Shown piece by piece: positions 1-64,000 of a stretch of DNA of 64,000 bases. Source of the DNA: Armatimonadota bacterium (GTDB taxonomy: Bacteria; Armatimonadota; JADLDR01); contig JADLDR010000018.1 of NCBI GenBank assembly GCA_020846535.1, positions 1-64,000 of the forward strand, given 5' to 3'. The notes under the pieces were generated by a model. It was given only the letters and a program-made list of their open reading frames with translations, did not search any database and was not told the origin of the DNA. Positions within the stretch are counted from its first letter, which is position 1. The number at the start of each line of letters is the position of its first letter. Position numbers and translations under genes: made by a program.

Positions 1-78
1 AATTCGAGGGGATGAAGGAAATTCCTTCCGATGAGGCTGTTCGGGAGAGAAGATAAAAGCGAGATGGCAGGGGCGACA

Positions 79-423
79 TCATTTGCCCTTGTGCGGCGCA
101 ACGTATTTGATGACCTCGACATCGTGGAGGGTGATCAGGCCCTCCTGCACCATTTCGTCGAGCAGGGGGAGGAAGGCGTTGATGCGGTCCGCAATATCGA
201 CGATTTCCACGATGACCGGCAGGTCTTCGGACAGGCGAAGGAGGTTGGCTGTGTGGATGCGGCTGTGCGCCCCGAAGCCTTCGAAGCCTTTGATAACGGT
301 GGCTCCGGCCATGCCCTCCTGTCTGGCCCGGAAAACGATGGCCGTATGGAGGGGCTGCCCGTGCCACTGATCGCTTTCCCCGATGTATATCCGCAGCGCT
401 TTGGCCGCTCCTGTGATTTTCAT
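79..423 (-). CDS. DUF190 family protein
   Basis: ORF 79..468; internal start MKITGAAKALRIYIGESDQWHGQPL gives ATGA-type overlap with crcB; DUF190-like sequence and typical crcB neighbour. Confidence 0.8.
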   Translation of the reverse strand: MKITGAAKALRIYIGESDQWHGQPLHTAIVFRARQEGMAGATVIKGFEGFGAHSRIHTANLLRLSEDLPVIVEIVDIADRINAFLPLLDEMVQEGLITLHDVEVIKYVAPHKGK

Positions 424-809
424 GACAGCCCTTTCGTGATCCAGCGACCGGCCGCCAGGCCCAGCCATACCGCGGCCAACCCGAAGAAGAGGCTCCCGGC
501 CATATTCGCCAGGGCATACAGGCCGCTTCTCTGGCCGAGGAGTTGGAGGGTTTCATACTCGAAGGTGGAAAAGGTGGTGTAGCCTCCCAGGAAGCCGATA
601 GCCACGCCCCACCGCCACCGGGGATGCCAGGGGAAATACAGGCTGAGCGCCATGAAGAAGCCCAGTAAAAAGGAGCCGCTGACATTGACCACAAACGTAT
701 GGTAGGGAAGCGAGGACCGGAACCGTTCCGCCAGCCAGCCCCCTGCCCAATAGCGCGCATTCGATCCCAGAAAGCCCCCGATGCCTACATAGAGGATTTT
801 TTCCCACAA
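420..809 (-). CDS. crcB: Fluoride channel CrcB/Fluc
   Basis: GGFLGSNARYW, NVSGSFLLGFF, GFLGGYTTFSTFEYE motifs. Confidence 0.93.
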   Translation of the reverse strand: MWEKILYVGIGGFLGSNARYWAGGWLAERFRSSLPYHTFVVNVSGSFLLGFFMALSLYFPWHPRWRWGVAIGFLGGYTTFSTFEYETLQLLGQRSGLYALANMAGSLFFGLAAVWLGLAAGRWITKGLS

Positions 810-838
810 GGCGCGATCTCCTGCTGTCTACTATCCTA

Positions 839-867
839 TATATACGATATAAGCCCCGTTTTGTCAA
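839..867 (-). promoter_or_regulatory. Sigma70-like promoter for crcB-DUF190
   Basis: Minus strand TTGACA (862-867), 17-nt spacer, TATATA (839-844). Confidence 0.7.
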
Positions 868-981
868 GGCGGCCAGCAGAGGCAGGAGGAGTTTTGGGCT
901 TCCTCCCGAATGGTTGGATGGTCTGGAGCTTGAAAGCATTTATTGCGTTTCGGCTCAAATAAAAGCGCAAGGGAGGCATTG

Positions 982-2055
982 ATGCCTGTTCGGATCGGAA
1001 CGATTGGCGTGGGAATTTTCGGGATCAACCATTTGAGGGCTTTCCGCCAGATGGAATACGCCGGGAAGTCGGAGCTGGTCTGCTGCGCCGCCGCCACGGA
1101 GACGCGGCTGAAACAGCGGGCCGAAGAGTTCGGCATCCGGGGCTACACGGACTACCGGGAAATGCTGTCAAAGGAAAAGCTGGACGCTGTCAGCATCTGC
1201 ACCCCGGATCACCTGCACCGCCAGATGGCGCTGGACGCTTTCGCCGCCGGGCTGCATGTGCTGGTGGAAAAGCCGCTCGATACCTCGGTGGAGGGCTGCC
1301 TGGAGATTATCGAGGCAGGCCGCAAGGCCGGGAAATTCCTGCAAGTCGATTTTCATAAACGCTACGATCCCTACCACCAGGAGGCCGCCCGGCTGGCGCG
1401 GCTGGGCGAGTTTGGGCGGCTTCAGTATGGATATGTCCATATGGAAGACAAGCTGGAGGTTCCTCGGGACTGGTTTCCAGGGTGGGCCGCGCAGAGTTCC
1501 CCGGCTTGGTTTCTGGGAGTGCATTTCTACGACCTGGTGCGCTGGATCATGCGAAGCAACGCGGTTCAGGTCTATGCGACCGGCAAGAAGGGGAAATTGA
1601 CCTCGATGGGCATCGACACCTGTGATTCCATTCAGGCCAAATTCGAGTTCGAGAACGGGGTTAGCGTTTCGTTCGACACCTCATGGATACTTCCCGATGC
1701 TTTTGAAGCGGTGGTCAACCAGACGCTGAGGCTGGTGGGAACTGAAGGGATACTGGAGGTGGACAGCCAGTACCGCGGGGCGCGCATCTCCTCCTCCGCC
1801 GGCGGAACGCGCACCCTGAACATGGGCTACCTGCGAGAGACGGTAGACCCTTACGGGAGAACGATCTACCTGGGCTACGGCGTCGAAAGCATCGCGAATT
1901 TTGTAGAAAACCTGCTCTATCTGGAAAAAGGCGTCAGCCTGGAAGCCCTGGAGGGTCTTTATCCGGGCGGCCTCGACGGACTGGAGGCCACCCGGATGGC
2001 TTCGGCTGTGCATGAAAGCATCGAAAAAGGCGTGATCGTTCCGATTCGCCGGTAG
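982..2055 (+). CDS. Gfo/Idh/MocA family oxidoreductase
   Basis: IGTIGVGIFGINHLRAF N-terminal Rossmann fold, VLVEKPLDTSVEG; ATG at 982 preceded by GGGAGG. Confidence 0.88.
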   Translation: MPVRIGTIGVGIFGINHLRAFRQMEYAGKSELVCCAAATETRLKQRAEEFGIRGYTDYREMLSKEKLDAVSICTPDHLHRQMALDAFAAGLHVLVEKPLDTSVEGCLEIIEAGRKAGKFLQVDFHKRYDPYHQEAARLARLGEFGRLQYGYVHMEDKLEVPRDWFPGWAAQSSPAWFLGVHFYDLVRWIMRSNAVQVYATGKKGKLTSMGIDTCDSIQAKFEFENGVSVSFDTSWILPDAFEAVVNQTLRLVGTEGILEVDSQYRGARISSSAGGTRTLNMGYLRETVDPYGRTIYLGYGVESIANFVENLLYLEKGVSLEALEGLYPGGLDGLEATRMASAVHESIEKGVIVPIRR

Positions 2056-2065
2056 GTCAATAGAA

Positions 2066-2093
2066 AGAGCCGGAGAGTTGCGTCTCCGGCTCT
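2066..2093. terminator. Hairpin between convergent genes
   Basis: AGAGCCGGAGA / TCTCCGGCTCT, 11 bp perfect, 6-nt loop. Confidence 0.65.
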
Positions 2094-2098
2094 CCCGT

Positions 2099-2704
2099 CT
2101 ACATCCGGTTTTGCTGCATTTCGTTCTGGATGGATCGGATATTGTTTTCGGCCACGGGGTCTTTGAATTTCTGCCGGATGGTTTGCCAGGTGGCGATGGA
2201 TTTATCGTACATTTTCAGCTTGCGGTAGGTGTGAGCCAGTTGCTTCCAGGTAAGGACATCGGCTGTGGGGAATTTGACTGCCTTCTGGAGATAGGGCAGG
2301 GCCTCGCCGAAGCGGTTGTTGATCGTATAGAAACGGGCGACCTCAAAATACATATCGGGGCTTTTGGGGTTGGCGGCCAGGCCCTGCTTGTAGATTGCCA
2401 GGGCTTCGTTTTTGCGTCCCAGGCTGTCCAGGAGGTAGCCAGCATCCCCGTAGGCTTCCTCGAATGTCGGCTCGGATTTCATCATCACCTTGCAGATGCG
2501 GATGGAATCGTTCCACCGTCCCTTGTGGAAACAGTAGTCGCTGCGCGCCCACAACGCATCCCCGGTCTTCTCATGAAGGTAGGACACCGTTTTGAGGGAG
2601 GAGGCGGGCGACGCCGCCTTTTGCTTTTGAACCGGCGCGGCGATAGCGAAGGCGGTCAGGCAGCAGACAGAGAGCGAACTTCCCAGGATGCGGCCCCAGT
2701 GCAT
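2099..2704 (-). CDS. Secreted TPR-repeat protein
   Basis: MHWGRILGSSLSVCCLTAFAIAAP signal-like N-terminus then TPR-like helices; upstream part of ORF 2099..3499 is out-of-frame artefact over the next gene. Confidence 0.75.
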   Translation of the reverse strand: MHWGRILGSSLSVCCLTAFAIAAPVQKQKAASPASSLKTVSYLHEKTGDALWARSDYCFHKGRWNDSIRICKVMMKSEPTFEEAYGDAGYLLDSLGRKNEALAIYKQGLAANPKSPDMYFEVARFYTINNRFGEALPYLQKAVKFPTADVLTWKQLAHTYRKLKMYDKSIATWQTIRQKFKDPVAENNIRSIQNEMQQNRM

Positions 2705-2763
2705 GGCGTTTTCTCCTTTAGATTGAGCGATTGGTGTTAGTGTAGCACAATGCGGCCTGCCTG

Positions 2764-3612
2764 TCAAGGATGGTTGAAATAAAGAATCAGGGCAGATACC
2801 GCAATCCACAGCAGAATATTGATCTGCAAGGGCCGGTCCTCCAGCAGCGCCGCCTCCGGGCTGCCCCCCATGCTTTTCCGGTGCATCAGATAGAGGTAGC
2901 GGAAAAGCCCGTACATGACGAAGGGGGTGGTCGCCATCAGAAGCGGGTGCTGGCTGGCCGTCTCCGAATTGAAGGTATAGAGCGCATACGAAACGATGGT
3001 CGCCGCCGTAATGGCGGAAAGCATTTGATCGATCCAGGCCAGGCTGTATTCCTCCAGGATCCTGCGGTGGCCGGCCGCATCCTCCGACAGCAGCACGATC
3101 TCCTGCCGCCGCTTCGCCAGCCCCAGGAAGAGCGCCAGCAGGGTCGTGCAGAGCAGGAGCCAGGCCGAGATTTTGACCGAGATCATCACCGCCCCGGCGA
3201 TAGCCCGCAGCACGAACCCGAAGGCGATCACGAAGACATCCACCAGCACGACATGCTTGAGCCACAGGGTGTAGGCCAGACTCAGAAGGGCGTAGGCGAG
3301 GGCGATCAGGCCGGGCAGCGCGCCCATTGCAAAGCATCCGGCCAGCGCCGCCGCCCCTATGGTCGCCGCGCCGAACCAGGCTGTTCCGACCGGCAGCGTT
3401 TCGGCGGCCACCGGGCGGAGCCGTTTGAGAGGATGAAGCCGATCCCGAGGAGCGTCCAGGATGTCGTTGACGATATAGAGCGCCCCGGAGAGGAGGCAAA
3501 AGCAGGCAAACCCGGCGATGCTCCGAACCAGGAGGGGCGCGTTCAGGATATTACCGGTGAAGACCAGCCCGGCAAAGAGAAGCAGGTTTTTGCTCCACTG
3601 CCGGGGCCGCAT
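2764..3612 (-). CDS. UbiA-family prenyltransferase, decaprenyl-phosphate phosphoribosyltransferase-like
   Basis: MRPRQWSKNLLLFAGLVF, NDILDAPRDRLHPLKRLRP motifs, multiple TM segments. Confidence 0.8.
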   Translation of the reverse strand: MRPRQWSKNLLLFAGLVFTGNILNAPLLVRSIAGFACFCLLSGALYIVNDILDAPRDRLHPLKRLRPVAAETLPVGTAWFGAATIGAAALAGCFAMGALPGLIALAYALLSLAYTLWLKHVVLVDVFVIAFGFVLRAIAGAVMISVKISAWLLLCTTLLALFLGLAKRRQEIVLLSEDAAGHRRILEEYSLAWIDQMLSAITAATIVSYALYTFNSETASQHPLLMATTPFVMYGLFRYLYLMHRKSMGGSPEAALLEDRPLQINILLWIAVSALILYFNHP

Positions 3613-3668
3613 CGCTGCCAGCAGGCTTGCCCAGACCGGCAGCGCCCTTGAATTTGTAAGGTTTCCTT

Positions 3669-4583
3669 TTACGACGGGCGCTCCTTGCCTCTCTCCAGGC
3701 CTTCCAGTTTGGCCTTCAGGCGAGCCATCTCTTTCTCCGCCGCTTCCGCCCGCAGGCGTTCCTGCTCCGCCTGCTGCCGGGCCTGTTCTGTCTGCTGCTG
3801 GGCTTGCTCCGCCCGTTTTTGAGCTTGCTCTGCCTGCTGCCGGGCCTGCTCCGCCTGTTCCTGGGCTTCCATCGCCTGCTTTTGAGCTTGATCCGCTTGC
3901 GCCGCTGCCCGGCGGGCTTCCTGGCGGGCCGCTTCGATGTGTTCTTCGGCTTCCTTTGCTCTCCGCCGTTCGGCTTCCAGGATTTCGGAGGCGTTGACCA
4001 GGCCGGGAACGCTCTGGCCGCTTTGCGGGTCGATCACGTGCAGCACCCGGGCGATAGGACGGAAGACGACGCCGAGCTCCTCGCTGGAAATGGTTCCATC
4101 TTCGGTCAGGGAGATCAACTCATAGATGCCGTCTTTCAGGCGGAAGCCCTGAAGGGGCTGCTCCAAATAATCACCCAGAGGGTCGTAGAGAAAGTATTCC
4201 TTCACTCCCAGCCGGGCATAAAGGAAGCTCTTGGAAATCAAATCCTCGATGCAGGTCGATTTGCTCGTCACCTCGATAATCACGCAGGGGGCGACCTTTT
4301 CCTCCCACAGTTTGTAGATACGCCGCACGCGCCTGTCAGCGCCCTTGACCACCATCACATCAGGCGCTTTGCGCGAGGAAGGCTTGCCTTCTTCGTAATA
4401 AAGGAACATATCGGCAATCACATAAATATCCGGCACGTCCTTGAAATAATAGCGCAGTGCGCCAAAGAGGTGCAAAATGGTCACCACATGCAGTTCCGTC
4501 TCTCCCATTGGCTCACCGTCCGTTTCGGGATAGATGATTTCAGGCGCTTCGGGTTCTTCGGTTTTTTTAGCTTGTCTTGTCAT
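3669..4583 (-). CDS. Uma2-family (DUF820) protein with long C-terminal coiled coil
   Basis: APDVMVVKG, VIIEVTSKST, KEYFLYDP motifs; C-terminal QAEQARQ heptads. Confidence 0.8.
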   Translation of the reverse strand: MTRQAKKTEEPEAPEIIYPETDGEPMGETELHVVTILHLFGALRYYFKDVPDIYVIADMFLYYEEGKPSSRKAPDVMVVKGADRRVRRIYKLWEEKVAPCVIIEVTSKSTCIEDLISKSFLYARLGVKEYFLYDPLGDYLEQPLQGFRLKDGIYELISLTEDGTISSEELGVVFRPIARVLHVIDPQSGQSVPGLVNASEILEAERRRAKEAEEHIEAARQEARRAAAQADQAQKQAMEAQEQAEQARQQAEQAQKRAEQAQQQTEQARQQAEQERLRAEAAEKEMARLKAKLEGLERGKERPS

Positions 4584-4674
4584 CGCTATACTCCATCACG
4601 CGCGTTCCCGATCCTTTATATACGGCATTCTTCACCGGAGCCGTTTTTTCCTGCTGGCAGCGGAAATAGGCTCG

Positions 4675-4703
4675 TTGACAGCAAATCAAAAAGAGTGTAG
4701 GAT
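4675..4703 (+). promoter_or_regulatory. Putative sigma70-like promoter for ftcD
   Basis: TTGACA, 17-nt spacer, TAGGAT. Confidence 0.5.
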
Positions 4704-4741
4704 AATTTGGCATCATTTCAAGGTTAAGGAGAGGAAAGCGT

Positions 4742-5632
4742 TTGAAGCGTATCGTGGAATCGATTCCGAATTTTTCGGAGGGGCGCGACCCGGATGTCCT
4801 GGAGGCCCTTCGCCGGGCGTTCCGGAGCGTGGAGGGCGTCGCCCTGGCAGACGACAGCGCCGACCCGGACCACCACAGGTCGGTCTACACCATCCTGGGC
4901 GAGCCGGAGGCCGTGCTGGAGGCGCTCTGCAAAGCGGTCCGGGTGGGCGTCGAGAGGATCGATTTGAACCACCATCAGGGAAGCCACCCGCGAATCGGGG
5001 CGGTGGACGTGATTCCTTTCGTGCCGCTGCAAGGCGTGGGCCTCGAAGAGTGCGTCGCCCTGGCGCACCGGCTGGGAGAATGGATGGGGGGGGAACTTCA
5101 GGTTCCGGTTTATTATTACGAGGAGGCCGCCCTTGTTCCGGAGCGGCGCAATCTGGCCGATGTGCGGCGCGGCGGTTTCGAGGCGATCCGGGACAACATG
5201 TTGGCCGACGTGCGCCAGCCGGACGCCGGGCCAGGCCGGGCGCACCCTTCGGCGGGAGCCGCCTGCATCGGTGCGCGGGGGCCCCTGATCGCCTTCAATA
5301 TAAATCTGACCACGAATAATCCGGAAATCGCCCGCGCCATCGCGACCCGGGTGCGCGAAAAAGGGGGCGGCCTGAAGGGTTTGAAAGCTATCGGGGTCGA
5401 CCTGAAGGCCAAAGGATCGGCCCAGGTTTCCATGAACATCACTCTGCCCCGAGAAACCTCGCTCTACCGGGTATTCGAGCTGGTGCGCCTGGAGGCGGCC
5501 CGCTACGGGGTGGATGTCGCCGAATCCGAACTGATCGGGGCGGTTTCCCAGGAATTCCTCCTGGAAACCGTCCGCTACTACCTGCGCTGCCACGATTTGA
5601 AGGAGTCGCAGGTGCTGGAGAACTGGTTCTGA
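4742..5632 (+). CDS. ftcD: Glutamate formimidoyltransferase
   Basis: RIVESIPNFSEGRDPDVLEALRRAF, ADPDHHRSVYT; TTG start with AGGAGAGG upstream. Confidence 0.9.
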   Translation: MKRIVESIPNFSEGRDPDVLEALRRAFRSVEGVALADDSADPDHHRSVYTILGEPEAVLEALCKAVRVGVERIDLNHHQGSHPRIGAVDVIPFVPLQGVGLEECVALAHRLGEWMGGELQVPVYYYEEAALVPERRNLADVRRGGFEAIRDNMLADVRQPDAGPGRAHPSAGAACIGARGPLIAFNINLTTNNPEIARAIATRVREKGGGLKGLKAIGVDLKAKGSAQVSMNITLPRETSLYRVFELVRLEAARYGVDVAESELIGAVSQEFLLETVRYYLRCHDLKESQVLENWF

Positions 5633-5636
5633 AACT

Positions 5637-6848
5637 TTACCACAGATCCAATTGCCCGTCTTCCGGCTGGGAGAGGGCGCGACCGTATTTGCCGCCGCCT
5701 CCGGCATGGATATGAAGCTGTCCGTCCCGTGCGAGAACGATATTGGCCGCCACCTTGGGGCCGACCGTGTGGCTGAGTTCCTCGAAGGCGGCCTGATGCA
5801 GCACGTTCATCTCGCTGCCGAAGCGGTTGATGAGGCGCAGAAGCGCCACCGCGCCGCAGCCGGGAACGAACTGGAGGGGAACCTGGTGGCGGTAGGGCGG
5901 TCGTCTTTCCGGGTGGCGGGGCGCTTCCCAGTCCTGGATGCGGGCGATCCTGTCCAGGACGCCGCGGGTGACTTTGACAGAGCCGCATCGCTCGCAGATT
6001 TCGACCGGCGGCTCGTTTCGGGCGATATGGCCGCAGTCCTCGCAGCAGGTGCGGTGATATTTACCGAGTTTGGGGTCCAGGCCGTAGTTGGCGGCGATAT
6101 AGCATCCTTCCTCCCGCCGCATGGCCTTGAGGCACTCCTTGAAGGTCGCCTCTTCGAGCATCAGGGCGTTGTATTCCCTGCCGATCTTGGGCAGGGAATG
6201 AGCGTCCGAGTTGGTCAGGAAGGCGAAACGGCTCAGTTCCCCGATGCGGTCGGCCAGGTCGGTATCGGCGCTCAGGCCCAACTCGATGGCAGGGATGGCG
6301 GCCAGAGCCACTTCCGGGAATATCCGGGCCAGCCGGTCGGCGCAGCTGCCGTAAACCGATTTGTGCGGCGTGAAGGCATGGGCCGGGATCAGAACGCCTT
6401 CCAGGGCATGGACGATATTGAAGAGACTGCGGGCGGGCAGCCGGGAGGACTGCGAGGAGAGGCCGATATTGGTGATGTATTCGGACATCTGCCTGCTGAA
6501 GGCCGCTGTCGCCTCTACGGTGGGAAAATAGCAGAGCTGGTGGGAGATGCCGCCCTCCGGCTCAACGGTCTCGATCTCCGCCCCGCATATGACGGTCACG
6601 CTGTCGCGGTAGCGGAGTCCGCCCTGCGGCCGCTCTTCCATCTCGCCGTTCGCCATCATGGCCTGGATATCCTGGAGTACCCAGGGGGAGGCGCAGTCGA
6701 TGACCCCGACGATATCGATCCCCTTGCGCTCCAGGCATTCGCGGGCGATGTTGGCGAAGGTCAGGTCGTGTGAGGCCGTGATTTTGACGGCCCGGTTATT
6801 GCCGGCTTTGCCGATATGCACGTGCAGGTCGGTATAGAATAGGCGCAT
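5637..6848 (-). CDS. PHP-domain endonuclease Q family protein
   Basis: YTDLHVHIGKA, GIDIVGVIDCASP, FLTNSDAHS, zinc-ribbon CEDCGH...CERCG. Confidence 0.85.
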   Translation of the reverse strand: MRLFYTDLHVHIGKAGNNRAVKITASHDLTFANIARECLERKGIDIVGVIDCASPWVLQDIQAMMANGEMEERPQGGLRYRDSVTVICGAEIETVEPEGGISHQLCYFPTVEATAAFSRQMSEYITNIGLSSQSSRLPARSLFNIVHALEGVLIPAHAFTPHKSVYGSCADRLARIFPEVALAAIPAIELGLSADTDLADRIGELSRFAFLTNSDAHSLPKIGREYNALMLEEATFKECLKAMRREEGCYIAANYGLDPKLGKYHRTCCEDCGHIARNEPPVEICERCGSVKVTRGVLDRIARIQDWEAPRHPERRPPYRHQVPLQFVPGCGAVALLRLINRFGSEMNVLHQAAFEELSHTVGPKVAANIVLARDGQLHIHAGGGGKYGRALSQPEDGQLDLW

Positions 6849-6901
6849 CGAATCTCCAGGAGGGGCAGGAAAGGCTGCCGTCCGGAAAGAATTTCATCGA
6901 C

Positions 6902-7342
6902 GTGGAACGCAACTTCCGAAATACATTGGGGCGGTGGACGGTTGCCGGTGTCAGGAACGGCCTGATCACGGCCTGGGAACTGGGCCGCGTGATGGTTCCT
7001 ATCTATATCGCGGTGGCCGTCCTGAAGCATACCCCGGTCGTGCCGTGGCTCTCCAAGATGCTCAGCCCGGCCATGGGATGGTTCGGGTTGCCGGGCCGGG
7101 CCGCGATTGCGCTGGTGGTGGGCAATGTGATCAATCTCTACGCCGGCATCGGGGCGATGGTTCCGCTCCAGCTCGACAGGCATGAGGTGACCGTGCTGGG
7201 GCTGATGCTCGGGATCTCCCACAGCCTGCCCATCGAAACCGCCGTGCTGCGGAAAATGGGCATTCCCATCTTCTTCGGGACGGGGCTTCGACTGGGGGCC
7301 GCCGTGGTGGCCGGGCTGCTGGCCCACATGATCGGAACGTGA
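6902..7342 (+). CDS. Nucleoside-recognition (Gate) domain membrane protein
   Basis: Hydrophobic protein with WELGRVMVPIYIAVAVLK and GISHSLPIETAVL typical of this family. Confidence 0.7.
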   Translation: MERNFRNTLGRWTVAGVRNGLITAWELGRVMVPIYIAVAVLKHTPVVPWLSKMLSPAMGWFGLPGRAAIALVVGNVINLYAGIGAMVPLQLDRHEVTVLGLMLGISHSLPIETAVLRKMGIPIFFGTGLRLGAAVVAGLLAHMIGT

Positions 7343-8230
7343 TTATTCAATCTTTTTCAGCAGGTCGCCCACAGTCTCCACCCCTTCTAGGAGAGAGTCG
7401 GACTCTCGCTCGGTGATGGCGGGCAGTTCGGCAAGGCGAGACTGCTCCTCCTGCCCGGAAGCGTCCGGAACCGCCGGAAGAAGGCGGGCTATGCGCCTGC
7501 GGGCCTCCTCCTGGATCGCCCCCGGGGCCGTCGCGGAAACCTGCCGGTAGGCGGAGTGAGCACGGCGGTGGTCGCCTGCCGCCTCCAGCACCATCCCCAG
7601 CCACCAGAAGATCTGGACATCGAAGCTGGAGCCGGAGAGCGCCCGCTCGAATGAACGGGCCGCCCGGAAGCACGCCTCCTGGAAACGCTCGAAATCGCGT
7701 ACCCGAAAGAGGTTCTGTTCCGGGTCGTAGTCGGCGCACTCCTCCAGAGCCGCGGCGTAGACATTATAACCCAGGGCGAACTGGACGATGGATTCATGGC
7801 AGCCGAGTGAATGGGCCGCCTCCAGGTCTTCGATCACCTGTTCGGTCTCGTTGATCTGGTAATGGCACTCGGCCCGCATCAGCCGCAGGGGGATCAGCCG
7901 GTCCACCTGCGCTTCGCCGGCAACGTCCATTCGCTCCAGGAGCCGTTTCACGGCGGCCATGCGGCGCGTCAGTACCGGAACCGCCTCGGTCAGCCGTTCA
8001 TCGAAGTTTTCGTCGGATATCTGCCGCCTTTCCAATCCCTCATGATAATGGATCTGTGATTCCAGAAAATCGTTGAACAGGCGGCTCAAGGCTTCGTGCG
8101 GGTCTTTCAGAGCGATGATCCGCCGGTGGATGACCCGATAGAAATCCCGACAGAAGTGCGAGTGGGTCGGATACCCTTTCAAACGCTCCAGGCGTTCGTA
8201 CGAACCGATATCTTCCAAATGCCAATCCAT
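7343..8230 (-). CDS. Conserved hypothetical, TPR-like helical protein
   Basis: Long ORF, helical repeats; no recognised domain signature. Confidence 0.6.
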   Translation of the reverse strand: MDWHLEDIGSYERLERLKGYPTHSHFCRDFYRVIHRRIIALKDPHEALSRLFNDFLESQIHYHEGLERRQISDENFDERLTEAVPVLTRRMAAVKRLLERMDVAGEAQVDRLIPLRLMRAECHYQINETEQVIEDLEAAHSLGCHESIVQFALGYNVYAAALEECADYDPEQNLFRVRDFERFQEACFRAARSFERALSGSSFDVQIFWWLGMVLEAAGDHRRAHSAYRQVSATAPGAIQEEARRRIARLLPAVPDASGQEEQSRLAELPAITERESDSLLEGVETVGDLLKKIE

Positions 8231-8319
8231 GTACTGCCTCTTGATCTTGCCTCAGCGAAACCGCCCCCAGTAGCCCGTGGTTACATTTGCCGTTATCCTG
8301 CTTTTATCTGACAGACCTC

Positions 8320-8643
8320 TCAATTATCCTCGCGGACGATATCGTCGTCGGAGGTGTCCACATCGTCTAGGGGGATGTCCGGGTCTTCGGCGTCGAGGTC
8401 GACGCTTTCGTCGGATCCCTCGTCATCATGCTCGCCGAGGTCGACAGGGCGGAGGGTTTCGGCTTCGTCGGCGGCGTCGACAGGTGCTTTATCCGAAGGC
8501 GCGGCTGCGGGGGGATGGCCGGTGCGGCACTGCTCGCAAATAGCCTTGATGTTGGTGCGGGCCAGCCAGCCCGGAAAATTGTTCACAGGCCGACCGCATT
8601 TCGCGCAGACGACGATATTGGTATTCTCGTTGGTTTCTGGCAT
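8320..8643 (-). CDS. Small zinc-ribbon protein with acidic tail
   Basis: VVCAKCGRP...AICEQCRTG followed by D/E-rich C-terminus. Confidence 0.65.
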   Translation of the reverse strand: MPETNENTNIVVCAKCGRPVNNFPGWLARTNIKAICEQCRTGHPPAAAPSDKAPVDAADEAETLRPVDLGEHDDEGSDESVDLDAEDPDIPLDDVDTSDDDIVREDN

Positions 8644-8673
8644 ATCCTTTTGTCCTGAAATAAAGTGATCCGA

Positions 8674-9507
8674 TTACGGGGCTGAAATCTCTAACATGAC
8701 TGCTGCCGCCATGCGTCCAGTCGTGCGGTCGCGGCGGAAGCTGTAAAACCGCTCTCTCCGGCAAGCGGTGCAGTCGTGGCTGAGTTCTATCGAGCCTTCG
8801 GGAACTCCGGAGGCCACAAGGCATAATCGCGCCAGCCCCGGCAGATCGATTCGGTGTTTTTCTCTCTTTTGTGAAAGGGCTGTTTCTTCTGAGCCGATGC
8901 CGGCGTTGCCGATGGCCGTAACGACCTCCGGCCCGACCTCATAACAGCACGGCCCGATGGCAGGCCCCACTGCGGCCCGGCAGTCGGCCGGTTGCGTATG
9001 ATAATGCCGCCGCATGGCCGCCAGCGTATTCCGGATCACCCCGGAGGCCAGCCCCTTCCAGCCCGCATGGGCGACGGCGACGGCGGGCCGGCAGGGATCG
9101 AAGAGAAAGACCGGCACGCAATCGGCAAAGTAAAGGGTGAGCGGAACGCCCGGCGCATCGGTGAGAAGGGCGTCCACGCCAGGCAGGGCGGATGCCGCAT
9201 CAAAGGCCCCTCTGCCCCGCATTCCGGCATCCACCGGGCAGGGAATGTCGCCATGCACCTGTTCCGCCGCCACCATATGGGCCGGTTCCATCCCGGCGGC
9301 GGAGAGAAAGCGGCGGCGGTTTTCTACTACGTCTTCAGGGCGGTCTCCCACATGCAGTCCCATGTTGAGGCTGGCGTAGCGGCCCTGGCTGACGCCTCCG
9401 CGCCGGGTGCTGAAGGCCGCCTGGACAGGCCCGGCAGCGCAGAGCGAGGCCGGCCTGAGCATTGCGATATCGCTTTCGGGAAAGCCGGCAAACTCCTGCC
9501 AGGGCAT
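8674..9507 (-). CDS. pgeF: Peptidoglycan editing factor / laccase-domain protein (YfiH family)
   Basis: FSTRRGGVSQGRYASLNMGLHVGD, ADCVPVFLFDP, AHAGWKG motifs. Confidence 0.92.
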   Translation of the reverse strand: MPWQEFAGFPESDIAMLRPASLCAAGPVQAAFSTRRGGVSQGRYASLNMGLHVGDRPEDVVENRRRFLSAAGMEPAHMVAAEQVHGDIPCPVDAGMRGRGAFDAASALPGVDALLTDAPGVPLTLYFADCVPVFLFDPCRPAVAVAHAGWKGLASGVIRNTLAAMRRHYHTQPADCRAAVGPAIGPCCYEVGPEVVTAIGNAGIGSEETALSQKREKHRIDLPGLARLCLVASGVPEGSIELSHDCTACRRERFYSFRRDRTTGRMAAAVMLEISAP

Positions 9508-9562
9508 TGTGCCTCCGTAGGACGGGCACCCAGCCGCGCCCTTTGATCAGACCAAGCATAGG

Positions 9563-9597
9563 AAAACCGCATCCGGCAGCAAAAAAGCCGGATGCGG
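9563..9597 (-). terminator. Terminator downstream of ftsZ
   Basis: CCGCATCCGGC / GCCGGATGCGG 11-bp stem followed on minus strand by TTTT. Confidence 0.75.
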
Positions 9598-9638
9598 AAT
9601 CGAAACGGCGTGAAGGGAAAAGGGAGTCAGAATCCGGA

Positions 9639-10706
9639 TTAGCGGCGTCTGAGAAAAGCCGGGATGTCCAGGTCGTCGGAGCTGGGGACGCGGACAGGCT
9701 CTTCTTCTTTGGTTTCTTTCGGTTCGGCGGCCTTTCGGGTGAAGGGGCGGAACGTCCGGTTCTCGAAGCCGGTCGCCAGGACGGTAATCCGCACCTGCCC
9801 CTCGATGCGCTCATCGATGACCGCGCCGAAGATGATGTTGGCATCCTCGGAATCGGTGGTTTTGGTGATAAGGTCGGCGGCCTCGTAGATTTCGCTGAGG
9901 GTAAGGTCCGGCCCGGCGGTGACATTGATCAGAACGCCCCGCGCGCCCTCGATGCTGGTTTCCAGGAGCTTCGAGGCAATGGCGTTCTGGGCGGCCTCGA
10001 CGGCCCGGTGCTCGCCGGAGGAGGCCGTCCCGATGCCCATCATGGCCGAACCCGCCCCGGCCATGACAGCCTTCACGTCCGCGAAGTCCACATTGATCAT
10101 GCCGGGAACGGTGATGATATCGGAGATGCCCTGCACGCCCTGGCGGAGGATATCGTCCGCCATGCGGAAGGCTTCCACCAGGGTCGCCCGCTTCTCGACC
10201 ACGCTCAGCAGCCGGTCGTTCGGGATGACGATGATGGTATCCACCTGCTGGTTCAGGTGGGCGATGCCGTCTTCCGCTAGCCGGAGGCGCTTGGGGCCTT
10301 CGAAATTGAACGGCTTGGTGACCACCGCCACGGTCAGCGCCCCAGCCTCTTTCGCCAGCTCAGCAATGACGGGCGCGGCTCCGGTTCCCGTGCCGCCGCC
10401 CATGCCGGCGGTGATGAACACCATGTCGGAGCCTTCGAGCGCCTTTTTGATCTCCTGCCGGCTCTCCTCGGCGGCCTCGCGCCCGATCTCGGGGTTGCCG
10501 CCTGCGCCCAAGCCGCGGGTCAGGTTCTCCCCGATCTGGATCTTTTTCGGGGCGGCGGAGATACTGAGAACCTGGGAATCGGTGTTCATCGCCAGAAAAT
10601 CGACCCCGGCCACCTGCGCCTCGATCATCCGGTTCACCGCATTCGTCCCGCCCCCTCCGACCCCGATCACCTTAATTTTCGCATGAGAATGCTCTGCCCT
10701 TGCCAT
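9639..10706 (-). CDS. ftsZ: Cell division protein FtsZ
   Basis: [29 protein letters not shown]-terminal peptide [11 protein letters not shown]; start chosen at MARAEH because AGGGAG precedes it. Confidence 0.98.
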
Positions 10707-10802
10707 CGGCTCTGACTCCCTTCGTAAGTGCATGAAAATGATTTCCGCATTGCCCCGCCGGAACCCTTCCCCGGAGGCCCCGCCGGTTTGAAATTTTCCG
10801 CT

Positions 10803-12035
10803 TCAAGCTCGCAAACGATGAAACCATGCCTGAAAACGCCGGAGCCAGAGAGTCCAGAGATTCTCCGGCTGGGCGGCCCGCCTGAAATAATGGTGCTTGG
10901 CGGCATAGAGAAGCAGCCCGACCCCTGTGGCGTAAGCCGGGCTGCCGATATTGTCTGTAAATCCTCCCACGCTGTAGGGAATCCCGACCCGCGCAGGCAA
11001 TCCCATCACCTGGGTCGCCAGCTCGGTGGCCCCGCACAGGAGCGAGCCGCCCCCGCTCAGGACCACGCCTGCGGGCAGCAGGTGACCGTATTCCGACCTG
11101 TCCAGATGATTCTTCGCCATCTCGAAAATTTCCTGCATCCGCGGCTTGATTATTTCGACCAGGATCGCCCTCGGGTATTCACGCACCTCCTGGCTGCCCA
11201 GGTCCGACACGGAAACCACCTCATCCTCATCGATCATCTCCGGCAGGGCGCAGCCGGAACCGATCTTGATCTTTTCCGCATCCTCCTGGGTGGTGTGCAG
11301 CCCGACGGCCAGGTCGTAGGTGACATGGTTCCCGGCCACCGGAATCACCGACGAGAAGGCGATCTCGCCCTTGTTGAAAACGGCCAGGTCGGCGGTGCCC
11401 CCTCCAATATCCAGGACGGCCACCCCGAGTTCCTTTTCGTCCGGATGCAGCACCGCCTCCCCGGTCGCTAGGGATTCCACCACCACATCCTCGATTATCA
11501 GATCGGTGCGGTGGAGGCACTTCCGGATATTCTGGAGGAAGGTGGTTCCTCCGGCCATGACGTGGGCCTCCACCTCCAGGCGGCTGCCGAACATCCCGAC
11601 CGGCGATTTGATCCCATCCTGCCCGTCCACTTTGAACTCCCGGGGGATCACATGGACGATCTCCTGCTCCGGGCTCAGCGGAACGGCCTGGGCGTTGTCC
11701 AGCACCCGGGCCACATCCTCTTCCGCAATCTCGTGGTTGGGGCGATTGACATGGATGACGCCCTGGCTGTTCTGGGAACGGATATGCTCTCCGGTCACTC
11801 CTACGACCGCGGAGCCGATCTCCACGCCCGCCATCCGCTGCGCCTTTTCCAGCGATTCCTCGATGGCGTGAACGGTGGCATCGATATCGATCACAGAACC
11901 CCGCCGCATCCCCTCGGAACGGCTGGTCCCGATCCCGATGACATCGATCCGGCGGTCCTCCTGCAACTCCCCGATGAGGGTGCAAATTTTGGTCGTGCCG
12001 ACATCGATGCCGACGAGAATTGCGCCTTTCGCCAC
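10803..12035 (-). CDS. ftsA: Cell division protein FtsA
   Basis: VGIDVGTTKIC, VLDIGGGTADLAVF, VLSGGGSLL; amphipathic C-terminal helix. Confidence 0.96.
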   Translation of the reverse strand: MAKGAILVGIDVGTTKICTLIGELQEDRRIDVIGIGTSRSEGMRRGSVIDIDATVHAIEESLEKAQRMAGVEIGSAVVGVTGEHIRSQNSQGVIHVNRPNHEIAEEDVARVLDNAQAVPLSPEQEIVHVIPREFKVDGQDGIKSPVGMFGSRLEVEAHVMAGGTTFLQNIRKCLHRTDLIIEDVVVESLATGEAVLHPDEKELGVAVLDIGGGTADLAVFNKGEIAFSSVIPVAGNHVTYDLAVGLHTTQEDAEKIKIGSGCALPEMIDEDEVVSVSDLGSQEVREYPRAILVEIIKPRMQEIFEMAKNHLDRSEYGHLLPAGVVLSGGGSLLCGATELATQVMGLPARVGIPYSVGGFTDNIGSPAYATGVGLLLYAAKHHYFRRAAQPENLWTLWLRRFQAWFHRLRA

Positions 12036-12036
12036 C

Positions 12037-12408
12037 TTAGCCCCCGGTCTGCTCTTCTTTTTTCTTCGACAGGTGTACTCTGGACAGATAATATCGGCGG
12101 ATCAACGACAGGTTGAGGAAGATACGCCCCCCCAGCGCGACGACAGCGGCCAGAAACAAGTCCACCCCGAGCTGGTCGCCTAGATAGGCCAGACCGGCGG
12201 CCAGCAGGGTGTTCATCACGAAACCGCTGACGAAGATGTTCTCGTCGAACTTGCCCTCCATGGCCGCCCGGACTCCCCCGAAAATCGTATCCAGACCTGC
12301 CAGGGTCGCCAGAGACAGGTAGCTCGCATAATCAGCCGGGACCGAAAATTTCGTCGCATAAATAATGATGAAACCGATAACAAGGCCGACGACAGGCACC
12401 CAGGTCAC
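12037..12408 (-). CDS. sbp: Small basic protein (Sbp family, DUF1290)
   Basis: IPADYASYLSLATLAGLDTIFGGVRA-type signature, position between DUF881 and ftsA. Confidence 0.88.
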   Translation of the reverse strand: MTWVPVVGLVIGFIIIYATKFSVPADYASYLSLATLAGLDTIFGGVRAAMEGKFDENIFVSGFVMNTLLAAGLAYLGDQLGVDLFLAAVVALGGRIFLNLSLIRRYYLSRVHLSKKKEEQTGG

Positions 12409-13184
12409 TCTTGGCCCTCCTCGGTCTTTTTCGCTTCGGCAGGATGGGCGAACTGGAACTGGGTGCTGCCTGAATAGGGCGGGATGAACATCTCCTTTTC
12501 TGGTTTGATTTTGATCATTTCCAGAAAATCGAGGGTTTCAAAGACGCCGCCGGGCAGCTTGAGGCCGCTGGTCAGCATATTGGCATCCCCGATCACTTTA
12601 ATGATGTAAGGCTGACTGGTCGGCACCTTGTTGACCTGGAGTACCGGCCCTACACACCGGATGGCGGTGTTGGCGATGACCCGCTGGTCGTTCACCGAAA
12701 TGGCCTCCGCCGCGCCGGTGGCGTTGAGTTCGTTGATCAGGTTGCGGATATCGGTGTCATGGACGATATAGGCCGACAGGTCTTCGGGCTGCGCCCCGGT
12801 GACCGGACGCTTCTTGCTGTCGTTCAAAGTGATGATCAGTCCCGGCCCCTTCATCGGGACCAGGCCTGCCAGCACCTTCACGCGCTGAAGCTCGTCATTG
12901 AGAGCCTGCTTGTCACGGCTACCGGTGGCTATCGCCTCTTCATACTCTGTATTCTTCTTGTTGAGCGCCTCGATTTCCTTGCTCTGCTCCTCGGTTTTTT
13001 TCTTGAGTTCCGTGTAGGCGTTTGCCAGGGACCCGAAACGGCTGGAGGGCAGGGACATCGAGCGGATATTCTGCTGCGTTTTTAGGGAGGCGGCCAGGAG
13101 CATCCCAAGAACGAGGCAAAGGATCGTCGCCTGTGTGACCCACGCCCCTTTCTTCAACTCGACCAAATGAATATGCGGTTTCAT
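12405..13184 (-). CDS. DUF881 family protein (YlxW/YlxX-like)
   Basis: TM helix, coiled coil, GPGLIITLNDS, NELNATGAEAISVN-like motif. Confidence 0.88.
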   Translation of the reverse strand: MKPHIHLVELKKGAWVTQATILCLVLGMLLAASLKTQQNIRSMSLPSSRFGSLANAYTELKKKTEEQSKEIEALNKKNTEYEEAIATGSRDKQALNDELQRVKVLAGLVPMKGPGLIITLNDSKKRPVTGAQPEDLSAYIVHDTDIRNLINELNATGAAEAISVNDQRVIANTAIRCVGPVLQVNKVPTSQPYIIKVIGDANMLTSGLKLPGGVFETLDFLEMIKIKPEKEMFIPPYSGSTQFQFAHPAEAKKTEEGQE

Positions 13185-13240
13185 AGGCGTCCTGCTATTA
13201 CTGCGAACCGGCCCCGCTCGATGCGCGGAAAGGGCCGGGT

Positions 13241-14047
13241 TTAACCCAGAGGCTTCCGAACCGCCGCCGGCGTTTGGGTGGTGATCGGCCTCCGGGCCGG
13301 TTTGTCGGGGACGGTCAGATCGACGTATTCGGACTGCTCCCGGACCCTCCGGTCGCGCCAGACGGTTTCGAGAACGGCCAGTTTGAAATTCAACTGCGGG
13401 AAGCGGCCCAGCTTAATCTTCGGTCCCTTATTCATATTTAAGCATATATTGTCGTTTTGGTCAACTTCTATTTTTTGGAGAGGAAAGACCTTCTTCCGGG
13501 CGGCGAACCCGGCGCATTCCAGGGCGGCCCGGAGGCCGGGCGACCGGAATGGCTCCCCGACCGCCAGCGGCTCCCTGCCCCGGTATTCGATATAGGGCTT
13601 GCGCGGATCCGGCGTTTTGACCGGGCGGCAGAGGACGCCGCCCGCATCCGCTTCATAATAGCGCCCGTCCAACCGGAGGGTCAGCGCCGAAACCCGCTCG
13701 GTGATATCGATGGCGATAGTTCCCGGCAGGCTGCGGCGCAGGCTCACCCGTCCGACCATCGGCTCCGCCATCAGGCGGTCGGCGGCCCGGCCCAGGGAAA
13801 CTTTGAAAATATTGGCTCCGGTCGGGATGGCGGCCCGCTTCGCCATTTGCTCCGGTTTGAGAAGGTGGCAGCCGGTTATCCGGACGGAGCGGATCTCGAA
13901 ATAGGGGGCCGTGAGGAGATAATAGGCCGCCCCGCCTATCAGGGTCGCCAGCAGGCAGATCAAGCGCAGGAGAAAATAATCGGGCTTTCTCCGGTTGCGC
14001 CGGTGTCGCCGGGGTATGCGAGGCTTCTGGGGCGCGGCTTTCGGCAT
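13241..14047 (-). CDS. ftsQ: Cell division protein FtsQ/DivIB (POTRA)
   Basis: Single TM then YFEIRSVRITGCHLLKPEQM POTRA; position in dcw. Confidence 0.88.
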   Translation of the reverse strand: MPKAAPQKPRIPRRHRRNRRKPDYFLLRLICLLATLIGGAAYYLLTAPYFEIRSVRITGCHLLKPEQMAKRAAIPTGANIFKVSLGRAADRLMAEPMVGRVSLRRSLPGTIAIDITERVSALTLRLDGRYYEADAGGVLCRPVKTPDPRKPYIEYRGREPLAVGEPFRSPGLRAALECAGFAARKKVFPLQKIEVDQNDNICLNMNKGPKIKLGRFPQLNFKLAVLETVWRDRRVREQSEYVDLTVPDKPARRPITTQTPAAVRKPLG

Positions 14048-15058
14048 TCAATCCTCCAGGGCCAGCCGGATCAGTCGGTCCACCAGTTCCGGAAAGGAAA
14101 TCCCGGTAGCCTGCGCCGCCCTCGGCAGGAGGCTGGTGGGCGTCATCCCCGGAATGGTGTTGACCTCCAGAGCGTAGATTTCATGCGAGTTGACGATCAT
14201 GTCCACCCGGGACATGCCCCGACAGCCCAGGGCGTTATGCGCGGCCAGAGCCATTTCACGGGCCGCTTGAGCCTGTTTCTCCGGGATGCGGGCCGGAACG
14301 ATCTCTTCGGTGGCCCCGGGCGTATATTTGGCCTCGTAATCGTAGAATCCGCCGGAAGGGACGATCTCGATAAGGGGTAGCGTCTGCGGGTTATCATTGC
14401 CCAGCAGGGCCGCCGTGATCTCGGTGCCGAAGACGAATTCCTCCACCAGAATATCGCGGTCATAGCGGGCGGCGAGCGCCAGAGCCTCCGGCATCTCGTC
14501 CCATTCGTGGACAATGCTGATGCCGATGGTAGACCCCTGGGTATTGGGCTTGACCACCGCAGGCAGGCGCAGATTTTTGAAGGCCCCGTTCGTTTTGCCG
14601 TATTTCACGACCTCGAAACGCGGGGTGGCGATGCGGTTGGACTCGAAGATACGCTTGGTCATGATCTTGTCCATCGCCAGCGCGCTTGCCAGAACGCCCG
14701 ATCCGGTATAGGGAATCCCCATCAGCTCCAGAAGCCCCTGGATCGTCCCGTCCTCCCCGTAACGGCCATGAAGGGCCAGGAAGGCCACATCCGGCCGCCC
14801 GAGATCGGCGGACTGGAGCGCCCGAGCCAGAGGCATGATATCTCGCGCCTCCTGCACTGACGGCAGCCCTGGAGTGCCGCTATCATTTCCCAGGGCCAGC
14901 AGCGCCTGCGGCGGCAGCAGCCCGGCGGGATCCACCGGCAGCACCGAATACTTTTCAGCATCCAGCGCCCGAAGCACCATCGAGCCTGTCTTTAAGGAGA
15001 CCTCCCGTTCCGAGGAATGCCCGCCCATCAGAACCGCAACTTTGATTTTATTCTGCAT
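14048..15058 (-). CDS. ddl: D-alanine--D-alanine ligase
   Basis: VLMGGHSSEREVSLKTG, GIPYTGSGVLASALAMDK, EVNTIPGMT. Confidence 0.96.
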   Translation of the reverse strand: MQNKIKVAVLMGGHSSEREVSLKTGSMVLRALDAEKYSVLPVDPAGLLPPQALLALGNDSGTPGLPSVQEARDIMPLARALQSADLGRPDVAFLALHGRYGEDGTIQGLLELMGIPYTGSGVLASALAMDKIMTKRIFESNRIATPRFEVVKYGKTNGAFKNLRLPAVVKPNTQGSTIGISIVHEWDEMPEALALAARYDRDILVEEFVFGTEITAALLGNDNPQTLPLIEIVPSGGFYDYEAKYTPGATEEIVPARIPEKQAQAAREMALAAHNALGCRGMSRVDMIVNSHEIYALEVNTIPGMTPTSLLPRAAQATGISFPELVDRLIRLALED

Positions 15059-15098
15059 TATATGAGATTCCTGGCACTATGGATGCGCTGGCACATGC

Positions 15099-16535
15099 TT
15101 ACCCCAGCGCCCCGCAGGCGTCGCCGACGGGAGGGAGGGGCTTGGGGCTGGAGGCCGGGCCGCCCATCATTTCGAGCAGCTTTTCGCCGGCGTCGCGAAT
15201 ATCGCCTGCGCCCAGGGTCAGCATGACATCGCCGGGCTTCAGAAGGCCGGCGACGAAGCCCGGCACATCGTTTTTATCGGAAACAAAGTGAACGGCCTTG
15301 CCCGGCTCTCTTTTGACGATTTCATCGGCGATGAGCCTGCCGGTGACGCCTTCGATGGGCTGCTCGCGGGCCGGGTAGATTTCGGTGATCACGGCGACAT
15401 CGGCCTGGCCGAACGAATTGCCGAAGTCGTCCAAAAGGAGCCGGGTGCGGCTGTAGAGATGCGGCTGGAAGACGGCCACCACGCGCCTGCTCCAGCTTTC
15501 CTTGGCGGCCTGAAGCGTAGCCTTGATTTCGGTCGGGTGATGGGCGTAGTCATCCACCACCATCACTTCCCGGGCCGTTCCCAGCAATTCCATCCGGCGG
15601 CCCACGCCGTGGAACTCGCCCAGGCCCTCGCAGGCCGCATCAAAGGACAGACCGGCTTCCAGGCCAACGGCAAGGGCGGCCAAAGCGTTCTGGATATTCT
15701 GCCGGCCCGGGACATTCAGCCTGACCTCGCCTGCCACTTCGCCGTTCAGGAGGCAGGAGAAGCGGGAACCCCAGGGGGACAGATATACCTGGGCGGCTCG
15801 CAGGTCGGCCTTTTCGGAGATGCCGTACCGCAGAACGCGCCTATTGACGCAGGCGACGAGGCTTTCGACCCGGGCGTCGTCGGCGCAGGCGATGATCAGG
15901 CCGTCTTCGGCGGTCTGGTTCAGGAACTGGTCGAAGCTGTCCAGGATATGTTCCATCGTGTGATGGTAGTCCAGGTGGTCGGCATCGATATTGGTAAGGA
16001 CGGCCAGATCAGGGAAAAGGTGCAGGAACGAATCGAAAGCTTCGCACGCTTCAGTCAGAAAGATCCGGCTTTTTCCGATCCGCAGGTTGCCCCCGAAGGC
16101 GGCCATCTCGCCCCCCACCAGGATGGTGGGATCGAGGCCGCCGTGCGCCAGGACCAGCCCGGCCATGCCGGTGGTGGTGGTCTTGCCGTGCGTTCCCGTG
16201 ACTGCGATGCCGTAGCAACCCTCCATGATCTGCCCCAGCATTTGAGCGCGAGAGATGACCGGCAGCCCCAGCTTCTGAGCCTGCATCCTTTCGGGGTTGT
16301 GGGGTGGGATCGCGGCAGACATCACCACCAGATCGACCGAGGCAGGAACATGGGAGGCGTCATGCCTCGGCCAGGCGATAGCTCCGAGGGAGCGAATCTC
16401 CTGGAGGATGGCGCTGTCTTTCATATCGGAGCCGCTAACTGCGGCCCCTCGATGAAGGAGCAGCTTCGCCAGGGCGCTCATCCCTATTCCCCCGATGCCG
16501 ATGAAATGGACGGATCGGATATCCTGAACTTTCAA
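15099..16535 (-). CDS. murC: UDP-N-acetylmuramate--L-alanine ligase
   Basis: HFIGIGGIGMSALA, VTGTHGKTTTTGM, DDYAHHPTEI. Confidence 0.97.
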   Translation of the reverse strand: MKVQDIRSVHFIGIGGIGMSALAKLLLHRGAAVSGSDMKDSAILQEIRSLGAIAWPRHDASHVPASVDLVVMSAAIPPHNPERMQAQKLGLPVISRAQMLGQIMEGCYGIAVTGTHGKTTTTGMAGLVLAHGGLDPTILVGGEMAAFGGNLRIGKSRIFLTEACEAFDSFLHLFPDLAVLTNIDADHLDYHHTMEHILDSFDQFLNQTAEDGLIIACADDARVESLVACVNRRVLRYGISEKADLRAAQVYLSPWGSRFSCLLNGEVAGEVRLNVPGRQNIQNALAALAVGLEAGLSFDAACEGLGEFHGVGRRMELLGTAREVMVVDDYAHHPTEIKATLQAAKESWSRRVVAVFQPHLYSRTRLLLDDFGNSFGQADVAVITEIYPAREQPIEGVTGRLIADEIVKREPGKAVHFVSDKNDVPGFVAGLLKPGDVMLTLGAGDIRDAGEKLLEMMGGPASSPKPLPPVGDACGALG

Positions 16536-17653
16536 GCGTTATCTCCTGAAGCTACGGCCTGGTCCGGTTCCGCCGCCTCCCGCTTCAGCAGGATGCGGGC
16601 GATCTGTTCCGCCGCATGGGGGCGGGCTATGGACAGCGCGGCCTGGGCCATAGCGTGGCGTTTGGGCGCATTATCGAGTATCTGACTGATTCCGGAGGCC
16701 AATCGCTCACCGGAAAGCTCGCTTTCCGGTACCAGAAGGGCGGCCTGCCGCCCGGCCATCACGCGGGCGTTGGCGGTCTGGTGGTCCGCGAAGGAAAACG
16801 GGTAGGGTATCAGCACCGACGGCAGCCCGACCGCCGCAATCTCCGCAATGGTCGATCCGCTCCGGCAGACCACCAGGTCTGAGGCGCGGTAGGCGGAGCG
16901 CATATCTTCCAGGTAGGGCTGGGGGTGATACCAGTCCCGCCTGGGAGCGATCTGCAGGACATGCTCGTGCTGCCTCCGCCCCGTCTGGTGCAGCACCTGG
17001 TAATTCCGGCCGTCCCAGAGCGGAACGGCCCGGCATACGGCCTCATTGACGGCTCTGGCCCCTTGGCTGCCTCCCAACACCAGTACGGTAAGCCGGTCGG
17101 GATCGAGTCCCAGGGCGGCCCGGGCTTCCGCGGTGGGCATCGGCTCCAGGAGAGCCGCCCGCAGGGGATTGCCGGTGACCACCACTTTGGCTATCGGGAA
17201 GAAGCGGCGCGATTCCTCGAAGGTGACGCAGACGGTTTCCGCAAAACGGGCCAGCCACCGGTTGGTGCGGCCCGGAATGGTGTTCTGCTCCTGAATGACA
17301 ATGCGGATGCCCAGCAGGGCGGCTCCGAGAACGGTCGCCGCCGCCGCGTAGCCGCCGGTGGCGAGAACCGTGTCAGGGCGCGTCCGCCGGAGAGCCAGAT
17401 ACGCCTGGGCCAGTCCCAGGGCCAGCGTTCCCAGGGCCGCCGGGGTCTGCCAGGAGAGCTTGCGGCTCAGGCTCCGGCCCGGGATGCCGAGAAAGGGCAG
17501 GCCGGAGCGGGCGGCCAGAGCCGCCTCCGGCCCCTTGCTTGTTCCAATATAACATATATTTGCATCAGGAGCAACTCTGCGAATCGCTTCCGCAACGCTA
17601 AGCGCCGGATATGCGTGCCCGCCCGTACCCCCTCCGCTCAGGGCGATTTTCAC
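16532..17653 (-). CDS. murG: UDP-GlcNAc:undecaprenyl-PP-MurNAc-pentapeptide GlcNAc transferase
   Basis: SGGGTGGHAYPALSVA, EQNTIPGRTNRWLARFA, GGSQGARAVNEA. Confidence 0.96.
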   Translation of the reverse strand: MKIALSGGGTGGHAYPALSVAEAIRRVAPDANICYIGTSKGPEAALAARSGLPFLGIPGRSLSRKLSWQTPAALGTLALGLAQAYLALRRTRPDTVLATGGYAAAATVLGAALLGIRIVIQEQNTIPGRTNRWLARFAETVCVTFEESRRFFPIAKVVVTGNPLRAALLEPMPTAEARAALGLDPDRLTVLVLGGSQGARAVNEAVCRAVPLWDGRNYQVLHQTGRRQHEHVLQIAPRRDWYHPQPYLEDMRSAYRASDLVVCRSGSTIAEIAAVGLPSVLIPYPFSFADHQTANARVMAGRQAALLVPESELSGERLASGISQILDNAPKRHAMAQAALSIARPHAAEQIARILLKREAAEPDQAVASGDNA

Positions 17654-18770
17654 GGTTGATCGCCTCGCCGGCTTTGGATGTGTAAAGGGAGATATTGAGC
17701 AGGACCCCGATGCTTGCCATCATGAGCAGCAGGGAGGTTCCGCCGTAGCTGATAAAGGGCAGCGGCACGCCTGTTGTGGGACAGGAGGCCGTGTTGACCG
17801 CGATATTCAAAAAGACCTGAACCGTGACCATGGAGATCAGTCCCGCAGCCAGCAGGCGGGCGAAAAGGTCTTTGCTCCGGAGGGCGATGCGGCAGCCCCG
17901 GTAGGTGAGAGTAAGGAAGAGGGCCAGCAGAACGCCGGTGCCGATCAGACCCAGTTCTTCAGCATAGACGGAGAAGATGAAGTCCGTATGCTCTGCCGGA
18001 AGGTAGAGGTGCTTCTGGATACTCTCCCCGAATCCGACCCCGAAGAGGCCGCCGGTCCCGATGGCGATCAGGCCGTGAATCAACTGGAAGCCTTCCTCCT
18101 GGCTCCGCTCCCAGGGAGCCAGGAAAGCCTCCATCCGTTCCAGCCGGTAGGGTTCTTTCAACACCAGGGCGACCCCGCCCAGAAGGGCGATCAGAATCAG
18201 CAGCCCGATATGGCGCTTCCGCGCTCCCCCGACCCAGAGCATGATCAGAACCGTGGTGTAAAGGCAGGCGGCGGTGCCCATGTCCTTGCCCAGCAGGACG
18301 AGGGTTATGATGAGGAGAATCAGGGCAAAGGGAACTGCCGTTTCGGAAAGCGATTTCTGCATCTTCTTCTGGCGCAGGGAAATCGTGTGCGCCAGGTAGA
18401 CGATAAGAGCGAATTTCGCGAACTCCGAGGGCTGGAATTTGAGCGGCCCGAATTCGAACCAGCGAACCGCCCCGTTCGCCCTCGACCCGACGCCCGGCAG
18501 CATCACGACGCACAGCAGGATGACAGACACTGCAAGCAGGATCACGGAAAACTGCTGCCAGTTTTTATAGTAGAACTTGGAAGCGATCCAGAGAACGGCC
18601 AGCCCGAGAACCGCCCATATCGCCTGGCGTTCGAGGAAGTAGTAGACATCGTCGTATTTCTGGCTGGCCCGGACATAGCTGGCGTCAAAAACCATAATGA
18701 CACCGATCAGGGTCAGGATGAAAGCGACGGCGAAGAGCGGGTAGTCGGGCATCTGGCGCTTGGCGGTCAC
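17598..18770 (-). CDS. ftsW: Peptidoglycan polymerase FtsW (SEDS)
   Basis: GTG start overlapping the murD stop; ERQAIWAVLGLAVLW, GVGSRANGAVRWFEFG, FISYGGTSLL. Upstream part of ORF 17598..19442 overlaps murD and is not used. Confidence 0.95.
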   Translation of the reverse strand: MTAKRQMPDYPLFAVAFILTLIGVIMVFDASYVRASQKYDDVYYFLERQAIWAVLGLAVLWIASKFYYKNWQQFSVILLAVSVILLCVVMLPGVGSRANGAVRWFEFGPLKFQPSEFAKFALIVYLAHTISLRQKKMQKSLSETAVPFALILLIITLVLLGKDMGTAACLYTTVLIMLWVGGARKRHIGLLILIALLGGVALVLKEPYRLERMEAFLAPWERSQEEGFQLIHGLIAIGTGGLFGVGFGESIQKHLYLPAEHTDFIFSVYAEELGLIGTGVLLALFLTLTYRGCRIALRSKDLFARLLAAGLISMVTVQVFLNIAVNTASCPTTGVPLPFISYGGTSLLLMMASIGVLLNISLYTSKAGEAINRENRPERRGYGRARISGA

Positions 18771-20164
18771 GTGGTCTCCTCCTGCCGCAATTCTCGCACG
18801 GCCTCTTTGAAAGCGTTCCCCCTGGCCTCGAAGCCGGAGAACATATCGAAGCTGGCGCACCCGGGCGAAAGGAGTACGATATCTCCGGGCTGGGCTTCCC
18901 CATGGGCCTTCCTCACCGCTTCCTGAAGCGACCCGGGCCGCTCGATCCGGTCGAACCCGAAGGCGCGCACCGCTTCTTCGATGACCGGAGCCGTTTCGCC
19001 GATCAGGAAGAGCTTTTTTGCCCGGCGGGCGATCACCTCGGCCATCGGCCCGAAATCCATCGCCTTGTCTTTCCCCCCGGCGATCAGCAGCACAGGGTCC
19101 TCGAAGGCTTCCAGGGATCGCTGCCCGGCTGCGGGGTTGGTACACATCGAATTGTTGATATAGCGCACTCCCCCGATCTCCGCCACCGCTTCCAGGCGAT
19201 GCACCACGCCCCGGAACGTCCGGGCCGTCTCCACGACGGCTTCCGGGCGAACGCCGCAAGCCACCGCCATCGCCGCCGCGGCCATCAGGTTCTCCAGGTT
19301 GTGCGCTCCGGGAAGGAGGACTTCCCGCGCATCGAAGAGGGGAAATTCGCTGCCCTCCCACCGGGCGCAGACCGTGCCGCCCCGCAGGAAGCAGCCCGCC
19401 TCCAGGGGGCGCGTCCGGCTGAAGCCCGCTTTCCGGGCGCAAACGGCCCCGGCCACCTGCTGCGCCATCGGGGAATCGGCATTCAGGATGGCGACATCCT
19501 CTTCGGTCTGGAAGGCGAAAAGACGGGCTTTGAGGGCGGCGTAGGCTTCAAAAGAAGGATGCCGGTCCAGGTGGTCCTCCGTGATGTTGAGCAGCGCCCC
19601 CACCTTCGGACGAAAGCCCCGCACCCACTCCAGTTGAAAGGTGCTGATCTCGGCGGCGATCCAGGTCTGCGAATCGGCCTCGTATGCGGCGGCGATCAGC
19701 GCTTTTTTTATCTCCCCGGCGCTGATGTTGCCTGCCACGACCGCCTTCTGGCCGTCGGCTTCCAGCATATGGTAGAGGGCCACCGTTGTGGTCGTCTTGC
19801 CGTTCGTGCCGGTGACGGCGAGAATCGGGGCAGGGGAGATCCGCCAGGCGATCTCGATCTCGGAAAGCACCTCGACGCCGCGCCGGACCGCCTCTCGCAG
19901 GACGGGATGCTTACAAGGCACCCCGGGGCTGGGAACGATCAGATCGGCCTCGTAGATGCCCCGATACGCCGCCTCGCCCGCGAAAACGGGCAGCTCCAGC
20001 GAGGCCGCCTCGCGGATGGCCTCTGCCAATTCTCCGGCGGGCTTGCTATCATGGAGCGCCACTTTCGCGCCCAGGGCGGGCATCACGCGGGCGACCGCCA
20101 TGCCGGTGCGGCCCATGCCGATCACATGAATACGCTTGTTGTGCCAGCCTGTTCGAGACATCAT
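18767..20164 (-). CDS. murD: UDP-N-acetylmuramoyl-L-alanine--D-glutamate ligase
   Basis: VTGTNGKTTTTVALYHML, NITEDHLDRH, LLIAGGKDK; ATG overlaps mraY stop. Confidence 0.96.
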   Translation of the reverse strand: MMSRTGWHNKRIHVIGMGRTGMAVARVMPALGAKVALHDSKPAGELAEAIREAASLELPVFAGEAAYRGIYEADLIVPSPGVPCKHPVLREAVRRGVEVLSEIEIAWRISPAPILAVTGTNGKTTTTVALYHMLEADGQKAVVAGNISAGEIKKALIAAAYEADSQTWIAAEISTFQLEWVRGFRPKVGALLNITEDHLDRHPSFEAYAALKARLFAFQTEEDVAILNADSPMAQQVAGAVCARKAGFSRTRPLEAGCFLRGGTVCARWEGSEFPLFDAREVLLPGAHNLENLMAAAAMAVACGVRPEAVVETARTFRGVVHRLEAVAEIGGVRYINNSMCTNPAAGQRSLEAFEDPVLLIAGGKDKAMDFGPMAEVIARRAKKLFLIGETAPVIEEAVRAFGFDRIERPGSLQEAVRKAHGEAQPGDIVLLSPGCASFDMFSGFEARGNAFKEAVRELRQEETT

Positions 20165-21123
20165 CCTGCCATCCACCGCCACACCATCCAGACGCCGATG
20201 CCGCCGCTGACCGCCGCCGCGATCCAGAAGCGGGCCACGATCTGAGGCTCCGGCCAGCCGACCAGCTCGAAGTGGTGGTGGATTGGAGCCATCCTGAAGA
20301 TGCGCCTCCCGCCGCTCAATTTGAAATAGCCCACCTGCATGAGCCAGGTGACGGTCTCCGCTAAAAAGATGAAATTGATCGCGACCATGGCGGCAGGGTG
20401 CGGGCTGGTCAGCATCACCGTCGCGAAATAGGCTCCCAGCGCCAGGGAGCCGGTGTCTCCCATGAAAATCCGGGCGGGATGGGCGTTATACCAGAGAAAG
20501 CCCAGGCATCCGCCTGATATGGACCATGAAACCACCTGGGATGTCCCTTGCGCCGAGGCCAGGGCCACCAGGCCGCAGGCTGCCGCCCCTATCGCAGAGA
20601 CGCCGCCCGCCAGTCCGTCCAGCCCGTCCGTCAGGTTGGCGGCATTGGAGATGCCCACCATCCAGACCACCGCCAGGAATGCCATCAGCCAGTTGCCTGC
20701 CGAGATCATCCCAGCCCAGGAAGAGGCGGGATGGCTCCCCGGCTGGAAGGAAAGGGACACCACAAAAAAGATCGCCAGCATGATCTGGCCGGTCAGCTTT
20801 TCGCGGGCGCGAAGTCCGAGGGACTTGCCCCGCCGGACGATCAGGTAATCGTCCAGAAAGCCCAGGGCGGCGTGGGCCAGGATCACCCAGAGATACCGGA
20901 GGGAGGCAAGGCCCCCGAAAATTAGAGCGGCGATGGCGGCCCCGCCCAGGATGATCACGCCGCCCATGGTGGGGGTTCCCGCTTTGGCGCGGTGGCGCTC
21001 CGGGACGTCCTCGCTGATGGTCTGCCCGTATTTGAGACGGTGGAACCGGGTGATGGCCCTGGGGCCGGCCGCCACTGAAATCAAAAACGCCAGAACGCCT
21101 GCCAGCATCGCATCATTGCCCAT
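20161..21123 (-). CDS. mraY: Phospho-N-acetylmuramoyl-pentapeptide transferase
   Basis: KAGTPTMGGVIIL, NAANLTDGLDGLA, FMGDTGSLALG, MAPIHHHFELVGWPE. Confidence 0.97.
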   Translation of the reverse strand: MGNDAMLAGVLAFLISVAAGPRAITRFHRLKYGQTISEDVPERHRAKAGTPTMGGVIILGGAAIAALIFGGLASLRYLWVILAHAALGFLDDYLIVRRGKSLGLRAREKLTGQIMLAIFFVVSLSFQPGSHPASSWAGMISAGNWLMAFLAVVWMVGISNAANLTDGLDGLAGGVSAIGAAACGLVALASAQGTSQVVSWSISGGCLGFLWYNAHPARIFMGDTGSLALGAYFATVMLTSPHPAAMVAINFIFLAETVTWLMQVGYFKLSGGRRIFRMAPIHHHFELVGWPEPQIVARFWIAAAVSGGIGVWMVWRWMAG

Positions 21124-22501
21124 CCAATATCTCCGCCACCCGTTCCATTTCCATGCCCCGCGAGCCTTTCAGGAGAATGACGGCCTGACCCGTATTTTTC
21201 TCGCGAACGATAAGGGCCGCTTCGGAATGTGTTTCGCAGACAAAGATCGTGTCGCGGCCCATGCCGGAAGCGGCGGCTCCTTTCGCGATGGCTTTGGCCC
21301 GCTCCCCTACGGTAATCAGCCAGCCTAAAGCGGCGCGGGCCACCATCTCGCCGACCTGCCGGTGGGCCCCCTCGCTTTCCGGGCCGAGTTCCAGCATATC
21401 CCCAAGAACCGCGATTCGGGGCGAGCCGGGCGTTTCGGCCAGGGTGTCCAGGGCGGCCTGCATGGAGGCCGGGCTGGCGTTATAGGCGTCGTTGAGCAGC
21501 AGCCCCCCGCGTTTCAGGGACACCGGCTCCATCCGCATGGGCGCGTTCCGGAAAGCGGCCAGCCCCTCCGCAACGGCCTCCGGAGGCATCTCGAAGCTGA
21601 TCCCGACCGCGCAGGCGAGGAGGGCGTTGGCGATATGGTAGCGCCCCAGGGCGGGCAGGAAGGCTTCGGTCCGCCCTGTCGGTGTGATGAGATCGAACCG
21701 GAGGCCTGGCTTGCCTTCCCGGTGGGTGACGGTTTCAATAGCCTCTGCCCGGACATCCGCCGCCGGGGAGAGGCCGAAGGTGAACGCCTTGCCGCTGAAA
21801 CGGCTCTTTAAAAAGCCCAGAAAAGGATCGTCCACGTTCAGAACTGCAACGCCGTCCGGCGGAAGGCTTTCCAGGATCTCGGCCTTGGCGCGGGCGATGG
21901 CTTCTCGGGAGCCGAGCCGCTCGATATGGGAGATGCCGATATTAGTGATCGCCCCGACCGAGGGGCGGGCGATCTCGCAGAGCCGGGCGATTTCTCCGGG
22001 GCCGCGCATGCCCATCTCCAGAACCGCGATCCGGTGGGCCGCCTCCAGGCGAAAGAGGGTGGAGGGCAGTCCGATCTCGGTGTTCAGGTTGCCCTCGCTT
22101 TTGAGAACGGAAAAGCACGCTCCCAGGACGGCGATGGCCATCTCTTTGGCCGATGTTTTGCCCACGCTGCCGGTAATCCCGACTACCTGCGCCGGAAACC
22201 TCTGCCGATACCCGGCGGCCAGATCGCCCAGCGCCTTCAGGGGGTCACCGGCCAGGACCAGCCCCTTGCCGGGAGGGCAGAGAACTTCGCGGGCCACCAC
22301 CGCCGCTGCCGCCCCGCGCTCGAACGCCTGGGTCAGATAATCGTGCCCATCGGCCCGCTCGCCTTTCAGGGCGAAAAAGAGGTCGCCTTTCCGGACGGCC
22401 CGGCTGTCGGTGGCTGTTCCGGTGACAGGCATGGCCGCATCCCCGGCAAGCAGCCGCCCGCCGGTGTGGTCGAGAACATCCTGTAGTGTCAGTCGCAGCA
22501 T
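21113..22501 (-). CDS. murF: UDP-N-acetylmuramoyl-tripeptide--D-alanyl-D-alanine ligase
   Basis: GITGSVGKTSAKEM, LLNDAYNASPASM, AVLGDMLELG. Confidence 0.96.
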   Translation of the reverse strand: MLRLTLQDVLDHTGGRLLAGDAAMPVTGTATDSRAVRKGDLFFALKGERADGHDYLTQAFERGAAAAVVAREVLCPPGKGLVLAGDPLKALGDLAAGYRQRFPAQVVGITGSVGKTSAKEMAIAVLGACFSVLKSEGNLNTEIGLPSTLFRLEAAHRIAVLEMGMRGPGEIARLCEIARPSVGAITNIGISHIERLGSREAIARAKAEILESLPPDGVAVLNVDDPFLGFLKSRFSGKAFTFGLSPAADVRAEAIETVTHREGKPGLRFDLITPTGRTEAFLPALGRYHIANALLACAVGISFEMPPEAVAEGLAAFRNAPMRMEPVSLKRGGLLLNDAYNASPASMQAALDTLAETPGSPRIAVLGDMLELGPESEGAHRQVGEMVARAALGWLITVGERAKAIAKGAAASGMGRDTIFVCETHSEAALIVREKNTGQAVILLKGSRGMEMERVAEILDGQ

Positions 22502-23979
22502 TGTTCGAGCAGTTCCCGGGCCGCCTGGCGGTCATCGAACGGGTGTCGGGTGGTTCCTATGATCTGGTAATCTTCGTGGCCTTTTCCGGCGATCACGATC
22601 ACATCTCCGGGGGCGGCCATTTCAATCGCGAGAGCGATGGCCTGACGGCGGTCCGGCTCCACACGGACAGCCGGGCGGCGCGACTCCGGGATGCCGGTCA
22701 GGATTTCGGCGATGATGGTGCCCGGGTCTTCGGTGCGCGGGTTGTCTGAGGTCACGACCGCGCAGTCGGCCCGTTCGGCGGCGATCCGGCCCATCAAGGG
22801 GCGCTTGGTGCGATCCCGGTCGCCCCCGCAGCCGAAGACGGCGATCAGCCGGTTCGGGGCGATCTGGCGGGCCGATTTCAAGACATTCTCCAGCCCGTCC
22901 GGGGTGTGAGCGTAATCGACCAGGATCGAAAAATCTTTTCCGGTCGACACCGGCTCGAAACGACCGGGCACGGCGGTCCGCTCCAGCCCCTCCCGGACGG
23001 CGCTTGTAGGCAGGCCGAGGGCGCGGCAGGCAGCGGCGGCGGCCAGGGCGTTATAGACATTGAACATCCCGCCCACCCGCAGCCTGACGGGAAAGGCGGC
23101 CAGGCCGCCGTAGCAGACCGTGAAAGCTGCTCCGGAAGCGTCTACCTTGATATCGCGGGCCGAGACATTGGCCTCTTCCAGCCCGTAGCTCATCGTTTTT
23201 CCGAACGATTCGGAGAGGAGCCGCCTGCCGTAGGGGGCGTCCCGGTTGATGACGGCACTGAACGGCTTCGGGGAGGCGGCGGCGTAATCCGTGAAGAGCC
23301 GCCTTTTGGCCTGATAGTAGTCCTCAAAATCGCGGTGGAAATCGAGATGATCCTGGGTCAGATTCGTAAAAACGGCGGTGTCGAAAGCGATATGATCGGT
23401 GCGCCGGAGAGCCAGGGCGTGGGAGGAAACCTCCATCGAAACGGCGTCCGCCCCTCGCCGCAGCATTTCGGCGAGAAGCTCCTGAAGCGCGTGCGCTTTC
23501 GGGGTGGTCAGCGACGAGGGCAGCGGTTCGCCGCCGATCTCGGCCCCCAGGGTTCCGATCAGCCCCGGACGGCCTCCGGCGGCTCCCAGGCAGTTCCGCA
23601 CCATGATGGAAGTGGTGGTCTTGCCGTTCGTGCCAGTAACCCCCACCATTCTCAGCTTCCGGGACGGGTGGCCGTAGAAGCGGGCCGCCAGAGCGGGCAG
23701 GAGCTGGGGGCTGTCGGAGGTGTGGATAGCGGTCACTTCGGGCGGGCAGGAGGCGAGGGCTTCCCGATCCTCCCCCACCACTGCACAGGCTCCCAGCCGG
23801 AGGGCGTCCCCGATGAAACGATGACCGTCCGCCTCAAGGCCGCGGACGGCAGTAAAAAGGAAGCCCGGCTGCACCTGTCGCGAGTCGTCGGTGATGCCCG
23901 CGACCTCGATATCCAGGCTGCCCCGGACTCGAATGCCGGCCAGAGAAACAATAAGGTCAAGCAAACGCATCTGCAACAC
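22489..23979 (-). CDS. murE: UDP-N-acetylmuramyl-tripeptide synthetase
   Basis: VTGTNGKTTTSIMV, TNLTQDHLDFH, VDYAHTPDGLENVL, TSDNPRTEDP. Confidence 0.96.
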   Translation of the reverse strand: MLQMRLLDLIVSLAGIRVRGSLDIEVAGITDDSRQVQPGFLFTAVRGLEADGHRFIGDALRLGACAVVGEDREALASCPPEVTAIHTSDSPQLLPALAARFYGHPSRKLRMVGVTGTNGKTTTSIMVRNCLGAAGGRPGLIGTLGAEIGGEPLPSSLTTPKAHALQELLAEMLRRGADAVSMEVSSHALALRRTDHIAFDTAVFTNLTQDHLDFHRDFEDYYQAKRRLFTDYAAASPKPFSAVINRDAPYGRRLLSESFGKTMSYGLEEANVSARDIKVDASGAAFTVCYGGLAAFPVRLRVGGMFNVYNALAAAAACRALGLPTSAVREGLERTAVPGRFEPVSTGKDFSILVDYAHTPDGLENVLKSARQIAPNRLIAVFGCGGDRDRTKRPLMGRIAAERADCAVVTSDNPRTEDPGTIIAEILTGIPESRRPAVRVEPDRRQAIALAIEMAAPGDVIVIAGKGHEDYQIIGTTRHPFDDRQAARELLEQCCD

Positions 23980-24034
23980 TCACTGCATTGATTGGGAAAC
24001 CATCGCTTACCACCGCGATAAGCCTTGTATCGGT

Positions 24035-24152
24035 GTCATGGCGAGGAGCGTGAGCGACGAAGCCATCTTCCAGGCTCTTGCTCACGGACAGAGCCTTCAC
24101 GTGCATTTGGGAAGCTGGGGATTGCCGCAAAGCTAAAGCTCCTCGCCATGAT
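24035..24152. repeat. REP-like inverted repeat inside dcw cluster
   Basis: GTCATGGCGAGGAGCGTGAGCGACGAAGCCATCTTCCAGG (24035-24074) with inverted AGCTCCTCGCCATGAT (24137-24152). Confidence 0.75.
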
Positions 24153-24217
24153 AGCGCTCTGTTCGGGATGCCAAGCGAAAGCCCTGGATCGCAGGGGGTG
24201 GAGATCGGCCTCCTATA

Positions 24218-26317
24218 TTAATCAGAACTGTTTTGCTTCGCTCCGGTTCGATCCTTTTTCGCAGGGGCGGCGGCCTGCGGATCGGGCGGGGCCGCCTGCC
24301 CGTAAAGGCGGGCCTGCTTGCGCTCTTGCTTGAGGCGGCTTTCCGGGTCGTCTTCCGGGACGGCCTGCATCAGGGCGATGCGCTCTCCCAGCGCCTTGAA
24401 GACCGGGGCGGCCACCGTCGCGCCCCAGTGCGTTCCCTTCGGCTCGTCCAGGACGGCGACCATGACGTAGCGTGGCTTTTTGGCGGGAAAGAAGCCCGCG
24501 AACGAGGCGATGTATTTACCGGGAACGTAGCCCTTTTTGCCTTCCGCTTTCTGGGCGCTGCCCGTTTTCCCGGCCACGGTGTAGCCGGTAATCTTGGCGG
24601 TCTTTCCGGTTCCCTCCTCGACTACGGTTTCCATGAACCCGGTCAGGGTACGGGCGGTTTCAGCGGAGATAACCCGGCGCACCGGCTGCGGATCGAAGCT
24701 CTGCAGCACCGTCTTCCCCTTAGTGTCCGTAATGCCCTTGATGAGCAGCGGCTTCATCAGGGTTCCGCCGTTGGCGATGACGGCATAGGCCATCGCGAGC
24801 TGGAGTGCGGTCACGTGAAGCCCCTGCCCGAACGAAATGTTCGCCAGGCTGATCTCGGGCCATTTTTTGGCGGCGCTCCGCACGCTGCCTCTGGCCTCCG
24901 CCGGCAGATCTATGCCCGTATAATCACCGAAGCCGAAGCGGCGCAGGTAGTCGGAGATGACGCGATACCCGGCTTTCCGCCCGATGGCGGCTGCGCCCAG
25001 ATTACACGACCATTGAATGATCTCTTCCACCCTCAGAGAGCCGTGCTTGCCCTTGAAGGGGCGGTGGATGATGCAGCCGACCGTGTGCCTCCCGATTTTC
25101 TGGCGGCCCGGGCAGTAGAAAACCGAATGGGGCGCGACGGCTCCGGAGTCCAGGGCCGCAGCCGCGGTGATGACCTTCAGGGTCGAACCCGGCTCATAGA
25201 GATTGGAAACACCCCAGTTCCACATCGACCGAGCCTCTCCCGGCTTGCGGTTGCTTGGATCGAAGGTAGGGACATTCGCCAGGGCGAGAATTTCGCCGGT
25301 GAAAGGATCGATCACGATGACGCAGCCGCCCACGGCCTGGAACTGCTTGTGGGCATTGAGAAGAAACTGCTGGGCATCGTGCTGGATATCGGCATCGATG
25401 GTCAGCAGCAGCCCCTTGCCATCCCTTACCGGAACGGTTTCGCGCTTCGTGCCCGGGAGAACGCGCCTCTTGGCATCGACTTCGGCTTCGAACTCCCCGT
25501 CATGGCCGGCCAGGACAGCCTTTTTTCGCATTTCCAGCCCGGCGAGGCCCACCCCGTCGACATCGGTGCAGCCGACCACATGCGGCGCTTCTCCCGAATA
25601 GAGGCGCATCGGGTCGGCTAGAAGGTCGACGCCGGGCAGCTTGGCTTCCTTGAGCCGCCTTTTCGTCACCTCGGATCGGATGCGCCGCTTCAGGATGATG
25701 CCGTCGGGCGGGGCGCTGACTTTTTCCTCGACCGCTTTCCTGTCCAGCTTCAGGATATCGGAAAGCGCGGTGATGACGGAGGGGAAGGCATCGGAAGGGA
25801 TGGCTTTAGGATGTACCACCACCTGCCATTCCGTCCGGTCGGGCCGGGTGTCGAATTCGGGGGCCACGTCAACGCCGGGGAGCCGGGAAGCGATCATCTC
25901 GTCCCGGACCGCCGCAGAGCGAAGGTTTCTCTGAAGAACAACCTTGTTCCGCCGCGTATTCATCTTAGAGACAACATAGCGGCGGTCCAAATTCAGGATT
26001 TCGGCCAGCGAAGAGATCACCGACTGACGTTCATCGTCATCGATCTGGCGGGGAGAGATGTTGACCTGAACCGCAGGATAATCCATCGCCATATACTGCC
26101 GGTTCCGGTCGAGAATCGGGCCGCTTTTGGCCGGCTCTGGAAGGGTCTTATGGCGGTAGTGTTCCGCTTTCTCGACGAAAAAGGAGTGGTGGTACAGTTG
26201 AAGCCAGCAGAGCCGGGCGAACAGGCTGACGTACAGAAGCCCGAATCCCCAGATAACCCACTCCAGCCGCTTTTGGACAAATCGATTATAGGGCATGATG
26301 GCCGGCTTCTTTCTCAT
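24218..26317 (-). CDS. ftsI: Division-specific peptidoglycan transpeptidase (class B PBP, FtsI-like)
   Basis: SxxK in EPGSTLKVITAA, SCN in QWSCNLGAA, KTGSAQ; N-terminal TM; position after ftsL. Confidence 0.93.
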   Translation of the reverse strand: MRKKPAIMPYNRFVQKRLEWVIWGFGLLYVSLFARLCWLQLYHHSFFVEKAEHYRHKTLPEPAKSGPILDRNRQYMAMDYPAVQVNISPRQIDDDERQSVISSLAEILNLDRRYVVSKMNTRRNKVVLQRNLRSAAVRDEMIASRLPGVDVAPEFDTRPDRTEWQVVVHPKAIPSDAFPSVITALSDILKLDRKAVEEKVSAPPDGIILKRRIRSEVTKRRLKEAKLPGVDLLADPMRLYSGEAPHVVGCTDVDGVGLAGLEMRKKAVLAGHDGEFEAEVDAKRRVLPGTKRETVPVRDGKGLLLTIDADIQHDAQQFLLNAHKQFQAVGGCVIVIDPFTGEILALANVPTFDPSNRKPGEARSMWNWGVSNLYEPGSTLKVITAAAALDSGAVAPHSVFYCPGRQKIGRHTVGCIIHRPFKGKHGSLRVEEIIQWSCNLGAAAIGRKAGYRVISDYLRRFGFGDYTGIDLPAEARGSVRSAAKKWPEISLANISFGQGLHVTALQLAMAYAVIANGGTLMKPLLIKGITDTKGKTVLQSFDPQPVRRVISAETARTLTGFMETVVEEGTGKTAKITGYTVAGKTGSAQKAEGKKGYVPGKYIASFAGFFPAKKPRYVMVAVLDEPKGTHWGATVAAPVFKALGERIALMQAVPEDDPESRLKQERKQARLYGQAAPPDPQAAAPAKKDRTGAKQNSSD

Positions 26318-26712
26318 GGCTTCGGCTCCGAAGAGGTGGGTGTCGCCAGAGCGTCCGGAGCAACCGCTTCGGTGGGAGCGTTGAACACCATGCCACTTCC
26401 CCGGGCCTCGAACGAGATGCGCTTCCGCATCAGCAATTCGTTGTACCGCGCATCGAGGATCTGATGTCGGATCTTCATGGCGTTCAGGCGCTGCTGGAGG
26501 CGATACCTCTCGTAATTGCCGGTCGCCACCTGGGCGTATGCGGCCACATAAAAGACCAGCGCCGCCACGACGGCTGTGGCGGCGGCTACCATCACCATGG
26601 GCTGTCGCGGGCGGGTGCGCGAGCGGCGAGCCAGCCTCTGCCGGGGCCTGGGAGCGGGCGCGGCAGAGGCGGACTTCAAGGCGGCGCTTCCCCTGGTCTT
26701 GGTCTCAACCAT
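26314..26712 (-). CDS. ftsL: FtsL-like septum protein
   Basis: Short protein, basic N-terminus, one TM, coiled coil; ATG with GGAGG upstream; position between rsmH and ftsI. Confidence 0.72.
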   Translation of the reverse strand: MVETKTRGSAALKSASAAPAPRPRQRLARRSRTRPRQPMVMVAAATAVVAALVFYVAAYAQVATGNYERYRLQQRLNAMKIRHQILDARYNELLMRKRISFEARGSGMVFNAPTEAVAPDALATPTSSEPKP

Positions 26713-26845
26713 TGCGTACCTCCGGCATGGGACATCAGGGGCGGGAGGGCAACCCACGCCCAGCCAAATTTATGCGACACGAAAGCGGCGGCTGGAGGGA
26801 AGACCCCCTAGCTAAGAGGGGCGAGATCGTACGGTCTCTTGGTAC

Positions 26846-26903
26846 TCTCGCAAAGTCCCCCAAGGCCGCTCCCCCCGCCGGGGGCTGGGGGGCGGTTGCT
26901 TTT
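26846..26903. repeat. G/C-rich dispersed repeat copy 1
   Basis: CTCGCAAAGTCCCCCAAGGCC...GGGGGCTGGGGGGCGGTTGCTTTT; related copy at 57884-57950. Confidence 0.6.
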
Positions 26904-26925
26904 CATATATACAGCAAGCCCCACG

Positions 26926-27861
26926 TCAAATCTTTTCGGCGGCGCGGAGTTTGGCGCTCCGGCTGCGCGGGTTGTCCGCAAGCTCCTGTGCCGAGGGGGT
27001 GACCGGTTTGCGGGTGAGAATTTTCACAACAGCCTTCGCCCCGCAGGCGCATACCGGAAGCTGCGGCGGGCACTGGCATTTTCCAGACAGGCGAGTAAAG
27101 CTGTTTTTGACGATCCGGTCTTCCAGCGAATGATAGGAGATGGCGCACACCCGACCTCCCGGAGCCAGGCAGCCCACCGCTTCCTGAAGCCCTTGTTCCA
27201 GAGCCTCCATCTCGCGGTTGACGCGGATGCGAAAGGCCATATAGGTGCGGGTCGCAGGGTGGATGTCTCTCGGCCACGCCTTTTTCGGGATGGCGGCCAT
27301 AACGATATCGGTCAGGTCTCCCGCCGTGCGGATCGGGTGGATCTGCCGGCGAAGAGCGATCCCGCGGGCGATCCGCCTGGCCCACGACTCTTCGCTGAGT
27401 GTAAAAAGCATGTCGGAAAGCTCTCGCTCGGACAGGGAGTTTGCCAGGTCCGCCGCGCTGAAGGGCAGGGACGGGTCCATCCGCATATCCAGAGGAGCCG
27501 CCTCATCGCGAAATGAAAAGCCCCGCGATGCCGTGTCCAGTTGATGGGAGGAAACCCCCAGGTCGAAAAGAATGCCGTCCGCCGCGGGCAGCCCTGCTCG
27601 CCTCAAAACGGAAGCCACATCCGAGAAATTGGCGCGAATCAGGCTGATATTGCCGTGAACGGCGTCCAGCTTTTGAGCGGCGGCTTCCAGGGCCGCCGGG
27701 TCCTGGTCCAGGCCGACCAGCCGCCCGCCCGGCTCCAGCAGCCGGGCGATCTCCAGAGCGTGACCGCCCCCGCCGAGGGTGGCGTCCACATAAACGCCCT
27801 CAGGTCGCACCTGAAGGAAGGAAATCGTTTCGTCAAGGAGAACCGAGCGGTGATAGCACAT
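26926..27861 (-). CDS. rsmH: 16S rRNA (cytosine-N4)-methyltransferase RsmH
   Basis: HRSVLLDETISFL, VDATLGGGGHA, GILFDLGVSSHQLD, ISYHSLEDRIVK. Confidence 0.97.
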   Translation of the reverse strand: MCYHRSVLLDETISFLQVRPEGVYVDATLGGGGHALEIARLLEPGGRLVGLDQDPAALEAAAQKLDAVHGNISLIRANFSDVASVLRRAGLPAADGILFDLGVSSHQLDTASRGFSFRDEAAPLDMRMDPSLPFSAADLANSLSERELSDMLFTLSEESWARRIARGIALRRQIHPIRTAGDLTDIVMAAIPKKAWPRDIHPATRTYMAFRIRVNREMEALEQGLQEAVGCLAPGGRVCAISYHSLEDRIVKNSFTRLSGKCQCPPQLPVCACGAKAVVKILTRKPVTPSAQELADNPRSRSAKLRAAEKI

Positions 27862-28312
27862 TGCTTCCTGTCGGGTTCGGGGCCATGCCGATGGCGCGGG
27901 CGGAGGCTTCCAGGTTCTCGTCGGAGAATTCGGCCCCCATCGCCTCCCAGCGGCCCTTGTTCCAGATTTCGATCCGGCTGCCCAGCCCGATGATGATCAC
28001 ATCCTTTTCGATGCGGGCGTACTGGCGCAGGGGCTGGGGGATCGCCAGGCGGCCCTGGTTGTCCACCTGCACCTCCGCAGCCTCTCCCAGCAGAAACCGC
28101 TGAAGCTTCAGGGCGTCCATATCGAAGAGGGAGCGGGAGGTGAGATAGCTTTCCAGGCTCTCCCACTCTTTGACCTTGAAAATGAAAAGACACCGCCCGA
28201 CGCCGCGGGAGATAATGAAGTATTTTTCCTCCTCCAGTTCCCTCCGGAACTTCTGAGGGAGGATAAATCTTCCCTTATCGTCCAGCCCGTGTTCGAACGA
28301 CCCTCTGAACAA
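27833..28312 (-). CDS. mraZ: Transcriptional regulator MraZ
   Basis: Canonical N-terminus (M)FRGSFEHGLDDKGRFILPQKFR from a TTG start at 28310-28312 with AGGGGGA upstream; second AbrB-like motif VDNQGRLAIPQPLR. Confidence 0.93.
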   Translation of the reverse strand: MFRGSFEHGLDDKGRFILPQKFRRELEEEKYFIISRGVGRCLFIFKVKEWESLESYLTSRSLFDMDALKLQRFLLGEAAEVQVDNQGRLAIPQPLRQYARIEKDVIIIGLGSRIEIWNKGRWEAMGAEFSDENLEASARAIGMAPNPTGSNVLSPLGSP

Positions 28313-28357
28313 GAAAGTCCCCCTGGAGTGCCCCCGCACTCCCCCCTGACTCTCCCT

Positions 28358-28386
28358 ATTTAACCACATTATTGATTATATGTCAA
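28358..28386 (-). promoter_or_regulatory. Putative dcw operon promoter
   Basis: Minus strand TTGACA (28381-28386), 17-nt spacer, TTAAAT (28358-28363). Confidence 0.65.
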
Positions 28387-28534
28387 GCCTTTTCCTCCAC
28401 CCGATATATTTTTTTTGGCGTTCTCTTATCCGGTTATTAAAGAGCCTTTGCTACCGTCATGCAGAGACGGCAAACAATGGCGAACTATTCGCCCTCGAAA
28501 GGTTTCGCAGGGGCCAAGGCAGCAAAAATCCCTA

Positions 28535-28563
28535 TTGACAAATCGCCCGAAATCTGCTATCAT
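28535..28563 (+). promoter_or_regulatory. Sigma70-like promoter of structured RNA/leader
   Basis: TTGACA, 17-nt spacer, TATCAT. Confidence 0.75.
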
Positions 28564-28569
28564 AAACTC

Positions 28570-28728
28570 AAGAGATTGTGAAATAATGTTCTAGATGAGG
28601 CAGCGAAACCGCCGGAGCCGATCTCCGGCGAGCGGGAAAGAGAGGCTCGTTTCGCGCGCATCCTCCACAACGCTACGGATCGGGCAGAGGGCAGCGTCTT
28701 CGGGGATGCGTGCGAAACGGGCCTTTTT
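28570..28728 (+). ncRNA. Candidate structured non-coding RNA or attenuator leader, family unidentified
   Basis: 7-bp hairpin GCCGGAG/CTCCGGC (28611-28629) and fully paired 22-bp stem 28644-28665/28702-28723 followed by TTTTT; no ORF with coding features. Confidence 0.6.
28644..28728 (+). terminator. Intrinsic terminator-like stem with U-tract
   Basis: GGCTCGTTTCGCGCGCATCCTC pairs completely (three G-U) with GGGGATGCGTGCGAAACGGGCC, then TTTTT. Confidence 0.72.
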
Positions 28729-28802
28729 GGAAGCAGGGTATAGGGTATAGCGGAGCTTCCGCATTTGTCTGCCCCCTACGCCCTAACACCGGAGGAGGCT
28801 AC

Positions 28803-29789
28803 ATGGAAAAGCAGTCGCGGCGGGAGTTTTTGAAGGGGATGACGGTGGTGGGTGCCGGGGTTGTCGGCATGGGGGCAGCCAAGCAGGTGCTGGCTCAGGA
28901 TAAGAAGGAGCCTGCTTTGGTGGTGCTGGCTCGCGATCCGGCGGCCCAGGGGGAGAACCACCGCCTCCAGCCCGATGTGGTGCGGAAGATGGTTTTCCAG
29001 GGAATGAAGAAGCTGAGCGGAAAGAAAACCGACGCTTCGGCCTGGAAGAGCTATTTCGCCCCGGACGATGTGGTGGGGATCAAGATCAACTGCCTCTTCG
29101 GGCGCGGGGCCTCCACACATCCGGAGGTGGTGGCTGCCGTTGTCGAGGGGCTGAAGCTGGCCGGGGTGAAGGCGAACAATATCATCGTCTGGGACAGGAG
29201 CGACGGCGACCTGGCGAAATCGGGTTTCCCGATCAACCGGGAAGGCCCCGGGGTGAAGTGTTACGGCACCAACGACGATTACGAGGACAAGCCTGTCCGC
29301 ATCGGCTCCTTTGTGGGCAGATTCAGCAGGATCCTGACCCAGAAGATTACAGCTCTGGTGAATGTGCCGATCCTGAAAGACCACGGCACTGGCGGCGTGA
29401 CGATTGCCTGCAAGAACCACTACGGCTCGTTCGACAACCCGGGGCCGTACCACGGCAACAACTGCGACCCCTTCCTGGCGGAACTCTGTTCCTACACTGC
29501 GGTCCGCGACAAGACGCGCCTGATCGTCTGTGACGCCATCCGCCCCCTGGCGAACGGCGGCCCTAGCCTGCACAACGAGTTCCTCTGGGACTATAACGGC
29601 ATTCTGGTCGCCACCGACCCGATTGCTCTGGATTATCAGGGCTGGCAGATCATCGAGGCCCGCCGGAAGGAAATCGGCCTGCCCTCTCTGGCCGAAGCGG
29701 GCCGCCCGGTCCGCCACCTGGCTACCGGCGCGAAAATGGGGCTGGGAACGAACGACCCGCAGAAGATGCGGCTGATCAAGATCGGGTAG
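28803..29789 (+). CDS. DUF362 domain protein with Tat-like signal
   Basis: SRREFLKGMTVVGAGVVGMGAAK twin-arginine leader; ATG preceded by GGAGG; DUF362-like KINCLFGRG, PILKDHGTGGVTIACKNHYG. Confidence 0.82.
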   Translation: MEKQSRREFLKGMTVVGAGVVGMGAAKQVLAQDKKEPALVVLARDPAAQGENHRLQPDVVRKMVFQGMKKLSGKKTDASAWKSYFAPDDVVGIKINCLFGRGASTHPEVVAAVVEGLKLAGVKANNIIVWDRSDGDLAKSGFPINREGPGVKCYGTNDDYEDKPVRIGSFVGRFSRILTQKITALVNVPILKDHGTGGVTIACKNHYGSFDNPGPYHGNNCDPFLAELCSYTAVRDKTRLIVCDAIRPLANGGPSLHNEFLWDYNGILVATDPIALDYQGWQIIEARRKEIGLPSLAEAGRPVRHLATGAKMGLGTNDPQKMRLIKIG

Positions 29790-29931
29790 GGTGTTATTAT
29801 TGTAACACGGATGAACACGGATAAAGGCCGGGATGGGCACGGATAGGATTACGGAGATCGTGATCGGGTGTGCATCCCGACCTGATCCTACCTTGTCCGC
29901 TTTTCATCCGTGTTACAATGATAACACCCTA
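29787..29931. repeat. Long inverted repeat (28-bp arms, 1 mismatch)
   Basis: TAGGGTGTTATTATTGTAACACGGATGA (29787-29814) vs TCATCCGTGTTACAATGATAACACCCTA (29904-29931). Confidence 0.85.
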
Positions 29932-29948
29932 CTCCAACGGAGGAACTC

Positions 29949-30479
29949 ATGCCCAGCAGGAAACACTTATTCATCATCATAGGCATCTTTGCAACCGCCC
30001 TCTCCCTGTTCGCCGAGGGCGAAAAAAGCGCCAGCGCCCGGCTTTTGCCCGTAGCGGCGGAATTGAAGGGCTGGCAGGAGATTGCGGGCGGCTTCCAGTA
30101 CGGCAAAGGCGATACGCTGACCGAAATTTACAACGGGGGATACAACCTGTATGTGGACCGCGGCGTCCTGGAGGCTGCGCAGAAGCTTTATCGCAAGGGA
30201 AGCGACATCCTGACCGTAACCCCTCATCTCATGAAGGATGCGGCCTCCGCCCGCTCCTTCGTGGCCTACTGGAAGAAGACGAACGCCAGAGAAAAAATCC
30301 GCAAAACCCCCGCCCCGGGCGAGGGCTTCACTGTCTCCGCCAACGGCGCGACCATGCTCTACTGGTCTCAGGGCCGCTATTTCCTGACCGCCATGTCCGC
30401 CAGCGAAGGCCAGAAGGCCCGAGGCGATCTCCTGACGGTTCTGAAGATCATCGCAAAAAAGGCGAAAGGCGGGAAGTAG
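29949..30479 (+). CDS. Secreted hypothetical protein, DUF6599-like
   Basis: Signal peptide-like N-terminus; follows DUF362 gene. Confidence 0.55.
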   Translation: MPSRKHLFIIIGIFATALSLFAEGEKSASARLLPVAAELKGWQEIAGGFQYGKGDTLTEIYNGGYNLYVDRGVLEAAQKLYRKGSDILTVTPHLMKDAASARSFVAYWKKTNAREKIRKTPAPGEGFTVSANGATMLYWSQGRYFLTAMSASEGQKARGDLLTVLKIIAKKAKGGK

Positions 30480-30499
30480 CTTCTTCAATACAGCCGGCC

Positions 30500-30752
30500 A
30501 AAAGCGAAAGCGACGCGGCAATCTCCAACGCAATGCCAAGTAATAGACAACCGTAAATCGATACAGTCTGCGAGAAGCGCAGCGGCGCGGCAATCTCCAG
30601 CTCAATAAATGCATGAGAAGGCTCTGATCGTTAGTGATACCCTGGAGATTGCTTCGTCGCTTTTGCTCCTCACAGACTGTATCGATTTACGGTTGTCTAT
30701 ATTAATGGGAGATGGCTTCATCGCTATCGCTCCCCGCAGACTGTATCGTTAT
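30500..30752. repeat. Cluster of REP-like repeats forming long inverted repeat
   Basis: GACAACCGTAAATCGATACAGTCTGCGAG...CAATCTCCA (30546-30599) inverted at 30643-30697; partial copies at 30500-30530 and 30707-30751. Confidence 0.85.
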
Positions 30753-30831
30753 ATCCACTTGCATCTCAAGCAGGGATTCCTCCGCACCCCAAAAAGCCCT
30801 CAAATTCAAGCAACCTTTCTTCATTTTTCTC

Positions 30832-30860
30832 TTGACATTCCGGTATCGTTTTGATAAAAT
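30832..30860 (+). promoter_or_regulatory. Sigma70-like promoter of NHL lipoprotein gene
   Basis: TTGACA, 17-nt spacer, TAAAAT. Confidence 0.72.
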
Positions 30861-30942
30861 AGGCTGAGTAAAAATCCACAATATACCATAATTATATTAT
30901 GCCTTTATAACTGTAGCAAATTCCAGGAAAGGAGCGTATGAT

Positions 30943-33756
30943 TTGATGATCAAATCGAAAGCATGGCTCTGGATTGAACTGGTTTTATTGTCCTGTATCA
31001 CTATCCTGGCCCTCACCGGCTGCGGAGGCGGCTCGCCTTCTACAGCGACCGACGGGGGCGGCCCTGCCGTAACGCAGGAGTCCGGCACCGCCCGGTTTCA
31101 TGTGGATGTCAAGACCGGAAAGGTGACCGTGACCTCTCTTCAGAAGGCGGGGAGCCGGGCAGTTTTCAGCGGGGCGGCGGTGGGCTTCGAGAGCAGCGTC
31201 CTGGTGGACGAGGCGGGGGCCACCGGCAGGAAAGCCCTTTCGGTCTCTCTGGTCAACAACCGGAACGAGGCCATCGGACAGATGCCGGACGGCCTCCCGA
31301 CCAGCATGAAGGTGCTGTTCGGCGGCTTCACCAATGTCGGGGCCTGGAGCGACCTGCGGCCCCGCGTGGCGGTCAATACCCTGGCGGGAACGGGAGCGGC
31401 GGGCAGCGCGGACGGCGCGGCAGGCAGCGCCACCTTCAACGCGCCCAGCGGCGTGGCGGCGGACAATACCGGGGCGCTCTACGTGGCCGATACCATCGGC
31501 AACCGGATCCGCAAGATCGCGGGCGGGGCGGTCTCCACCCTGGCGGGCAGCGGGGCCGCTGGCGGCTCCGACGGCCTGGGGGCCGCCGCCACCTTCAACG
31601 CCCCCTACGGCCTCGCAGTGAACCCGGTGGACGGGGCCTTGATCGTGACCGACTACACCGGGCATCGGGTGCGGCGAGTGGGGCGGGACGGACGGGTGAG
31701 TACTATAGCCGGAACCGGTGTGGCGGGCGACGCGAACGGCACGGGGACTGGGGCGACTTTCCGCAACCCCATGGGGGTGGTGGTGGACTCCTCGGGCGCG
31801 ATCTATGTGAGCGAGTATACGGGCCATCGCCTGCGAAAGATCGCGCTGACGGGCGGCGACCCGACGGTGGCATCCAGTTACACCGTGAGCGCCCTAGCGG
31901 GCAGCGGGAGCGCCGGGTATGCCGACGGGGTAGGGGCCGGAGCGCTGTTCAACCAGCCGAGTGGAATCGCCATCGGCGGGCCGGGCCTGCTGTACGTAGC
32001 CGATACGAGCAACCATCGGATACGGCTGGTGCGCGACAGCGGGGAAGTCGTCACCATCGCCGGGACGGGCGTGGCGGGCTTCACAGACGGGACAGGAGCC
32101 ACGGCGACGTTCAACGCGCCCTACGGCATCGTGCAGGTGGGGAGCGTGCTGGTGGTCAGCGATGCGGGAGGCCGGGTGCTGCGCCAACTGCGGCTGCGCG
32201 GCGGGGGGAGCGCGGCGGTATCGAGTCCTTCCGGTTGGCTGGTGCAGACGCTGGCCGGATTGGGCGGCGTGGCGGGGGACGTGGGCGGGAGCGGCACGGC
32301 GGCCCGATTCAACTCGCCGCGGTTGCTGGCGGCGGATGGGAGCGGGCAGGTGTATATCGCGGAGCGGGGGGTACACAAGATCAAGGGGCTGCGCCCGACG
32401 AACGGCTTCTTCCCGGTGGGGGAGGCGACGGGTAGCGCCCCGTCCGAACCGGTACAACTGGCGAACGCCGACGGGGTGATCCCGGGCAGCGCCCTTCCTT
32501 ATATAGTCTATGAAGGCGCTCTGGGCGGGCAGGAGACGACTGAGGCGAAAAGCTGGGTGTTCGAGGTTCCCGATGGCGTAACCGCCTTCGAGTTCACGGT
32601 CACCGTGGAAGCCAATACCGCGGTCTGGTCGCCTCCCGAGTCGGTTTCCAACACAGGCGGCACGGGCGGCGGTTCGCCCAGGGTGCAGGTCCGGATGCTG
32701 GCCGGGGCGGCGAACGGGTCGTTCGGCTACCTGGACGGTCTGGCCGTTCAGGCTCGCTTCAACCGGATCAACGGGGTGGCGGTCGATGCCGCAGGTAACC
32801 TCTATGTCGCCGATGCTGTGAACCATGCCGTCCGGCGGGTCAGCGCGGAAGGAGCGGTCAGCACGGTGGCAGGGGATGTCGGCATCGGGACGGACGGCAG
32901 CAATGACGGATTCGGCAACGAGGCCCGCTTCAGCTCCCCTTCAGGAGTGGCCGTCACGCCTGCGGGCGATATCCTCTATGTGACCGATAACACCAACCAG
33001 ACCGTCCGCCGCATCGACCTGATGGGCGGCGACCCACAGGACCCGGGCAGTTGGGTGGTCAGCACCATTGCGGGCGAGGCCGGGACGGCAGGCAGCGATA
33101 ACGGAACCGGAGACGCCGCCCGCTTCACGGGTCCTTACGGCATCGCCCTCGATAAAGGCGGCCTCCTCTATGTGACCGAATTCAGCGGCAACCGCGTCCG
33201 GCGGCTCCAGTACAAAGGAGGAGATCCCACCCAGGCGGCCAGTTGGCAGGTCAGTCTGGTTGCAGGAGATACAGGGGGAAGCGCGGGGTCTACGGATGCC
33301 GCAGGAAGCAGCGCCCGTTTCAGCCAGCCTGCCGGCATCGCGGCGGACCGGGCCGGGAACCTCTATGTAGCCGACGCCAGCAACCACCGGATCCGCAAAA
33401 TCACGCCCGATGGAGCGGTTACCACTCTGGCCGGTTCCTCTTCCGGCTATATTGACGGTAGCGGGGCGGCGGTCAACTTCGCGAATCCGGCCGGCGTCAC
33501 GGTCGGGCCGAGCGGGGCGATTTTCGTAGCCGACACGGGCAACCGTCGCATCCGCCGGGTGAGCGCGACCGGCGCGGTCAGCACGGTTGCCGGAACCGGA
33601 ACGTCGGGAGCGGCGGACGGAGCGGGCAATGCCGCCCAGTTTGCAGGCCCCGCCGCCCTCGTGGTGGACGCCTCGGGCAACCTCTACGTCGCCGACGGAC
33701 TCTCCGGCGAGCGGATCCGCCTCGTCCAGCGCGTCATCGCCGCAGGCGAGCGGTAA
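30943..33756 (+). CDS. NHL-repeat beta-propeller lipoprotein
   Basis: Lipobox LALTGC; about 12 VSTxAGxGxxGxxDG...LYVAD..N..IR repeats. Confidence 0.88.
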   Translation: MMIKSKAWLWIELVLLSCITILALTGCGGGSPSTATDGGGPAVTQESGTARFHVDVKTGKVTVTSLQKAGSRAVFSGAAVGFESSVLVDEAGATGRKALSVSLVNNRNEAIGQMPDGLPTSMKVLFGGFTNVGAWSDLRPRVAVNTLAGTGAAGSADGAAGSATFNAPSGVAADNTGALYVADTIGNRIRKIAGGAVSTLAGSGAAGGSDGLGAAATFNAPYGLAVNPVDGALIVTDYTGHRVRRVGRDGRVSTIAGTGVAGDANGTGTGATFRNPMGVVVDSSGAIYVSEYTGHRLRKIALTGGDPTVASSYTVSALAGSGSAGYADGVGAGALFNQPSGIAIGGPGLLYVADTSNHRIRLVRDSGEVVTIAGTGVAGFTDGTGATATFNAPYGIVQVGSVLVVSDAGGRVLRQLRLRGGGSAAVSSPSGWLVQTLAGLGGVAGDVGGSGTAARFNSPRLLAADGSGQVYIAERGVHKIKGLRPTNGFFPVGEATGSAPSEPVQLANADGVIPGSALPYIVYEGALGGQETTEAKSWVFEVPDGVTAFEFTVTVEANTAVWSPPESVSNTGGTGGGSPRVQVRMLAGAANGSFGYLDGLAVQARFNRINGVAVDAAGNLYVADAVNHAVRRVSAEGAVSTVAGDVGIGTDGSNDGFGNEARFSSPSGVAVTPAGDILYVTDNTNQTVRRIDLMGGDPQDPGSWVVSTIAGEAGTAGSDNGTGDAARFTGPYGIALDKGGLLYVTEFSGNRVRRLQYKGGDPTQAASWQVSLVAGDTGGSAGSTDAAGSSARFSQPAGIAADRAGNLYVADASNHRIRKITPDGAVTTLAGSSSGYIDGSGAAVNFANPAGVTVGPSGAIFVADTGNRRIRRVSATGAVSTVAGTGTSGAADGAGNAAQFAGPAALVVDASGNLYVADGLSGERIRLVQRVIAAGER

Positions 33757-33766
33757 AGCATCTCAG

Positions 33767-33791
33767 GGACAGCCGGTTTTTCCGGCTGTCC
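33767..33791 (+). terminator. Terminator of NHL lipoprotein gene
   Basis: GGACAGCCGG TTTTT CCGGCTGTCC just after the stop. Confidence 0.6.
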
Positions 33792-33906
33792 TATTTCCAC
33801 AGCGGCACGGATATGGTGCCGAACAGCAGCGCCAGGGCCAAACCCACTGCCGCAACCTCTCTGAACCATGTTCCCAGCTTCATCTGTTTCATCGGCGCTC
33901 CTTGCG

Positions 33907-34172
33907 TTAGGTATCGATGCAGTCTGCGAGGCACCTTAGTGACGAAGCAATCTCCAGGTAAAATAGGCAGGAGTATCGTCGCTGTCATTGTGAGGAGCGA
34001 AGCGACGAAGCCATCTCCAGCGCCCCAAAGCCCGACAAGGCTCTGTGCGTTGGCGCTACGCTGGCGATGGCTTCGGGCTTCGCCCTCGCAATGACAGCGA
34101 CGATGGCTGCTCCTTGGTTGGCGTTAGGCCGGAGATGGCCGCGTCGCTGCGCTCCTCGCAATGATGGCGACA
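33907..34172. repeat. Cluster of REP-like repeats in both orientations
   Basis: GCTGTCATTGTGAGGAGCGAAGCGACGAAGCCATCTCC and inverse GGAGATGGCCGCGTCGCTGCGCTCCTCGCAATGATGGCGACA; ATCGATGCAGTCTGCGAGG at the left end. Confidence 0.85.
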
Positions 34173-34306
34173 TGACTCTATTCTTGAAGATATATAAAAG
34201 TCCGTATGATGATGGAATGGTTTCCCCATCGGGATAGACCCATCAATCCATTATTCCGTACCCGCGCCGGAAATATGATGACTTTTCCTTCCATTGCCTC
34301 GAAAAA

Positions 34307-34335
34307 TTGACATCCTCCTTTTTGAATGGTATAAT
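34307..34335 (+). promoter_or_regulatory. Consensus sigma70 promoter
   Basis: TTGACA, 17-nt spacer, TATAAT. Confidence 0.88.
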
Positions 34336-34383
34336 TATCCATCCTTGAACCATCGGCTTGAGGCCGTTCTGACAGGAAATGCT

Positions 34384-35580
34384 TTGAGAAAAGCCGCGTA
34401 TCCTCTCTTCATATTCCTATTTTTCGCCTTCAGTGCCGCCCAGGCGCAGGGGCCGCAGGTCGGCAGCCGGATTTACGTGCTGATGGACGCCCGTACGGGG
34501 CAAGTCCTGGCGGAAAAGAATTCCCGTCTCCGCCGCCCTCCGGCTAGCACCACCAAGATCATGACCGCCATCGTCGCCTTGGAGAACGTCGGCCTCGATG
34601 ACATTGTCACGGTCGGCAAGTCGGCGGCAGAGACACCCTACAGCTCCATGAACTTCAAGCCGGGCGAGAAGATCAAGATGCGCGATCTGCTCTACGGGAT
34701 GCTCCTCCGGTCGGCCAACGATAGCTGCGTGGCGGTGGCCGAACACATCTCCGGGTCGGTGGAGAAGTTCGTGGAGATGATGAACCGGAGGGCGCTGGAG
34801 TTGGGCTGCCGGGACACCCGTTTCGTGAACCCCAACGGCCTGCACGCGCCGGGCCATTACACCTCCGCCTACGACCTGGCCCTCATCGCCCGCCACGCGG
34901 CCCTGATACCGGAGTTCAACGAGTTCGTCCGAACGCAGAAGAAAAAGATCGAGCGATCCCTGAACCGGCAGGATATTGTTGTCAGGAACAAATGCGTCCG
35001 CTTCCTGAAGCACTATAAAGGGGCGGATGGGATCAAGACCGGCTATACCCGGCAGGCGGGCCACTGCTTTGTCGGCTCGGCCACCCGCGGCGACTGGCGG
35101 CTCATCTCCGTCATTCTGAAAAGCCCCAATATCGGGGTCGATACGGAAAACCTGCTCGATTATGGCTTCCAAGCTTTTCAGCCCCTCTGGTACGCCCGCA
35201 AAGGCGAGCCGATGCAGGAAGTGCCCGTGGCCGGGGGGCGCACCCCCCTAACTGCCCTTAGCGAGCGCGACGGCTGCCTGGCGGTGTTCCGCAAGAGCCG
35301 TCCGCGCCTGAAAAAAGAGGTGCGGTTGGAGCCGGTGGAGGCCCCGGTGTCGGCAGGGCAGAGGGTCGGGACAGTGCGGGTGTCGGTGAATGGCCGGTCG
35401 GTGGATGAAATCGCGCTGGTGGCAGACCGGAGCGTGGAGCGTACTTTTTTCGCCGGAGTCTGGCACTGGATGAAGGGCTGGGGCCTGGCGATTGCGTTGA
35501 TGGCGGTAGGAGTGCGTGTCGGTGGAACGATTGCAAAAAATTCTCGCTCGCGCCGGGGTCGCTTCTCGAAGAGATTCTGA
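34384..35580 (+). CDS. D-alanyl-D-alanine carboxypeptidase (S11 family)
   Basis: STTK (ASTTKIMTA), SAN (RSANDSC), KTG (GIKTGYT). TTG start at 34384 chosen because the promoter lies downstream of the ORF-track start 34294. Confidence 0.88.
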   Translation: MRKAAYPLFIFLFFAFSAAQAQGPQVGSRIYVLMDARTGQVLAEKNSRLRRPPASTTKIMTAIVALENVGLDDIVTVGKSAAETPYSSMNFKPGEKIKMRDLLYGMLLRSANDSCVAVAEHISGSVEKFVEMMNRRALELGCRDTRFVNPNGLHAPGHYTSAYDLALIARHAALIPEFNEFVRTQKKKIERSLNRQDIVVRNKCVRFLKHYKGADGIKTGYTRQAGHCFVGSATRGDWRLISVILKSPNIGVDTENLLDYGFQAFQPLWYARKGEPMQEVPVAGGRTPLTALSERDGCLAVFRKSRPRLKKEVRLEPVEAPVSAGQRVGTVRVSVNGRSVDEIALVADRSVERTFFAGVWHWMKGWGLAIALMAVGVRVGGTIAKNSRSRRGRFSKRF

Positions 35581-36295
35581 GCAGTTGATCCTGAAGGGCC
35601 GGGTCTCCGTCAATGGCCAGACCGTGCGCGATCTCGGCGTTAAAGCCGATCCGGAGGCCGATGAGATTCGGGTGGACGGCAACCCCCTGCCCGCCCCAGA
35701 GCGGCAGGTCTATATCCTCCTCCACAAGCCCGCCGGTTACACCTCCACCCGTTCGGACCCCCATGCCGAGCATACCGTTCTGGAATTGGTTCCCGACAAG
35801 GGAAGGCTCTTCCCCGTGGGGCGGCTCGATGTGGAAACCAGGGGCCTCCTCATCCTCACCAACGACGGGGAGTTCGCCTACCGCCTGACCCACCCCAGCC
35901 AGGGCGTTCCCAAAACATACCGGGCCGCTGTTCACGGCATGGTCCCGAGTGCCACCCTGCGCCAACTGGAGCAGGGGATCCCGCTGGAGGAGGGCACGAC
36001 CGCCCCCGCCCGCGCCCGCAGGCTGCGCTATTCCGCCAAAACGGAGCGGAGCGTGGTGGAGATCACCCTCAAAGAAGGGCGCAAGCGCCAGGTCCGCCGG
36101 ATGATGGCGGCTGCGGGCCACCCGGTCATCACCCTGGAGCGCACCGCCATCGGCCCGCTCACCCTGCGCGGCCTCTCGGAAGGGAAATGGCGATTCCTCA
36201 CCCCTGATGAAGTGGCCGTCCTGAAGGGCGAAAAGCCGCCCGCCCCCGCGAAGCGCCGCCCCGATCCCAGGCGGCCCAAGAGACGAAGGGCATAG
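35516..36295 (+). CDS. RsuA/RluB-family pseudouridine synthase
   Basis: S4 domain LQKILARAGVASRRDSEQLI, GRLDVETRGLLILTNDGEFAYRLTHP. Confidence 0.92.
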   Translation: MSVERLQKILARAGVASRRDSEQLILKGRVSVNGQTVRDLGVKADPEADEIRVDGNPLPAPERQVYILLHKPAGYTSTRSDPHAEHTVLELVPDKGRLFPVGRLDVETRGLLILTNDGEFAYRLTHPSQGVPKTYRAAVHGMVPSATLRQLEQGIPLEEGTTAPARARRLRYSAKTERSVVEITLKEGRKRQVRRMMAAAGHPVITLERTAIGPLTLRGLSEGKWRFLTPDEVAVLKGEKPPAPAKRRPDPRRPKRRRA

Positions 36296-36321
36296 CCCAG
36301 AAGGGCCGCGCCGAAAAGACC

Positions 36322-37581
36322 ATGGAGCATCAAATCCTGCTCGATATTCAGAATATTGCTTGCCGATATAACGCCCATCCGGTCCTGGAGGGCGTTTCGT
36401 TTGAGGTGGGGCAGGGGGAATGCCTGGGGGTCTGCGGGCCGAACGGGTCCGGGAAATCGACCCTGCTGCGGGTGCTGTCCCGGGCGCTGGCTCCTTACCG
36501 GGGAACGGTGCTGCTGGACCGGGCGGAGCTTTTGAAGATGAACCCGAAGACTCTGGCCCAGCGGATGGCCTTCGTGCCGCAGGACACGCGGGTCGAGTTC
36601 GATTTTACGGCCTGGGAGATCGTGCTGATGGGCCGCTCCCCGCACCTGGGGCGGCTCCAGCCCGAAGGGATCCGCGATTGCGAGATCGCGCGGCAGGCGA
36701 TGGAACAGACCGGAACCCTTCATCTGAAAGACCGGTCCATCCAGGCCCTTTCCGGCGGCGAGCGCCAGCGCGTCCTGATCGCCCGCGCCCTGGCCCAGCA
36801 GCCGGAAGTGATCCTCCTGGACGAGCCGACCGCCCACCTCGATATCAGCTTCCAGATCGAAATCCTGGGGCTGCTGCGCCGCCTGGTGCGCGAACGCGGC
36901 ATCACCGCCCTCATCGTCTTCCACGACCTGAACCTGGCGGCCCAGTTCTGCGACCGGATCCTGCTGCTCAAAGAAGGCAGGATTTTTACCCTGGGAGATG
37001 CCGAGTCAGTGCTTTCGGCGGAGCATATCCGGTCGGTATACGGGAGCCGGGTCTGGATCCGGCGCAATCCGGTGACCGGTAAGCCCTACTTCATCCCCAT
37101 TCACGACCGGGCCGCGCCTGCGCCTTCCGGGGCCGTCCGGGTACACGTCCTCTGCGGAGGCGGCTCGGGGAACACGCTGCTGGGCTACCTGCGCCAGACC
37201 GGGTGCGCCGTGACGGTGGGCGCGCTCAATGTCGGAGACACCGACCAGGAAACCGCCGAGATGCTCGATATCCCCTATGTGGAGGAGGCCCCCTTTTCTC
37301 CCATTTCCGACAGGGCCTATCAGGAAAGCCTGCAATCCATGCGAGAGGCAGATGTGGTGGTCGTGGCGGCCATGCCGTTCGGATACGGCAATATCCGGCA
37401 GCTCGAAATCGCCGGCGAGGCGCTGGCGGAGGGCCGGCAACTTTTCCTGCTCGACGGCCTTCCGATAGAGGATCGCGATTTCTGCCAGGGACAGGCCGCT
37501 CGGGAATGGGAATCGCTCGTCCGGGCCGGGGCCGAAGTGGTGAAACTGGAGGAACTCGAAGAAAAGGTGCGGCGCAAATGA
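36322..37581 (+). CDS. ABC transporter ATPase (FecE/BtuD type) with extra C-terminal domain
   Basis: GPNGSGKSTLL Walker A, LSGGERQRVLIARAL, VILLDEPTAHLD; extra 150 aa VHVLCGGGSGNTLLGYLRQTG... Confidence 0.88.
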   Translation: MEHQILLDIQNIACRYNAHPVLEGVSFEVGQGECLGVCGPNGSGKSTLLRVLSRALAPYRGTVLLDRAELLKMNPKTLAQRMAFVPQDTRVEFDFTAWEIVLMGRSPHLGRLQPEGIRDCEIARQAMEQTGTLHLKDRSIQALSGGERQRVLIARALAQQPEVILLDEPTAHLDISFQIEILGLLRRLVRERGITALIVFHDLNLAAQFCDRILLLKEGRIFTLGDAESVLSAEHIRSVYGSRVWIRRNPVTGKPYFIPIHDRAAPAPSGAVRVHVLCGGGSGNTLLGYLRQTGCAVTVGALNVGDTDQETAEMLDIPYVEEAPFSPISDRAYQESLQSMREADVVVVAAMPFGYGNIRQLEIAGEALAEGRQLFLLDGLPIEDRDFCQGQAAREWESLVRAGAEVVKLEELEEKVRRK

Positions 37582-37604
37582 GGAAGAACCGGCGATTTTG
37601 CCGA

Positions 37605-37633
37605 TTGCAAAGCCGGGGGCAATATAGTATAAT
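37605..37633 (+). promoter_or_regulatory. Promoter-like element facing the 3' end of rpmB
   Basis: TTGCAA, 17-nt spacer, TATAAT. Confidence 0.45.
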
Positions 37634-37700
37634 GAGAGTGAAGTCGGACCCCTGAGTCCCCCCGAGGTCTCGGGGGGACGCGGTAAGGAGCCGTTGGAAA

Positions 37701-37916
37701 TCAGATGACGCGCTGGACCTTTCCGGCCTTGATGCAGCGGGTGCAGACGCGAAGGCGCACCACTTCATCGGCGTGGCGCATATTCACGGTTTGCAGGTTC
37801 GGCAGGAATTTTCGCTTGGTGCGGGGCGCTCTCAAAGCCCACTGGCCGGAGTGGACGTGGCGGATATTCTGACCGCTCTGAGGGCCTTTGCCGCAGACGG
37901 CGCATATTCGCGACAT
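37701..37916 (-). CDS. rpmB: 50S ribosomal protein L28
   Basis: [42 protein letters not shown]. Confidence 0.96.
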
Positions 37917-37991
37917 GATAAAAAACCTCCTTTATATCAGGCAATCCAGGTGGCAGGGCATTTTTCAGGCATCACAGGCAAACCAATCGTT

Positions 37992-38021
37992 ATCATAGCA
38001 TAAACAACCCCTTTTTTTCAA
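37992..38021 (-). promoter_or_regulatory. Putative rpmB promoter
   Basis: Minus strand TTGAAA, 18-nt spacer, TATGAT. Confidence 0.5.
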
Positions 38022-38077
38022 CCCGGAGCGATTTTTCGACAGAAAGCCCGACCGGGCGGAAGAAGCGAAACCCTTTC

Positions 38078-39265
38078 ATGACGCAACTCGCCATCAAGGA
38101 CATCATGCGGGCCGTGAGGACGCTGACCCCCTGGGACAGCGTGGGGAAGGCGGCGGAACTTCTCCGCACATCCCCCGCATCGGCCCTCCCGGTCGTCTGG
38201 AACGGGCGCGTCCTGGGGATCGTGGCTGAAGAAGACCTGGCGATTTGCCTGAGAGACAGAGACGAGGACTGTCCCTGTCCGGACAGGACACGGTCCGCTT
38301 CGGTGCAGGAGGTCATGCGCGAACCGGCGGAATCCCTCTCCGGGGAGATGACGCTCCAGCAGGCGGCGGATCTCTTCAGCCGTACGGATTGCCCCGCTCT
38401 GCCGGTGGTGGACGGCACCGATTTCTATATCGGCCTGCTCAGCCGACTTGATCTGCTGAGCTACCAGTGCCGGAGCCTGCGCCCGGCGGTGATCGGCGGC
38501 ATGGCGACCCCGCTGGGCGTCTACCTGACGACCGGAACCTTCGGCATCGGGGCCAGGAGCCTGGGGCTTTTCCTGGCCGGATCCTCGCTGATGCTCATCA
38601 ACTGCCTGGCGCTCCTGCTGACCCAGGGTTGCGCCCGGCTTGTCGAACTCGGTTTGCCTCAGGAGGCAGGCAGACTCGGCAGCGGGGCTTTCCTGTATGC
38701 GAAGGCCCCCAACCTGCTGGCGGTCATGATGGACATCCTGCCCATCGCTTTCTTCCTGATACTGGTGCGCCTCTCTCCCCTGGCGGGCTATCACGCGGCG
38801 GAGCATCAGGTGGTTCACGCCATCGAGAACGGGGAGCCACTTGTTCCGGAGGTCGTCTCTCGGATGCCCCGCGTCCATCCCCGGTGCGGCACCAATTTCA
38901 TGGCAGGCTTGATGGTGATGATGCTGGTCGTCACGGTGATCGAGCCGATCCGCATCCCCATCCAGATGAGCGTGGTGATCGCCACTCTGGTTACGATGGC
39001 GACCTGGCGGCCCGTGGGCGAGATGCTCCAGTACTATGTGACCACCCGCCCCGCCTCCCTCAAGCAGCTCGAAAGCGGCATCCGCGCCGGCGAAGCCCTC
39101 CTGGAACGCTACCGCGCCCAGCCCGGTCGCCGGATGACTCTAAGGGGCCGCCTCTGGCACTCCGGAATCCTCCAGGTCGCCGCCGGATTCTTCGTTATCT
39201 ATGCCTTGATGCTGTTCCTCGTTGGCCCGAAATATCTCGCGATCCTCTTCGGCCCGGGGTTTTAG
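38078..39265 (+). CDS. CBS-domain pair fused to DUF1385 membrane protein
   Basis: IKDIMRAVRTLTPWDSVGKAAELL and VQEVMREPAESLSGEMTLQQAADLF CBS repeats, then YHAAEHQVVHAIENGEPL...HPRCGTNF DUF1385 signature. Confidence 0.82.
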   Translation: MTQLAIKDIMRAVRTLTPWDSVGKAAELLRTSPASALPVVWNGRVLGIVAEEDLAICLRDRDEDCPCPDRTRSASVQEVMREPAESLSGEMTLQQAADLFSRTDCPALPVVDGTDFYIGLLSRLDLLSYQCRSLRPAVIGGMATPLGVYLTTGTFGIGARSLGLFLAGSSLMLINCLALLLTQGCARLVELGLPQEAGRLGSGAFLYAKAPNLLAVMMDILPIAFFLILVRLSPLAGYHAAEHQVVHAIENGEPLVPEVVSRMPRVHPRCGTNFMAGLMVMMLVVTVIEPIRIPIQMSVVIATLVTMATWRPVGEMLQYYVTTRPASLKQLESGIRAGEALLERYRAQPGRRMTLRGRLWHSGILQVAAGFFVIYALMLFLVGPKYLAILFGPGF

Positions 39266-39313
39266 AGCCAGCCCTCCGACACGCCTCTCTTGCCGTACCC
39301 TCCCCAAATCCTG

Positions 39314-39469
39314 TATAATAACCCAAGTTGCCACCTAGCCCGGGGCCAGTCCCGTTTTCCATTGTAGGGGCGCGATTCATCGCGCCCCACGGCTTGGCAG
39401 GGCGCGATGAATCGCGCCCCTACCCCGCATGGACCTCAATTCGGGTAGGTAGCAACTTGGGTTATAATA
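39314..39469. repeat. Nested palindromic MITE/REP-like element
   Basis: Outer arms TATAATAACCCAAGTTGCCACCTA / TAGGTAGCAACTTGGGTTATAATA; inner arms GTAGGGGCGCGATTCATCGCGCC (39364-39386, 39401-39423). Confidence 0.88.
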
Positions 39470-39502
39470 CCAAAACAGTTTCATGTGAAGGAGTCCCATA
39501 CG

Positions 39503-41179
39503 ATGCAGAAAGCTGATCTGGCCGCCCTGGTGGCCCGGGCGCTGGCGGAGGCGCAGGCTACCGGGGATCTGCCTGCGGTGGAGCCGCCGGAATTCACGGT
39601 GGAGATCCCCAAAAACCGGGATCACGGCGACTGGGCGACCAATATCGCCATGTCGCTGGCCCGCCCGGCCAAAAAGATCCCCAGGGAGATCGCCGCGCAA
39701 TTGATCCCTTTTCTGATGCAGGCCGGCGAGGGGCGGATCGATAGGATCGAGATCGCAGGGCCGGGGTTCCTCAACTTCTATCTGAAGGCGGATTGGGCGG
39801 GTGAAGAGCTGCGCCGGATCGTCGCCGAAGGGGAGCGCTACGGCTGCTCCGATCAGGGACAGGGGAGGCGCGTTCAGGTGGAGTTCGTGAGCGCGAATCC
39901 CACCGGCCCGATCCATGCCGGGAACGCCCGCGGCGGGGCCATCGGGGATGTGTTAGCCAATCTGCTCAGTGCTATCGGCTACCGGGTGGAGCGCGAATAC
40001 TATTTCAATGACGCCCTGAACAGCCTTCAGGTGCAGAAATTGGGCGCTTCCGCGGTCTATCACTACCTGCGGCTGTGCGGGGCTGAAGCGGCCATGCCGG
40101 AGGACGGATACCGGGGCGATTATGTCGTCGATATCGCCAAAACCATTTACGAGCGCGACGGCGACCGGTATGTGCAGTCGGATCCCGAGGAGCGGGCCGT
40201 CCTCTTCAGCGAGACGGCGGAGCGGGAGATCCTCCAGGGGCAAAAGGATGACTTGAAAGCTTTCGGCATCGAATACGATGTTTGGTTCTCCGAGCGCGCC
40301 CTGCATGAGAGCGGCAAGGTGAAAGAATCCATCGAGCTGATGCGCCAGCAAGGATATACCTACGAGGCCGATGGGGCGCTCTGGCTGCGCTCGACCGCCG
40401 TAGGGGACGATAAGGACAGGGTGATCGTCCGCAGCAACGGCTTGCCCACCTATATAGCGTCCGAGGCGGCGTATAACCGCGATAAATTCGAGCGAGGCTT
40501 CAGCAAGGTCATCGATGTATGGGGCCCCGACCATCACGGCTATATCGCCCGAACCAAAGCGGTGGTGTTGGCCCTGGGCTATAACCCGGACGACCTGGAG
40601 ATCGTGATGCATCAGATCGTCCGCTTCTTCTCCCAGGGGAAGGAAGTGCGGATGAGCAAGCGCGGCGGGGAGTTCGTCACCCTTGCCGAGGTGCTGGAAG
40701 AGATCGGGAAAGATTCGGCACGGTTCTTTTACCTCATGCGAAGCGCGGATACGGTCTTCGATTTCGATCTGGAGCTGGCGAAAAAGCAGACAGACGAAAA
40801 CCCCGTCTATTACATCCAGTATGCCCATGCCCGCATCTGCTCTATACTGCGGCAGGCCGAGGAACGCGGCGTGCCCTTCCCGGGAGCGCAGCGGGCCGAC
40901 CTGACCGTTCTGGGGGAGCCTGCGGAACTGGAACTCATCCGCAAGCTGGCCTCCCTGCCCGATGAGATCCGGGAGGCGGCCACCACCTACGAGCCGCACC
41001 GCCTGACCCGCTACGCCATCGACCTGGCGATCCTGTTCCACCAGTTCTACACGGTCTGCCGTGTGCTGGGCGATGATCCCGCCCTGACCGCAGCCCGGCT
41101 GGTGGTCGTCGAGGCCAGCCGGTGGACTTTGCGAAATGTACTGACGCTTCTCGGCGTTTCCGCACCGGAGAGGATGTGA
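39503..41179 (+). CDS. argS: Arginyl-tRNA synthetase
   Basis: VEFVSANPTGPIHAGNARGGAIGDVLANLL, GPDHHGYIAR, KMSKRxG-like RMSKRGGEFVTL; start MQKADL with GAAGGAG. Confidence 0.96.
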   Translation: MQKADLAALVARALAEAQATGDLPAVEPPEFTVEIPKNRDHGDWATNIAMSLARPAKKIPREIAAQLIPFLMQAGEGRIDRIEIAGPGFLNFYLKADWAGEELRRIVAEGERYGCSDQGQGRRVQVEFVSANPTGPIHAGNARGGAIGDVLANLLSAIGYRVEREYYFNDALNSLQVQKLGASAVYHYLRLCGAEAAMPEDGYRGDYVVDIAKTIYERDGDRYVQSDPEERAVLFSETAEREILQGQKDDLKAFGIEYDVWFSERALHESGKVKESIELMRQQGYTYEADGALWLRSTAVGDDKDRVIVRSNGLPTYIASEAAYNRDKFERGFSKVIDVWGPDHHGYIARTKAVVLALGYNPDDLEIVMHQIVRFFSQGKEVRMSKRGGEFVTLAEVLEEIGKDSARFFYLMRSADTVFDFDLELAKKQTDENPVYYIQYAHARICSILRQAEERGVPFPGAQRADLTVLGEPAELELIRKLASLPDEIREAATTYEPHRLTRYAIDLAILFHQFYTVCRVLGDDPALTAARLVVVEASRWTLRNVLTLLGVSAPERM

Positions 41180-41185
41180 CCTTTT

Positions 41186-43741
41186 ATGAGCCGCGCCGTC
41201 CGAACAGGGCTTTGGTTGGTCTTGCTCTGCTATCTGGCGATCCCCGCATGGGCGGCCAAGCCGGCCACCAGGGGCCTTTTTACCGACCGCAGCGGAACCA
41301 TCCACCGCTGGCGCATCGATGACGCCCATACTCTCTACTGGGATGATGCGCCCTATGTGCCGGTCGGGGGCATGTTCGCCTCCAAATACCTGGAAAGCCC
41401 CACCGAAGAGACCTGGAAGGCCGACATCTCTGCTCTGGAAGTCATCAAAAGCAACGGCATTCTGGATCTCTATCTCCTGGCCCCGAACGGCATCACCCGG
41501 GTTCCCCCTGCGGCCCTGCAAAAGCTGATCGATTATCTGGACGCCGCAGGCTTCCGCTACGGCCTGTCTATCAACGACCGGCCCGCCAATCCCCTGGTCG
41601 GCTATGTCGTCAGCCCGGACACCTACCGGATCGGCGATATAGCGATGTCGGGCACGCAGACCGTTCAGGTGTCGGCGGCCCGATCTATCGCCTATGCCCT
41701 GATCAGCTCCGCCCTGAGCCGCGTGGTGGAGGCGGGCCGCGTTCCGGTCCGGGAAGGGCGGGCCTCCGTGCCGGTCAGCGTGCGGGAAGGGCGCAGCTAC
41801 ACTCTCCTTTTTTTGCCGGAGAAAACGGCCTCCCGCGCCTCCGGGGAGCCGCTTCCCGATGTCTGGGACGGCTTCGACGAATACCGCGACCGGCTGGTGC
41901 GCTATCTTTCTCAGGTCCGATTCGGGCCGGGCTTCCGGTTTTACCTGGACCCCTTCGGGCGCAAGCTGGCGATCAAGAGCGAGAGCGCCAGGCTTCTCCC
42001 GACCGGCCCGATCTTCCGGATGCAGTATGAAAACTGGCTCCGCACCCGCTACCGCACCGTCGGGCAGCTCAACTTTGCCTGGGGCCTGCGCGGCCGAGGG
42101 GCCAGCACCTTCGAGAACGCCACCCAGATGATCCCCTTCTGGTACGGCAACCGCGGACAGGCCGCCGTCTACGACCCGGCCCGCAGCCTCTACCTGAATG
42201 CGGATGTCGGCAACTCCAGGCTCTGGAGCGATTTCCAGGAGTTCCGGGACCGCTCCATCCGGGAGGCTATGAGCCTGATGAGCGATATTCTTAAAAGCAC
42301 CGTGGCCGATGTGCCGGTGGTCTATAGCTGGTCGCAGCACAGCTCCATCTTCAGCAACCCCACCGAAAGCGGCTACGACGGCCTTGGGATCGAAGCCTAC
42401 GGTTCCGGCAAGAGCCTGGTGACCGATGCGGCGGCCTACACCTTCGCCCAGGCGGAGGAGGCCGGAAAGACGCTCTGGTGCGTGGTCACCGGAACCCAGA
42501 CAAGCGAAGACCCGAAAAAGTCGCAACTGGGCTTTGCCAGCCGCGAGGCGATGGCAGAACACCTCCGCTGGCTCCGCGATATGGGGGCCAAGGGCTTCTT
42601 CCTCTTCGGCCTCCAACTGCTGCCGGAGGATACCTGGAAATCCTACGCTCTGACGGGCGACCCTAAACAGCTCGGCTGGCTTTCCGGCTTCAAGCGGGAA
42701 CTGGAATCCGATGCGGGCTTTGCGGCCTACCGCCCCCGGGTCTTTTTCTTCCCGACCAATCTCTTCCCTCCCAGCCGCATCAGCGAGATCCGGCCCGGCG
42801 TCTGGTGGGTTCCCACCCTCCGGCGCGGCGTACGCCTCGACCTGGGCGACCAGATGAGCGGCTATCTGATTCAGGAGCAGGACGGCCCGAGGGCATATCT
42901 CTGGTCGAACGGGGAGACGCAAAAAATCGATATCCCGATCACCAAAGGTCAGGAAGTGCAGGCATTCGGCCCTGACGGGACGCCCATCCCGGTGGGCAAG
43001 CGCCCTCGCCTCACCCTGGAGGTCGGCCCGGAGCCGGTGCAGATCAAGGGCCTGGCGGCAGAAGATGTCTTTCCCATGCAGATCGCGGCCAGCGCCATGA
43101 GCGAGTTCGAACGCCTGCTCAAAGTGGCCCAGGCCCGCCGACTGGAGGTCAAGCCCTTCGAGGATACCCTGAAAGGCGTGAAAACGCTCTACAAATTCAA
43201 CGAGGGCACCGCGGCCATCATCTACGGCTCCATCAAAACGCCGCTGCAAATCCTGCGCTCCGCCCTGACGCCCTTCCTCTGGATGGAGGGCGAGCAGCCC
43301 ACCAGCCACACCTTCGACGAGGTGGCTCTGAACGAAGGGTGCAGCAACGGCGCTTACCTGAAGCTCTTCAATCAGGACGCCCCCGGCGACGAGGGTTATA
43401 GCGCCACCTATGAATTCAGCCTGGGAACTGAGGCGGAATACACCCTCTGGCTGGCCGGAAGCCCCCAGAACAGCCCGGAATACTCGCCCTTCCTCTGGTC
43501 TATCGATAACGCCGCCTGGCAGGGAGTCGCCGACACCGCCCCCACCCAGTCCTACGGGCAGGGCTTCGCCTGGACGCGCGTCGGCGCGGCCCAGCTCACC
43601 CGTGGCAAGCATACCCTGCGCCTGCGGATCGCCCAGAGCCGCGCCCAGCCCTCCCCCGCCTGGGCCGCCTCCATCGACGCCCTCGTCCTGTCCCGCAGCC
43701 CCTTTAACCCGGACGGCATCAAGAAGCCAGGCGTGGATTAG
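41186..43741 (+). CDS. Secreted glycoside-hydrolase-like protein (TIM barrel, possible GH42-like) with C-terminal accessory region
   Basis: Signal peptide; QYENWLRTRYRTVGQLNFAWGL, VVYSWSQHSS, GLGIEAYGSG; family assignment uncertain. Confidence 0.5.
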   Translation: MSRAVRTGLWLVLLCYLAIPAWAAKPATRGLFTDRSGTIHRWRIDDAHTLYWDDAPYVPVGGMFASKYLESPTEETWKADISALEVIKSNGILDLYLLAPNGITRVPPAALQKLIDYLDAAGFRYGLSINDRPANPLVGYVVSPDTYRIGDIAMSGTQTVQVSAARSIAYALISSALSRVVEAGRVPVREGRASVPVSVREGRSYTLLFLPEKTASRASGEPLPDVWDGFDEYRDRLVRYLSQVRFGPGFRFYLDPFGRKLAIKSESARLLPTGPIFRMQYENWLRTRYRTVGQLNFAWGLRGRGASTFENATQMIPFWYGNRGQAAVYDPARSLYLNADVGNSRLWSDFQEFRDRSIREAMSLMSDILKSTVADVPVVYSWSQHSSIFSNPTESGYDGLGIEAYGSGKSLVTDAAAYTFAQAEEAGKTLWCVVTGTQTSEDPKKSQLGFASREAMAEHLRWLRDMGAKGFFLFGLQLLPEDTWKSYALTGDPKQLGWLSGFKRELESDAGFAAYRPRVFFFPTNLFPPSRISEIRPGVWWVPTLRRGVRLDLGDQMSGYLIQEQDGPRAYLWSNGETQKIDIPITKGQEVQAFGPDGTPIPVGKRPRLTLEVGPEPVQIKGLAAEDVFPMQIAASAMSEFERLLKVAQARRLEVKPFEDTLKGVKTLYKFNEGTAAIIYGSIKTPLQILRSALTPFLWMEGEQPTSHTFDEVALNEGCSNGAYLKLFNQDAPGDEGYSATYEFSLGTEAEYTLWLAGSPQNSPEYSPFLWSIDNAAWQGVADTAPTQSYGQGFAWTRVGAAQLTRGKHTLRLRIAQSRAQPSPAWAASIDALVLSRSPFNPDGIKKPGVD

Positions 43742-43820
43742 GGGATAGGGTGTAGGGTATAGAAAGCGGGCCTTGCAGCACGCGCTATCTCTCGCCACAG
43801 CACCCCAAACCCTATCCCCT
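43740..43820. repeat. Inverted repeat, 12-bp perfect arms
   Basis: AGGGGATAGGGT (43740-43751) / ACCCTATCCCCT (43809-43820). Confidence 0.65.
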
Positions 43821-43840
43821 AACCACCAAGGAGCGGCCTT

Positions 43841-44863
43841 ATGAAAGCAGCAATCTTCGAGGCGGCGCGTACGCTGGCAGTCCGGACGGACCGGCCTGTG
43901 CCGGAGATCGGGCCGGAGGATATTTTGGTCAGGGTGCATACCTGCGGCGTCTGCGGCACGGATATGCACATTTTCGAGGGAGAGTTCCGGGTGAAGTTTC
44001 CGGTGGTGGCCGGGCACGAGTTTTCCGGGGAGGTGGTGGAGGTCGGGCCGGAGGTTCCGAAGGCGTCGGGGCTGAAGGTGGGGGATAAGGTGGCGATGGA
44101 TCCGAATATCCCCTGCGGGCACTGCCGCTACTGCCGGAAGGGGAAGACCCAGTTCTGCGAAAACCTCCTGTCCCTGGGAGTCATGATCGACGGGGGATTT
44201 GAGGAATTCGCCCGCGTGCCGTTTCGCCAGGCGTACAGGCTGCCGGAGCGTCTGTCGCTGGAGGAAGGGGCGTTTGTGGAGCCGCTGGCCTGCTGCGTAC
44301 ACGGCATCGACCGGGCGGCCATACAGCCGGGGGAGGATGTGGTCATTCTGGGGGCAGGCCCTATCGGGCTGATGCAGCTTCAACTGGCTCGGCTGGCCGG
44401 GGCCGGGCGGGTCTGGGTCAGCGAACCGCAGACTGCCCGGCGGCAACTGGCTCTCAGCCTGGGCGCGGACGATGCCTTCGATCCGACTGCCGGAGACCTG
44501 CGGGAGCGCATCCTGGCCCTGACCGGAGTGGGGGCGGACCTGGCAATCGAGTGCGCGGGGCTGCCGCAGACGGCGGAGCAGGCGATGGGCCTGGTGTGCC
44601 GGGGCGGAAAGGCGATGCTGTTCGGCGTGGCGCACGAGGCGGCGAAGGCTTTCTTTCGGCCCTATGAGGTCTTTCTGAACGAATTGACGGTCTTCGGGTC
44701 GTTCATCAACCCCTTCACCCATTCCCGCGCCCTGGATATGCTCGCCAGCGGGCGCGTGAAGGTCAGGCTCCTCATCAGCCACCGCCTGCCGATTGAAAGG
44801 CTGGAGGAAGCCTTGGCGCTGAGCCGCTCCGAAGGCTCGCTGAAGGTGATGGTCGGGGGATGA
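43841..44863 (+). CDS. Zinc-dependent MDR alcohol/polyol dehydrogenase
   Basis: HTCGVCGTDMHIFEGEF, GHEFSGEVVEVG, PCGHCRYCRKGKTQFCEN, GAGPIGLMQLQLA. Confidence 0.92.
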   Translation: MKAAIFEAARTLAVRTDRPVPEIGPEDILVRVHTCGVCGTDMHIFEGEFRVKFPVVAGHEFSGEVVEVGPEVPKASGLKVGDKVAMDPNIPCGHCRYCRKGKTQFCENLLSLGVMIDGGFEEFARVPFRQAYRLPERLSLEEGAFVEPLACCVHGIDRAAIQPGEDVVILGAGPIGLMQLQLARLAGAGRVWVSEPQTARRQLALSLGADDAFDPTAGDLRERILALTGVGADLAIECAGLPQTAEQAMGLVCRGGKAMLFGVAHEAAKAFFRPYEVFLNELTVFGSFINPFTHSRALDMLASGRVKVRLLISHRLPIERLEEALALSRSEGSLKVMVGG

Positions 44864-44864
44864 G

Positions 44865-45659
44865 ATGACCGAGCCGGAGCCGGGTGGCGAGCCGACCTAT
44901 AAGCCTAGCCTCAAGCTGACCCTCAAGCGCGGATTCCGCGATATCTACGACCGCCTGGGGGCGGTTCTGGTCGCAAGCTTCGGTCTCTTTGCGGCCTTTG
45001 CCGTCCCGGTCTCCGCCGGTTATCGGGTCGGGGAAATCGGGCAGGACGGGGGCGCGGTTCTGGGAACGATGGCCGGGGCGCTGGCAGGCTGTTTCCTGGC
45101 GGCCCCGTTATGGGCCGGGATCTGCGTCTGGGCGCGGAATGTCGCCTCCTACAACGACCCTTCCCTGGCCGATCTTTCGGAAGGCTTCCGCCGCTGGCTC
45201 GTCCCCTCCTGGAAACTGGCCTTCGCCGACCTGGGAATGGCTGCGCTCATCGCCGTGAATCTCTACTTTTACGCCCGCTTCCCCGCGCCCTGGGCTAGGC
45301 TGGTGCTGATCCTCTGGCTGTACGCCGCCCTCTTCGGGCTGACCTCGATGATGTACCATTTCCCTTTGCTCATCGAGCAGAAGGATGCCGGGGTCCTGAA
45401 AATCTGGAAGCGTTCCGCGCTGCTGGCGCTGGACAACCTGCCCTTTACATTCGCCCTATTCTTTGTTATACTAATCTTCGCCGGGGCCTTCCTGATGACC
45501 CGACCGGGCTGGGTTTTCCTGATGGTCCTGGAGGCCGGCACCGTCAGCCTCCTCACCACCCACGGCTTCCGGGAGCTATTCCGCAAATATGGCCTCATCC
45601 CTCCCGAACCGGACAAACCCGCCGAAGACAGGTGGAAAGGCATCCCACCCGGAGCGTGA
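44865..45659 (+). CDS. Integral membrane protein of unknown function
   Basis: Several TM segments, no recognised signature; ORF abuts upstream MDR gene. Confidence 0.6.
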   Translation: MTEPEPGGEPTYKPSLKLTLKRGFRDIYDRLGAVLVASFGLFAAFAVPVSAGYRVGEIGQDGGAVLGTMAGALAGCFLAAPLWAGICVWARNVASYNDPSLADLSEGFRRWLVPSWKLAFADLGMAALIAVNLYFYARFPAPWARLVLILWLYAALFGLTSMMYHFPLLIEQKDAGVLKIWKRSALLALDNLPFTFALFFVILIFAGAFLMTRPGWVFLMVLEAGTVSLLTTHGFRELFRKYGLIPPEPDKPAEDRWKGIPPGA

Positions 45660-45674
45660 GGGGAGACAAAAGAG

Positions 45675-45902
45675 ATGAAATGCGATATATGCGGCCAAGA
45701 AGGAGCCAAAATGCGGGAGATGGCTCGAAGCTACGGACGGGGAGCCGATTTGTTGGTGATCGAAAGCATCCCGGTCATAAGCTGCCCAAATTGCGGGGAA
45801 AGCTATCTGACCGCAGAAACGCTTCACAAAATCGAGCGCATTAAACAGCAACGCAAGGCCCTGGCGGTTGCTCGGCCTGTGGCGGTCGCCAGCTTTATGT
45901 AA
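45675..45902 (+). CDS. YgiT-type zinc-finger protein (MqsA-like antitoxin N-domain)
   Basis: MKCDICGQEG...ISCPNCGESYLTAETLHKIERI. Confidence 0.78.
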   Translation: MKCDICGQEGAKMREMARSYGRGADLLVIESIPVISCPNCGESYLTAETLHKIERIKQQRKALAVARPVAVASFM

Positions 45903-45947
45903 CTACGCGACCGGGTGCGGGCAAATCATACAAAGGAGTGTTTTTTG

Positions 45948-46883
45948 ATGCCGGATGTGATCTGTTTGGGTATTCTGGTGGCGGATATCGTGGGCAAGCC
46001 GGTCGACCAGTGGCCGGGGCGCGGCAAGCTGGTGCTGGTGGACCGGATCGAGCTTCATTCGGGCGGATGCGCCGCCAACACAGGGGTATCCCTGGCGAAG
46101 ATCGGAATCCCCACCGGCGTCATGGGCAAGGTGGGCAGCGACGGCTTCGGGGATTTTATGGTCAATGCCTTCCAGTCGGTCGGCATCGACACCCGGGGCG
46201 TGGCCCGCGACCGGGGTGCCGCCACCTCCTCCACCATGGTGATGGTGCATGGTGACGGGGAGCGGAGTTTCATTCACTACATCGGGGCCAACGCCACCTT
46301 CACCCCGGAGGACGTGAATCTCGACCTCATCCGTGAGTGCAGGCTGCTTCACATCGCCGGAACGCTTCTGATGCCGAAAATGGACGGCCAGCCGGTCGCC
46401 GAAATTCTCAAATTCGCGCAGGGGCTGAGGATCACCACCACGCTCGATACCGTGATGAACCCCAAGAGCCGGTGGATGGAGGATATAGCGCCCTGCCTGC
46501 CTTATGTGGATTTCGCCGTTCCCAGTATCGAAGAGGCCAAAATGTGTACCGGCAGGGAAGACCCCCGCGACATCGCCGGAGTGTTTATGGATTGCGGCGT
46601 CCGGAACGTGGCCCTCAAGATGGGGGACCAGGGCTGCTATATCCGCACGCCCGACGCCGAATTGTCGATTCCCATCTACCGGGTGAGCGCGATAGACGCC
46701 CTCGGCGCGGGAGACGCCTTCGCCGCAGGCTTCGTGACCGGCCTCATCGAAGGATGGGATCTGGAGCGTACGGGCCGGTTCGCCAACGCGGTCGGCGCTC
46801 TGTGCGTTACGGCCCTCGGAGCCACCACAGGCGTCCGCTCCCTGAACGAAACCCTGGAGTTTATGAAACAGCACGCGCTCTAA
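45948..46883 (+). CDS. PfkB-family carbohydrate kinase
   Basis: GGCAANTGVSLAKIG, DALGAGDAFAAGFVTG; ATG preceded by AAAGGAG. Confidence 0.93.
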   Translation: MPDVICLGILVADIVGKPVDQWPGRGKLVLVDRIELHSGGCAANTGVSLAKIGIPTGVMGKVGSDGFGDFMVNAFQSVGIDTRGVARDRGAATSSTMVMVHGDGERSFIHYIGANATFTPEDVNLDLIRECRLLHIAGTLLMPKMDGQPVAEILKFAQGLRITTTLDTVMNPKSRWMEDIAPCLPYVDFAVPSIEEAKMCTGREDPRDIAGVFMDCGVRNVALKMGDQGCYIRTPDAELSIPIYRVSAIDALGAGDAFAAGFVTGLIEGWDLERTGRFANAVGALCVTALGATTGVRSLNETLEFMKQHAL

Positions 46884-46894
46884 AAGGGGCAACC

Positions 46895-47458
46895 ATGGCA
46901 ATCGCAGAACAGGCCGAACCGCGTCTGTGGACGCACGCCGCCTACAACGCCCTGCCCGATGCGGCGGAACGATATGAAATCACAAAGGGGGAGTTATTCT
47001 TGCCACCTGCGCCGAATGTCGCCCATCAGACCGCTGTCATCGAGCTGTCGGCGATGCTTGTAACCTATGTTCGGGAACATGAGTTGGGATTGGCGCTGAA
47101 TGCCCCTATTGATGTGGTACTCGACGAAGAAAACGTGGTTCAGCCCGATGTCGTTTTTGTCAGCCGGGAACGGCGTGAGATCGTCAAAAGCGCCCGCATC
47201 GAAGGCAGTCCCGACCTGGTAGTGGAGATATTGTCTCCCTTTTCGATCACCCGGGACCGCGTGCGGAAAATGCGCCTTTATGCCCGGTTCGAGGTTCCGA
47301 ATTATTGGATTTTCGATCCGGAGAATCATATCGCGGAACTGTATCGTCTCAAGGAAAGGCAGTATGCGCTGGAGGCGGCTGGAGAAGAAGAGGATGTCCT
47401 GTTCCCCTCCCTTTTTCCAGGGCTGGCGATTCCCTTGAAAAAGTTATGGGGTGGATAA
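46895..47458 (+). CDS. Uma2-family (DUF820) protein
   Basis: YEITKGELFLPPAPN, QPDVVFVSRERREIV, PDLVVEILSPFS, NYWIFDPENH. Confidence 0.88.
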   Translation: MAIAEQAEPRLWTHAAYNALPDAAERYEITKGELFLPPAPNVAHQTAVIELSAMLVTYVREHELGLALNAPIDVVLDEENVVQPDVVFVSRERREIVKSARIEGSPDLVVEILSPFSITRDRVRKMRLYARFEVPNYWIFDPENHIAELYRLKERQYALEAAGEEEDVLFPSLFPGLAIPLKKLWGG

Positions 47459-47470
47459 GAGAGGAACACG

Positions 47471-48036
47471 ATGGCAATCGCAGAATGGATCAGGCCGCAA
47501 AGCTGGACGTACGGCAGCTACAACGCCCTGCCCGATGCGGCGGAACGATATGAAATTATAAAGGGGGAATTGCTCTTGCCGCCCGCGCCCGATATACAGC
47601 ATCAGGATATATCGATGTCTCTATCGGTTATTCTGGGAAGCCATATTCGCGAGCAAAACTAGGCAAGCTCTATGCAGCCCCGCTCGACGTGATGCTCGAT
47701 GAGGAAAACACCGTTCAGCCCGGTTTTGTTTATGTGAGCCGTGAACGGTTGGCGATTATCCGAGAACAATCAGTCCGGGGCGGTCCCGACTTGGTGGTGG
47801 AAATACTGTCGCCCTCCTCGGTCGCTCATGACCGGGTGCGAAAGATGGCCCTTTACGCTCGGTTCCGGATCCCTCACTACTGGATAGTGGACCCGGAGCA
47901 TCATATCCTCGAAGCCTTCCGGCTGGAAGAGAATCATTATATCGTGGAGGCAGGGGCCGGCGAGGACGACCTCTTCCGCCCCTCCCTCTTCCCGGAACTG
48001 AAAATCCCGTTGAAGCTCCTCTGGCACAACGAATAG
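47471..48036 (+). pseudogene. Uma2-family tandem paralogue, frameshifted
   Basis: 47471..47662 matches the N-terminal half and 47689..48036 the C-terminal half of the preceding gene; junction near CGCGAGCAAAACTAGGCAAGC reads REQN(x)GKLYAAPLDVMLDE if one base is added. Confidence 0.75.
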
Positions 48037-48054
48037 ACAAGGAAATCGAAGACC

Positions 48055-50706
48055 ATGCATACCACCAATCAACTGCGACGGATGTATCTCGATTTTTTCG
48101 TGAGCAAAGGCCACAAGATTCTGTCCAGCGCCTCCCTGGTTCCCGATGACCCGACCCTCCTGCTGACCGGGGCCGGAATGAATCCCTTCAAAGCCTATTT
48201 CATCGGGGCCGAGGCTCCGCCCTCGCGCCGGGTGACCACATGCCAGAAGTGCCTGAGAACGGTCGATTTCGAGAACGTGGGCCGCACGCCCCGCCATCAT
48301 ACCTTTTTCGAGATGATGGGCAACTTCTCGTTCGCTGACTACTTCAAAAAGGAATCCATCGAATGGGCCTGGGAGTTCTGCCTTCAGTGGCTCAAGCTGC
48401 CGGAGGACAAACTCTGGGTTTCCGTCTACCTGGATGACGACGAGGCGGAGGGGCACTGGCTGAATGTGGGCGTCCCGAAGGAGCGCATCCTGCGCCTGGG
48501 CGAAGACGACAACTTCTGGCCCGCCTCCGCGCCCAGCAAAGGCCCGAATGGCCCCTGCGGCCCCTGCTCGGAGATATTCCTGGACCGTGGCCCGGCCTAC
48601 GGCTCCGACGCTCCCGGCGCGAACCCCGCCACGGACAGCAACCGCTTCCTGGAGTTCTGGAATCTGGTCTTCCAGGTCTACGACCGAAAAGACGGCGGCG
48701 TGCTGGCCCCGCTGCCCCAGCGCAACATCGACACCGGGCTAGGGCTGGATCGGATGGCTTCCATTATCCAAAATGTGCCGAGTAACTTCGATACCGACCT
48801 CTTCGCCCCTATCATGGTGGGGATCGATCATATCGTCAGAGAGTCAGGCAATCCGGAAGGGGTCGGGCAAGACCTGCTGACCTCCGCCCGGCGCGTCATC
48901 GCCGACCACATCCGGGCCGTGGTGTTCCTGATCGCGGACGGCGTCTTCCCCTCCAACGAAGGCCGGGGCTATGTGTTGCGCCGCATCCTCCGTCGGGCGG
49001 CCCGCTTCGGCTACCGGCTGGGGGTGCGTGAGCCGTTCCTCTACAGCCTGGTTCCCACCGTCATTCAGGTGATGGAGGAGCCGTATCCGGAGCTTGTCCC
49101 TGACCGCGAGCGCATTCAGACCATGTCCCGCCTGGAGGAAGACCGCTTCCAGGAAGCGCTGGCCCAGGGGATGAATCTCCTGGAAGAACGTTTGGCCGAC
49201 ACCTCCGACAGGATCGTTTCCGGCGCGGACGCCTTCCGCCTTTACGATACCTTCGGCTTCCCCCTGGACCTGACCCAGGAGGTGGCCGAGGAACGCGGCT
49301 TCACAGTGGACGAAAAGGGCTTCCGGGAGGCGATGGAGGCCCAGCGCGCCCGGGGTCGCGCCCACCAGAGCGACGATATCTTCGGCGGCCTGGCGGCGAA
49401 TGTTTACACCGAACTGGCTTCCCGCTTCGGCGAAACCGCTTTCCTGGGCTACGAAACCGAGGAGGCGGAATCCAAAGTGCTGGCACTGGTGCGCGAAGGG
49501 CGGGCGGTGGAAAAGCTTGACGCCGGGGAAAAAGGAGAGGTTCTGCTGGGGGCCACTCCCTTCTACGCCGAAAGCGGCGGGCAGGTTGGCGATACCGGCA
49601 TGATGCGGGGGGAGGACTTTCGGGCGGCCATTGAAGATACCCAGAAGAAGCAGGGTCTTATCTATCATCAGGTGTCAGTGGAGGAAGGCGCGCTCCGGAA
49701 GGGAACGCCGGTGCAGGCGGTCGTCGCCTCCGGCCGCAGGCAGGCCTTGCGCCGGGCGCACACCTCCACCCACCTCCTGCACTGGGCGCTCCGGCAGGTG
49801 CTGGGAACTCACGTGGCGCAGGCCGGATCCCTGGTGGAGCCAGACCGGCTCCGCTTCGACTTCTCCCATTATGCCGCCATGAGCGACGAGGAAGTGGGAC
49901 GGGTGGAAGTCCTGATCAATGGGCGCATCTTGCAGGATCATCCGGTCGAGGTCAACTATAAGGGCCTGGAGGAAGCGCGGGCGGGCGGCGCGATGGCCCT
50001 TTTCGGCGAAAAATACGGCGAGGTTGTGCGCGTGGTCTCGATGGACGATTTCTCCCGCGAGCTCTGCGGCGGAACCCACCTGGAGCGAAGCGCCCAGGCC
50101 GGGCTGTGCAAGATCGTCTCCGAGGGGAGCGTGGGCGCAGGCATCCGCCGCATCGAAGCCCTGACCGGTATGGCCGCCTATCGGTACGTCCGCCACCAGG
50201 AGGAAATCCTGGCCCGCGTGGCCGATATTCTGAAGACCGGCCCTGCGGACGCGGCGGAGAGCGCCCGGGCAGCGGTTTCCGCCCTCCGCAACGCGGAAAA
50301 GCGGATCGAGAGCCTCCAGGCCGAAAACGCCCGCCTCCAGGCTGACACCGTGGCGGAAAAGGCCGTCCAGTTCGGCGATGTCCGCCTGGTCACGCACCGG
50401 GTCGAAGGGGAAGGGGATGAACTCATCAAATCCCTGGCCGACGGCCTGGCAGAACGGCTCGGTTCCGGGGTGGTCGTCCTGGGCGGAGCCACCGGAGGCC
50501 GAGTCGTCTTTATCGCCAAAGTCACGCCCGACCTGGTGAAGCGGGGCTTCCATGCCGGGAACCTGCTTCGCGAGGTCGCCAAAGTCGCCGGGGGCGGCGG
50601 CGGTGGCCGTCCCGATTTCGCCCAGGCCGGGGGCAAAGACCCCGCCCGCCTGCCTGACGCCCTCGCCAAAGCCTCCGAACTCATCGAGGCCCAGGCGAGG
50701 AAATAA
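48055..50706 (+). CDS. alaS: Alanyl-tRNA synthetase
   Basis: MYLDFFVSKGHKILSSASLVP, NEGRGYVLRRILRRAAR, HTSTHLLHWALRQVLG, ELCGGTH. Confidence 0.97.
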   Translation: MHTTNQLRRMYLDFFVSKGHKILSSASLVPDDPTLLLTGAGMNPFKAYFIGAEAPPSRRVTTCQKCLRTVDFENVGRTPRHHTFFEMMGNFSFADYFKKESIEWAWEFCLQWLKLPEDKLWVSVYLDDDEAEGHWLNVGVPKERILRLGEDDNFWPASAPSKGPNGPCGPCSEIFLDRGPAYGSDAPGANPATDSNRFLEFWNLVFQVYDRKDGGVLAPLPQRNIDTGLGLDRMASIIQNVPSNFDTDLFAPIMVGIDHIVRESGNPEGVGQDLLTSARRVIADHIRAVVFLIADGVFPSNEGRGYVLRRILRRAARFGYRLGVREPFLYSLVPTVIQVMEEPYPELVPDRERIQTMSRLEEDRFQEALAQGMNLLEERLADTSDRIVSGADAFRLYDTFGFPLDLTQEVAEERGFTVDEKGFREAMEAQRARGRAHQSDDIFGGLAANVYTELASRFGETAFLGYETEEAESKVLALVREGRAVEKLDAGEKGEVLLGATPFYAESGGQVGDTGMMRGEDFRAAIEDTQKKQGLIYHQVSVEEGALRKGTPVQAVVASGRRQALRRAHTSTHLLHWALRQVLGTHVAQAGSLVEPDRLRFDFSHYAAMSDEEVGRVEVLINGRILQDHPVEVNYKGLEEARAGGAMALFGEKYGEVVRVVSMDDFSRELCGGTHLERSAQAGLCKIVSEGSVGAGIRRIEALTGMAAYRYVRHQEEILARVADILKTGPADAAESARAAVSALRNAEKRIESLQAENARLQADTVAEKAVQFGDVRLVTHRVEGEGDELIKSLADGLAERLGSGVVVLGGATGGRVVFIAKVTPDLVKRGFHAGNLLREVAKVAGGGGGGRPDFAQAGGKDPARLPDALAKASELIEAQARK

Positions 50707-50756
50707 TCGCTGTCATTGCGAGGAGCTTTCGCTCCTCGCAGACTGCATCGATAGCG
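50706..50756. repeat. Chimeric REP-like element
   Basis: TCGCTGTCATTGCGAGGAGC TTTC GCTCCTCGCAGACTGCATCGAT: two repeat half-types joined tail to tail. Confidence 0.75.
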
Positions 50757-50875
50757 TATATGTTTACCCTGCGCTTTCAAGAGCGCCTATCGCTGTTCCG
50801 ACAAGTGCGTTTCCTTATGCCTGCGATGAAAACGCGAGGCACAATCGAAACGCTTTCAGGAGATCACTCCATCCC

Positions 50876-52864
50876 TTGACTCAATCGCGCCTGATCATTG
50901 CCCTGTGCGCCTTTTGCCTGCTGGCCTTCGCCGGGCCGTCTGCCGCGAAAACGGTGGCGGTCATAGCGGACAGAATCACTCTGGACGACCTGGCCGCCGC
51001 GACCAGCCCCTCCCTGCAAAAGCTGATGGCGCGAGGGGCTGTCGGCCTGATGAACCCGGCGACAGGCGGCCCCAACACCGCGGACCGCGCCTACCTGACC
51101 CTGGGGCTGGGGCGCTATCCGGACCGTACGGGCCTGCCTACCCTCGACTCCATGCTGCGGCAGGCGGGCGTGCGGGTGGCCCATCTCGGCGGGGTCAAAC
51201 TCGACGGGAAGGGAACCCTCCATCCGGCCGCCGGGATCGCCACCGCCACCGTCTGGCCGGAGATCGCTTCAGATCCCGAAGGCCCGGCCAAACGGCCCCT
51301 GGCGCTGGCCGGGGCGTTGGAGGCAATCCTGCCCCTCTGCGACCTGTGCCTGATCGATATCGGGGACACCACCCGGATCGAAATGTCCCCTCTCAGCCAG
51401 GATGAACGCCAGCGGCTCCGGCGGAGGGCCGTCACCCGCTACGAACCGCTCTGGAAAGCGTTGATCTCCGTGGCCGCTTCGGGGGCCAAAGTCTGGATTC
51501 TCTCGCCCTGTCCGCCGGAGCCGCCCGATGGGCACTGGGAACGCCTGACCCCGGTGGTGTATATCGGCCAGGGGAAAGGAGTGCTGACATCGGGCACGAC
51601 CCAGATGCCCGGCGTGGTCGCCAATATCGATGTGGCCCCTACCTTGCTTCGGGATGCCGTTCTCCCGCCTCCCCTCGAAATGACCGGCAGACCCATCCGC
51701 GTTCAGCCGCGCCCCAAGCCCTGGACCTACCTCCGCCGCGTGGACAGCCTCGCCACCCTGAACCATAGGGCCACCATGCCGGTGATGATCGGGTTCGGGG
51801 CCTTCTATATCCTGCTGCTGGGAGCCGCAGTCGCCGCCCTCACCTGCCTGAAAACGCCGCCCGGCCTGCGGCTCAGCCTCCGGTGGGGCCTGATGGCAGC
51901 GGCAGCCTCGCCGATAGCGTTTCTGCTGGTCTCTTTGCTCACGCCTCGGACCGTCGGGCAGCTTGCCTGGCAGTCGGTTGTCATCACCCTGTTGCTCGCG
52001 GCTGTCGCCTGCGGGCTGGAGCGGAGAACGCCGGCCGGGGGCCTGTCCTGGCTTTTTGTAGGGACGTTTCTGGTGATTGGGATCGATACCGTCTTTCACG
52101 GCCCGCTGGTGCGCGACTCCATGCTGAGCAGCTTTATCCTGTCTGGCATCCGCTACTACGGCTTGGGGAACGAGTATATGGGCGTCCTGCTGGGAGCGGG
52201 TCTAGCAGCCCCGGCGCTCCTGGCGGACGATTTGCTGTTGCCAAAAAACAAGGTTTATTGTAAAATCATTATAGGTATATGGTTTTTAGGAGTGGCTTTG
52301 CTGATCGGCCTGCCCGTCTGGGGGGCCAATTTCGGGGGAGCGGTCGCTGCCGCTCCGTCCTGCGTGGTGGCCGCCCTGTCTTTGACCGGATCGCGCCTGA
52401 ACCGACGCTCCATCCTGCTCGCTCTGGCCGGACTGGCTCTGATGGTGGCCGCCTTCGCGGTGTGGGATATGTTGCGGGACGCCTCCTCCCAGACGCATAT
52501 CGGGCGGCTGCTGGGAAGGATTCGGTCGGGCGGTATCGAACCTTTAGAAGAGGTCGCCGCAGGCAAGCTGAGGATGCACCTCGACATCCTGCTCAGCCCG
52601 CAAGCCTGGATTCCCGCCCTTTCGTCCCTGGCGCTGCTGGCCTGGCTTGCCGCTTCCTTGAAAGGCCAAATCAGGAGGGCCTTCGCTTTGCGCCCTTCCC
52701 TGCAAGCTGTTCTGCCCGCCATCCTGACGGCTTCCGCTATGGCCTTCCTCGCCAACGATTCCGGCGTCGTGCCCCTGGCCTTCATCATGGGAAGCTGGGC
52801 TTTTTCGCTCCTGGACGCGATACTGAAAGCCGGGTCGGCCTGCGCGGGCACCGGGCGGATATAA
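50876..52864 (+). CDS. Membrane protein with N-terminal phosphatase-like periplasmic domain
   Basis: Signal peptide; VAVIADRITLDDLAAATSPSLQKLMARGAVGLMN; many C-terminal TM segments; TTG start inferred. Confidence 0.6.
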   Translation: MTQSRLIIALCAFCLLAFAGPSAAKTVAVIADRITLDDLAAATSPSLQKLMARGAVGLMNPATGGPNTADRAYLTLGLGRYPDRTGLPTLDSMLRQAGVRVAHLGGVKLDGKGTLHPAAGIATATVWPEIASDPEGPAKRPLALAGALEAILPLCDLCLIDIGDTTRIEMSPLSQDERQRLRRRAVTRYEPLWKALISVAASGAKVWILSPCPPEPPDGHWERLTPVVYIGQGKGVLTSGTTQMPGVVANIDVAPTLLRDAVLPPPLEMTGRPIRVQPRPKPWTYLRRVDSLATLNHRATMPVMIGFGAFYILLLGAAVAALTCLKTPPGLRLSLRWGLMAAAASPIAFLLVSLLTPRTVGQLAWQSVVITLLLAAVACGLERRTPAGGLSWLFVGTFLVIGIDTVFHGPLVRDSMLSSFILSGIRYYGLGNEYMGVLLGAGLAAPALLADDLLLPKNKVYCKIIIGIWFLGVALLIGLPVWGANFGGAVAAAPSCVVAALSLTGSRLNRRSILLALAGLALMVAAFAVWDMLRDASSQTHIGRLLGRIRSGGIEPLEEVAAGKLRMHLDILLSPQAWIPALSSLALLAWLAASLKGQIRRAFALRPSLQAVLPAILTASAMAFLANDSGVVPLAFIMGSWAFSLLDAILKAGSACAGTGRI

Positions 52865-52875
52865 GGGGTTCCATC

Positions 52876-53307
52876 ATGCGAATCATGGCTCTCGATATCG
52901 GGGCGCAGCGCGTCGGGGTGGCGCTCAGCGATCCGCTGGAGATGATCGCCAGCCCGTATCAGGTGCTGGCCCGGACGCCCGATGATGAAAAGCTGGCGGA
53001 GGCCGTTCTGGAGGTGGTCCGGGCGCAGGAGGTCGGGGAAATCGTGGTGGGGATGCCGACCATGCTGAGCGGGAGCGCGGGGATCCAGGCGGAGAAAGCG
53101 CAGGCAGTGGTTGCGCTCCTTCGGTCGAAAACCGATATATCCGTGGTGACCTGGGATGAGCGCCTGACCACCGTGCAGGTGGAAAGGCTCCTGCTGGAGG
53201 CAGATATCTCCCGCACCCGCCGAAAGCGCGTGGTCGATAAGATGGCGGCGGCCGTCATTTTGCAGAATTACCTGGATTGGAAGTCGGCCCGGAAATCATC
53301 CACCTGA
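52876..53307 (+). CDS. ruvX: Holliday junction resolvase-like / pre-16S rRNA nuclease RuvX (YqgF)
   Basis: MALDIGAQRVGVALSDPL, EIVVGMPTMLSGS, DERLTTVQ. Confidence 0.95.
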   Translation: MRIMALDIGAQRVGVALSDPLEMIASPYQVLARTPDDEKLAEAVLEVVRAQEVGEIVVGMPTMLSGSAGIQAEKAQAVVALLRSKTDISVVTWDERLTTVQVERLLLEADISRTRRKRVVDKMAAAVILQNYLDWKSARKSST

Positions 53308-53315
53308 GGAAAGCT

Positions 53316-54326
53316 GTGCGCGTCTGGCTGAAACGGCTCGGATTTTTCGCTCTTTTTATCCTGTTGTTTGCGGGTCTGGCGGCAGGGGTCGCCAGCCTCT
53401 TTACCCCGGCGGGCGGGAGCGGCAGGGCGCATGTGATGATCCCGCCCAAAGCCACCACCTGGGAGATCGGGCGCAGGCTCAAGGCGGCGGGGGTGATCCG
53501 TAGCGCCACCGGTTTTGTGCTGGTGGCCCGGGTGCTGGGAGAGAGCGGTAAACTTCAGGCCGGGGAATACGCCGTCGAGCGCAAGATGGGGCTGATGGAG
53601 ATCATCGATAAGCTCTTCCGCGGCGATACGCTGAGCCTGCGGGTGACCGTTCCCGAAGGCTATACCATCGAACGCATCGCGGCCCTTCTCAAAGAAAAGA
53701 AGCTGGCTGATGAGCGGAAATTCGTTCAATCGGCTCGCTTCAATTCGGCCCGCTTCCAGGACATGCTCGATGTGCCGACAGCCAGCCTGGAAGGATATCT
53801 CTTTCCGGACACCTACCTCATCCCGAAGGTGACCAACGAGGAAGCCATCGTTCGTATGATGCTGGATGCCTTCAAAAAGAAGGTATTGGGGCCGATGGAC
53901 GAAGCGATCCAGGCCAGCGGGAAGAACCTGCATAAAATCGTGACCATGGCCTCCCTGGTGGAGCGCGAGGCCCGCCAGCCCAAAGAACGACCCATGGTCG
54001 CCGCCGTCCTGTGGAACCGCCTGAAGATCGGCATGAGGCTTCAGTGCGACGCCACCGTCCAGTATGCCCTCGGCAAGCACAAATCGAGGCTTCTCTATGA
54101 CGACCTGAAGGTGGAGTCGCCCTATAACACCTATCTAAACGCCGGACTGCCGCCCGGCCCCATCGCCAGCCCCGGCCTGGCCTCCATCGAAGCGGCCCTC
54201 AAGCCGGCGCAGGAAGACGCTCTCTATTACGTGGCGCGGGCCGACGGCAGCCACATCTTCACCCGGACGCTCGACGAGCACCGGAAGGCCATCCGCGAGG
54301 CGCGGCGTTCGAGGAAGTCGCCATGA
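53316..54326 (+). CDS. mltG: Endolytic transglycosylase MltG
   Basis: LEGYLFPDTYLIP, ASLVEREARQPKERPMVAAVLWNRL, YNTYLNAGLPPGPIASPG; GTG start after GAGGAAA. Confidence 0.95.
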   Translation: MRVWLKRLGFFALFILLFAGLAAGVASLFTPAGGSGRAHVMIPPKATTWEIGRRLKAAGVIRSATGFVLVARVLGESGKLQAGEYAVERKMGLMEIIDKLFRGDTLSLRVTVPEGYTIERIAALLKEKKLADERKFVQSARFNSARFQDMLDVPTASLEGYLFPDTYLIPKVTNEEAIVRMMLDAFKKKVLGPMDEAIQASGKNLHKIVTMASLVEREARQPKERPMVAAVLWNRLKIGMRLQCDATVQYALGKHKSRLLYDDLKVESPYNTYLNAGLPPGPIASPGLASIEAALKPAQEDALYYVARADGSHIFTRTLDEHRKAIREARRSRKSP

Positions 54327-54853
54327 TGGACTGGATGGGCTACCTCTGTCCTCATGAATGGGTTTCGCGGGTTTCCGAGATCGATCTGGACGGGCTTCTC
54401 TGCAAGGGGATCACCGGCATCATTATCGATCTGGACAATACCCTGGTGGGCTGGCACTGCGTGGACGTGCCTCAGGACATCCTGGAATGGGTGGAAGGGG
54501 CCAAGCGAAAGGGCTTTCGCCTCTGCATCGCCTCCAACACGCACAACAGCAGCCGCCTGGAGCGACTGGCCTCCTGCCTGGGCATCGGATTCGCCCCCCG
54601 GGCCGCCAAGCCCCGGCGCGGCGGGCTGAGAGCCGCCCTGAAAGCCATGGGGATCGGCCCGAAGGCTGCCGTGATGGTAGGCGATCAGATTTTTACGGAT
54701 ATTCTGGCCGGGAACCGGATGGGGCTGTACACCATCCTGGTCAAGCCCCTCACCTCCCGCGATTTTGCCGGCACGAAAATAAACCGGGTGATGGAGAAAT
54801 TGGTGCTGAAACGGCTGCGTCGCCAGGGAAGGATTCAGAGTCCGGAAAAATAG
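54323..54853 (+). CDS. YqeG-family HAD phosphatase
   Basis: GIIIDLDNTLVGW, ASNTHNSSRLERLA, MVGDQIFTDILAGNRMGLYTILV. Confidence 0.92.
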   Translation: MMDWMGYLCPHEWVSRVSEIDLDGLLCKGITGIIIDLDNTLVGWHCVDVPQDILEWVEGAKRKGFRLCIASNTHNSSRLERLASCLGIGFAPRAAKPRRGGLRAALKAMGIGPKAAVMVGDQIFTDILAGNRMGLYTILVKPLTSRDFAGTKINRVMEKLVLKRLRRQGRIQSPEK

Positions 54854-54937
54854 CTATGAAATAATCATGTCAATCCACTTTGAAATATGGAACAATTCAT
54901 CGGCTAGTTCAGTCAAAAAAATGAGTCAGTGTACCTT

Positions 54938-55801
54938 ATGAAAATTTCGGGCACGACACAGATTGTGGGAGTCTTCGGATTCCCTGTCCGGCACACCCTC
55001 TCGCCTGAAATGCACAACGCCGCTTTCGAAGCAATGGGGCTGAATTTCTGCTATGTTCCCTTTGAAGTTCCCCCCGACCGGCTTCCTGCGGCGCTCGAAG
55101 GCGTTCGGGCGCTGGGGTTGGTGGGGGTAAATGTCACCATCCCCCACAAGCAGGCCGTGATCCCCGGCCTTGACGAGATCACCGCCAGAGCCTCCCTGAT
55201 CGGCGCGGTCAACACCGTCCATCACACCCAGGGGCGGCTGGTCGGGGACAACACCGATGCGGAAGGCTTTTTGAAGCCCCTCCAGGCCCTTCTGGGCAGT
55301 CTGAAGGGCAAACGGGCCGTTCTCATCGGCGCGGGCGGGGCGGCTCGTGCGGTGGCTTTCTCTCTGGCGGCGGAAGGCGCTTCCGTATGGATCGCGAACA
55401 AAACGCCCGAACGTGCCCGCGTATTGGCTGAGGACATCATCGGAGCATTCAACGTCGAAAGAGCGTGGGCGGCCTCGCTGACGGAGACGGCGGCTCTCCA
55501 GGAAATCCTCACTTCAGCCGATATTGTGATAAACGCGACATCTGTAGGGATGTATCCCCATCACCAGTCGCCTCCGGCCATCCCGCCGGAGATGCTCCGC
55601 TCCGGCCAGGTGGTCTACGACCTGGTGTACAACCCGGTCGAAACGGCCATCCTCCGGGCGGCGAGAGCGCGGGGATGCGCCACGATTGACGGCCTGGAGA
55701 TGTTTGTATGGCAGGGGGCCATCGCCTTCGAGCGGTGGACGGGGCGGGCGGCCCCGGTGGACGTCATGCGCAAAACGGTGGCTGCAAGGCTGAGACCGTG
55801 A
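54938..55801 (+). CDS. aroE: Shikimate dehydrogenase
   Basis: GVFGFPVRHTLSPEMHNAAF, GVNVTIPHKQAV, NTDAEGFLKPL, GAGGAARAVAF. Confidence 0.95.
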   Translation: MKISGTTQIVGVFGFPVRHTLSPEMHNAAFEAMGLNFCYVPFEVPPDRLPAALEGVRALGLVGVNVTIPHKQAVIPGLDEITARASLIGAVNTVHHTQGRLVGDNTDAEGFLKPLQALLGSLKGKRAVLIGAGGAARAVAFSLAAEGASVWIANKTPERARVLAEDIIGAFNVERAWAASLTETAALQEILTSADIVINATSVGMYPHHQSPPAIPPEMLRSGQVVYDLVYNPVETAILRAARARGCATIDGLEMFVWQGAIAFERWTGRAAPVDVMRKTVAARLRP

Positions 55802-55816
55802 AAAGCAGGAAATTTC

Positions 55817-55845
55817 TTGCATATGTCAAAGTTCTATGATATAAT
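55817..55845 (+). promoter_or_regulatory. Extended -10 promoter upstream of pilB
   Basis: TTGCAT, 17-nt spacer, TGATATAAT. Confidence 0.65.
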
Positions 55846-55915
55846 CAGGCCGTCCTACGTCATAGCTTATTAAGATGCGTTCTCAACGGAAGTTGGAAAG
55901 GCAGGGGGACCCGAC

Positions 55916-57700
55916 ATGGTAATGGCAAAAAAGGATATCGGCGATATTTTAGTCGATAGAAACGTGATTTCTTCGCCCCAACTGGACGAAGTGCGGAGAA
56001 TCCAGAAAAGCACCTCGCAGGACGTGGGCAAACTGCTGGCCGATATGGGCTACGCCGACGAAAAGCAGATCACGGAGGCCCGGGCCCAGACGCTAGGGTT
56101 GCAGTTCGTTGACCTGAACGCCGTTCAGGTGGATTCCAGCGCGGTGAACGTGGTTCCGGATCATATCGCCCGGCGGCACAATGTCATGCCCCTGATGAAG
56201 AACGGCAACCGGCTGACGGTGGCGTTCGCGGACCCGAACAACGTGTTCGCCAGCGACGACCTGCGATTGGCGACCGGGTGTTCCATTCAGCCCGTGCTGG
56301 CGACTCCGAGCGCCATCGACGAAGCCATCCAGCGCCACTACGCCAAAATCGAGGGCGGCGGCGCGCCCAGCGCCGGCGTCGGGGGGATGAACCCCATGCG
56401 CGGCGGAGGCGGCGACGGGGCGGCCAACGCGCCGGTGAGCATGTCCAGCATCAGCGAGGCGATTGCGGCTTACGGGGCCAGGGGCGACGTTTCCGACGAC
56501 GATGCCGCCATGTCCCAGATGGCCGAGGAAGCGCCCATCGTCCGCATGGCCCATACCATCATCCAGATGGCCGTCCGGGACAGCGCATCGGATATCCATA
56601 TCGAGCCACAGCTTCGCAACCTGCGCGTCCGATACCGGGTTGACGGCGTACTCCATGAAGTCATGTCCCTGCCCAAATATATCCAGGCCCCGCTCATCTC
56701 CCGCTACAAGATCATGGCGGAGATGAACATCGCGGAACGGCGCATCCCCCAGGACGGACGCATCGGCGTGCGGTTCGAAGGCAAGGACTACGACCTCCGG
56801 GTTTCCTGCCTCCCCACCAACCACGGGGAAAAGATCGTCATGCGGATCCTCGATAAGACGAGCATCATGATCGGTCTGAACAAGCTGGGGTTCTTCCCGG
56901 AGATCCAGGCGCAGCTCGAAGAACTGGTTTCCCAGCCGAACGGAATGGTGATCTCCACCGGCCCGACAGGGAGCGGGAAGACGACCACCCAGTACTCGGT
57001 GCTTCATAAAATCAACTCCATCGAGAAAAACATCATCACCATCGAAGATCCCATCGAATACGAGCTTCCGGGGGTCGCCCAGGTGCAGGTGAACGTGAAG
57101 GCCGGGCTGCGGTTCTCCACCGCCCTCCGCTCCTTCCTCCGCCAGGACCCGGATATCATCTACGTCGGAGAGATGCGCGACCTGGAAACGGCTGAAATCG
57201 CGATTGAAGCCTCCCTGACAGGCCACCTCGTACTCTCCACCCTCCACACGAACGACGCCCCTTCCGCCGTTATCCGTATGGTGGATATGGGAGTGGAGCC
57301 TTATCTGATTTCCGCTACGGTCATCGGCCTGCTGGCCCAGCGCCTCGCCCGCAAAATCTGCGCCAACTGCAAGGAACCCTATGAGGTGAGCGGCGCGGAC
57401 CTGCGGCGCTTCGGATTCAAGGGATCCGCAGACCAGAAGGTGACCCTCTACCGGGGGCGCGGCTGTGAGACTTGCAAGCACACCGGCTACAAGGGACGCC
57501 TTGGCATCTACGAATTGATGCGGGTGAACGACGAAATCCGGGAACTGGTCGTCCGCCGCGCTCCGCTGGCCGACATCCGCGAAGCCGCCAAGGCCAACGG
57601 CATGAACGAGCTTCGCGAAGACGGCCTCCGCAAGGTGCTGGAAGGCATCACCACCCCGGACGAAATCATGCGCGTGGTCTTCACCGCAGGCGTGGACTAG
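55916..57700 (+). CDS. pilB: Type IV pilus assembly ATPase PilB / GspE family
   Basis: STGPTGSGKTTTQYSVL, LRQDPDIIYVGEMRDLETAEIAIEASLTGHLVLSTLHTNDA, tetracysteine CANC...CETC. Confidence 0.95.
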   Translation: MVMAKKDIGDILVDRNVISSPQLDEVRRIQKSTSQDVGKLLADMGYADEKQITEARAQTLGLQFVDLNAVQVDSSAVNVVPDHIARRHNVMPLMKNGNRLTVAFADPNNVFASDDLRLATGCSIQPVLATPSAIDEAIQRHYAKIEGGGAPSAGVGGMNPMRGGGGDGAANAPVSMSSISEAIAAYGARGDVSDDDAAMSQMAEEAPIVRMAHTIIQMAVRDSASDIHIEPQLRNLRVRYRVDGVLHEVMSLPKYIQAPLISRYKIMAEMNIAERRIPQDGRIGVRFEGKDYDLRVSCLPTNHGEKIVMRILDKTSIMIGLNKLGFFPEIQAQLEELVSQPNGMVISTGPTGSGKTTTQYSVLHKINSIEKNIITIEDPIEYELPGVAQVQVNVKAGLRFSTALRSFLRQDPDIIYVGEMRDLETAEIAIEASLTGHLVLSTLHTNDAPSAVIRMVDMGVEPYLISATVIGLLAQRLARKICANCKEPYEVSGADLRRFGFKGSADQKVTLYRGRGCETCKHTGYKGRLGIYELMRVNDEIRELVVRRAPLADIREAAKANGMNELREDGLRKVLEGITTPDEIMRVVFTAGVD

Positions 57701-57776
57701 TAGGGCGTGAATTTTATGCCTGCTTCATGATATAATAAAAAGCACCCCCCAACCTCCCGGGCTTTGGGGGGCTTAG

Positions 57777-57858
57777 CCCGGATTATTCACGAACGCGAAT
57801 TTGATCTCGATTCCCATAACGGAGTGCGCGCCTTTTGATCTCATCATGAATAATCCGG
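57777..57858. repeat. Inverted repeat, 13-bp arms
   Basis: CCCGGATTATTCA (57777-57789) / TGAATAATCCGGG (57846-57858). Confidence 0.75.
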
Positions 57859-57883
57859 GTTAGAGCCTGCGTGCTTTTAGTAA

Positions 57884-57950
57884 TCTCTCAAAGCCCCCGA
57901 GCCCATTCCACCCGCCGAAGCCTGGTGGGGGCTGGGGGGTGGTTGCTTTT
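57884..57950. repeat. G/C-rich dispersed repeat copy 2
   Basis: CTCTCAAAGCCCCCGAGCCC...GGGGGCTGGGGGGTGGTTGCTTTT, like 26846-26903. Confidence 0.6.
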
Positions 57951-58020
57951 AGCTCGGGGGGGCGGTTGCGCTCTTCCACCATCATCGTGAACGTATATAG
58001 AAATTCAAGGGGGAGGCCGA

Positions 58021-59172
58021 GTGCAGGAGGGCATGTTTTCATCCGAGGCGCAGCTCAAGACCGCGCAGCCGGGGAGGGCGCGGCCTCTGGAGGATATTCA
58101 TATCGATGATTTGCTCAGGATGGTCGTCGAAAAAGGCGCGACCGACCTGCACTTATCGCCAGGGGTTCAGCCGGTAATCCGGGTGGACGGGGCGCTTGTC
58201 CCCATGCCTTTCGAGAAGATAACCGCCCAGGAATCGCAGCGGCTGATTTACGATATTTTGAGCGACGAATACATCCAGCGTTTTGAGAGTACGTTCGAGC
58301 TGGATTTCTCCTACGCGCTGGCGAAGATCGCCCGCTTCCGGGGGAATGTCTATAAGGATCGGGGAAGCGTGGCGGCGGCCTTCCGGTTGATCCCGGCCCG
58401 CATCCCGACCATCCGGGACCTGGGGCTGCCCAACATCCTGGAGGATTTGACCCGCAAGCCCAGAGGGCTGATTCTGGTCACCGGCCCGACCGGGAGCGGC
58501 AAGTCCACCACCCAGGCCGCCATGATCAACCAGATCAACTCAGAGCGCAGCGTCCACATCATCACCATCGAAGACCCCATCGAGTACCTGCACGCCCACC
58601 GCTACAGCATCATCAACCAGAGGGAACTGGGAGCCGACACCAAATCGTTCGGAAACGCGCTTCGTTCCGCGCTCCGGGAAGACCCGGATGTGATCCTGGT
58701 GGGCGAGATGCGGGACCTCGACACGATTTCTACGGCCATCACCTGCGCCGAAACGGGCCACCTGGTGATCGCCACCCTCCACACCAACAACGCCGCCCAG
58801 ACCGTTGACCGTGTGGTGGACGTCTTCCCTCCGGGGCAGCAGGAACAGATCCGGTTCCAGCTTTCCAACAACCTGGAGGCGGTTCTCTGCCAGCAGCTCA
58901 TCCCGCGGGCCGGCGCTCCGGGCCGCGTCTGCTGCATGGAGATCATGACCGCCAGCCCCGCCATCCGCAACCTCATCCGGGAAAACAAAGCCCACCAGAT
59001 CATGAGCATGATCCAGACCAGCGCCCAACTCGGCATGCAGACCATGGATCAATCGCTCCGCGACCTCTACCAGAGAGGCTACATCAGCTATGATGATGCC
59101 ATCAGCCGGGCGATGAACCTGGACGAACTAAAGAATATGATCTCTGCGGGGATGGGAACCACAGGGAGATAA
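58021..59172 (+). CDS. pilT: Twitching motility ATPase PilT
   Basis: GTG start after AAGGGGGAGG; GATDLHLSPGVQP, VTGPTGSGKSTTQAAM, LREDPDVILVGEMRDLDTISTAITCAETGHLVIATLHTNNA. Confidence 0.95.
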   Translation: MQEGMFSSEAQLKTAQPGRARPLEDIHIDDLLRMVVEKGATDLHLSPGVQPVIRVDGALVPMPFEKITAQESQRLIYDILSDEYIQRFESTFELDFSYALAKIARFRGNVYKDRGSVAAAFRLIPARIPTIRDLGLPNILEDLTRKPRGLILVTGPTGSGKSTTQAAMINQINSERSVHIITIEDPIEYLHAHRYSIINQRELGADTKSFGNALRSALREDPDVILVGEMRDLDTISTAITCAETGHLVIATLHTNNAAQTVDRVVDVFPPGQQEQIRFQLSNNLEAVLCQQLIPRAGAPGRVCCMEIMTASPAIRNLIRENKAHQIMSMIQTSAQLGMQTMDQSLRDLYQRGYISYDDAISRAMNLDELKNMISAGMGTTGR

Positions 59173-59188
59173 AAAGGGGTGAATCAGG

Positions 59189-60415
59189 ATGCCATATTTT
59201 GAGTATACGTACCGCGATTCGGCGGGAGCCGTGCGGACGGGCCGCACGGAGGCGGAGAACCAGGAGGTTCTGACCCGACGACTCCGCGAGCAGGGGTTGA
59301 GCGTCACCGAGGTCAAGGCGGCCCGCGTGGAGAGGAAATACGGCGGGCTGCTCTCCGGCTTCGCCCGGGTCAAGAAGACCGACCTTTCGGTTTTCTTCCG
59401 CCAGTTCTCCACCATGATCGATGCCGGTGTGTCCCTCGTCCGGTGCCTGGCGGTTCTCGAAGAGCAGACGCCCAATGTCCGCATGAAGCAGATCATCCTG
59501 GATATCCGCGGGGAGGTCGAATCGGGCCAGCCGCTCTCCAGGGCGATGTCCAAATATCCGCGCCTTTTCGACAACCTCTGCATCGGTCTCATCCGGGCGG
59601 GAGAGGTCGGAGGCGTTCTGGAAGAAACCATGCAGCGCCTTGCGGGATTCCTCGAAAAAGACGTGGAACTGCGGCGCAAAGTGAAATCCGCCATGACCTA
59701 CCCGATGCTGGTTGTGATCGTAGCCCTGGGCATTGTGATCGGGTTGGTGACCTTCATCCTGCCCAAGTTCATGCAGCTCTTCAAAGACCTGGGCGTGAAG
59801 GAATTCCCGCCCATGACTGCGTTCCTCATGGACTTCAGCCACTTCCTGACCAGCAAATGGTATTTCGCCATCGGCATACTGGTGGGATTCATCATCGTGT
59901 TTCGCATTTTAGTGCGGACCAAGATCGGGCTGCGGCTCTACGACCTCTTCAAGCTGAAAGCGCCGGTGTTCGGTAAGCTCAACCACCGCATCTGCCTGGC
60001 CCGCTTCTCCCGGACGCTCGGAACCCTCCTCGTGAGCGGCGTTCCGATCCTCCAGGCGATGGAAACGGTGGCCGGAACGGTCGCCAATGTGGTGATCGGC
60101 GACGCGATCCTGGAAGCCCGCACCCGCATCCGCGAAGGAGACCCCATCGGAGGCCCGCTCCAGAAGAGCAAAATGTTCCCTCCGATGGTCGTCCAGATGG
60201 TCAGCATCGGTGAGGAGTCGGGTTCGCTCGACCAGATGCTCACCAAAGTGGCCGACTTCTACGAGGCGGAGGTGGACGCCGCCCTCCAGAGCCTGACAGC
60301 CGCCATCGAGCCTGTCATGATCGTCTTCCTGGGCGGGGCCGTCGGGTTCATCGTCATCGCCATGTTCCAGCCGTTGATCGCCGTCATCCAGAACCTGACC
60401 AGCGGCTCGCAGTAA
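59189..60415 (+). CDS. pilC: Type IV pilus inner-membrane platform protein PilC / GspF family
   Basis: FFRQFSTMIDAGVSLVRCLAVLEEQ, CLARFSRTLGTLLVSGVPILQAME, IGEESGSLDQMLTKVADFYE. Confidence 0.95.
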   Translation: MPYFEYTYRDSAGAVRTGRTEAENQEVLTRRLREQGLSVTEVKAARVERKYGGLLSGFARVKKTDLSVFFRQFSTMIDAGVSLVRCLAVLEEQTPNVRMKQIILDIRGEVESGQPLSRAMSKYPRLFDNLCIGLIRAGEVGGVLEETMQRLAGFLEKDVELRRKVKSAMTYPMLVVIVALGIVIGLVTFILPKFMQLFKDLGVKEFPPMTAFLMDFSHFLTSKWYFAIGILVGFIIVFRILVRTKIGLRLYDLFKLKAPVFGKLNHRICLARFSRTLGTLLVSGVPILQAMETVAGTVANVVIGDAILEARTRIREGDPIGGPLQKSKMFPPMVVQMVSIGEESGSLDQMLTKVADFYEAEVDAALQSLTAAIEPVMIVFLGGAVGFIVIAMFQPLIAVIQNLTSGSQ

Positions 60416-60442
60416 AATCGAACGATCTGAGGAATCTATCAG

Positions 60443-60475
60443 AGGGCGGGTTTGAGCAGGACCCGCCCTTGTTGT
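60443..60475 (+). terminator. Terminator-like hairpin after pilC
   Basis: GGGCGGGT...ACCCGCCC followed by TTGTTGT. Confidence 0.5.
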
Positions 60476-60503
60476 ATGTCAGGAGAAAAGCACCGAAGCT
60501 CTC

Positions 60504-61346
60504 ATGCCTGAACCTATCGGAATCATCATCGCCTTTGTGTACGGCGCTATAGTCGGCAGCTTCCTGAATGTCTGCATTTACCGGATGCCGCACGACCTCT
60601 CCGTCGCCAAGCCCGGTTCCCATTGTCCCCATTGCCAGACACCGCTCAGGGCGTGGGACCTCGTGCCACTGCTCAGCCAGGTTGCGCTCCGGGCGAAATG
60701 CAGATACTGTAAGGCCCCCATCTCCTGGCGCTATTTCGGCATCGAGTTCCTGACGGCCCTTTGCTTTGCCAGCCTTTACTGGCTGTATGTCCTTCAGGAA
60801 GGCTCCTGGCTGAACTTCATCAGTTACGCCCTCTTCTCCGCCGCCCTGGTCGCCATTTTCTTCATCGACCTGGAGCATTATATCATCCCTGACCAGTTGA
60901 ACCTGTTCGGCCTGGGGGTCGGCGTCGCCGCCGATATCGCCGGGCTGGCCTTGAAAGAGCATTCCTTCGCCCACCTGCCGGTTCCGGGCCTGGAAGCGCA
61001 AATCCCGATCCCCCGTTCATTGATCGGACTGGTGATTTGTGGAGGAATTTTCTACCTCATTGCCGAAGCAGGAACCAGAATTTTCAAGAAGGAAGCCATG
61101 GGCGGAGGAGACATCAAGCTGGCCGCCGCCATCGGGGCCGTTCTGCCGCTGGGGATGGCGCTTCTCTCCTTTTTTATCGCCGTGACGGTCGGTTCCGTGC
61201 TGGGTGTCGGCCTGATGGCCCTCCGCCGCAAGCAGGCCGACAGCCAACTGCCCTTCGGCCCGATGATGGTGCTGGGCGTCTTTATCGTCTTTTATTTCGG
61301 CCAGGGCATCATCGACTGGTATCTGACGGTGACAGGATTGGCGTAG
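60504..61346 (+). CDS. pilD: Prepilin peptidase / N-methyltransferase
   Basis: GSFLNVCIYRMP, CPHCQ...CRYCKAPISWRY, FIDLEHYIIPDQL, GGGDIKLAAAIGA. Confidence 0.95.
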   Translation: MPEPIGIIIAFVYGAIVGSFLNVCIYRMPHDLSVAKPGSHCPHCQTPLRAWDLVPLLSQVALRAKCRYCKAPISWRYFGIEFLTALCFASLYWLYVLQEGSWLNFISYALFSAALVAIFFIDLEHYIIPDQLNLFGLGVGVAADIAGLALKEHSFAHLPVPGLEAQIPIPRSLIGLVICGGIFYLIAEAGTRIFKKEAMGGGDIKLAAAIGAVLPLGMALLSFFIAVTVGSVLGVGLMALRRKQADSQLPFGPMMVLGVFIVFYFGQGIIDWYLTVTGLA

Positions 61347-61391
61347 GGAACCATAAGGACTTCAGCGCATAGGTATTCGGAGGCTGTGTGA

Positions 61392-61459
61392 GAGGGCGAA
61401 CACAAGGTTCGCCCCTACAGGCATAGCCCCCCGCAGGGGCGAACCTTGTGTTCGCCCTC
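61392..61459. repeat. Perfect inverted repeat, 24-bp arms
   Basis: GAGGGCGAACACAAGGTTCGCCCC (61392-61415) / GGGGCGAACCTTGTGTTCGCCCTC (61436-61459). Confidence 0.9.
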
Positions 61460-61561
61460 CCAACGAACCGGAAGTCCCTGATATTGTAAACTTATATTGG
61501 GACAAAGTTCACAAACTTTTCCGGGAACATAAAAGGTGCGTTTCCTGTCCAATGAGGTAGA

Positions 61562-62368
61562 ATGAATCCTGATGGAGATAAGCAGATGGCAAGCAATCGG
61601 CGCGGTTTCACGATTATGGAGCTTTTGACCGTCATTGCGATTATCGCGATGCTGGCGGCCATCATTTTCCCGGCGTTTGCGGGCGTGAAGCGGCAGATGC
61701 AGAAGACCCAGTGCATCACCAACCTCCACAATATCTATGTGGCTCTCCGCCAGTACCGGATCGATGAGGGCGCATATCCGGAAGTACTCTTCGGCTATGT
61801 GCAGTACCCCAGCGGGGACGCCATCAGCAATGAAAACCCGATCCCGCTCAATAAAACGGTGCGGGACGATCCCGGCAACAAGGCGGAGCCGATCTATACG
61901 ACCGGCGTTCTTTTCCCGGAATATATTCGCAACTGGCGCGACTACCACTGCCCGTCGGACACCCTTAAGGACGTGACCGCCGTGGCGGAGGACGGCAGCG
62001 GCCAGCGCCTGGTGGTTCTCGATTCCGCAGGAACCCCCCATCATCTCTACGCCTTCGACAGCTACGACGGCTCGAATTTGCCGAACGGGCTGTACGAGGT
62101 GCATTACCGGAAGGTGCGGGCCACTCCTGCTGACCCCTGGTTCAGCGACCCCGTTCTGCGGATGCGGCAGCTCAATGTGGCCTATCCCCGCGACGATACG
62201 GTGGTGACCTGGTGTTCGGCCCACCGGGGTTATGAAACGGACGGGTCGGTCTCTCCGGGCAGCATGGACCTGGTACTCTATCTGAACGGTAGCGTGGAGA
62301 CCCGCAGCTCCAAAGATGTGATCGAAAACGACGGATGGCGTCTCCCCTCGAAGGGCAGCGTTCCATGA
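61562..62368 (+). CDS. Prepilin-like protein with type III N-terminal methylation motif
   Basis: RRGFTIMELLTVIAIIAMLAAIIFPAF; ends VVTWCSAHRGYETDG...GSMDLVLYLNGSVE. Confidence 0.88.
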   Translation: MNPDGDKQMASNRRGFTIMELLTVIAIIAMLAAIIFPAFAGVKRQMQKTQCITNLHNIYVALRQYRIDEGAYPEVLFGYVQYPSGDAISNENPIPLNKTVRDDPGNKAEPIYTTGVLFPEYIRNWRDYHCPSDTLKDVTAVAEDGSGQRLVVLDSAGTPHHLYAFDSYDGSNLPNGLYEVHYRKVRATPADPWFSDPVLRMRQLNVAYPRDDTVVTWCSAHRGYETDGSVSPGSMDLVLYLNGSVETRSSKDVIENDGWRLPSKGSVP

Positions 62369-62478
62369 GCATGGAGTTCCGAAGAGCAGCATTCCATATA
62401 AGCATGAAGTTTCGAAGGGCAGCGTTCCATAGGCATGAAGCCTTGAAGGCAGCGTTCCATATGCATGAAGGAGGTGTT
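62349..62478. repeat. Four approximate 30-nt tandem repeats
   Basis: TCGAAGGGCAGCGTTCCATNNGCATGAAGT-type unit repeated 4 times from the 3' end of one prepilin gene to the RBS of the next. Confidence 0.85.
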
Positions 62479-62481
62479 CCG

Positions 62482-63252
62482 ATGCAAAAGAACAACAATC
62501 GGAACGGATTCACCCTGATCGAATTGCTGACGGTCATTGCGATTATCGCGCTTCTGGCAGCCATTATCTTTCCGGTCTTCGCCCAGGTGCGAAACCAGGT
62601 GCGGAAAACGAGCTGCACGACCGCGCTGCACAAGGTGGGAGTGGCGCTCAGGCAGTACAAGCTGGACTACGGTTCCTACCCGTCCAGCCTGGCTCCGCTG
62701 GCGGTGCTGGATATTCAGGGAATGCCCCTCGCTCTGGGGGATTCGGCCCTGAGAGGCCAGCTTTACCCCGACCTCATCCGGGCCTATCAGGATTTTAGCT
62801 GCCCGATGAGCCAGAGTACGAATTTGGCCGAGGTCGTGCCCGCCAATCCCAACAACCCCTTCGTGCCGATGCAGCTCAATTACGACAAATTCATCAGGCC
62901 CTACACCTTGCAGTTCTCGGACGGGCTGCACCGCTACTATGCCTATGACTCCTACGACGGGGAGACGATCAACATCAACGGCACGCTCTACTACGACGTA
63001 CATTACAGCAAGTGGCGGCAGGATGACCAGTTGGTGGACACCTCCATTCAGGATCCGCGCCAGCTCAAATTCAAGAACCCGCCGGACAACACCGTGGTGA
63101 CCTGGTGTTCCTACCACCGCCGCTACGATGTGAATGGCATTCCTGAATCGGGCAGCATGGACCTGGTTCTCTTCCTGGACGGCCATGTGGAGCCTCGCGA
63201 CTCCAAGCAGGTCATCGATAGCAACGGGTGGCAGTTGCCGCCCAAGCCTTAA
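62482..63252 (+). CDS. Prepilin-like protein, tandem paralogue
   Basis: ATG with GAAGGAGG upstream; NRNGFTLIELLTVIAIIALLAAIIFPVF; same C-terminal VVTWCSYHRRYDVNG...GSMDLVLFLDGHVE. Confidence 0.9.
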   Translation: MQKNNNRNGFTLIELLTVIAIIALLAAIIFPVFAQVRNQVRKTSCTTALHKVGVALRQYKLDYGSYPSSLAPLAVLDIQGMPLALGDSALRGQLYPDLIRAYQDFSCPMSQSTNLAEVVPANPNNPFVPMQLNYDKFIRPYTLQFSDGLHRYYAYDSYDGETININGTLYYDVHYSKWRQDDQLVDTSIQDPRQLKFKNPPDNTVVTWCSYHRRYDVNGIPESGSMDLVLFLDGHVEPRDSKQVIDSNGWQLPPKP

Positions 63253-63351
63253 GTTTCTTTTGGAACATTCGGGCAGGTTCTTCTGTCAATGAAGTAACTT
63301 AGAACGGTTCACCTCCCATCGGGACAGGGGAAGGATGGGGAGTTCACAAAT

Positions 63352-64000
63352 ATGAAGCTGACACGTTTGCAATCGAAATCAGGGATGTCGCTGGTGGAAG
63401 TGCTGGTGGTGATGGTGGTGCTTCTGATCGGGATTATGTCGGTGGTCCGGCTCTTCCCCGGAGGCTTCTCCTCCCTGAAAGCCAGCGGAGAGCGCACGGT
63501 GGCCGACCGGCTGGCCCAGGCCGACATCGATTACTGGAAAAACAGGCCGACAGCCCTGCCCGGGGCGATCCTGCCCATCAACCCACCCGATCTGAGGGCC
63601 ACCAACTTCCTTGCCTACACGATCAACGACGAGGTACACCCGGACGATATGGAAACCCTTCAGGTTCCCTGGGCGGATTGGAAAGATAGCCTCTATGCTC
63701 CCCACCGGCCCTATTTCTCCGATGTGAACAAGTTCCGGTACATCCTGGGCGAGACGACCAAGATTCCTCTTCCCAGCGAGCGGGATGCCGACCTGACCAA
63801 GTTCCGGGCGCGTTATAACCTGGCCTACAGCCCCATTGACCTGAAAGGCCAGGACCCCTACGGCCCGAATGCGGATCCGACCGATATCAATGCCGCCCCT
63901 CAGTTCGATGCGATTGTAGTCTACAGCAACCCCTGGATGAGGGTGGACGGCACCCCGGGCCGCGAAGGCCAGTACGGCATGACCTGGGACGACGCCCAGA
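63352..64000 (+). CDS. PilV-like prepilin protein, truncated by window end
   Basis: Open frame from ATG 63352: MKLTRLQSKSGMSLVEVLVVMVVLLIGIMSVVRLFPGG; absent from the ORF track because no stop lies in the window. Confidence 0.82.
   Translation, partial: MKLTRLQSKSGMSLVEVLVVMVVLLIGIMSVVRLFPGGFSSLKASGERTVADRLAQADIDYWKNRPTALPGAILPINPPDLRATNFLAYTINDEVHPDDMETLQVPWADWKDSLYAPHRPYFSDVNKFRYILGETTKIPLPSERDADLTKFRARYNLAYSPIDLKGQDPYGPNADPTDINAAPQFDAIVVYSNPWMRVDGTPGREGQYGMTWDDAQ

Follow-up and report, generated by a model that had tools for sequence, protein, structure and literature searches.

Attenuation leaders, among them riboswitches, T-boxes and protein-bound leaders, bring together a promoter, a structured 5' region and a ribosome-binding site that follows it. 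The same succession is found in the 64-kb stretch of DNA from an Armatimonadota bacterium analyzed here (positions 1 to 64,000 of contig JADLDR010000018.1, hereafter the window), and here too a terminator-like stem intervenes whose 5' arm is able to pair upstream (Table 1). Our literature search returned nothing on a leader of DUF362 genes and no paper in which Armatimonadetes and riboswitches were treated together. We propose, with a probability of about one half, that positions 28570-28802 form a cis-acting 5' leader of the DUF362 gene with a premature terminator, for which we infer transcription, termination and control.

Table 1. Features of the mraZ/DUF362 intergenic region and its flanking genes, in window coordinates.
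Feature	Position	Strand	Basis
Divergent mraZ, first gene of the dcw cluster	27833..28369	-	PF02381 / TIGR00242
Promoter-like site TTGACA-N17-TATCAT with extended TG (extended -10)	28535..28563	+	Consensus scan 11/12; direct reading
Presumed transcript start and 5' unstructured/short-hairpin region	28570..28594	+	Inferred from promoter; fold
GCGAAAC, 5' strand of possible antiterminator P1 (partner 28649-28655)	28603..28609	+	Inverted repeat I6; nascent-RNA fold; not beyond chance
Hairpin P2, 7-8 bp, CGCCGGAG-CCGAT-CTCCGGCG	28610..28630	+	Folds, inverted repeats
Possible hairpin P3, GAGC / GCTC, 11-nt loop, flush with P1 and P2	28630..28648	+	Nascent-RNA fold
Terminator-like stem, 5' arm; 22-bp core from 28644, lengthened to 27 bp where the A/G-rich segment pairs with the U-run	28639..28665	+
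36-nt loop; inner ACGCT/AGCGT pairing 28670-28674 / 28693-28697	28666..28701	+
Stem 3' arm including U-run TTTTT (28724-28728)	28702..28728	+
Copy of dispersed palindromic repeat, AGGGKRTAG ... CTAYRCCCTA, from terminator to ribosome-binding site (~50 nt)	28735..28785	+
DUF362 protein gene, Tat-type signal (SRREFLKG), presumed target of the leader	28803..29789	+	Pfam PF04015, E 4.6e-23; alignment A1

The region is bounded by the start of mraZ at 28369 on the minus strand and the ATG of the DUF362 gene at 28803 on the plus strand, a divergence already named in an earlier note on this DNA. The promoter read in that note is likewise present, matches the consensus at 11/12 positions and gains an extended TG; we placed the transcript start ~7 nt past the -10 element. 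Only three sites in the window reach at least 11/12, all on the plus strand, and the remaining two each lie directly upstream of a gene, one encoding an NHL-repeat lipoprotein-like protein and the other a D-alanyl-D-alanine-carboxypeptidase-like protein (named by eye from its sequence), which makes it credible that this genome uses the site at 28535 as a promoter. It is the only good plus-strand promoter in the intergenic region, and the scan returned no promoter-like site between the hairpin and the DUF362 gene (28728-28803). The divergent mraZ has a promoter of its own on the minus strand (TTGACA at 28386, a spacer of 17, TTAAAT at 28358); between it and mraZ, three GGGGG direct repeats with an 11-nt period (28318-28350, minus strand) resemble MraZ operator boxes. 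A match on contig C183 (E 0.01) covers the promoter and the first transcribed bases and precedes a histidine kinase gene; as the hairpin is absent there, it was set aside as sharing at most a promoter core.

Behind this promoter lies a long hairpin. Its core stem joins 28644-28665 to 28702-28723 in 22 unbroken base pairs, three of them G-U (at 28647, 28656 and 28664), and the U-run begins directly after the 3' arm, all as first described; when the U-run itself is paired with AGAGA at 28639-28643, the stem grows to 27 bp and gains two further G-U pairs. Two smaller elements from the same description, the pairing within the loop and the hairpin GCCGGAG-CCGAT-CTCCGGC at 28611-28629, were also recovered, the latter extending from 7 to 8 bp. 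Dinucleotide shuffling of the whole window, repeated 20 times, gave no stem longer than 18 bp, against the 27 bp observed, and 28570-28730 folds at -74.2 kcal/mol, an energy (z -4.3) that none of 200 shuffles reached. The long stem is thus a real structure, far beyond chance. On the plus strand, its five departures from Watson-Crick pairing all read as G-U and none as A-C, and on the minus strand they would be C-A mismatches; assuming that transitions are equal on both strands, such an outcome has a chance of ~1/32 (1/8 for the three of three in the core). This polarity favors an RNA from the plus strand and lends it modest support. With 14 G-C pairs in the 22-bp stem and TTTTTGGA following at once, the hairpin has the makeup of an intrinsic terminator, although its U-run is short (5) and its loop unusually large. 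The ordinary terminator-like hairpins of the window are much smaller, with stems of 11-12 bp and loops of 5-9 nt, which marks the 28639-28728 hairpin as unusual.

Because mraZ is divergent, the hairpin can be met only by plus-strand transcripts begun in the mraZ/DUF362 intergenic region, and because no promoter-like site lies downstream, it should either end a small RNA or attenuate the DUF362 gene. The earlier note had offered both options; the second is the better one, since only transcripts born in the intergenic region can come under the action of the hairpin and the search for another DUF362 promoter came up empty. The gene begins 74 nt past the U-run rather than 80. Promoter, terminator-like hairpin and gene also share one direction, the layout of an attenuation leader. 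In the leader we propose, transcription would begin at the strong promoter, most polymerases would be expected to stop at the U-run behind the hairpin, and those passing it would reach the DUF362 gene, with its Shine-Dalgarno sequence GGAGGAGG at 28790, across a 74-nt spacer that holds the dispersed repeat.

A free-standing small RNA of ~155-160 nt (28570-28728), acting in trans from its own promoter and terminator, is the main rival and a serious one, if on the unlikely side; the DUF362 gene would then be incidental and expressed by read-through or from a promoter that escaped the scan. Promoter, ~160 nt of structured RNA and terminator do make a complete unit, and the adjacency to the DUF362 gene may be accidental, given that the spacer is a dispersed repeat. 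Orthologous DUF362 genes lack the element. The want of a promoter-like site in 28728-28803 speaks against it, as does the fact that the housekeeping small RNAs (6S, SRP, tmRNA) would match Rfam and none did; moreover, the ends do not form a 6S-like closed hairpin, and no relative emerged from any genome searched.

Rfam 15 gave no match across the whole window at gathering score and, with E values up to 10, only a spurious plant microRNA (MIR1858, E 4.8) over 28400-28830, in line with the earlier description of the element as unassigned. DNA searches of its own genome and of 291 phylum genomes (this one included) returned short chance matches only. Of two single-sequence covariance models run on the 291 genomes, that of the terminator (R2) found only its own locus and that of the antiterminator (R1) yielded weak matches at the level of chance (E 0.005-0.05 per genome). 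By DNA search and covariance models together, no homologue was found in the 290 other Armatimonadota genomes, none of which is closer than phylum level, and plasmid and phage collections held no match to the element. In the closest DUF362 orthologues (66% identity) the gene follows a ferredoxin-like gene at a distance of 12-13 nt, and no leader of this kind is present; upstream of 57 other DUF362 homologues there is no comparable stem, two of them having weak 9-10 bp candidates. Within the reach of these data, the element thus appears to be private to its lineage. The comparisons with DUF362 orthologues and homologues weigh against the leader reading, as do the atypical stem and loop for this window, the U-run of only 5 and an upstream pairing, P1, that falls within shuffle range (see below). 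The original description of a structured RNA that carries its own promoter and terminator is supported by the anatomy and by the lack of an Rfam match; no homologue was found from which conservation or covariation might back a function.

The same lack of conservation would suit a DNA palindrome devoid of RNA function, a recent inverted duplication or repeat insertion that came to stand after a promoter by chance, a reading we consider improbable. With REP/MITE-like palindromes the hairpin shares its intergenic setting and its long, perfect inverted repeat; the genome holds other long intergenic palindromes, of 24 bp (39364-39423) and 25 bp (61392-61459), and a dispersed palindromic repeat adjoins the hairpin. 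Unlike them, it is single-copy, a genome search returning its own locus only, and is preceded by a promoter; its departures from perfect pairing are all G-U and on one strand, and a U-run follows it, whereas the palindromes at 39364 and 61392 have no clear U-run. The adjoining 28735-28785 sequence, by comparison, does have several genome copies: in pattern searches of the genome on both strands, its arm pattern matched 49 times against 2 for a reversed control, and its paired-arm pattern 24 times against 0. The present length of the spacer, and with it the distance from hairpin to DUF362 gene, may therefore stem from the insertion of this repeat.

Several other repeats were seen along the way. 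The dispersed repeat, whose cores vary between the arms (AGGGKRTAG)n ... (CTAYRCCCT)n, recurs at ~43740-43820 and at many loci of the genome (L157-L193). At 39310-39480 the 24-bp palindrome GTAGGGGCGCGATTCATCGCGCCCC is nested in a longer imperfect inverted repeat (ATAACCCAAGTTGCCACCTA ... TAGGTAGCAACTTGGGTTATA) and resembles a MITE-like element into which a palindrome has inserted, immediately upstream of a gene; the 25-bp intergenic palindrome at 61392-61459 reads GAGGGCGAACACAAGGTTCGCCCC. A degenerate intergenic repeat made of several stretches like GAGGAGCGAAGCGACGAAGCCATCTCCAG and their complements occupies 33900-34165, with similar sequence at 30640-30745.

As for how the proposed leader might be controlled, the folds of the nascent RNA offer one candidate. 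When the RNA ends at 28655-28660, its minimum-energy fold is a three-way junction almost without unpaired bases, in which P1 (GCGAAAC 28603-28609 with GTTTCGC 28649-28655) encloses P2 (28611-28629) and P3 (28630-28648); the junction persists at 28712, until the 3' arm of the terminator is complete. Since it occupies the terminator 5' arm before the 3' arm is made, it could serve as an antiterminator, and if held by a ligand, a protein or a slow polymerase, as it would need to be, it might allow transcription to continue. When the upstream part was shuffled 2000 times, 284 of the shuffles paired with the terminator 5' arm as strongly, and 430 held a perfect match of equal length; these shuffles give no statistical support to selection for the alternative pairing. 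As P1 is not better than chance, P1-based switching of the terminator is possible and no firmer than that. GCGAAAC recurs in the terminator 3' arm (28712-28718), and the resulting GCGAAAC-GTTTCGC-GCGAAAC arrangement is unique in the genome, a uniqueness that is neutral as evidence; with the pairing strength within shuffle range, the arrangement, which at first suggested a designed switch, was not counted as evidence. An integron attC site was ruled out by eye, as GTTTCGC does not fit GTTRRRY. It is doubtful that the locus is a riboswitch or protein-responsive attenuator of an undescribed kind, belonging to a deep Armatimonadota lineage, in which a three-way-junction sensor (28603-28655) competes with an unusually long terminator for control of a Tat-exported DUF362 protein.

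Least probable by far is a peptide attenuator, in which an Arg-rich 51-codon open reading frame (28595-28750) would encode a leader peptide and its translation would govern the hairpin: the frame exists and is Arg-rich, so the earlier statement that these ~160 nt lack a convincing open reading frame needs qualifying, but it has no clear Shine-Dalgarno site, the small frames of the region have no Pfam match, and, as it spans the whole hairpin and reads through the terminator, its stop codon lies past the latter, so that classical ribosome stalling would not fit.

Should it prove to be transcribed and regulated, the proposed leader would be a new attenuator from a little-studied phylum and would give access to the signals that DUF362 proteins answer; at present, as an orphan, it mainly marks a place to look once closer genomes or transcriptomes appear. 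In its general kind it is a known form of structured RNA, present here in a single copy. From the described attenuation leaders it departs in matching no Rfam family, in an alternative pairing at chance level, in having no relatives that show conservation, and in a stem far longer than usual. With ordinary intrinsic terminators it shares a G+C-rich stem followed by a U-run, and from these it is set apart by its 22-27 bp stem and 36-nt loop and by its position, preceding a gene rather than ending one.
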